NCBI GenBank assembly: GCA_003194485.1 | Contig: PQXD01000001.1 | Coordinates: forward strand, 198,671-231,478 | DNA length: 32,808 bases | Origin: Deltaproteobacteria bacterium | GTDB taxonomy: Bacteria > Desulfobacterota > Dissulfuribacteria > Dissulfuribacterales > UBA3076 | Reading direction: 5' to 3' | In this document: piece by piece, positions 1 through 32,808 of the stretch | How the letters are laid out: each line of letters opens with the position of its first letter | Position numbering within the stretch: the first letter of the stretch is position 1 | Program-made: the position numbers and the translations under genes | Notes under the pieces: generated by a model | Seen by the model: only the letters and a program-made list of their open reading frames with translations | Database searches by the model: none | Told to the model about the DNA's origin: nothing

Positions 1-201
1 CCTGGCTATGGTGGTATTTTTACCCATAGCTTGAGAAAAGACGATCACAGCTTGCCTCTGAAGGCTCAAAAGAGCCTCCTGTGCTGCGTCACAAAATTCG
101 CCTGCGCTTATATGAAATATCCAGTGAGGATTCATTTTTTGTCTTGACAGCCGAGTTCTCTTGTGATAGGTGAATCCACCAAAGTCTTTGATATTAGACA
201 T
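1..201 (-). CDS. Partial unrecognised protein, cut by left edge
   Basis: An open frame of 67 codons reads from ATG (201-199) leftward and leaves the window without a stop. It begins MSNIKDFGGFTYHK and ends at the edge in SQAMGKNTTIAR. I do not recognise the family. No clear ribosome-binding site precedes the ATG, and a second in-frame ATG lies at 135. The frame is divergent from the nuo operon, and the candidate nuo promoter lies just to its right, which fits a gene boundary here. It could be a real gene, a transposase fragment or a chance open frame. Only the unbroken frame and the plausible position support it. Confidence 0.35.
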   Translation of the reverse strand, partial: MSNIKDFGGFTYHKRTRLSRQKMNPHWIFHISAGEFCDAAQEALLSLQRQAVIVFSQAMGKNTTIAR

Positions 202-225
202 GGACACAGTGTAAAAGCATTACCC

Positions 226-254
226 TTGACAATATATTTGGAAGGGCCTATACA
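226..254 (+). promoter_or_regulatory. Candidate sigma-70 promoter of the nuo operon
   Basis: A perfect -35 box TTGACA (226-231) is followed after 17 bases by TATACA (249-254), which matches only the first four bases of the -10 consensus. It lies about 140 bases upstream of nuoA and faces the operon. Transcription from it would carry the hairpin leader at 309-364. Confidence 0.45.
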
Positions 255-308
255 CTGGCTATGTGTATACCAAAGAAAAAATATTGGCTGCACCATATTT
301 TAGTTATT

Positions 309-364
309 ACCTGATCGTGGTATAAATACTGAATTGGGATTCAGTGTTGTTTGAACGATCAGGT
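309..364 (+). promoter_or_regulatory. Nested-hairpin leader upstream of nuoA
   Basis: The 10-base arm ACCTGATCGT (309-318) pairs perfectly with 355-364. Nested inside, ACTGAAT (328-334) pairs perfectly with 339-345 around a TGGG loop. The two interior-loop strands are 9 bases each. The structure ends 16 bases before the nuoA Shine-Dalgarno sequence (about 380-387). No U-run follows, so it is not a standard intrinsic terminator. It could be a leader RNA structure or a DNA operator. Confidence 0.45.
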
Positions 365-395
365 TGGGATTTGTTTTGAGAGGAGGGCTTTTGAC

Positions 396-761
396 ATGAT
401 GAGCGGTTTTGAAACCATCGTCATGTATCTTGGCATGTCGCTGCTGGTAATTATTCTCATGCTTGCCGGGGCTTACGTTCTCGGGCCTTCTCGTCCCAGT
501 GCCAGCAAGCAGAGTACTTACGAATGTGGTGTGCCGCTTTTGGACCCCAGTCGTACACGATACGATGTCAAATATTTCCTTGTTGCAATACTCTTTTTGG
601 TATTCGATCTGGAAACAGTGCTGATCTATCCTTTGGCTGTCAGATATCATACCTTAGCTCAAGCCGGCTGGGGCATTTTTTTTGAGGTATTCATCTTTGT
701 AGGGGTCTTGTTGGCCGGTCTTATATATGCCATTAAGAAAGGCGCCATAGAGTGGGATTAG
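396..761 (+). CDS. nuoA: NADH-quinone oxidoreductase subunit A
   Basis: This 121-aa membrane subunit of complex I sits near the quinone site and helps join the peripheral and membrane arms. Three hydrophobic segments are visible (about 7-29, 58-80 and 93-113). Family signatures are YECG (42-45), [10 protein letters not shown] (70-79) and a GAIEW C-terminus. The frame is open from a TTG at 351, but ATG 396 is preferred because AGGAGGG (381-387) lies 8 bases upstream; ATG 399 is equally possible. It is first in an 11-gene operon, 13 bases before nuoB. It could use the promoter at 226-254. Family assignment is secure. Confidence 0.95.
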
Positions 762-774
762 GGGGATACTGAGT

Positions 775-1281
775 ATGGCAACCGAGGCATACAACGGCGG
801 CGGATGGATAGCTACCAAATTGGAGTGGCTGATCAACTGGGGACGGAAAAGATCACCATGGCCTCTTCCGTATGGTACTGCCTGTTGTGGCATTGAGATG
901 ATGTGTGCCCTGGCCGCAGGTTACGATATGGCGAGATTCGGGGCGGAGCGACCCAGCTTTTCACCTCGTCAGGCAGATGTGCTGATACAGGCAGGGACCA
1001 TAACCATGAAGATGGCCCCTGTTTTCAAGAAGATATATGACCAGATGGCTGAGCCTAAATGTGTTATTTCCATGGGTGCCTGTGCCTGCAGTGGGGGTGT
1101 TTTCAGGACCTATTCCACGCTTCAGGGCATAGACAAGCTCGTACCTGTGGATATTTACATTCCGGGGTGTCCTCCCAGGCCTGAGGCCCTGTTGCAGGCC
1201 TTGTTGATGTTTATTAAAAAGACTGAGAAGAGTCATCCGATCATACATAAGAAGTACTCTGACTTGTTGGTGGGTACATAA
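775..1281 (+). CDS. nuoB: NADH-quinone oxidoreductase subunit B (cluster N2)
   Basis: This 168-aa peripheral-arm subunit binds the terminal [4Fe-4S] cluster N2, which reduces quinone. The ligands are visible: the tandem pair C37-C38 in [10 protein letters not shown]103 in GACACSGG and C132 in PGCPPRPE. The length is typical for a short bacterial NuoB. G-rich sequence at 762-768 provides a ribosome-binding site. The gene lies between nuoA and nuoC, two bases before nuoC. There is nothing abnormal in the cluster-binding residues, so the subunit should be functional. In a complex without NuoEFG it still receives electrons through NuoI. Confidence 0.96.
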
Positions 1282-1283
1282 TC

Positions 1284-1850
1284 ATGGATCTCAAGAAGAG
1301 AGTGGAACAGTGTCTCGGGCCTGAAAGCCTTGTTGTGGCCATGACCGAATGTCAAGGCGATGTGAGCGTAGAGGTCCCCAAGAGGAGACTGCTCGAAGCA
1401 ATGCGCCTTTTGCGGGACACTCCGGATCTAGGTTTTAATTTCCTTAGTGACGTGTTCGGGGTGGATAACCTCGACCTGAATAAGCCCAAGAAAAAGCCCA
1501 AGAAGGCAGAAGAAGGCGAGGGTGCTGAGGCAGAAGAACCGAAAGAGAAAGGGCCGCTCCCGCCACGCTTTGAAGTGGTTTACCTGTTGCTTTGCCTTGA
1601 ACGAAATGAGCGTCTGCAGGTGAAGGTGCGCGTGTCAGAGGATGATATGGAGGTGGACAGCCTGACTTCCATGTGGAAGGCCGCAACCTGGCCCGAACGG
1701 GAGGCGTTTGACATGTATGGCGTACGCTTTAAAGGTCATCCCAATCTCAAGAGACTCCTGATGTGGGACGATTTTCCGGCCCACCCGCTTCGCAAGGACT
1801 ATCCCTTGGAAGGGCAGGGGGAAGAGCGTCACCTGATATACGAAGATTAG
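1284..1850 (+). CDS. nuoC: NADH-quinone oxidoreductase subunit C with charged insert
   Basis: This is the 188-aa 30-kDa peripheral-arm subunit, separate from NuoD (the two are fused in E. coli). The family signature REAFDMYGVRFKGHPNLKRL and the DFPAHPLRKDYPL block are present near the C-terminus. Residues about 66-94 form an unusual Lys/Glu/Ala-rich low-complexity segment between the N-terminal fold and the FEVVY strand, where ordinary NuoC proteins have a short turn. It probably forms a flexible, charged loop on the surface. The gene starts two bases after nuoB ends and its stop lies five bases before the nuoD ATG. The insert resembles the NuoI tail in composition, which is noted separately. 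Confidence 0.94.
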   Translation: MDLKKRVEQCLGPESLVVAMTECQGDVSVEVPKRRLLEAMRLLRDTPDLGFNFLSDVFGVDNLDLNKPKKKPKKAEEGEGAEAEEPKEKGPLPPRFEVVYLLLCLERNERLQVKVRVSEDDMEVDSLTSMWKAATWPEREAFDMYGVRFKGHPNLKRLLMWDDFPAHPLRKDYPLEGQGEERHLIYED

Positions 1851-1855
1851 GAGAA

Positions 1856-3001
1856 ATGAAGGTGAATCAGAATCCTACTCCTCAGACCGGTCACGAAACA
1901 GGTGACTATGTAACTGTTAATATCGGCCCTTCTCATCCGGCCATGCACGGTACTCTCCGTGTAATTACTCTGACAGACGGAGAGTACATAATTAAGGCCG
2001 ACCCAGAGATAGGATATCTACACCGTGGCGTGGAGAAGCTGGGCGAAAACCTTACCTATCATCAATTCATTCCTATTACTGACAGGCTCAATTACTGTTC
2101 CGCCATTCCCAACAATGTCTCATACGAGATGGCCGTTGAGAAGTTGATGGGGATCGAGGTACCTGAGAAGGCTCAGCTTATCCGGGTAATCATGATGGAA
2201 CTGGCCAGGATCGCAGATCACCAGGTCTGCGTGGGGATCCTTGGCGTGGATTTAGGGGCCTTTACGCCCTTCTTCTATCTCATCATCCAGCGTGAGGAGA
2301 TCTACGAGATATTTGAGTGGTTCAATGGGGCAAGGCTGACCAATACCTTTGGCCGCATAGGCGGAGTGGATGCCGATCTGCCTGATGACTTCGAGGAGAG
2401 GTGGGAAGAGCTCAAGCCCAATGTGCGAAAGGCCAACGAAGAAACTGAAAAGCTCCTCACTCACAACCGCATCTGGATGGATCGTACGATAGGAGTCAGT
2501 GCTTTTTCTGCAGAAGACGCTCTGAACTGGGGCTTTACAGGCCCTTGTCTCAGGGCGTGCGGCGTCAAGAGAGACCTTCGGAAGGACGAGCCATACTGCA
2601 TGTATGACAAATTTGACTTTGAAGTGCCAGTAGGAAAGAACGGCGATGTATTTGATCGTTATAAGGTACGTATGATCGAGATGGAGCAATCGATCAGGAT
2701 TATTGACCAGGCTTACAAGCTATACAAGGAGATGCCTGCAGACGCCCCTCTTATGGCAAGGGTGCCCAAGACCATCAAGCCCCCGGCAGGCGAAGTATAT
2801 AGTGCTCTTGAGTCTCCCAACGGGGAGTTGGGTTTCTTTGTAAAAAGCGATGGTTCCGCCAATCCTTATAGAATCAGGATAAGGCCTCCATGCTATATGA
2901 TCTATCAGGCCTTTCCTGAGTTGGTTAAGGGGGAGCTGATAGCCGACCTGATTGCCTGTCTCAGTAGTCTTAACGTTATTGCCGGCGAGTTGGACCGGTA
3001 A
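1856..3001 (+). CDS. nuoD: NADH-quinone oxidoreductase subunit D
   Basis: This 381-aa 49-kDa subunit forms the quinone-binding pocket together with NuoB and NuoH. GPSHPAMHGTLR (24-35), GYLHRGVEK and FIPITDRLNY (71-80) are the classical motifs, and the His of the HPAMHG loop and Tyr80 are the expected quinone contacts. The C-terminus ends in LDR as usual. The frame is open further upstream within nuoC, but AGGAG at 1849-1853 favours ATG 1856. That spacing is tight, so GTG 1862 is an alternative start two residues later. The next gene, nuoH, follows directly. Assignment is secure. Confidence 0.95.
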   Translation: MKVNQNPTPQTGHETGDYVTVNIGPSHPAMHGTLRVITLTDGEYIIKADPEIGYLHRGVEKLGENLTYHQFIPITDRLNYCSAIPNNVSYEMAVEKLMGIEVPEKAQLIRVIMMELARIADHQVCVGILGVDLGAFTPFFYLIIQREEIYEIFEWFNGARLTNTFGRIGGVDADLPDDFEERWEELKPNVRKANEETEKLLTHNRIWMDRTIGVSAFSAEDALNWGFTGPCLRACGVKRDLRKDEPYCMYDKFDFEVPVGKNGDVFDRYKVRMIEMEQSIRIIDQAYKLYKEMPADAPLMARVPKTIKPPAGEVYSALESPNGELGFFVKSDGSANPYRIRIRPPCYMIYQAFPELVKGELIADLIACLSSLNVIAGELDR

Positions 3002-3015
3002 GGAGGCTGATGCCC

Positions 3016-4056
3016 ATGGATGACTGGCTGATTGCGATTATTAAGGTAGTTTGCATCTGGGTATGGGTATTGCTCATAGCCGTGGTCATGACCTGGGTGG
3101 AAAGGCGTGGTGCAGCTATGATACAGGACAGGCCGGGTCCCAACCGCGCCGGTCCTTTCGGATTGTTCCAGCCCATAGCGGACGGAATCAAGCTCTTCAC
3201 CAAGGAAGAAATAATACCTGCAAGATCCCAGAAGCTCCTCTATATCCTGGGTCCTTTGCTTTTTTCTCTTCCGGCCTTTTCGGCTTATGCGGTTGTGCCT
3301 TTTGGAGACAAGATCATTCTTGGAGGCAAGGAGATAATACTCCAGGTCTCAGATGTAAATATCGGATTTCTTTTCATATTGGCCATTGGTTCCATGGCGG
3401 TCTACGGTATAATACTGGGCGGCTGGGGCTCTACCAACAAATATTCGATCCTTGGAGGTCTGAGATCTACTGCCCAGATGATTTCATATGAAGTACCCCT
3501 GGGGCTGTCTCTGCTGGCTGTGGTGTTCGTATACGGTACCTTCAGCCTCAGGGAGATCTCTCTTGCCCAGCAGGGCACTTTTTTGGGATTTCTCCCAAAC
3601 TGGGGGATATTCAAGCAGCCTCTGGGATTTATTCTGTTTATTGTGGCTGCCTATGCGGAGGCCAACCGGGTGCCGTTTGACTTGCCGGAGGCGGAAAGTG
3701 AAATTGTCGCAGGCTACCATACGGAATATGGCTCAATGCGACTGGGGCTTTATCTGTTCGGGGAGTATGTAAACCTGGTAACGATATCCGGCGTGATTGT
3801 CGCCCTGTATTTTGGCTCCTGGCATTTACCGTATATTAACTTAGGCGCATATCTCGGGCCCGTGCTCTGGGGGATAGTCTCTTTTTGCATATTTTTCCTG
3901 AAGGTATCGTTCTTCCTGTGGCTGTTTGTGTGGGTCAGGTGGACATTGCCTCGGTTCAGGTATGATCAGGTTATGGGTCTGGGGTGGAAGGCGTTGATTC
4001 CTCTTGCTTTGTTCAATATCTTTATTACCGCGCTGTTTATTCAGCTTACGGTCTAG
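3016..4056 (+). CDS. nuoH: NADH-quinone oxidoreductase subunit H
   Basis: This is a membrane subunit of about 346 aa with eight predicted helices. It forms the quinone channel and its link to the proton-pumping arm. VERRGAAMIQDRPGPNRAG, the YAEANRVPFDLPEAESE segment of the conserved cytosolic loop, and EYGSMRLGLYLFGEY are diagnostic. The Shine-Dalgarno AAGGAGG (3000-3006) overlaps the nuoD stop. It is too close to ATG 3010 but well spaced from ATG 3016, so 3016 is chosen; the longer form would add only two residues. The conserved Glu-rich loop is intact. The gene is followed 12 bases later by nuoI. Confidence 0.95.
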   Translation: MDDWLIAIIKVVCIWVWVLLIAVVMTWVERRGAAMIQDRPGPNRAGPFGLFQPIADGIKLFTKEEIIPARSQKLLYILGPLLFSLPAFSAYAVVPFGDKIILGGKEIILQVSDVNIGFLFILAIGSMAVYGIILGGWGSTNKYSILGGLRSTAQMISYEVPLGLSLLAVVFVYGTFSLREISLAQQGTFLGFLPNWGIFKQPLGFILFIVAAYAEANRVPFDLPEAESEIVAGYHTEYGSMRLGLYLFGEYVNLVTISGVIVALYFGSWHLPYINLGAYLGPVLWGIVSFCIFFLKVSFFLWLFVWVRWTLPRFRYDQVMGLGWKALIPLALFNIFITALFIQLTV

Positions 4057-4068
4057 TCGGAGCACATT

Positions 4069-4782
4069 ATGGCCAAACCGGTTGTCAAAAAGGAATATAC
4101 CCTGGGTGAACGGATCTATCTGTGGGAGATCCTTAAGGGTTTGAGGCTGACGTGGAGACACTTTGTGTTTAATGTAAGGGCCTCGTTCAGGCCTGGGCCC
4201 CATACGATTCCAACGTGCTGGCAGTACCCGGAGGATCGCACCAGAGAAATATCTCCTGTCTTCCGCGGCGAACATATGCTGCAGCGGGACGATAAGGGCA
4301 GGGAGAAGTGCATTGCGTGCGGGATGTGCGCAAAGATCTGTCCGGCCAAGTGTATCACCATAAAGAAGGGCAAGCGAGAGGAGGGCGAGGAAGATAAGTA
4401 TGCCGCCAAGACATATCCTGCATCCTTTGAAGTAGACCTCCTGCGGTGCATCTTCTGCGGTTTTTGCCAGGAGGTATGCCCCAAGCAGGCCATTGTCTTG
4501 AGCCAGAATTTCGAGCTTGCCAGGTATACCAGAGAGGAATGTATTCTGGATAAACGCAGACTGCTCGCAAATTATCGAAAGGCCAAGGAAGAGGGCAGGC
4601 TCAGGCCGCCAAGGAAGCCTGTTCCAGTTGTTCCTGCTCCGCCTAAGCCGGAGAAGGATAAAAAGGCCGAGGGTGCCGAGGCCAAGAAAGGCAAGGCTGC
4701 GGTCGCAGGCAAGGCCAAGAAGAAGCCGATTGCAAAGAAGAAGGCCGCCGAGAAGCCTGAAGGCGCTGAGAAGGCGGAATAA
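4069..4782 (+). CDS. nuoI: NADH-quinone oxidoreductase subunit I with Lys/Ala-rich tail
   Basis: This 237-aa subunit has two ferredoxin-type [4Fe-4S] sites that pass electrons to NuoB. Site 1 uses C81, C84, C87 and C91 and site 2 uses C127, C130, C133 and C137, both in the canonical C-x2-C-x2-C-x3-C-P form. The core ends near residue 180, the usual end of the family. About 57 residues follow that are almost only Lys, Ala, Glu, Pro and Gly (PKPEKDKKAEGAEAKKGKAA and similar). This histone-H1-like basic tail is rare in NuoI. In a complex lacking NuoEFG it could dock an acidic electron donor such as ferredoxin, but that is inference. A GGAG motif lies at 4059-4062. Confidence 0.94.
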   Translation: MAKPVVKKEYTLGERIYLWEILKGLRLTWRHFVFNVRASFRPGPHTIPTCWQYPEDRTREISPVFRGEHMLQRDDKGREKCIACGMCAKICPAKCITIKKGKREEGEEDKYAAKTYPASFEVDLLRCIFCGFCQEVCPKQAIVLSQNFELARYTREECILDKRRLLANYRKAKEEGRLRPPRKPVPVVPAPPKPEKDKKAEGAEAKKGKAAVAGKAKKKPIAKKKAAEKPEGAEKAE

Positions 4783-4840
4783 ATCAGGTGCTGAAAGAAG
4801 GTTGTGCACCTTGTTTATCAGAGGAATCGGGGGGATTGAT

Positions 4841-5338
4841 ATGGATCTATATTTCTGGATATTTGCTGCTATTGCAGTGATTGCGGGGCTGTTTACCATA
4901 GCAGCAAGGGATGCATTGCCCAGTGCCATGGGGCTGCTTACGGTCTTTATTTCTCTTGCAAGCCTGTATCTCCATCTTCATGCCCCCCTGCTTGCTATTT
5001 TCCAGGTAGCCATTTATGCCGGGGCCATTCTGGTCCTGATAGTATTTGTCATAATGCTCCTCATGACCCCTGGCGAAAGGTTTGCAACTATCCAGGCCAA
5101 TGTCTCATACAGGATCTTCGGTGCAATACTTGGGTTGTGCCTGATTGGTTTGATGGCAGTCGGGACAAAGGGCGTGTCCGACATAATGGCTATGAAGGGA
5201 ATTTTTGAAGGATTCGGGAATCCATCTATTTTTGGCGATCTGTTTTTCCATGACTTTTTGCTTCATTTCGAGGTTGTATCCGTACTCCTGCTTGTAGCAA
5301 TGATTGGCGGGATCTATCTGTGTAAGAAGAAACTTTAA
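4841..5338 (+). CDS. nuoJ: NADH-quinone oxidoreductase subunit J
   Basis: This is a 165-aa membrane subunit with five helices. Its third helix contains the conserved VAIYAGAILVLIVFVIMLL-type segment with the pi-bulge seen in the family. The same frame is open from 4517 inside nuoI, but that upstream part has the composition of a frame shadow. ATG 4841, preceded by a G-rich stretch at about 4829-4834, gives the expected N-terminus MDLYFWIFA. A 58-base gap separates it from nuoI, and nuoK follows 11 bases after its stop. Confidence 0.94.
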   Translation: MDLYFWIFAAIAVIAGLFTIAARDALPSAMGLLTVFISLASLYLHLHAPLLAIFQVAIYAGAILVLIVFVIMLLMTPGERFATIQANVSYRIFGAILGLCLIGLMAVGTKGVSDIMAMKGIFEGFGNPSIFGDLFFHDFLLHFEVVSVLLLVAMIGGIYLCKKKL

Positions 5339-5349
5339 GAGAGGGCTGA

Positions 5350-5652
5350 ATGGCAACGCTCACACACTATATAGTTTTGTCATCAATACTCTTTGGCTTG
5401 GGGGCCATTGGCTTTTGTACCAGGAGAAATGCCTTGATCCTGTTTATGTCTATTGAGCTTATGCTCAATGCAGTAAATCTGATGATGGTGGCCTTTTCCA
5501 ATTTTAGGGCCGATATGGCAGGACAGGTTATGGTGCTTTTTATCTTTGCGGTAGCTGCGGCTGAGGTTGCTGTGGGCCTTGCGATACTAATAGGCCTCTT
5601 CCGGCATGTGCGGGAGGTGGACATAACTAAGTTTAATGTCTTGAAATGGTAA
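5350..5652 (+). CDS. nuoK: NADH-quinone oxidoreductase subunit K
   Basis: This 100-aa subunit has three transmembrane helices and is related to the MnhC subunit of Mrp antiporters. Helix 2 carries the conserved membrane glutamate in [12 protein letters not shown], and helix 3 the second in [11 protein letters not shown]. Both take part in the proton path at the centre of the membrane arm. The length equals the family norm. A GAGGG ribosome-binding site lies just upstream of ATG 5350. A 68-base spacer separates it from nuoL and contains nothing I can recognise. Confidence 0.95.
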
Positions 5653-5720
5653 AGAATCTGTATTCACCTACTTCTGTCTTTTACTGCGCAAACAGCCTGT
5701 CTATGTAGGGAGAGCTATTC

Positions 5721-7697
5721 ATGGAAGGTTATCTGTTTCTCATACCACTTATACCTTTTACAGGATTTCTGATTAATGGCCTGTTGGGGCAAAGGATCGG
5801 GAGAGCCGGTGTTTACTGTATTGGCTGTTCCAGTATAGGTCTGGCCTTTCTGTTTTCCATTCTGGCCGTATACGAAATGGCATGCAGCCCGGCTGAAGAC
5901 AGGTTGCTGGTACAGGTTTTATGGAATTGGATGAGCATAGGCAATCTTAATATTGATATTTCCTTGATGATTGATCCGCTTTCCGCTGTAATGATTCTGG
6001 TAGTCACCGGCGTGAGCTTTGTTATTCATATATATAGTATGGGCTACATGGCACATGACGAGTCATATTGGAGGTTTTTTGCGTACCTGAATATGTTCGT
6101 CTTTTTCATGATAATGCTGGTCCTGGGTTCCAGCTATATAGTGATGTTTGTCGGCTGGGAAGGTGTAGGCCTTGCTTCATATCTCCTGATCGGTTTCTGG
6201 TACAAAGAGAACGTCAATGCGGATGCGGGCAAGAAGGCCTTTATTGTAAACAGGATCGGGGATTTCGGCTTTCTCCTGGGAATGTTCCTGATGTTCATTA
6301 CCTTTGGCTCTCTGTCTTATCTTGATGTATTTCCAAAGGCAGTTCACATGTATGAGCATGGGATGCTGGCCATGAACTCACCGGTCGTGATAGCCATATG
6401 CCTCCTGCTTTTCCTGGGGGCAACCGGAAAATCGGCACAGATCCCCTTGTTTGTCTGGCTTCCGGATGCCATGGCAGGTCCGACCCCGGTTTCGGCACTC
6501 ATCCATGCTGCCACCATGGTGACCGCCGGTGTCTATATGGTGGCAAGAACCAACATTCTCTATACGCTGGCACCTACCGCGTTACTGGTATTGGTATTGA
6601 TGTCAGCGGCCACTGCCTTTATAGCTGCAACGATCGGTATCCTGCAGAACGATATCAAGAGAGTCCTTGCATACTCTACGGTAAGCCAGCTTGGGTATAT
6701 GTTCATAGGTGTGAGTGTGGCCGCATACGGGGCAGGTATATTTCATCTCATGACCCATGCCTTTTTCAAGGCCTGCCTGTTCCTTTGCTCCGGCTCGGTC
6801 ATTCATGCCATGGGCGGGGACCAGGATATGAGGAGTATGGGAGGCCTTTGGAAGAAGGTTCCTATCACATATGTCACCATGCTTTTTGCCACCATAGCTA
6901 TTGCAGGTGTTCCTCCTTTTGCGGGGTTCTTCAGTAAGGATGAGATCTTGTGGAAGGCTTTCACGTTCCCGTATTATCCTCTTGTAGGTAAGATCGTCTG
7001 GTTTATCGGCGCTCTTGCTGCCGGAATAACGGCATTCTATATGTTCAGGCTCATTTTCATGACCTTCCACGGCAAGTTCCGCGGCACTGAGGAGCAGGCC
7101 CGTCATTTACATGAATCGCCATTAAGCATGACAGGTCCTCTCATGATTCTTGCTTTTGGGTCGGTATTCGGAGGCTGGCTGGGAATACCGCATCTGATAG
7201 GCAGCTACTTCGGCCATGTCCCCAATGTGCTCGAAAACTTCTTTGAGCCGGTATTTGAACACTCACATAAAATAATCGCTGCTTATGCAGGCGTACAGCA
7301 CTATTCCAGCTCTGTAGAGTGGATGCTTATGGCCGTTTCGGTGGCCATAGCCATTGGCGGTATTTCCCTGGCTTATCATATCTATATTCGTCGTGCTGAC
7401 GTACTTCCCGACAGGCTTGGCGAGACCTATTCCCTGTATCACAAGCTTGTCTATAACAAGTACTATGTTGACGAAATATACTACTATGTGGCTGTCCTTC
7501 CGTTTTATTATCTCTCAATGTTCTTATGGAAGGTCGTGGATGCGTTCTGTATCGACGGCGTAGGAGTAAATGGACAGGCATGGTGGGTACAGAGGGGATC
7601 AGGTGCTGTAAGGCTGGTCCAAAATGGTTATGTGCAGACCTACGGTGCATTTATGCTTCTTGGGCTTGTTGTAATGCTCTGGTTTTTCATTGTGTAA
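5721..7697 (+). CDS. nuoL: NADH-quinone oxidoreductase subunit L
   Basis: This 658-aa distal antiporter-like proton pump has about 16 transmembrane helices and a long C-terminal lateral helix. Diagnostic stretches are the GWEGVGLASYLLIGFWY region (TM5, with the essential Glu), FVWLPDAMAGPTPVSALIHAA around the TM7-8 broken helix, and DIKRVLAYSTVSQLGYM. The C-terminal region contains the VYNKYYVDEIYYY motif typical of NuoL before the last helix. Length is normal. GGGAGAG upstream of ATG 5721 is the ribosome-binding site. It is followed by an 85-base gap and then nuoM. Confidence 0.96.
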   Translation: MEGYLFLIPLIPFTGFLINGLLGQRIGRAGVYCIGCSSIGLAFLFSILAVYEMACSPAEDRLLVQVLWNWMSIGNLNIDISLMIDPLSAVMILVVTGVSFVIHIYSMGYMAHDESYWRFFAYLNMFVFFMIMLVLGSSYIVMFVGWEGVGLASYLLIGFWYKENVNADAGKKAFIVNRIGDFGFLLGMFLMFITFGSLSYLDVFPKAVHMYEHGMLAMNSPVVIAICLLLFLGATGKSAQIPLFVWLPDAMAGPTPVSALIHAATMVTAGVYMVARTNILYTLAPTALLVLVLMSAATAFIAATIGILQNDIKRVLAYSTVSQLGYMFIGVSVAAYGAGIFHLMTHAFFKACLFLCSGSVIHAMGGDQDMRSMGGLWKKVPITYVTMLFATIAIAGVPPFAGFFSKDEILWKAFTFPYYPLVGKIVWFIGALAAGITAFYMFRLIFMTFHGKFRGTEEQARHLHESPLSMTGPLMILAFGSVFGGWLGIPHLIGSYFGHVPNVLENFFEPVFEHSHKIIAAYAGVQHYSSSVEWMLMAVSVAIAIGGISLAYHIYIRRADVLPDRLGETYSLYHKLVYNKYYVDEIYYYVAVLPFYYLSMFLWKVVDAFCIDGVGVNGQAWWVQRGSGAVRLVQNGYVQTYGAFMLLGLVVMLWFFIV

Positions 7698-7782
7698 AAT
7701 CGGCTGGATTTGCATATATGGGACAGGGTCTGGAAAGAGCGGTTATGGAGTGCAACAAAATAAAAGGATCGAAGGGTAAATT

Positions 7783-9357
7783 ATGAATGCTCCCATATTA
7801 ACCTATGTAACCTTCTTACCTCTGTTGGGAGTGCTGGCTGTTCTCTTTATCCCGCAGCAGAGTGAATCAGGGAAGAATGCCATTCGCTGGGTATCAATGG
7901 TAATATCCACATTGGTGTTTATTGTTTCGCTGAGATTGTACTTTGGTTTTGACCCGGACATAGCAGGGTTCCAGTTCATAGAGAAATATACATGGATCCC
8001 CAGCTATGGAATCACATATTTTATGGGTCTGGATGGTCTTGCATTCTGGCTTGTGCTTTTGACTACCTTTCTTACTCCGATTACGATCCTTTCAACCTGG
8101 ACGGCCATTACAAAAAGGGTGAAGGAGTTCCAGGTATCAATGCTGGTCCTCGAGACAGCAATGCTGGGGACCTTTGTATCTCTGGATCTCTTTCTTTTCT
8201 ATGTGTTTTGGGAGCTCATGCTCATTCCGATGTACCTCATCATAGGTGTTTGGGGCGGGGAACGAAGGATTTACGCCGCAATCAAATTCTTCCTGTTTAC
8301 GGCAGTTGGATCGTTCCTCATGTTGGTGTGCATCATCGGCCTTGTTTATTTCCACCGCCAGGAAACCGGTGAGCTGACCTTCAACCTGCTCTCTTTATAC
8401 AATACGAATCTGGCAAGGACGTATGAAATACTATTCTTCGGCGCCTTTGCTCTGGCATTTGCAATCAAGGTCCCGATGTTTCCATTCCATACATGGTTGC
8501 CGGATGCCCATGTTGAGGCACCGACTGCCGGTTCAGTGATCCTGGCGGGCATTCTCCTGAAGATGGGTACCTATGGGTTTTTCCGGTTTGCAATGCCGCT
8601 TTTCCCTGAGGGGTCGGCTTTTTTTGCCCCGCTCATTATAGCCCTTGCGATAATAGGCATTATTTACGGGGCGATGGTGGCCATGGTGCAGCCGGATATA
8701 AAGAAACTGGTGGCGTATTCTTCCGTATCCCATCTTGGTTACTGCATGATCGGGCTTTATGTCTTGAACCGTCATGGTGTTGAGGGCTCGGTCCTCCAGA
8801 TGATCAACCACGGCATTTCAACCGGCGCCCTGTTCCTTCTTGTGGGCGTAGTCTATGAAAGACGCCATACCCGTTTGATTGCGGAATATGGAGGAATTTG
8901 CAGGCAGATGCCTGTTTATGCCTCTATCTTTTTCCTTATAACCCTGTCAAGTGTAGGGTTTCCTACTACTAACGGGTTTATTGGCGAGTTTCTTATCCTG
9001 TTAGGGGTCTTTGAAGTGAACAAGGTTGCTGCCGTGCTGGCAGCTACCGGTGTAATACTTGGTGCAGTTTATATGTTCTGGATGTATCAGAGGGTCTTTT
9101 ACGGCAGGATCTCAAACCCGAAGAACGAAAACCTTAAGGACTTGAACCTCAGGGAATTGGCCTATCTCCTTCCACTGGTTGCACTGGTATTCTGGATAGG
9201 CCTGTATCCCAATTTCTTCCTGAACAAGATGCACAGTTCCGCGGATCACTTTATCAGTCGGGTCAAGATATCTGCACCTGAGCTCCCTGGTTCGGCTGCA
9301 GGGCATCATGCCTCTGGTGACAAGACGCCTTTATATGTGAGTGCGGCTAAGGAGTGA
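7783..9357 (+). CDS. nuoM: NADH-quinone oxidoreductase subunit M
   Basis: This 524-aa antiporter-like pump has about 14 transmembrane helices. It contains [20 protein letters not shown] with the TM5 glutamate, [20 protein letters not shown] at TM7, and [20 protein letters not shown] at TM8. All residues expected for proton transfer in this family appear intact. The C-terminal 30 or so residues (after HFISRVK) are polar and poorly conserved. Its stop codon lies within the Shine-Dalgarno region of nuoN, so translation of the two is probably coupled. Confidence 0.96.
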
Positions 9358-9362
9358 TAAAT

Positions 9363-10910
9363 ATGAGCGACCTTGGATTTTCCTTTAGCCTGAGCCAGCT
9401 ATGGCAGGTAGCTGGGGGACAGATAATCCTTATTATTGCCGGCCTTGTGCTTATTTTTGTTGATCTTTGGCTATCAAGAAATAATAAAGGGTCAGACCAT
9501 GTAATGACAATGGGTTGGCTCACTGTTTTAAGCTTTTTGGTCGCTTTGTGGTATATGACCGGCCATGAGTGGACACTAAACGAAATAGTGTTGATCGGGG
9601 TCTTCTCCACAGAGAAGTTTTCCGTATTCGTGTCGTGTGTAATATTGATGTCCGGCATATTTGCGAGCCTGATGAGTATAGGCTATTTGCGGAACAATCA
9701 ACTGGTCAGATCAGAATATTTCATCCTCCTTTTATTTGCAGTTTATGGCGCCATAGCCATGGTCCAGTCGGTTGACCTGCTCATGATGTTTATTGCCCTT
9801 GAGGTCATGTCCCTTTCGGTATATGTCCTGGCTGCGTTCCTGAAGAACGACAGGAGGTCACAGGAAGGGGCCCTGAAGTATTTCCTTCTCGGGAGTTTTG
9901 GGTCTGCGTTCTTCCTGTTCGGGGTTGCACTGATGTTCGGCCTGACCGGCACTGTCAATATCACAAAGATCGCTCAGGTGCTTGCCGCAGGTTCTCTTTT
10001 TGAGCATCCCGGGGTACTTGTTGCCATGGCGTTGCTCATGTCAGGACTGTTTTTCAAAATGGCCCTTGTACCATTCCATATGTGGACCCCGGATGTCTAT
10101 GAGGGCAGCCCTGCGGTTATAACCGGATTTATGGCCACGGCGGTGAAGGCCGGGGCCTTTGGGATATTTATCAAGCTCTTGAGCGTTACCTTTACCCCGA
10201 TTCTTGTACACAGCGGGCAACCCGAGTTCCAATCCACTGTCAACCTGGCGGCTTTGGCAGTCTACTGGAAACCCCTGTTGTGGTGGCTGGCCCTCATTAC
10301 CATGTTTATTGGCAACCTGGTTGCAGTATCCCAGCGGAATGTGAAACGCATGCTGGCCTATTCCTCCATAGCACATGCCGGATACATGGTCTTGGGGATC
10401 CTTGCAGCCAATGATGAAGGCCGTATGGGCGTGCTGTTCTATCTCTTTGCGTATACGCTGATGAATATGGGGGCCTTTGGCGTGCTTTATCTGCTGGATG
10501 GTCAGGAGGGTAAGGCCCAGACCCTGGAAGATTACCAGGGGTTGGGATTTAAGTATCCCGCTCTCAGCTTTCTGATGTCCCTTTTCCTGGTTTCCATGGC
10601 CGGGCTTCCTCCCACTGCCGGTTTTATCGGTAAGTTCTATTTGTTTGCAGCGGCCATAAAAGAAGGATACCTGCTCCTTGCCGCGCTGGGTATAATGACC
10701 TGTGTTATCGGGGCTTATTACTACCTGCGGGTGATATGGATGCTGTATATGATGGAGCCGTCCAGGGAGGTCGTGGCCGGCAGGGTTGGCTTTACTTCAA
10801 TGATAGCATTGATTGCCGCTGCCCTTGGAATCATGTATTTTGGGATATTACCAGAAGGGCTGGCACAAGTGGCTAACGTTGCCCAGCAAAGTCTTGCCAT
10901 GGTCTTCTAA
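9363..10910 (+). CDS. nuoN: NADH-quinone oxidoreductase subunit N
   Basis: This 515-aa antiporter-like pump nearest the quinone module is the last gene of the operon. Family features are LLMMFIALEVMSLSVYVLAA (TM5 Glu), MALVPFHMWTPDVYEGSP (TM7) and NVKRMLAYSSIAHAGYMVLG (TM8). The frame is open from GTG 9354, but ATG 9363 is better because AAGGAG (9349-9354), which overlaps the end of nuoM, lies 8 bases upstream. No nuoE, nuoF or nuoG follows; the next gene is unrelated and lies 116 bases on. No strong terminator is visible in that gap. Confidence 0.95.
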   Translation: MSDLGFSFSLSQLWQVAGGQIILIIAGLVLIFVDLWLSRNNKGSDHVMTMGWLTVLSFLVALWYMTGHEWTLNEIVLIGVFSTEKFSVFVSCVILMSGIFASLMSIGYLRNNQLVRSEYFILLLFAVYGAIAMVQSVDLLMMFIALEVMSLSVYVLAAFLKNDRRSQEGALKYFLLGSFGSAFFLFGVALMFGLTGTVNITKIAQVLAAGSLFEHPGVLVAMALLMSGLFFKMALVPFHMWTPDVYEGSPAVITGFMATAVKAGAFGIFIKLLSVTFTPILVHSGQPEFQSTVNLAALAVYWKPLLWWLALITMFIGNLVAVSQRNVKRMLAYSSIAHAGYMVLGILAANDEGRMGVLFYLFAYTLMNMGAFGVLYLLDGQEGKAQTLEDYQGLGFKYPALSFLMSLFLVSMAGLPPTAGFIGKFYLFAAAIKEGYLLLAALGIMTCVIGAYYYLRVIWMLYMMEPSREVVAGRVGFTSMIALIAAALGIMYFGILPEGLAQVANVAQQSLAMVF

Positions 10911-10961
10911 AAATCCGGTTTCCTGTTTCCCTCCCCACCCTCGGACTTATTGAGGTAACCG

Positions 10962-10971
10962 ATCACAGGGT
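10962..10971. repeat. Short direct repeat, left copy (flanks the reductase)
   Basis: The 10-mer ATCACAGGGT lies here upstream of the aldo/keto reductase and again at 12052-12061 downstream of it. A similar ACAGGGTGCT occurs in the terminal repeat of the element at 25081. It may be a remnant of a small mobile element, or chance. Confidence 0.3.
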
Positions 10972-11026
10972 GCTTCTTTTTCCAACATGCTCTCGCTCCT
11001 TGTTTGCGGTTGAGGAGAAAGGAATT

Positions 11027-12022
11027 ATGGATTTTGTGCGTATCAGCAGAACTGAGATCGAGACCTCACGCATTGCCCTCGGTACATGGGCTATAGGAGG
11101 CTGGATGTGGGGAGGTACTGAGGAACAGCAGGCTGTGAACACCATTCGTACTGCCCTGGACCTGGGTATCAATCTTATCGACACGGCACCGGTCTATGGA
11201 TTCGGGAAATCAGAAGAGCTCGTAGGCAGAGCCCTGGCTGAATACGGAAATAGGGACCAGGTAATAATTGCCACAAAGGCGGGACTGGAATGGGATGATA
11301 AGGGGAGAGTTGTCAGAAATTCTTCCCGGCAACGGATACTTGCTGAGATCGAGGACTCTCTTCGCAGGCTCCGGACTGACTATATCGATATCTACCAAAT
11401 CCACTGGCCAGACCCTGCAACGCCATTTGGGGAAACTGCAGAAACTATGCAAGATCTTTATATGGAAGGTAAAATCAGGGCCATAGGAGTAAGCAACTAT
11501 ACCCCGCAACATATGGATGCCTTCAGAAAGTATTCTGAGCTTCACACCAGCCAGCCACCTTACAATCTGTTCGAACGGAAAATCGAGGATAATATTCTCC
11601 CATACTGTATTGATAACGATATTACGACACTGGTCTATGGCCCACTGTGCTGGGGTCTTCTTACAGGCAGAATGCAAAAGGAGACTGAGTTTTTGGGAGA
11701 TGATCTCCGAAAAATAGATCCAAAATTCAGGCAGCCCCGGTATGATCAATATTTGAAGGCTGTTGCCCGGCTGGATGAATATGCCCGAAAAAACTTTGGG
11801 AAAGGTGTATTACACCTGGCTATAAGGTGGCTGCTGGATAGACCGGGAGTAAACATTGCCATTTGGGGAGCAAGGCGGCCGGATCAACTTGATCCGGTTT
11901 CAGACACTTTGGGATGGAAATTAGACAACTCGTCTATGGAAGCCATTGATGAAATACTGAAAGAGACAGTAATTGATCCCATAGGACCTGAGTTCATGGC
12001 TCCTCCGGCTTCCGCACCTTGA
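11027..12022 (+). CDS. Aldo/keto reductase family oxidoreductase
   Basis: This 331-aa TIM-barrel NAD(P)H-dependent oxidoreductase is likely cytosolic. The full catalytic tetrad is visible: D52 and Y57 in IDTAPVYGFG, K84 in IATKAG and H126 in IYQIHWPDP. The open frame begins at 10970, but GAGGAGAAAGGA (11012-11023) places the start at ATG 11027, giving MDFVRISRTEIETSRIALGT, the usual family N-terminus. The sequence resembles the general stress/YajO-like group, but the substrate cannot be read from sequence. It stands alone between the nuo operon and the convergent endonuclease Q gene. Confidence 0.9.
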   Translation: MDFVRISRTEIETSRIALGTWAIGGWMWGGTEEQQAVNTIRTALDLGINLIDTAPVYGFGKSEELVGRALAEYGNRDQVIIATKAGLEWDDKGRVVRNSSRQRILAEIEDSLRRLRTDYIDIYQIHWPDPATPFGETAETMQDLYMEGKIRAIGVSNYTPQHMDAFRKYSELHTSQPPYNLFERKIEDNILPYCIDNDITTLVYGPLCWGLLTGRMQKETEFLGDDLRKIDPKFRQPRYDQYLKAVARLDEYARKNFGKGVLHLAIRWLLDRPGVNIAIWGARRPDQLDPVSDTLGWKLDNSSMEAIDEILKETVIDPIGPEFMAPPASAP

Positions 12023-12051
12023 TATTCTGGATAGGAGATGAGACGTATCCC

Positions 12052-12061
12052 ATCACAGGGT
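12052..12061. repeat. Short direct repeat, right copy
   Basis: This is the second ATCACAGGGT copy, 30 bases past the reductase stop. It sits in a weak hairpin in which ACGTA and CCC pair with GGG and TACGT, with one bulged base. No U-run follows, so this is not a convincing terminator. Confidence 0.3.
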
Positions 12062-12118
12062 ACGTAAGTGCACCCCCGTCTGATAACCAAATACCTGATC
12101 TACAAATTGGAAGATCCG

Positions 12119-13429
12119 TTAAAACAGGTCCATTTGCACCGCCCTGTCTTTTGAAGAAGTCTTTGTCTTTGAGGACCGTAACTCTTTTCTCTCTTCTTCG
12201 GAAAATATGCTGATCTTTCCATAGAGTCCGTCGTGACCGGGGCTTATCTTTATCTCACCATTTCTCATGCGCAGTATTCCTTCCAAGATCCTGTCAGGGA
12301 CAAAGTGCCGAAGCTCCCCGGCATCCTTCCAGAGGAGTATGTCCATTTCAGATCCTCCAAGCTGAATCAGTCTCTGGTACTCTTTTTTCACCCTGCCTGT
12401 GATGCTGCGCACGCCGAATGCCTCAGCGACAATCTCCTCGAGAGGCACAAGATGCACACAGGGTCTTGCGGTTTCAGGAATAAAGCCCTCAGGCCTGTCG
12501 GCAAGCTCCTCTATCCGATGCAGAACGCCTACTGTGAGATTCTGGCCGCATACCGGACACTTGCCTTTGTGTTCGATGGTCTCCTTTGGCTTCATGCAGA
12601 CACCACAGGCCCTGTGACCATCATAGTGATATTTACCCTCTTCCGGGAAAAACTCGATGGTCCCCTCAAAGCCACGGCCCGGATCCTTGATGGCAGCAGT
12701 AATTGATTCATAGGTGAGTCCGCAGGAAAAGCAATTTGCCTCCCTTGCCAGTTTGGAGGGAGAATGGGCATCGGAGTTTGAAATCAGTGTGTATTGATCC
12801 AGGGCGGATAGGCGCCAGTTCATCTGAGGATCTGAAGAGAGTCCGGTCTCCAGGGCGAAAATATGCCCGCTCTGTTCCTCAAAGCACTCTTCCAGTGTAT
12901 CAAAGCCGGATTTTGCACCAAACAGGGAAAACCATGGGGTCCAGATATGTGCCGGCACTATAAGGCAGTCAGGTGATACCTCCATTACTATTTTGACAAG
13001 CTCCTTTACCGGAAAGCCAAAGATTGGACGGCCATCTGAAGATATGTTCCCTATTGACCCAAGACGGTCCTGAATCTCCTCTGCCACCTGGAAATCAGGT
13101 GCGAAAAAGACCGTATGTATCCTGCGGCTCCTTCCGCCCTGTGTAAAGATATTGGATATCTCAGAGGTGAGGATGAATTTAGTCCCCTCAGGGTCATCCT
13201 TGCAGACATATAGTCCTGTACCCTCAGGCTCCAATTCCTCCCTTAATTCATCAAGATAGCGCGGATGGGTGAAGTCACCCGTGCCGACAACAGATAACCC
13301 TTTCTGCTTGGCCACACGATTGACAACAGCAGGGTGCATATCAGGACTTGTGGCCCTGCTGAAGTGGGAATGGATGTGAAAGTCAGCAAGAAAAACGCCT
13401 TTTCTGATTGAAAAAACCGGATGAGTCAT
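12119..13429 (-). CDS. Endonuclease Q-type PHP-domain protein
   Basis: This 436-aa protein has the architecture of endonuclease Q, a DNA repair nuclease described in Thermococcales that nicks 5' of deaminated bases and abasic sites. The N-terminal PHP domain shows metal ligands H18 and H20 (DFHIHSH), D52 (GTGDFTHP), E90 (LTSEIS), H161 (VPAHIWTPW), D220 and H222 (NSDAHS). A four-Cys zinc site follows (C275, C278, C291, C294), then the family stretch LHRIEELADRPEGF. Length is close to archaeal EndoQ. GAGG upstream supports ATG 13429. The enzymatic role is inferred from the family; all ligands look intact. It is transcribed opposite to both neighbours. Confidence 0.85.
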   Translation of the reverse strand: MTHPVFSIRKGVFLADFHIHSHFSRATSPDMHPAVVNRVAKQKGLSVVGTGDFTHPRYLDELREELEPEGTGLYVCKDDPEGTKFILTSEISNIFTQGGRSRRIHTVFFAPDFQVAEEIQDRLGSIGNISSDGRPIFGFPVKELVKIVMEVSPDCLIVPAHIWTPWFSLFGAKSGFDTLEECFEEQSGHIFALETGLSSDPQMNWRLSALDQYTLISNSDAHSPSKLAREANCFSCGLTYESITAAIKDPGRGFEGTIEFFPEEGKYHYDGHRACGVCMKPKETIEHKGKCPVCGQNLTVGVLHRIEELADRPEGFIPETARPCVHLVPLEEIVAEAFGVRSITGRVKKEYQRLIQLGGSEMDILLWKDAGELRHFVPDRILEGILRMRNGEIKISPGHDGLYGKISIFSEEERKELRSSKTKTSSKDRAVQMDLF

Positions 13430-13557
13430 TTTTAACCTCTGCGGTAAAATTAAGTTTTTTTACTCCTCTGCGGATATCAAGTATTGACCGCCGGGATACA
13501 AAAGTTTAGCTTACCTTGTATCTTTAGTCATTAAATATCCATTTTCAGGAGAAAGCT
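13430..13557. other. Divergent intergenic region
   Basis: This 128-base, AT-rich gap lies between divergent genes, so it must hold both promoters if each gene has its own. TTGACC occurs near 13485, but no good -10 box stands at the right distance. No strong hairpin or repeat was seen. Confidence 0.4.
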
Positions 13558-13818
13558 GTGCAGGATGAATTGGGACTATATTACCATCCAATCCTTGAGA
13601 ATAAAAAGATCCGCATGTATGTTCGGGCCGGTTCTGATAGTGTAGAATTCAGGATGTGGAATGCGGATGATCCCGGTATGTGGGATGATCATGGCTGGGT
13701 TGAATGGCCCGCAATTCAGCAGGCAGCCGATCTCTATAAGGAAGAGGGAAGGGGAAAGCCCCCGCTCCATCTCTATGATATTGAAATAGCAGTACGCTTG
13801 CTGAAAGATAGTTTATGA
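13558..13818 (+). CDS. Small conserved-looking hypothetical protein (86 aa)
   Basis: I do not recognise this family. The protein is soluble, acidic and rich in aromatic residues, with WDDHGWVEW in the middle and a C-terminal helix (IEIAVRLLKDSL). There is no signal peptide, membrane segment or cysteine. The start is GTG 13558, with AGGAG at 13547-13551 giving ideal spacing, and this supports a real gene. The TGA stop overlaps the first bases of the family B repeat at 13817. The gene is divergent from the endonuclease Q gene and its product could be a small accessory protein, but nothing in the sequence shows a function. Confidence 0.65.
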   Translation: MQDELGLYYHPILENKKIRMYVRAGSDSVEFRMWNADDPGMWDDHGWVEWPAIQQAADLYKEEGRGKPPLHLYDIEIAVRLLKDSL

Positions 13819-13944
13819 TTCCGCTGAAAAACCCAATCTGCGGCGTTGCTTCAATTTTCCACTCACTGCGGCGTACGATAAGTACGCCTCGTTTCCGGAA
13901 AATTTTGCGCCTTGCATCTGCCTGCCGGCAGGCAGGTCCCGGGC
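13817..13944. repeat. Family B palindromic element, copy 1
   Basis: The left end GATTCCGCTGAAAAACCCAA continues to 13850, and the right end (13907-13944, starting GCGCCTTGCATCTGCC) closely matches copy 2 at 27496-27672. The middle differs. It includes a GGCGTAC/GTACGCC stem (13870-13888) and the perfect 18-base palindrome CTGCCTGCCGGCAGGCAG (13918-13935). The outer right inverted repeat of copy 2 is missing here, so this copy looks truncated on the right. It begins inside the stop codon of the preceding gene. Confidence 0.75.
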
Positions 13945-14001
13945 CTGAACTTCTGAACCCAGAACCTGTGAACGCCTTCATATTTAAATGGGCCTTAGAG
14001 A

Positions 14002-14823
14002 TTGACAGAACACATTAACAGATCACCTCTTAGTAATATTGATTGGTTTTTCCCTGGAATTTCAGGGCATTATAAAGGTCTCTTCATCAAGGATTCTGAT
14101 ATGTGGACGGCCCTTGACCGGCTTAATGAATATATATGCAAGCTCATCAGGCCAAACATCGAGGAAATCTTGATACCGGGGGTCCCCATATCCGCACATC
14201 TGGTCTTGCTGCCGCAGGGCTGGATGCGTGATGGCTTTGAGGTTGTGTGCAATGAGGCCACTAAAGGCAAGCTCGAAGTACGGGTTAACGGAGAACCTGT
14301 TCCACAGGCCTCTCTTGTCTGCGCAGGCACGGTATTTACAGATGACCGGATACAGATAGGAGAAGGAGTTCTTATTGAATCCGGTGCAATGATCAAGGGC
14401 CCGAGCATTATTGGGGACCACACGGAGATCAGGCACGGGGCCTACATGCGCGGAGACTGCCTGATAGGAAAAAATTGTGTGGTCGGGCATACTACTGAGC
14501 TTAAGCATTCCGTGTTTTTAGATGGGTCAAAGGCCGGGCACTTCGCCTATATCGGTGACAGTATCCTTGGCAGAAATGTAAACCTCGGAGCGGGCACCAA
14601 ACTTGCCAACATGCGTTTTGCACCTGGAAATGTATTCATAAAAATAGAAGGGAGTTCAATTGATACCGGAAGGCGTAAGCTTGGGGCCATCCTTGGGGAC
14701 AATGCACAAACCGGATGTAATTCCGTTATAAATCCGGGTACACTGGTCGGGCTGGATTCCATAATAGCCCCGAATACCACGGTAAGGCCCGGGCTTTACG
14801 CACCTCGTTCCGTAATCCGCTAG
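14002..14823 (+). CDS. Left-handed beta-helix (hexapeptide-repeat) protein, GlmU C-domain-like
   Basis: This 273-aa protein has hexapeptide repeats from about residue 110 to 260 (IGEGVLIESGAMIKGPSIIG, IGKNCVVG, LGRNVNLGAGTKLAN, LGDNAQTGCNSVINPGTLVG). They resemble the helix domain of GlmU and of sugar-1-phosphate nucleotidyltransferases. The nucleotidyltransferase domain with its GxGTRL-type loop is absent, so it may be an acyltransferase-like or regulatory protein for a sugar nucleotide. The only start before the nearest in-frame stop is TTG 14002, with a weak ribosome-binding site. ATG 14101 is an alternative that would lose 33 residues. The gene follows the family B repeat, which may carry its leader. 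Confidence 0.75.
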   Translation: MTEHINRSPLSNIDWFFPGISGHYKGLFIKDSDMWTALDRLNEYICKLIRPNIEEILIPGVPISAHLVLLPQGWMRDGFEVVCNEATKGKLEVRVNGEPVPQASLVCAGTVFTDDRIQIGEGVLIESGAMIKGPSIIGDHTEIRHGAYMRGDCLIGKNCVVGHTTELKHSVFLDGSKAGHFAYIGDSILGRNVNLGAGTKLANMRFAPGNVFIKIEGSSIDTGRRKLGAILGDNAQTGCNSVINPGTLVGLDSIIAPNTTVRPGLYAPRSVIR

Positions 14824-14894
14824 CCCTCGAGCTTTAATGCAAGTTCTCTCGTCTTTCATTTCATAAAAGAATTCACATAGAAAAGGAGAAATAG

Positions 14895-15839
14895 ATGAAA
14901 CCAGGTAATTCATGCAGCTTTACCATCAAGATGTTTTTGGCATTAGCGGGATTTTTTTTGATCTTTGGCCTTTACGGCAGCACTTTTGCGTCTGAAAAAA
15001 AGGAGAATATCCTTGCGCAGGTGGGTCCGTATAAGCTCACTCTTGAAAAATTTGAGAATCAGATCCAGTCCCTGCCGCCTCAGCTTCAGATGGCCTTGCT
15101 CAGAAATCCCCATCTGAAAGAGCAGTTCCTGGACAGGTGGGTAGATATTACTCTCATAGCCCAGGAAGCCAGGGACAGAAAGCTGGATCAGGACCCTGAG
15201 GTTCAGGCCAAAATAGAGGATATCATGAATGCCGTTCTGGCACAGGAATTCTTGCACAGGGAGATGGATGGCAAGGTCAGGATAACTGACGACGAGATCG
15301 AGACCTATTATAAGGGCCATAAGGATGAATTCACCAGTCCCGAGTCCGTGAAGGCAAGTCATATCCTGCTGAAGGTCCCGAAGGGGGCAGATGATAAGGC
15401 ATGGGAAGAAGCCGAGTCAAAGGCCGAGGACATTAAGAAAAAACTGGAAAATGGCGAAGACTTTGCCAAACTCGCAAAGAAGTATTCAGATGATCCTGGT
15501 TCCAGGGACAAGGGCGGTGATCTGGGCTTTTTCACCAGGGGGCGCATGGTACCTGAATTCGAGTCCGCAGCCTTTTCTCTCAAGCCGGGTGAATTGAGTG
15601 ATCCCGTAAAGACTGAGTCCGGATACCATATTATAGAAGTGAAAGAAAAAAAGGCGGCCAGCACAAAAACCCTTCAGGCGGTTCAGGCCCAGATAAGACA
15701 GACGCTGCAAAAGGAAAAGCAGCAGCAGTTGCAAGATGAGCTAATTAAAAAGCTGAAGGTTAAATATCCGGTAAAGGTCAACAAAGATCTCCTCGCTGGG
15801 GATAAATCACAGGAAGACGCGGCCCAGCCGAAAAAATAA
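14895..15839 (+). CDS. Periplasmic parvulin-type peptidyl-prolyl isomerase (PpiC/PrsA/SurA-like)
   Basis: This 314-aa exported foldase catalyses cis/trans isomerisation of proline peptide bonds. Residues 1-32 form a signal peptide (a Lys, then a hydrophobic stretch, then STFAS). A helical SurA-like N-domain follows (about 38-150), then one parvulin domain (153-250) with VKASHILLK, the [14 protein letters not shown] block, and [12 protein letters not shown]. The C-terminal helical tail is Gln/Lys-rich. AAAAGGAG precedes ATG 14895. It lies upstream of ftsH and the degP-like gene, which points to envelope protein quality control. SurA itself has two parvulin domains, so a single-domain PpiC/PrsA-like name is safer. 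Confidence 0.9.
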
Positions 15840-16007
15840 GGGGGCGGCTTGCAGGAAGTTTTCAAATGGTATCCTTACTGGTATCCTTCACGACAAGTCA
15901 AAAGTGGTTTATATTTTGTTGATCTTGTATTTTGGTAATGAAATTTGAAACTGAAAATTTGAAATCAGGTAATGGTAACTTCTCAATAATCCAGGGCTAG
16001 TTTGGGT

Positions 16008-16054
16008 TCCCTCTCACCCTGCCCCCCTTGGGGGAGAGGGTTTGGGTGAGGGGA
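16008..16054. repeat. GC-rich hairpin of a common dispersed type
   Basis: TCCCTCTCACCC on the left pairs with GGGTGAGGGGA on the right (one bulge), and CCCCC pairs with GGGGG inside. The sequence type, pyrimidine-rich then purine-rich, resembles dispersed hairpins known from many environmental genomes. It lacks a U-run but could act as a transcript 3' stabiliser after the ppiC-like gene. Confidence 0.5.
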
Positions 16055-16059
16055 CTATG

Positions 16060-16200
16060 CAGAAGCGGTTTGCCTTTCGCGGGGTTTTGGGTAGCGGGCC
16101 GGATTGCACTGCCTCTCCGGTCTGCGATGAGTGAGCTTTGAAACCCGGAAAAAGGCAGACCGCTCCAAGTCAGGATATAACGGGTTCACCGGATATTTAC
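16060..16200. repeat. Family A repeat, copy 1 (right half plus core)
   Basis: 141 bases match 22855-22994 closely, with a 53-base identical core (16103-16155 equals 22898-22950). The arm GAAGCGGTTTGCCTTTCGCG pairs imperfectly with the sequence around 16147-16165. The right end, ACGGGTTCACCGGATATTTA, is the exact complement of the left terminus of the 22600-22994 element. The matching outer left arm is missing here. Confidence 0.8.
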
Positions 16201-16314
16201 TTTTAGTTTCGACATTTAATTTTTCGAAAAAAATGTATAAATTGATGAATGAAGAATGCCTCTCGAATTTACCTCTTCTTGACACCTCTCCGGCCAGTTT
16301 CTACCGTATAGTTC

Positions 16315-18282
16315 ATGGATAAAGGACGCCGCAGACTGGTATTTTCCGCCATTTATTGGATCATCGGGCTTATTCTTATTCTCAGCCTGCCGACTTTATG
16401 GCTTCACATGCAGACAAGAGAGGTTTCCTATGCCCAGTTCAAGAACATGTTGAGGGAAGGAAAGGTTCTGGAAGTACGCATGGATCAGAAAGAGATCCGG
16501 GGTATCCTTTATACAGGTCGTGCAGCCGGCCTTTCGAGACTGCGGGCAAAACTTCAGGAGATGGAGCAGGTAAAGATAATAGATAATGCCCCGCTGACAA
16601 AGGAAAAACAGCCTTCTCTGCAGGAACTCTACAGCCAGCTCAGGAAACTGGCTGAGCAGAAGGGCGATTTAATGCTCTTTCGTACCTTAAGGGTTGATGA
16701 CCCCAAACTTGTAGATGAACTGGATGCCAAAGGGGTTGAATATTCAGCAGTGCATGAGAGCGTCCTTGGCCAGCTTTTCTGGAGCACAATCCTGCCCATA
16801 CTTTTCTGGGTCGGGCTTTGGTTTCTGCTTATCAAGGGTATGGGAAGGCCTGGAGCAGGAATGCTTTCATTTGGCAAATCAAAGGCGAAAATTGCCATGG
16901 AGAAAGATACCGGCGTACGGTTTGAAGATGTGGCCGGATGCGATGAATCCAAAGAGGAACTGAAAGAAGTAGTGGAATTCCTGAAAGAGCCCAAGAAGTT
17001 CGAGCAATTGGGAGCCAAGATACCCAAAGGCGTGCTCCTCCTGGGTCCTCCCGGAACCGGCAAGACCCTGCTCGCAAGGGCACTGGCCGGCGAGGCGGGG
17101 GTCCCATTTTACAGCATATCCGGCTCAGAATTCATTGAGATGTTTGTGGGCGTCGGAGCCGCCAGGGTGAGAGACCTCTTTAACCAGGCCAAGAAAAACA
17201 CTCCGTGCATAATCTTCGTTGACGAGATTGACGCCATAGGTAAATTCCGTGGCGGCGGAATAATGGGAGGCGGCCACGAGGAAAGGGAGCAGACCCTGAA
17301 TCAGCTCCTTGTGGAGATGGACGGTTTTGAACCCAACCTTGGGGTAATCCTGCTTGCTGCAACCAACCGTCCCGAGATCCTGGATCCGGCCCTCCTGCGT
17401 CCCGGCAGGTTCGATCGCCAGGTAATACTCGATGCCCCTGACATGCAGGGCAGGGAAGCAATACTCAAGGTCCACTCCCGCGGTAAACCTTTGGCCCCTG
17501 GAACAGATCTCAAGACCATCGCCATCAGGACACCGGGGTTCTCCGGGGCCGACCTCGCAAATATCATGAACGAGGCAGCCCTTCTTGCAGCAAAACATAG
17601 TTCAAAACAGATCACCCAGGCCCATATCGAAGAAGCGGTTGAAAAGGTGTTCGCCGGTCCGGAACGAAAGAGCCGGGCTCTCGGGGAAAAGGAGCGCAAA
17701 CGCGTGGCCTATCATGAGGCCGGCCATGCCCTCGTGGCATTTCATTGCCCCGACGCCCCGCCGGTCGCCAAGATCTCCATCATACCGAGGGGCAAGGCAG
17801 CTCTTGGCTATACACTTCAGTTGCCAGAGGAAGAGCGGTACCTTATGACCAAGAGCGAACTCCTGGACAAGATATGTGTATCCCTTGGAGGGCGCGCTGC
17901 CGAAGAAATAGTTCTGGGAGAGGTGAGCTCCGGGGCGCAGAATGACCTGGAAATGGCCACGGAAATAGCCAGAAGCATGATATGCCGCTTCGGAATGAAC
18001 GAAAAGGTCGGGCCTGTGGCCCTTTCCAGGGAAACCAGCCCCTTTCTGAAGGCCCCTGGCTTCCCGCAGCACGCAGAACCTTTGAGCCCCGAACTCGCCT
18101 CAGAAGTGGATAGGCAGATACGACAACTGTTGAGCGAGCAAAGTGATAGGGCCAGAAAAATCATAGAAGAGCATCGGGGCTCCCTTGAGAAAGTGGCTGA
18201 GCGCCTGCTCGTTAAAGAGATAATGAGCAAGGATGAGTTCTGCAAAATCGCAGGAGAGACAGAAGAAAAAGACCCTGAATAA
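16315..18282 (+). CDS. ftsH: ATP-dependent zinc metalloprotease FtsH
   Basis: This 655-aa inner-membrane AAA+ protease degrades membrane and short-lived cytosolic proteins. TM1 is about 10-31 and TM2 about 155-174. The AAA+ module shows Walker A GPPGTGKT (244-251), Walker B IIFVDEID (299-306) and the second region of homology [20 protein letters not shown]. The protease domain has HEAGH (467-471) and the third zinc ligand D544. The segment between the two membrane helices is about 125 residues, longer than the roughly 70-90 of common FtsH, with a Lys/Gln-rich helical part (78-120). All catalytic residues are intact. A degP-like gene follows 28 bases later, so the two are probably co-transcribed. 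Confidence 0.95.
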
Positions 18283-18310
18283 TAAAAAATGTTAAGGAGA
18301 AGAAAACAAT

Positions 18311-19792
18311 ATGTACCCGGAGAGCAATCTGAAAACATTTGTGCAGTTTAACCTTGTCAGGATGCTGGCAGCAATACTGTTGGTATTGAGTTGTGCTGCA
18401 AACAGTTTTGCATCAGATATCGATGACCAGAACATAGCCCTGTTGGACAGGACGGCCAAGGCCTTTGCCGCCGTGGTTAAAAAGGCCGTGCCGGCCGTGG
18501 TATTTGTCCGAGTTGAAAAGACAGTGGAAAGTCGCGGTACGGCGTCGCCCTTTCAGTTTCAGGATCCGTTTGATTTTTTTAATGATCCGTTTTTTGAGCG
18601 TTTTTTTGGCCCCCACTTTCAGCCGAGACGGAGAATGCCCAGAAAATTCCAGCAGAGGGGGCAGGGCTCAGGCTTTATCATCAGCAAAGACGGCTACATC
18701 CTTATCAATAACCATGTGGTTGGAGACGCTGACCTCATCAAGGTAAAGCTGTCTGACGGCAGGGAGTTCAAGGCCAAGGTGATAGGGACGGATCCGCAGT
18801 CCGACGTGGCAGTCATAAAGATAGACGCAACGAATCTGCCCGTGCTCCGCCTGGGCGACTCGGACAAGCTCGAGGTGGGAGAGTGGGTCATAGCCATAGG
18901 CAATCCCTTTGGTCTCAGCCAGACGGTCACTGTAGGCGTGGTCAGCGCCAAGGGCAGAAGCCGTATAGGCATCAACGACTATGAGGACTTTATACAGACG
19001 GATGCCGCCATAAATCCGGGTAATTCAGGCGGACCACTTGTTAACATCCACGGAGAGGCCGTAGGTATGAACACTGCCATATTCTCCAGGAGCGGCGGTT
19101 ATATGGGTATAGGTTTCGCTATACCCATAAATATGGCAAAGGCCATCAAGGATCAACTCCTGAAAAAGGGCAAAGTTACCAGGGGGTGGCTTGGAGTGGT
19201 CATACAGGATATAGACGAGGAGCTCGCAAAGTCCTTTGGCCTGGAAAAGACGGAGGGCGTGTTGATAGCCGAGGTCTCTGAGGGCTCTCCCGCAGAAAAA
19301 GCAGGCCTGAAACAGGGTGATATCATACTCCGCCTGAACGGCAAAAAGGTTGATGATCTGGGGGAACTCAGAAACAAGATAGCCCTGACCGCGCCGGGAA
19401 CCAAGGTAAAATTGGAGGTCCTGAGAGAAAATAAACGCAGGACCATCCAGGTCACTATCGGCGAACAGCCTGCCGGCAGGGCCATAGGGATGGCCCAGCA
19501 TGAGATCCTGGGCAAAATCGGCCTTGTGGTGCAAGACCTGACCGAGGAGCTTGCAAAACAATTCGGATACCGTGAGTCCCAGGGTGTTCTGGTGGCAGAG
19601 GTAGAGCCGGGAAGCCCGGCAGCCCGTGTGGGTATCCGCCCCGGACATCTGATAGAAGAGGTGAACCGCAAGCGGGTTCACAATATGGATGAGTTTGTAA
19701 GGGCCCTGGCCCAATCAAAAAAGACAAAGAGCGTCCTTTTCAGGGTCCGGGACGGCGAGTTCAGCCGTTACGTAGCCATACGTATCGAGTAA
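18311..19792 (+). CDS. Periplasmic serine protease, DegP/HtrA family
   Basis: This 493-aa exported protease-chaperone has a signal peptide (1-34, ending NSFAS), an LA-loop-like Phe/Asp-rich segment (79-110), and a trypsin-like domain with triad H135 (NNHVV), D165 (SDVAVIKID) and S239 (NPGNSGGPL). PDZ1 spans about 270-385 and PDZ2 about 400-490. The length matches DegP/DegQ (MucD-like) proteins. AAGGAGA about 12 bases upstream of ATG 18311 is the ribosome-binding site. Downstream of ftsH, it completes a cluster for handling misfolded envelope proteins. DegP cannot be told from DegQ by sequence alone. Confidence 0.93.
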   Translation: MYPESNLKTFVQFNLVRMLAAILLVLSCAANSFASDIDDQNIALLDRTAKAFAAVVKKAVPAVVFVRVEKTVESRGTASPFQFQDPFDFFNDPFFERFFGPHFQPRRRMPRKFQQRGQGSGFIISKDGYILINNHVVGDADLIKVKLSDGREFKAKVIGTDPQSDVAVIKIDATNLPVLRLGDSDKLEVGEWVIAIGNPFGLSQTVTVGVVSAKGRSRIGINDYEDFIQTDAAINPGNSGGPLVNIHGEAVGMNTAIFSRSGGYMGIGFAIPINMAKAIKDQLLKKGKVTRGWLGVVIQDIDEELAKSFGLEKTEGVLIAEVSEGSPAEKAGLKQGDIILRLNGKKVDDLGELRNKIALTAPGTKVKLEVLRENKRRTIQVTIGEQPAGRAIGMAQHEILGKIGLVVQDLTEELAKQFGYRESQGVLVAEVEPGSPAARVGIRPGHLIEEVNRKRVHNMDEFVRALAQSKKTKSVLFRVRDGEFSRYVAIRIE

Positions 19793-19815
19793 AACTTTCA
19801 AAGGAGCCGCAAGCC

Positions 19816-19836
19816 GGGCGGGGTTTGTCCCCGCCC
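19816..19836. repeat. Perfect GC hairpin
   Basis: GGGCGGGG pairs perfectly with CCCCGCCC around a TTTGT loop, between the protease stop and the next gene. There is no U-run. This hairpin type recurs in many bacterial genomes; it may stabilise the protease mRNA or weaken read-through. Confidence 0.55.
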
Positions 19837-19850
19837 TTACAGGATTCCTA

Positions 19851-20519
19851 ATGTTTTTCAACCCCTTTGCCATTCTTTTATTTTTGCTGTTTCTGTTCGG
19901 CCTGATCTTCCTTTTTGCCCTCATACACGTGGGAATCATGACCATAGCATTTGAGAAGATAGGCTTCGGTCCAGGGCAGGTTTTTACATTTTTGGTGATA
20001 TCCCTTTTTGGCAGTCACATAAACATCCCTGTCAAGCGAATAAAAAGCAAGATCGTAAACATCCCCACCAGAGTCAGGTTCTTTGGCATTACATACAGAA
20101 TTCCCACAAGCTCGTTTCCCGGTACAGTGGTGACAGTTAATGTAGGTGGAGCACTTGTGCCCTTGTCTCTTTCTCTTTACCTGATGGTAAAATGGCAGCT
20201 CTTCTTCGATCCGTTGCTGGGTATAGCCATAATTTCAGCCGTAACCTACTGGCTGGCCAGGCCTGTGGCCGGGCTTGGCATAGCCCTGCCCCTGTTCATT
20301 CCCCCTTTTCTGGCCGCCCTGGTAGCCGTTTTAATTTCCGCTGGAGATCATGCCCCGGTTGTGGCATATATTTCCGGGACTCTTGGAACCTTGATAGGTG
20401 CCGATCTCATGCACTATAAAGACTTAGACCTAATCAATGCACCGGTGGTGTCCATAGGAGGGGCAGGTACATTTGACGGGATCTTTCTTACCGGGATTAT
20501 AGCCGTCCTTTTGGCCTGA
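19851..20519 (+). CDS. DUF1614 family integral membrane protein
   Basis: This 222-aa protein has about six hydrophobic segments. It fits DUF1614: an N-terminal membrane helix, the GSHINIP block (34-60 region), NVGGALVPLSLSLYL, and a C-terminal HYKDLDLINAPVVSIGGAGTFDGIFLTG segment that is highly conserved in the family. The function of DUF1614 is unknown. It lies in the same direction as the protease cluster but is separated from it by a GC hairpin. The ribosome-binding site (AGGAT) is weak. A 33-base perfect inverted repeat begins nine bases after the stop and could end its transcript. Confidence 0.85.
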   Translation: MFFNPFAILLFLLFLFGLIFLFALIHVGIMTIAFEKIGFGPGQVFTFLVISLFGSHINIPVKRIKSKIVNIPTRVRFFGITYRIPTSSFPGTVVTVNVGGALVPLSLSLYLMVKWQLFFDPLLGIAIISAVTYWLARPVAGLGIALPLFIPPFLAALVAVLISAGDHAPVVAYISGTLGTLIGADLMHYKDLDLINAPVVSIGGAGTFDGIFLTGIIAVLLA

Positions 20520-20528
20520 CACGACACC

Positions 20529-20644
20529 TGTTGTGAAGTAGGCCGTCTTTTTTCGGGTTTCGATCGCGAGCAAGATCGCACTCTCTCTGGCAAATGTGAT
20601 AAGTCAGCTTTGAAACCCGAAAAAAGACGGCCTACTTCACAACA
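20529..20644. repeat. Family A repeat, copy 2: perfect 33-base inverted repeat
   Basis: Bases 20529-20561 (TGTTGTGAAGTAGGCCGTCT...) are perfectly complementary to 20612-20644, around a 50-base centre. The inner arm and centre (GGGTTTCGATCGCG, then AGCTTTGAAACCCG) match the core of copies 1 and 3. The outer arm sequence is entirely different but still pairs. It ends nine bases before the insertion sequence and may serve as a strong transcript-end structure after the DUF1614 gene. Confidence 0.85.
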
Positions 20645-20653
20645 AATGACAGA

Positions 20654-21256
20654 TTTATTTTTCCATGCGCCAGGTCTAAAACCTTCGCCTTTCAGGCGAA
20701 AGGCTTCAGCAGTTAAGGGATCGTGGTAAACTTGCTCATGGGAGGTTATCGCCATAAGCAAAGAATATCGCAAGGGGCCTCACACGATCTATGATATCCA
20801 GTATCATTTCGTATGGGTTACGAAATATCGTTATCATGTTTTGAAAGGAGAAGTGGCTTTTAGAACCAGGGAGATAATCCGTCAGACTTGTGAGGCCCGC
20901 AATATTACAATTCTTAATGGTCATGTTAGCAGGGATCATGTTCATCTGCATGTTTCATGTCCTCCAGAACTTGCTCCGAGCAAGATAGTTCAATATGTGA
21001 AAGGACGAAGTTCTCGACTGATTCAGCAAGAATTTCCGCATTTGCGTAAGAGATATTGGGGAAGGCATCTTTGGGCTCGCGGCTATTTTTGTGCAACAGT
21101 TGGGAATGTTACAGAAAAAATGATAGCCGCTTATATTGCAAGCCAAGAAAAGGCGAGCCCTAAAGAGGCCTTCACTATTGCTAATGACTAAAGATTGAAC
21201 CATGTTAGACTTTCAGTCGTATAAGAAATCTACCTGCTTTCAGCAGGTAGTGGTTT
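20654..21256 (+). mobile_element. IS200/IS605-type insertion sequence, full copy
   Basis: The element carries only a Y1 transposase gene. The left end has a subterminal hairpin (CCTTCGCCT with AGGCGAAAGG, 20682-20703, one bulged base) and the right end a perfect hairpin CTACCTGC/GCAGGTAG (21230-21250). Both are typical of a family that has no inverted terminal repeats. The first 125 bases (20654-20778) are identical to 32684-32808. The left limit is set by where that identity begins and the right limit by the hairpin, so both may be off by several bases. The element lies just upstream of hisD and in the same direction. Confidence 0.85.
20754..21191 (+). CDS. tnpA: IS200/IS605-family Y1 transposase TnpA, apparent ATA start
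   Basis: This 145-aa HUH single-strand DNA transposase has its HUH motif at H62-V63-H64 and the catalytic Tyr127 in EKMIAAYIAS. Full-length family homology begins at KEYRKGPHTIYDIQYHFVWV. The codon before this stretch is ATA (20754), with GGGAGG seven to eight bases upstream. There is no ATG, GTG or TTG between the preceding in-frame stop (20727) and 20754. The first standard start downstream, TTG 20841, would remove the first beta strand. So either ATA is used or the gene is poorly expressed. The second copy at 32784 has the same ATA. Confidence 0.85.
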   Translation: MSKEYRKGPHTIYDIQYHFVWVTKYRYHVLKGEVAFRTREIIRQTCEARNITILNGHVSRDHVHLHVSCPPELAPSKIVQYVKGRSSRLIQQEFPHLRKRYWGRHLWARGYFCATVGNVTEKMIAAYIASQEKASPKEAFTIAND

Positions 21257-21298
21257 AATCTTGTATTGTTGCAATATAGCTTTAGGGAGAATGAAACG

Positions 21299-22600
21299 AT
21301 GCTGAGACCTGTTCATTATAATACTGCTGAGGGAAAGAAACGGGTGGATTCCTTGATCAAGCGCCATTTTGAGATCTCCTCACAGCATGAGGCCAGGGTA
21401 AAGGAGATACTTGAACAGATAAGAAATAAAGGAGACCAGGCTATAGTCCAATACACAAGACAGTATGATGCCCCTTATTTTGAAATCAAAGACCTGGCAG
21501 TATCCCAACAGGAGTTAAAAGATGCGTATTCAAAGGTAGACAACGATTTCCTGTCAAGTCTCAGGAAGGCCATCTCCAATATTGAAGAATTCCATATGCT
21601 CCAGAAGCCGAAATCCTGGATGACGACAAGGGAAGACGGTACCATACTGGGGCAAATGGTACGACCAGTGGATGCCGCCGGATTGTATTGCCCCGGAGGC
21701 AAGGGAGGTAAAACACCTCTGGTCTCCTCCGTTCTCATGAATGCAATCCCTGCCGGAATTGCAGGGGTCAAACGGATTGTGCTCGCCACGCCGCCCGACA
21801 GGCATGGGGCCGTGAACCCTCACTTGCTGGTAGCAATCTCAGAGGTTGGAATAAAGGAAATCTACAAGATGGGAAGCGCCTGGGCCATCGGTGCGCTGGC
21901 CTTTGGAACAGAGACGGTTGCCCCGGTAGACATAGTAGTGGGACCAGGTAACATCTATGTGGCCCTGGCCAAGAAGATGGTATCAGGTATTGTCGGGATC
22001 GACATGCTGGCAGGGCCCAGCGAGGTAGTCATCATAGCTGATGAGAGCGCACCGCCGGAATTCGTGGCTGCTGATCTCCTCTCCCAGGCAGAGCACGACC
22101 CCATGGCGACAGCCGTGCTGATTACTACATCGGCAAGGCTTGCCGAGGAGGTAACCACGGAACTGGAACACCAGCTTGAAAAACTGGAAAGACAGGAGAC
22201 CGCAGCCGAGTCCCTGGAGACAAACGGTCTGTTGCTGAAAGTTGATGATCTTGAGACAGCTGCCGAGATAGCAAACAGGGCCGGGCCTGAGCACCTGGAG
22301 CTTATGATCTCAGATCCGTGGGGGCTGCTTCCAAAGATCCGCCATGCAGGGGCAATCTTCCTGGGCAACGCTACACCGGAGCCCATAGGGGACTATATTG
22401 CCGGACCTAACCACGTACTCCCCACCATGGGTACGGCCCGGTTCTCTTCAGCCCTTGGTGTGGGGACCTTCCTTAAGCATTCGAGCGTGATTTCCTATTC
22501 CCGGGAGGCCTTTCAAAAGGATGCTGATGACGTAATCCGCCTGGCGGAGATCGAAGGCCTTACGGCCCATGCCATGTCCATCAGGGTACGACAAGGATAG
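21299..22600 (+). CDS. hisD: Histidinol dehydrogenase
   Basis: This 433-aa zinc enzyme catalyses the last two steps of histidine synthesis, oxidising L-histidinol to L-histidine with NAD+. Expected residues are present: Q263 and H266 (SQAEHD), E331 and H332 (GPEHLEL), D365 (IGDYIAGPNH) and H424 (GLTAHAMS). The frame is open from TTG 21266, but GGGAG (21284-21288) favours ATG 21299. The insertion sequence ends about 40 bases upstream, so the original promoter may have been displaced. No other his gene is in the window. The TAG stop overlaps the end of the nested inverted repeat that follows. Confidence 0.95.
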   Translation: MLRPVHYNTAEGKKRVDSLIKRHFEISSQHEARVKEILEQIRNKGDQAIVQYTRQYDAPYFEIKDLAVSQQELKDAYSKVDNDFLSSLRKAISNIEEFHMLQKPKSWMTTREDGTILGQMVRPVDAAGLYCPGGKGGKTPLVSSVLMNAIPAGIAGVKRIVLATPPDRHGAVNPHLLVAISEVGIKEIYKMGSAWAIGALAFGTETVAPVDIVVGPGNIYVALAKKMVSGIVGIDMLAGPSEVVIIADESAPPEFVAADLLSQAEHDPMATAVLITTSARLAEEVTTELEHQLEKLERQETAAESLETNGLLLKVDDLETAAEIANRAGPEHLELMISDPWGLLPKIRHAGAIFLGNATPEPIGDYIAGPNHVLPTMGTARFSSALGVGTFLKHSSVISYSREAFQKDADDVIRLAEIEGLTAHAMSIRVRQG

Positions 22601-22994
22601 TAAATATCCGGTGAACCCGTGGTCCTACGTGACCGTTCACGGGCAGGGGATATTTCTTTTCACTTAACACTTCAGCCCCTTGTTTTCTTAAGGCTTTTGA
22701 CATGGGGGAGTCTTGCCCCCTCCCCGTTCTCCTTCGCTGCGCTCAGGAGCCGGGGTTTCCCCCACAGCAAAAGCCGAGAAAACTACGGGGGCTTCCGTTA
22801 AACTGTTCAAAGAAATATCCCCTTCCCGTGAACGGTTGCCATCCGTGCCCTGCCGCAGGAGCGGTTTGCCTTTTGCAGGGTTTCGATCGCGGGCCAAATT
22901 GCACTGCCTCTCCGGTCTGCGATGAGTGAGCTTTGAAACCCGGAAAAAGGTAACCGCTTCAAGGCAGGATATAACGGGTTCACCGAATATTTAC
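22600..22994. repeat. Nested inverted-repeat element containing family A copy 3
   Basis: Four inverted repeats are stacked. The outer pair is 22600-22620 with 22974-22994 (21 bases, one mismatch). The second pair is 22632-22659 with 22809-22836 (28 bases, one mismatch). The third is an imperfect pair near 22674-22710 and 22757-22794. The innermost is a short hairpin (about 22723-22756). Family A copy 3 (22855-22994) fills the space between the second right arm and the outer right arm. No credible gene lies inside. The 442-base gap between hisD and the next gene is almost wholly this element. Confidence 0.85.
22855..22994. repeat. Family A repeat, copy 3
   Basis: This copy has the 53-base core (22898-22950) identical to copy 1. 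The arm GAGCGGTTTGCCTTTTGCAG pairs imperfectly with the sequence around 22937-22960. It shares GGGTTTCGATCGCG with copy 2. Confidence 0.8.
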
Positions 22995-23042
22995 AAAGGA
23001 TACGGCTCAACTTAACTGTGATAACAGGGCGGCCTTCGTCCC

Positions 23043-23825
23043 TCACAAACTGAGCCCGGAGGCACTGGCCATACTACACCTGCCCTGGAAGAGCTTTTTC
23101 TTGACCCAGCGCATGCCATATTTGAGCAAGGCCTTTTCGTCATTGGATATGGCCTCTATCACCTCCTCAGACTCCATGTAACGATCAAGGTTAGGGCCCT
23201 CCAGGAAATATTGACGGAACCTGTCAACGTCATAGCATCCCACGTGGAAGATATCTATTTGATCTGCATTAAGATTAGCTATGCCTGACACTGTCTTGGC
23301 CTGAAGTATCTCCCCAAAGATGTCATTCATTTCATTATATGGCTCAAGGCCTTCATTTTCCTTCCAGTTCCTGACGGTCCATTCCTTCCCGTCCCGGAAT
23401 CCCTCACAATCCGGTTCCCTGACAATATAATAGAACTCCTCCACTCCCTCCCTGTCCTGGCTTCGACAGGCCATTCTGGCCAGGGGATAAGTGCGGCATG
23501 CACCGGGCCGGTCCTTATAAACCCTGCAGCCTTTTCCCTCTTCCAGAAACGGGCATTTTAAATAAGGGTCTTCCATCTTGAGCGTCACTACCGGAAGCCC
23601 TGAATTCTGCCCGACATATATGGTTGTATAACGTTTAAGAAAGTCCCCGGACTTCATATCCAGGTGATTCTTGAGCCTGAATATATCATAAGGCGTGAGG
23701 ATCAGGCTTAAATCATAACAGCAGGATGTAAAACAGCTCTTATCCGGCGTGCAGGAAAAGCAGAAGGTGTCGTCGTCTTTTAACCGTCTGGATTTGTCAA
23801 TATAAGCTTCAGGTCCTTGAGACAT
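23043..23825 (-). CDS. YkgJ-family cysteine-cluster protein
   Basis: This 260-aa cytosolic protein has the zinc/iron-chelating CxxCxxCC-type domain. C22 and C25 are followed by C31, C35 and C36 (CFSCTPDKSCFTSCC). A second cluster lies around residues 91-110, with KCPFLEEGKGCRVYKDRPGA, a downstream Cys and RTYPLAR. These are the hallmarks of YkgJ proteins, whose biochemical role is not settled; metal binding is the safe claim. AGGAGA eight bases upstream supports ATG 23825. It has the same orientation as the aminotransferase gene upstream, but a degraded repeat separates them. Confidence 0.85.
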   Translation of the reverse strand: MSQGPEAYIDKSRRLKDDDTFCFSCTPDKSCFTSCCYDLSLILTPYDIFRLKNHLDMKSGDFLKRYTTIYVGQNSGLPVVTLKMEDPYLKCPFLEEGKGCRVYKDRPGACRTYPLARMACRSQDREGVEEFYYIVREPDCEGFRDGKEWTVRNWKENEGLEPYNEMNDIFGEILQAKTVSGIANLNADQIDIFHVGCYDVDRFRQYFLEGPNLDRYMESEEVIEAISNDEKALLKYGMRWVKKKLFQGRCSMASASGLSL

Positions 23826-23852
23826 GAATTGGTCTCCTAAAATAACATTTTT

Positions 23853-23900
23853 AATTCTGCTGAAAATACCCTGTTCCAGGCATCATTTCAATTTTTTCGT
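23853..23900. repeat. Possible degraded family B end
   Basis: AATTCTGCTGAAAATACCC, then TTTCAATTTTTTCG, resembles the left part of family B copy 1 with several mismatches. It lies in the 107-base gap between two minus-strand genes. No palindrome or right end is present. Confidence 0.35.
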
Positions 23901-23932
23901 TCATGCGATCCTATCTAACTGCTCCAATTAAT

Positions 23933-25066
23933 TCATGCCTGAGAACCGATGGCCCTTTCCAGACAATCTATGACTATTTCCTGTTCCTCTGGTGTGATGA
24001 AGGCATGCATGGGAAGGGACAGCACTTCCTCTGCGGCCCTTTCAGCATGGGGAAAGGAGCCTGGCCCGAGCCCCAGGCCTTTAAAGGCGGGCTGGAGGTG
24101 TATCGGTTTGGGATAATGTATGGCAAAGGGAATTCCCTCTTGTTTGAGAAAGCCGGCCACCTGATCTCTCAATCCCCCAGTGATTCTTACAGTGTACTGG
24201 GCGTATACACTTGTCCTTTCAGGCATTATTTCAGGAACCTGTATTTCCGGCATCTTATGGCTAATCAGTTCTGAATAATGGATTGCGGCTTTCTGTCTGG
24301 CCTTGATTTCTTCATCAAAGTGGGCAAATTTGGCCAGGACTATTGCTGCCTGGATGCTGTCCAGCCTGGCATTAATGCCTATTTCTTCATGCAGGTATCT
24401 GGCCTTCTGGCCATGGACCCTGAGGCACCTTATCATATCCGCCTTCTCCGGGTCGTCAGTGAAGACCATGCCCCCGTCCCCATATGCCCCAAGGGGCTTT
24501 GAAGGGAAAAAAGAGGTGACACCTATATCGCTGAGGCCGCAGGACAGCCGGTCTTTGTATCTTGCCCCGAAGGACTGGCAGGCATCCTCGATCACAAACA
24601 GGCCGGACCCTGACGCAATTTCATTGATCTCGTCCATATCGGGGCACTGGCCATAGAGGCTCACCGGGAGGATACCCCTCACCCTGGCCCCGGCCTTCTG
24701 CCTTGCAGCCAGGATGTCCCGTATCTCGCCGGTGTCAAGGTTGAAGCTTTTAGGGTCTATATCCACGAATACGGGCCTTGCCTTCAGAAGGGCTATGACT
24801 TCCGCGGTGGCTATAAACGTAAAGGGGGTGGTGATGACCTCTTCTCCTGGTCTTAAGTTCATTGCCATGAGGGCAAGGAGCAGACCGTCCGTGCCCGAGC
24901 CTACCCCTATTGCGTGGCTTACCTCTACGTAACCCGCAAGAGCTGTCTCCAGATCCTCCACCGGCTTGCCCAGTATGAACCGGCTTTCTTTAATTATCTC
25001 GTGGATGGCCGAGTCTATTTCCTGTCTGTAGCTTTGATACTGCCTGCCTAAATCAACAAATTTCAT
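23933..25066 (-). CDS. DegT/DnrJ/EryC1/StrS-family sugar aminotransferase (WbpE-like)
   Basis: This 377-aa PLP enzyme transfers an amino group to a keto-sugar nucleotide, normally for surface polysaccharide synthesis. The PLP lysine is K190 in SFFPSKPLGAYGDGG; D161 and Q164 (VIEDACQSFGA) contact the cofactor. The sequence TTPFTFIATAEVIALL and the LYGQCPDMDEI block recall WbpE/WlbC enzymes for 3-amino uronic sugars; that specificity is from memory and inferred. The frame is open to 25144, but ATG 25066 gives the family N-terminus MKFVDLGRQY, with AAAGGAT upstream. No other sugar genes are adjacent, although the beta-helix protein at 14002 is also sugar-nucleotide-like. Confidence 0.9.
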   Translation of the reverse strand: MKFVDLGRQYQSYRQEIDSAIHEIIKESRFILGKPVEDLETALAGYVEVSHAIGVGSGTDGLLLALMAMNLRPGEEVITTPFTFIATAEVIALLKARPVFVDIDPKSFNLDTGEIRDILAARQKAGARVRGILPVSLYGQCPDMDEINEIASGSGLFVIEDACQSFGARYKDRLSCGLSDIGVTSFFPSKPLGAYGDGGMVFTDDPEKADMIRCLRVHGQKARYLHEEIGINARLDSIQAAIVLAKFAHFDEEIKARQKAAIHYSELISHKMPEIQVPEIMPERTSVYAQYTVRITGGLRDQVAGFLKQEGIPFAIHYPKPIHLQPAFKGLGLGPGSFPHAERAAEEVLSLPMHAFITPEEQEIVIDCLERAIGSQA

Positions 25067-25080
25067 GTCTGTATCCTTTC

Positions 25081-25207
25081 GTAAGCGTTTACAGGGTGCT
25101 GCAGATGCGAGGCGGAGGGTGCGCAGACGTACTCCCTTGTTCAAGTGCCCGACCTGCCTGCCGGCAGGCAGGCAACAAAGCAGATGCGGTGCCCTGTGAA
25201 CGCTTAC
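25081..25207. repeat. Element with terminal inverted repeats and GC palindrome
   Basis: GTAAGCGTTTACAGGGTG (from 25081) pairs with the end at 25186-25207, 19 of 22 bases matching. Inside lies the perfect 20-base palindrome CCTGCCTGCCGGCAGGCAGG (25153-25172), also found in family B. The right end includes the TAA stop of the cysteine desulfurase gene; the left end lies 14 bases upstream of the aminotransferase start. There is no coding capacity, so it is probably a non-autonomous mobile element. Confidence 0.7.
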
Positions 25208-26361
25208 ATCCTTTCAAGCGCCCTGCCAATAGCCTTGGCGGCAATTTCTACATCCGATTCGGTAGTACACCGGCCCAGCGAAAGACGAAGTGTCCCCATG
25301 GCTACTTCCGGCGAGACTCCCATGGCTGCGAGCACATGCGAGACCTTAATTGCCCTGTCATGGCAGGCCGCACCGGTAGAGGCCATAATCTCCGGGGCCT
25401 GGGCCAGGATCTCCGCCCCATTTTTGCCGATAAAACTGACGCTCAAGGTATTTGGAAGTGTATTCCCAGGATCACCATGCCTGATTACAGGATACCCCAT
25501 TTTGGATAGCTCTGCATAGAGCTTTTCCCTGAGACCTGTTTGCCTGTCTGCCTCGGCCTTGATATCCCTGGCGACAAAATCGCAGGCAGCTCCCAGTCCC
25601 ACTGCCAGGGGAACCGGCTCGGTGCCTGGCCGGATGCCCTGCTCCTGGCCTGCGCCGAACATGAGCCGACCAAGGTGCGCCCCTTTCCTGCAATAAAGGG
25701 CGCCTATTCCTTTTGGTGCATAGAGCTTGTGTCCTGCAATACTCAGGTAGTCTATTCCGAGATATTTGACATCCACCGGGATCTTGCCCACGGCCTGGGC
25801 CGCATCCGTGTGGACCAGTACCCCGCGCTTGCGGGCCAGTTGCGAAATAGCGGCTACCGGCTGAATGGCCCCGGTCTCATTGTTTGCCAGCATCACTGAG
25901 ACCAGCACTGTATCAGGACGCAAGGCCCTTTCAATCTCCATGGGATCTACAACTCCCTGGCTGTTTACCTTTATGAAGGTCACGTCCCAACCCTGTTCAA
26001 GCAAATGCAGGCAGGGATTCATAAGGGATGGGTGCTCGATACGAGTGGTGATGATGTGCCGCCCTTTGCCGGACATGGATTGGCATACACCCAGTATGAC
26101 GGTATTATTGGACTCCGTGCCTCCGCTGGTAAAAAGGATTTCAGTCTGATCCGCATTGAGCAGCGATGCCACCCGGACCCTGGCAGATTCCAGAACCATC
26201 TTGGCCGTTTTGCCGAACCTGTGTCCGCTGCTGGGATTGCCCCATTTATTTTTCAGTGCAGAGCTTACTGTCTCCTGCACCGGCTTTGCAACCGGTGTGG
26301 TTGCGTTGTAATCAAGATATATTCCGGACATTCCCGGAGGAAAGGCTTCTTTTTCTGCCAT
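25204..26361 (-). CDS. Cysteine desulfurase / selenocysteine lyase-like PLP enzyme
   Basis: This 385-aa class V aminotransferase removes sulfur (or selenium) from cysteine (or selenocysteine), giving alanine. H110, D186, Q189 and K212 (SIAGHKLYAPKG; Schiff base) are in place, and the catalytic Cys is C333 in ASTGAACHDR. This loop and the following SLGRCTTESDV resemble selenocysteine lyase more than IscS (SSGSAC). The start is ATG 26361, or ATG 26331, which gives MSGIYLDYNATTP; neither has a clear ribosome-binding site. A promoter candidate lies at 26432-26460. No iscU or nifU is nearby. Confidence 0.88.
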   Translation of the reverse strand: MAEKEAFPPGMSGIYLDYNATTPVAKPVQETVSSALKNKWGNPSSGHRFGKTAKMVLESARVRVASLLNADQTEILFTSGGTESNNTVILGVCQSMSGKGRHIITTRIEHPSLMNPCLHLLEQGWDVTFIKVNSQGVVDPMEIERALRPDTVLVSVMLANNETGAIQPVAAISQLARKRGVLVHTDAAQAVGKIPVDVKYLGIDYLSIAGHKLYAPKGIGALYCRKGAHLGRLMFGAGQEQGIRPGTEPVPLAVGLGAACDFVARDIKAEADRQTGLREKLYAELSKMGYPVIRHGDPGNTLPNTLSVSFIGKNGAEILAQAPEIMASTGAACHDRAIKVSHVLAAMGVSPEVAMGTLRLSLGRCTTESDVEIAAKAIGRALERM

Positions 26362-26431
26362 GGTTTTGTAATTTTTCTGTTATTAATTCATTTTCAGGAC
26401 TTCAGATGATAAAGTCGGTGAAGAATTTTTC

Positions 26432-26460
26432 AATATAACAAAGCGTTTCCAGGGCAACAA
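26432..26460 (-). promoter_or_regulatory. Candidate promoter of the cysteine desulfurase gene
   Basis: Read on the minus strand, TTGTTG (26460-26455) is followed after 17 bases by TATATT (26437-26432). The -10 box is good and the -35 box matches only TTG. It would give a leader of about 65 bases. Confidence 0.35.
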
Positions 26461-26490
26461 CACGCTGAAGTGATTTTGACAAGCGTATTT

Positions 26491-26519
26491 TTGTCACCGG
26501 ATGTCCTGCATTCTATGAT
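26491..26519 (+). promoter_or_regulatory. Candidate promoter of miaA
   Basis: TTGTCA (26491-26496) and TATGAT (26514-26519) are each one base off consensus with an optimal 17-base spacer. The ATG of miaA is 22 bases past the -10 box, leaving a short leader. Confidence 0.55.
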
Positions 26520-26541
26520 AAAATATAAAAATGAGTAAGTT

Positions 26542-27540
26542 ATGGTAAAAGCGATGATTGGATCCATCAGCCACCAAATCACCCGATTTCCCCTGGTGGC
26601 CCTTGTCGGCCCGACTGCTGCCGGAAAGACGGACCTGTCTCTCCGCCTTGCGAAAGAGATATGCGCTGAGATCATAAGTGTGGATTCAGTGCAGGTATTC
26701 AGGGGACTTGATATCGGGACCGCCAAGCCAGACCCTGAGGAACAGCAGCAGGTCCCCCATCACATGATTGACGTCGCGGATCCTGATGAGCCCTTCGACG
26801 TGGCTGACTTTGTGCATAAGGCGCTGGGCATCATCAGGTCGATGACATCGAGGGGAAAGGTGCCGTTGCTGGTCGGAGGTAGCGGACTTTATCTGAGGTC
26901 TCTTCTTGAGGGACTGGCCCCGTGTCCTGGACATGACCCCGTGGTGAGGGAAATGTTGCGTAAAATTTTGTCGAATCATGGGAAAAGGGCCTTGCATGAC
27001 ATACTTGCCCGTGCAGACCCGGAAGCAGCGAGCAGGCTCCATCCGAATGATACATTCAGGGTAATAAGGGCTCTTGAGGTGTATCATCAGACCGGCGAGC
27101 CCATATCAAAATGGCATAGGAGGCATAAAAGTATGTCAGGTCAGAGACTGCCCTGCATAAAGATAGGACTGGTGAGGCCCAGGGAAGAACTCTATGAGCG
27201 GATTGACTCGCGGGTTGACTATATGCTGGATGCCGGGCTCCTGGAGGAAGTGGAATTATTGTTGAATAAAGGGTATTCACATCGTCTTAAACCCTTGCAG
27301 TCCCTTGGATATCGGCATATGATCCGTTTTCTCAGGGGAGAATCGTCCCTTGATGAGGCCGTAAGTCAATTGAGAAGGGATACCCGTCACTATGCAAAGC
27401 GCCAGCTCACCTGGTTCCGGGCCGATCCTGAGATCAGATGGTATCATCCTGAAGCCCTGACGGACGTCTACAGTATCTGGCATAAAATTAGATCTGATTC
27501 CGCTAAAAAAACCCAATCCGCGGCGTTGCATAAGAGCTGA
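26542..27540 (+). CDS. miaA: tRNA dimethylallyltransferase
   Basis: This 332-aa enzyme transfers a dimethylallyl group to A37 of tRNAs that read UNN codons. The P-loop GPTAAGKT (23-30), ISVDSVQVFRGLDIGTAKP (45-63) and the HHMIDVADPDE block are diagnostic. The C-terminal YAKRQLTWFR motif is present. Start ATG 26542 is weakly supported by a ribosome-binding site; ATG 26554 is possible. Residues 319-332 (DSAKKTQSAALHKS) are encoded by the family B repeat beginning at 27496, and the stop lies within that repeat. The catalytic core is complete, so the enzyme should work with a foreign tail. Confidence 0.94.
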   Translation: MVKAMIGSISHQITRFPLVALVGPTAAGKTDLSLRLAKEICAEIISVDSVQVFRGLDIGTAKPDPEEQQQVPHHMIDVADPDEPFDVADFVHKALGIIRSMTSRGKVPLLVGGSGLYLRSLLEGLAPCPGHDPVVREMLRKILSNHGKRALHDILARADPEAASRLHPNDTFRVIRALEVYHQTGEPISKWHRRHKSMSGQRLPCIKIGLVRPREELYERIDSRVDYMLDAGLLEEVELLLNKGYSHRLKPLQSLGYRHMIRFLRGESSLDEAVSQLRRDTRHYAKRQLTWFRADPEIRWYHPEALTDVYSIWHKIRSDSAKKTQSAALHKS

Positions 27541-27672
27541 AAGCCTGAAGCCGAAAGCTGAAAGGGGCTGATTGCGATAGCTCTTTGAGCTTTAACCTTT
27601 GAGCTTTGAGCTGATTTTAGCGCCTTGCACCTGCCTGCCGGCAGGCAGGTCTCGGGCTTTTTGAGCGGAATC
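27496..27672. repeat. Family B palindromic element, copy 2 (complete)
   Basis: 177 bases are bounded by the inverted repeat GATTCCGCT (27496-27504) and AGCGGAATC (27664-27672), extending to 18 of 20 paired bases. The left 33 and right 38 bases match copy 1. The middle is different and contains tandem CTTTGAGCTTT-like repeats and AAAGCTGAAAGG. The palindrome ACCTGCCTGCCGGCAGGCAG (+GT) spans 27629-27650. It sits across the 3' end of miaA and ends 37 bases before pgsA. Confidence 0.8.
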
Positions 27673-27709
27673 ATGTTTCAGACTTTTTGCAGTGAATGAG
27701 ATCTGAGAA

Positions 27710-28249
27710 TTGAACATACCTAATTTACTGACACTCATACGCATTATACTTACGCCGTTGCTGGTGATACTCCTTATCAACAGTAAATTTGCGGAAGCCC
27801 TGATTGTTTTCACTGTAGCCGGAATAACCGACGGCCTGGACGGACTGATAGCTCGATATATGAGACAGAAGACCCGTATCGGCGCCATTTTGGACCCTAT
27901 TGCAGACAAACTCCTTCTCACATCAGCTTATGTAACCCTTGCGGTCGTAAAGTTACTGCCGGCCTGGCTGGCAGTAACTGTGATCAGCCGGGATGTGATA
28001 ATCGTGTTCGGAGTCCTGATAATATTTCTGTTTCAGGGTGGAGTGGAAATCCGCCCGTCTGTGCTGGGTAAGATAACTACCGTGGCCCAATTGGGGACTA
28101 TTTTTGTAGTTCTTGTAAATCGTGAGTTGGGAACACTGAGCAGGTTTTTACCTTTTCTCTATGTGGCTACTGTCCTGATCACTGTGATATCCGGACTTCA
28201 TTATATGTATCTTGGGACCCGATTCCTTGGTCCTGATGAAAACACTTAG
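27710..28249 (+). CDS. pgsA: CDP-diacylglycerol-glycerol-3-phosphate 3-phosphatidyltransferase
   Basis: This 179-aa membrane enzyme makes phosphatidylglycerol phosphate, the first committed step to phosphatidylglycerol and cardiolipin. The CDP-alcohol phosphotransferase signature is complete: D41-G42, D44-G45, A48-R49, G58, D62 and D66. Several hydrophobic helices follow. The start is TTG 27710, which gives the standard family N-terminus MNIPNLLTL; no ATG is available and the ribosome-binding site is weak. The gene lies 37 bases after a family B element, and its stop is only five bases from the convergent gene on the minus strand. Confidence 0.92.
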   Translation: MNIPNLLTLIRIILTPLLVILLINSKFAEALIVFTVAGITDGLDGLIARYMRQKTRIGAILDPIADKLLLTSAYVTLAVVKLLPAWLAVTVISRDVIIVFGVLIIFLFQGGVEIRPSVLGKITTVAQLGTIFVVLVNRELGTLSRFLPFLYVATVLITVISGLHYMYLGTRFLGPDENT

Positions 28250-28254
28250 CAACT

Positions 28255-31200
28255 TTAAAATACGACCTCTTCGGTCTCTCCCTCTTTGAGTTCAAAATCC
28301 TTGTCTTTAACCCGGACCTGAATCGGCTTTGCCCTGCTCGAGAGGGCTGTAATCTTCAGCCTGTCGGAGGCAATGTCCAGATCCAGCCAGTGTCCCCGAT
28401 ATCGAAGATGAAAGTGCACCTGCCTTATCTCCCTGGGAAAGGATGGATTCAGGCGCAGCACGTCACCCTGTGCCTCCAGTCCTGTATAACCTCGCTGAAG
28501 CATATCCACGCAGCCGGCCATGGCTCCCAAATGAACACCTTCCCGTGTGGTGCCGCCCTGGATGTCGGCTATATCCGTTTTCAGGGCCTGGTTAAAGAAT
28601 TCCCACGAACGTTCCCTGTCCCGCCGGATGGCAACCCAGGAATGAATGATCCAGCTCAGGGACGAGCCGTTGGAGGTACGTTTCAGGTAGTAATCAATAT
28701 TTTTGGGTATGGTTTCATATTCAAAGGGATATCCCAGCTGGCTGAACAGCTTTTTCAGTTTCTCGGCGCTGAAAAGATAGAAGAGCATCAGGACATCGGC
28801 TTGTTTGGAGACCTTGTAGCGGTTTGTCGTGTCGTTTTCCGCCTCCAGGATCCGGTCCAGGCGCTGAATATTCCCGTATCTTTTCAGGTAACCCTCCCAG
28901 TCGAATTCCTCCAGGCGGCCATAACCCTCAAACTGGCTGATTATTCCGTCATCATGGAATGTCACCCGCATCTTGCGGCTCATCTCTTCCCATCTCTCCA
29001 TTTCTGTCTCTTTTATGTCAAGCTTTTGGTATAGCTGAATGAATTGCTCCTCGGGAAGGATGCGAGGCAGTTCAAGTGCACGGTTCATTACAAAGGCCAC
29101 CATAATGTTGGTGTATGCGTTGTTGTTCAGGCCCGGCTCATCTGCTCCTGGATAGCTGTCATGATATTCGTCCGGGCCCATGATGCCGCGGATCTCGTAC
29201 CGGTCAAGCTCCTGATTATATGTTGCTATACTGGCCCAAAAGCGGGCGATTTCCAGTATCATCTCACCGCCGTAAAAGGACAAAAATTCCAGGTCGCCGC
29301 TGATCTGCCAGTACTGCCATATATTGTAGACAATGGCGGCGTTTATATGACGCTGCCGGTGCGAGTGATCCGGGATCCATCGGCCTGACCTTGGGTTGAG
29401 ATGGATCTGCTGGGTTTCCTCTCTGCCGTTGCTTGCGCTCTGCCACGGATACATGGCTCCCTTGTAGCCCAGCCTGCGGGCGGCCCTCCGTGCCTCTTTG
29501 AGGCGGCGATAGCGATACATGAGCAGGCTTCGGGTAATCTGTGGGGCCCTGTAGTTAAGAAAGGGAAAAATAATCAGCTCGTCCCAAAAGATATGCCCGC
29601 GGTAGGCCTCGCCGTGCCATCCCCGTGAGGGTATCCCCACGTCGATGTCGATAGAGTGCATGGAAGAGCTTTGCAGAATATGGAAGCTGTACAAACGGAT
29701 GTTTCTTTGTATATGATGGTCATCAGAAGAGACGCTCAATTTCCCCTTGACGTCAAACCTGCGCCACAGGTGCTGCCAGGCAAGGACATGGGACCGGAGC
29801 AGACCGGAGAAGCTGCCGGCATCAGTGATTGCCTTCTCCGCCTCAAGGGAGCACTCAGAGATGGCCGGATCCCTGGAGGTGTACAATGAAACCGTCTTTT
29901 CTATGGTAATCCCTGTCCCTTTGGTAACCTCCACTGTAAATAGCTGGGCAACATAGGCCGGACTTTCCATTACGGTTCGTTTGAAAGCCAGTGGTTTTCC
30001 GTCCCGGAATATTTCCGTCCTTGCACCCATCGCAACGTGCAACCCGGACTGGCTGGTACGCACTTTCAAAAGCATTCTGTTTTCATCGATCAGTCTGCTT
30101 TCCACCGGCTCCAGATGCCTGTTGCTCAGACCTTTATAACGTTCTACGCCGGAATTGGTGACCCGGCCGTCCAGTGCAGAGCGAATCTCCAGTTTACCGC
30201 TCCAGTTTAACGGCGTAATGACCGTTTTCAGTGCAGCCACATGTTTATCGCCGATATGGACCAGCCGGCACTGGAGCAGTCTCGTTTCCCGGCCCTTCGT
30301 ATCCCTGAATCGCACCGTCCGGTGAAGCATCCCTCTTTTGATATCCAGATGCTGGCAATAGAAAAGGATGTCCACCGCCTTTAGATCAAACCATTCTTCA
30401 CCAGGGATATGGAAATTGAGGCAAAGCCAATTAGGCATATTGACCAGATCCTCGTTCTCTATGGTCCGGCCCGCTATTTTGGTCTTGAGGCGGTTGTAGC
30501 CGCCGGCCAGGTAGGTTCCGGGATAGTGGATATCGTCTGCATCCGCCTCCGGCCCTGTCCCCCGGGTACCGAAATAGCCGTTTCCCAGGGTGCACAGCGC
30601 CTCCCGCAGGCCTTCTTCTTTTGGATTGAAGCCCTCACAGGTCAGTGACCAGGCATTTCCATGTTCCAGCGCGGACTTCAGTTTGCACAGAAACATACGA
30701 ACCTGATCAGGAGATTTCAGTCTGAGCACGGCTTCAGTGGTCCGGGAATTTTCCCCCACCACAATGCCTATGCCTTGCCCGGCGAGGGCCTCAAAGGCGT
30801 CCTCATCCGTAATATCGTCTCCTATATAAAAGGGAAAGATCCCCGGACCGACAAAATTCAGGGTATCCAGAATCCAGGAAATCGCCTTTCCCTTGTCCCA
30901 GTCGATATCGGGCCTGAGTTCATAGACCTTCTTGCCCTCTGCCTTTCGAAGCCCTGAATAATGATCAGCCGCACGGTCTACAATTTTTTCCACCGAACCA
31001 GCGTGTTCGTCCCCGACATTACGGTAATGAACCGCAATGGTAAATTTCTTGCGTTCTACCTGGGCGCCTTTGATATCCGCAAGTTGCCGCTTCAGGTCTT
31101 CTTCGGCCTCATCAAGGACCGGGAGGAGCTTTATGGCCTCTTCATGCTCCATCTTTAGATCTCCCGGTCCTTTTATTTCAAAACCGTGGCTGCCGGCATA

Positions 31201-32202
31201 GCAGATGTTTTTGATACCTACCCGCTCTTTTACGTCTTTAAGGCCTCTTCCGCTTATTATCGCTAAAGGGCATTGGCCGGACAGACCGGCAAGCGTTTTT
31301 CGCATATCTTCGGACAGTACGGCATCCTCGGGATGGGAGACGATAGGGGTCAGTGTGCCGTCATAGTCGAGAAAAACGACCACTTCTTTGCCCCCTATCT
31401 GTTCCCTGATTTCCTCAAAGGCCTCCAGGGCATGGGGCAGGTCCTTCATATCAGCCGCCGTCTTTATTTCTGAAAGGTCCTGGACCACCATGTCGGCCCC
31501 TGCTTCTTTCAGCGCCTTTTCCTGCCGTGCCCGGTCGACTCCTATAACCAGGCCGAATCCCCCTTTGCGTCCGGCCTGGACACCTGAAACAGCATCCTCC
31601 ACCACCACGCACCTTTCAGGTTTAACCTTCAGCCGCCGGGCTGACTCCAAAAAGATGTCCGGCTCGGGTTTGCCTGTAAGGTCAAGGACCTCGGAGTCCA
31701 TCCCATCCACCTTTGCATCAAACAGATCTGTGATATTGGCCCTGTCAAGGATATCAGCACAGTTCCTGCTGGAAGAGACGATGGCGGTCTTAAAGCCCCT
31801 CTTTCTGAGCCTGCCTATCAAGTCTATGGTGGATTCATAGACCCGCACCCCTTCCATTTTCAGGCGCTTCAAGAACAACCGGTTTTTCCTGTTTCCCAGG
31901 CCGCAAACCGTTTCTTTGTCCGGTGAATCATCGGCATTGCCGTATGCAACCTCTATCCCGCGGGAGGCAAGAAAGCCCTTCACTCCTTCATGACGGGGCT
32001 TGCCGTCCACGTATTTACGGTAATCGGCACCGGAATCAAAAGGTTCAAATGTTTCGTCTTTACAGCGTTTTTTTAGTAATTCATCAAAGAGATCCTTCCA
32101 TGCAGCGGCATGGATACATGCTGTCCTGGTAACCACTCCGTCCAGATCAAAGACGACCGCATCATACCTGTCCCTGGAAATTTGATATCTCTTATTGCCC
32201 AT
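28255..32202 (-). CDS. OtsB1-like fusion: HAD phosphatase/mutase + trehalose-6-P phosphatase + GH65 phosphorylase
   Basis: This 1315-aa soluble protein has three domains. Residues about 12-250 form a beta-phosphoglucomutase-like HAD domain (D19 and D21 in VVFDLDGVV; GKPEPDIFL; EDAVSG). Residues about 272-510 form a trehalose-6-phosphate phosphatase domain (D279 and D281 in FLDYDGTLTPI; SGRG; GDDITDEDAF). Residues about 515-1315 form a GH65 domain like trehalose/kojibiose phosphorylases (GEAYRGHIFWDE, 864-875; catalytic Glu E1012 in IMGPDEYH). The order and size match M. tuberculosis OtsB1 (about 1327 aa). A plausible role is trehalose or disaccharide turnover with glucose phosphate release. 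AGGAAG supports ATG 32202. No trehalose synthase gene is adjacent. Confidence 0.9.
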   Translation of the reverse strand: MGNKRYQISRDRYDAVVFDLDGVVTRTACIHAAAWKDLFDELLKKRCKDETFEPFDSGADYRKYVDGKPRHEGVKGFLASRGIEVAYGNADDSPDKETVCGLGNRKNRLFLKRLKMEGVRVYESTIDLIGRLRKRGFKTAIVSSSRNCADILDRANITDLFDAKVDGMDSEVLDLTGKPEPDIFLESARRLKVKPERCVVVEDAVSGVQAGRKGGFGLVIGVDRARQEKALKEAGADMVVQDLSEIKTAADMKDLPHALEAFEEIREQIGGKEVVVFLDYDGTLTPIVSHPEDAVLSEDMRKTLAGLSGQCPLAIISGRGLKDVKERVGIKNICYAGSHGFEIKGPGDLKMEHEEAIKLLPVLDEAEEDLKRQLADIKGAQVERKKFTIAVHYRNVGDEHAGSVEKIVDRAADHYSGLRKAEGKKVYELRPDIDWDKGKAISWILDTLNFVGPGIFPFYIGDDITDEDAFEALAGQGIGIVVGENSRTTEAVLRLKSPDQVRMFLCKLKSALEHGNAWSLTCEGFNPKEEGLREALCTLGNGYFGTRGTGPEADADDIHYPGTYLAGGYNRLKTKIAGRTIENEDLVNMPNWLCLNFHIPGEEWFDLKAVDILFYCQHLDIKRGMLHRTVRFRDTKGRETRLLQCRLVHIGDKHVAALKTVITPLNWSGKLEIRSALDGRVTNSGVERYKGLSNRHLEPVESRLIDENRMLLKVRTSQSGLHVAMGARTEIFRDGKPLAFKRTVMESPAYVAQLFTVEVTKGTGITIEKTVSLYTSRDPAISECSLEAEKAITDAGSFSGLLRSHVLAWQHLWRRFDVKGKLSVSSDDHHIQRNIRLYSFHILQSSSMHSIDIDVGIPSRGWHGEAYRGHIFWDELIIFPFLNYRAPQITRSLLMYRYRRLKEARRAARRLGYKGAMYPWQSASNGREETQQIHLNPRSGRWIPDHSHRQRHINAAIVYNIWQYWQISGDLEFLSFYGGEMILEIARFWASIATYNQELDRYEIRGIMGPDEYHDSYPGADEPGLNNNAYTNIMVAFVMNRALELPRILPEEQFIQLYQKLDIKETEMERWEEMSRKMRVTFHDDGIISQFEGYGRLEEFDWEGYLKRYGNIQRLDRILEAENDTTNRYKVSKQADVLMLFYLFSAEKLKKLFSQLGYPFEYETIPKNIDYYLKRTSNGSSLSWIIHSWVAIRRDRERSWEFFNQALKTDIADIQGGTTREGVHLGAMAGCVDMLQRGYTGLEAQGDVLRLNPSFPREIRQVHFHLRYRGHWLDLDIASDRLKITALSSRAKPIQVRVKDKDFELKEGETEEVVF

Positions 32203-32512
32203 TTCCGGTCTTCCTAAGACAACGATCGGGTTCTAAATTATCCGAATGCTCAAAATAGCAAGAAAAAAACGGCAATTCCAACCATTTCCCGTCACTCAGC
32301 ACCCGAGCTCTTGATGCAAGTTTCTGTTTGAGTAGCTCAATCGCATTAGATAAACGCACATACTATCAATGAAGTCAAGACCTGCAAGCGTCATGGCTAA
32401 ACCTATGGTGATCCGCACTCGAAGTTTGATAGCGGAAAAGACCAACAAGAAGGTCGAAGAGCCTTAAAGTTCAGCCTGACCTGCCGGGGGTCTCATGCAG
32501 AAAGCAGGCCGG
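32203..32512. other. Intergenic region with no recognisable gene
   Basis: These 310 bases should hold the promoter of the fusion gene on the minus strand. I found no credible open frame; a 32-codon frame at 32368-32466 is unsupported. No strong hairpin or repeat was seen. Confidence 0.5.
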
Positions 32513-32683
32513 TCAATATTTCATCAACACCCCTCGGTATTCCCAATGTGTTCTTCTTAGAAAGACGATTTTGACCCCAAGCAGTCCCTGTCTGACATAA
32601 CGGCTGGCAGTCACCTTGGCGGAAGCCCTGCTGACCTCAAAGACCCTGGCAATCTCCTCATAACCGAAATACAATTTTTTAAT
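32513..32683 (-). pseudogene. Winged-helix regulator remnant broken by the insertion sequence
   Basis: On the minus strand, residues FGYEEIARVFEVSRASAKVT followed by SRYVRQGLL resemble the N-terminal winged helix of AbiEi-type antitoxin regulators. The frame ends in a stop at 32513 after only about 25 more residues, whereas such proteins are much longer, so it is truncated or frameshifted. Upstream (right), the frame runs into the insertion sequence at 32684, so the native start is lost or displaced. The AbiEi relationship rests on one short motif. Confidence 0.45.
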
Positions 32684-32808
32684 TTTATTTTTCCATGCGC
32701 CAGGTCTAAAACCTTCGCCTTTCAGGCGAAAGGCTTCAGCAGTTAAGGGATCGTGGTAAACTTGCTCATGGGAGGTTATCGCCATAAGCAAAGAATATCG
32801 CAAGGGGC
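32684..32808 (+). mobile_element. Second insertion sequence copy, cut by right edge
   Basis: These 125 bases are identical to 20654-20778. They include the left-end hairpin (32712-32733), the ribosome-binding site and the first 25 bases of tnpA from ATA 32784. It is inserted in the same orientation as the first copy, inside or beside the regulator remnant. The rest lies outside the window. Confidence 0.9.

Follow-up and report, generated by a model that had tools for sequence, protein, structure and literature searches.

A fused trehalose-6-phosphate phosphatase as part of a probable single-chain trehalose node in a deltaproteobacterium

We found that a 1315-aa protein, P0001, combines a HAD mutase-like domain, a trehalose-6-phosphate phosphatase (TPP) domain and a GH65 domain, all with intact catalytic sites. 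It is encoded on the minus strand of the window (the whole 32,808-nucleotide stretch of DNA that was analysed; start 32202, stop 28255). The explanation that we favor, and consider reasonably likely, is that P0001 is a single-chain node of trehalose and trehalose-6-phosphate (T6P) metabolism, in which the TPP would have replaced that of a treT-otsA operon, and GH65 and HAD would link the trehalose/T6P pool to glucose-6-phosphate (G6P). The TPP domain would hydrolyse T6P made by an OtsA encoded elsewhere in the genome, taking the place of the stand-alone operon enzyme. GH65 would carry out reversible inverting phosphorolysis between the trehalose (or T6P) pool and beta-glucose-1-phosphate (beta-G1P), and HAD would interconvert beta-G1P and G6P. 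Together, the three domains would complete the synthesis of trehalose and allow glucose units to pass between G6P and the trehalose pool. We observed directly the domains, their intact sites, the status of P0001 as the only TPP found in its genome, the absence of an operonic TPP and the co-occurrence of such modules (HAD-TPP-GH65 sets, fused or operonic) with trehalose pathways. All of these, and the likeness of the HAD domain to Rv3400, count for our explanation. Ten TPP-bearing genomes without an OtsA or TreT-like gene, and the shortfall of the HAD domain against TIGR01990, count against it.

The P0001 frame was uninterrupted when the host genome was searched, and a plus-strand reading of 28255-32202 was ruled out by stops. 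Pfam confirmed the three domains that a sequence-only reading had placed in this chain (Table 1). Because the Pfam E-values range from 7.9e-15 to 4e-128, the domains are not chance matches. Their order in one chain of ~1300 aa is the OtsB1-type architecture. AlphaFold models were confident (pLDDT 93.3 for GH65 and 92.7 for HAD-TPP). A scan for promoters and terminators near the gene gave no excess over shuffled sequences.

Table 1. Features of the P0001 gene in the window (residue numbers are those of P0001)
Feature	Positions	Strand	Basis
Whole ORF, 1315 aa	28255..32202	-	ATG at 32202, stop 28255-28257
HAD domain, beta-phosphoglucomutase-like, residues 13-215	31558..32166	-	PF00702 E 1.8e-25; TIGR02009 above cut-off; Rv3400 8h5s E 7e-58
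HAD motif DLD, nucleophile D19, acid/base D21	32140..32148	-	placed by alignment; D wherever covered in 58-row set
TPP domain, residues 277-496	30715..31374	-	PF02358 E 6.5e-55; TIGR00685 above cut-off; OtsB2 5gvx E 1.9e-59
TPP motif DYD, nucleophile D279, acid/base D281	31360..31368	-	invariant in 58 homologues
TPP metal site DDITD, residues 462-466	30805..30819	-	D462, D463, D466 invariant in 58 homologues
GH65 N-terminal domain, residues 523-777	29872..30636	-	PF03636 E 1.2e-72
GH65 central catalytic domain, residues 839-1232	28507..29688	-	PF03632 E 4e-128; model pLDDT 93.3
GH65 acceptor loop E928-H952, including R951	29347..29421	-	common to 9lb6 and Lactiplantibacillus GH65
GH65 general acid E1012	29167..29169	-	invariant in 64 clade members
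GH65 phosphate-binding loop GGTTREGVH, residues 1216-1224	28531..28557	-	alignment
GH65 C-terminal domain, residues 1242-1305	28288..28479	-	PF03633 E 7.9e-15

The sequence-only reading had also judged all three sites intact, and alignment bore this out. The HAD catalytic set is complete (D19, D21, R70, S143, K178, E202 and D203, equivalent to beta-phosphoglucomutase D8, D10, R49, S114, K145, E169 and D170); in 58 homologues K178 and D203 were invariant, and D19 and D21 were intact wherever covered. Also complete is the TPP set (D279, D281, S317, R319, K385, D462, D463 and D466), all of which, together with H339, H392, R394 and K437, were invariant in 58 homologues. The GH65 part has the fold, catalytic acid and phosphate loop of an inverting phosphorylase. 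With NCBIfam models, TPP scored 182.4 bits (TIGR00685 cut-off, 68.05) and HAD scored 162.9 bits against the beta-phosphoglucomutase family TIGR02009 (cut-off, 153.35); HAD fell below the strict beta-PGM equivalog TIGR01990 (105.7 vs 189.4 bits). From these sequences we infer activity of each of the three domains; which substrate GH65 uses, the direction of net flux and any channelling from one site to another are likewise predictions.

The solved structures closest in sequence were Mycobacterium tuberculosis Rv3400 (8h5s) for HAD, M. tuberculosis OtsB2 (5gvx) for TPP and Weissella ceti 9lb6 for GH65 (E 2e-134), and Foldseek with the AlphaFold models gave the same nearest structures. Across the HAD domain, P0001 is 43% identical to Rv3400, a reported beta-phosphoglucomutase, with a TM of 0.91 when normalised by target length, although Rv3400 is a stand-alone protein and the HAD of P0001 is fused. 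Similarity to OtsB2 reaches the region preceding the TPP domain, but OtsB2 is shorter (391 aa) and has no GH65 domain (PMC11046441).

We found one OtsA in the host genome (a 2.55 Mb draft, 97.4% complete), on contig 19 in the gene run DUF5752, TreT-like, OtsA. P0001 was the only TPP and the only GH65 found in this draft, and TreY was not found in it. Because otsA is present without a stand-alone otsB, the fused TPP should be a working phosphatase, and on this genomic evidence it is very probably the working T6P phosphatase of the cell. The host OtsA is less probably a glucosylglycerol-phosphate synthase, as it scored 534 bits with TIGR02400 and 350 bits with TIGR02398, in each case short of the cut-off.

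The arrangement of related genomes points to displacement of an older phosphatase. None of the 11 same-order genomes in our draw had the module. In 9 of the 11, treT, a divergent TPP of ~265 aa and otsA were found together, with the TPP between treT and otsA (PF02358 scores were 62-91 bits in the six operonic proteins scanned, and the remaining ones were found by tblastn). In the host genome, G297 (L003) and G324 (L044), treT directly adjoins otsA, the intervening TPP is missing, and the module supplies the only TPP. G333 has a relic of the operonic TPP, truncated, with DYDGT and SGR motifs and no GDDxTDE, and otherwise only the module TPP. Because the operonic TPP is gone from three genomes and a relic in a fourth, the fused TPP has probably taken over from a T6P phosphatase that the cell once had of its own, in which it differs from OtsB1. 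Among sampled treT-otsA pairs, the operonic TPP was kept in 3/11 module genomes and 17/20 others (Fisher p 0.004) or, with genera collapsed, in 1/8 and 17/20 (p 0.0007); the pairs were picked from search lists, these p-values ignore phylogeny and many of the genomes are drafts. The module's TPP was the only TPP found in 25 of 44 OtsA-bearing module genomes. OtsA and TreT of G324 are 88% and 87% identical to those of the host, whereas its module domains share just 52-57% identity with P0001 and belong to a different part of the tree. The simplest reading of these sequences is that the module was exchanged laterally and the native TPP was lost afterwards.

Modules co-occurred with trehalose pathway genes. 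In 297 same-phylum genomes, an OtsA, TreY or TreT-like gene was present in 18/18 genomes with the module and in 129/279 without it (p 1.8e-6). The strongest link was to TreY (14/18 vs 41/279) and the weakest to OtsA (12/18 vs 108/279, p 0.025), so that a strict partnership with OtsA was poorly supported; the p-values again ignore phylogeny and many genomes are drafts. Neighbours of the module include TreZ, TreY, OtsA, TreT-like and DUF5752 genes, and one locus (L050) has DUF5752, TreT-like, TPP and GH65 genes in one run. OtsA, TreT and TreY were all absent from only 2 of 65 module genomes. Ten of the 65 kept TPP and had neither OtsA nor a TreT-like gene (two of these are Vreelandella isolates with TreY); therefore, TPP in these ten needs another source of T6P. 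We found no PTS-IIBC-Tre in 15 genomes, including these ten, which argues against a trehalose PTS as the supply. GH65 is the obvious candidate there, if it joins beta-G1P to G6P. In Sulfolobus, TreT-related GT4 enzymes can serve as T6P synthases (PMC7688234), and by this precedent the TreT-like genes of other module genomes may supply T6P too.

Acceptor specificity in GH65 enzymes is generally set by the acceptor loop, and in P0001 would be set by E928-H952. P0001, 9lb6 and a Lactiplantibacillus GH65 encoded beside pgmB have in common the loop E..Q..HLNP.SG.W.PD.S..QRH, an insert YPG....G after the catalytic acid and an insert before KQAD. Enzymes of the kojibiose, glucosylglycerol and maltose types have neither this acceptor loop nor the two inserts. 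Kojibiose phosphorylase (3wiq) and glucosylglycerol phosphorylase (4ktp) have the GH65 fold and catalytic acid as in P0001, but they scored lower, have another acceptor loop and lack the YPGxxxxG insert. 9lb6 was the best match to GH65 of P0001 in fold (TM 0.92) as well as in sequence; it is a single GH65 domain of ~31-35% identity, and its substrate is known only from the depositors' inconsistent names, 'trehalose-6-phosphate hydrolase' and 'phosphatase'. We took it to be T6P phosphorylase-like because this GH65 protein comes from a lactic acid bacterium. The position of R951 is R in 57 of 64 members; six have H there and one has F. Because GH65 of P0001 is closest to the T6P-named 9lb6 and has its acceptor loop, its substrate may be T6P instead of trehalose, with a net direction of synthesis. 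We consider trehalose and T6P about equally likely as the substrate.

A trehalose-specific, degradative version of the trehalose-node explanation is a serious but lesser candidate. Here the chain would run one way, from T6P to trehalose, then to glucose and beta-G1P, and on to G6P, with GH65 as a trehalose phosphorylase (EC 2.4.1.64). The sequence-only reading had proposed this complete recycling route in one polypeptide. The OtsB1 architecture and three intact sites on which it drew were confirmed, and otsA was found without a stand-alone otsB, but the rarity that it implied was not borne out. The strong association of the module with TreY and TreT-like genes and the weak one with OtsA fit recycling, as does the existence of HAD-GH65 pairs without TPP. 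However, the acceptor loop matches the 9lb6 type, and a chain that made trehalose and at once broke it down would be working to no end unless it were regulated.

It is somewhat less likely again that P0001 is a nucleotide-sugar-free trehalose synthase, a single chain that turns two molecules of G6P into trehalose, with GH65 as a T6P phosphorylase (EC 2.4.1.216) working in reverse. HAD would convert G6P to beta-G1P, GH65 would join beta-G1P and G6P to form T6P, and dephosphorylation by TPP would be the irreversible pull. Consistent with this are the likeness of GH65 in loop and inserts to 9lb6 and to the lactic-acid-bacterial GH65 beside pgmB, the basic residue at the R951 position in 63/64 members, and the ten TPP-bearing genomes without OtsA, a TreT-like gene or a trehalose PTS. 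The T6P phosphorylase equilibrium is also reported to favour T6P synthesis (PMC13121652). In contrast, the host has an OtsA able to make T6P, the near-universal presence of OtsA, TreT or TreY (all but 2/65 genomes) fits turnover of trehalose from other routes, and the 9lb6 label is inconsistent. Should GH65 act on T6P, a widespread trehalose route has been overlooked; the synthase, if real, would be a further route of trehalose biosynthesis, spread through many phyla, and would offer a candidate for what OtsB1 did ancestrally.

The trehalose-node explanation also bears on OtsB1 of M. tuberculosis (Rv2006, 1327 aa; PMC11046441), which has HAD, TPP and GH65 in one chain, as does P0001 (Rv2006 was compared by description). 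The function of OtsB1 is not known (PMC11046441, PMC12090744); it is induced in carbon starvation and belongs to the DosR regulon (PMC12090744, PMC11046441), and a 2025 paper pointed out that its inactivity had been claimed without data (PMC12090744). As the sequence-only reading stated, the mycobacterial protein is not the main phosphatase: OtsB2 is the essential phosphatase of M. tuberculosis (PMC11046441). M. tuberculosis thus has OtsB2 besides OtsB1, whereas P0001 is alone in its genome. OtsB of Rhodococcus sp. DK17 has the same domain order as P0001 and an intact TPP, but in the annotated protein the N-terminal catalytic half of HAD is absent and the later HAD motifs are lost. In the actinobacterial homologues L149-L151, HAD is degenerate and the GH65 residues are intact; L151 has lost the TPP nucleophile as well. 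These cases suggest that one or more domains could be structural or regulatory remnants, as seems so for HAD in Mycobacteriales relatives of OtsB1, but P0001 and the multi-phylum set retain the catalytic residues in each of the three domains, and we consider such a loss of function highly improbable for P0001. Rather, by its residues P0001 appears to represent the intact form of the OtsB1-type chain. Intact homologues acting as sole T6P phosphatase would be a tractable system for finding what the OtsB1 architecture does, and they predict which activities may persist in Mycobacteriales relatives (TPP, GH65) and which may be gone (mutase).

We found 80 loci with fused or operonic sets of these domains in a genome scan covering about ten phyla (Desulfobacterota, Actinomycetota, Gemmatimonadota, Nitrospirota, Planctomycetota, Pseudomonadota, Myxococcota, Acidobacteriota, Chloroflexota, Verrucomicrobiota, Atribacterota and others), in which some MAG names may be unreliable. 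This breadth rules out the rarity outside Actinobacteria implied by the sequence-only reading; after a sister MAG, the nearest homologues of P0001 include Actinomycetota MAGs. Among named records, a 'Deltaproteobacteria SeepSRB2' MAG is nearest (90% identical), and for this reason we do not regard the host as actinobacterial. The commonest layout was HAD-TPP with an adjacent GH65 gene. Others were one chain, three adjacent genes in unchanged order, HAD-GH65, and TPP with GH65.

In the joined-domain tree, P0001 grouped with the sister MAG (L003), Desulfohalobiaceae and Actinomycetota MAGs. Monophyly of fused chains was rejected (p-AU 1e-8), which rules out one origin for them, and therefore there were several gains or losses of the single-chain form. 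Grouping of the window clade with L148/L149, stand-ins for mycobacterial-like chains, was weakly rejected (p 0.037). The domains of P0001 are homologous to those of the mycobacterial chain, but the two probably do not share one fusion event.

We found that the Synergistaceae MAG G333, the source genome of locus L063, has a trehalose-6-phosphate phosphatase (TPP)-GH65 module. A shortened relic of a trehalose-6-phosphate phosphatase gene is also present in this genome, between treT and otsA (L208:1267-1600).

GH65 genes were found in other arrangements as well. In two Desulfobacterales loci (L022:5166-8333 and L023:5980-9147), a HAD-GH65 fusion without TPP lies immediately ahead of otsA. On a Paraburkholderia sabiae plasmid (L176:4995-8388), the GH65 gene overlaps a gene for a PfkB-family sugar kinase rather than one for a mutase. 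The loop of this GH65 protein resembles the type seen in the Weissella ceti structure (9lb6) only in part.

A DUF5752 gene immediately before a TreT-like gene was a recurrent arrangement, and its product may be a component of the trehalose pathway.

DUF5752 genes and their position relative to the TreT-like gene
Locus	Coordinates	Position
L114	10479-11168	first gene ahead
L050	4000-4641	first gene ahead
L026	4069-4749	first gene ahead

On plasmid pDK1 of Rhodococcus sp. DK17 (L177), the neighbourhood of the otsB1-type gene contains genes for universal stress proteins as well as for a response regulator and a GAF sensor kinase. These surroundings recall the DosR regulon of M. tuberculosis, of which OtsB1 is a member (PMC12090744, PMC11046441).

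The sister-MAG homologue (locus L003) is 90% identical to P0001, the fusion protein, and has a frameshift (L003:4060-4200) opposite P0001 residue 199/200 that may reflect either sequencing error or decay.

Upstream of the fusion gene and on the same strand (minus, window 32514-32775) is a short open reading frame of ~90 aa that, judged by eye, looks like a candidate helix-turn-helix-like protein. An ordinary run of complex I (NADH dehydrogenase) subunit genes, identified from reading translations only, occupies window 775-10910 on the plus strand.
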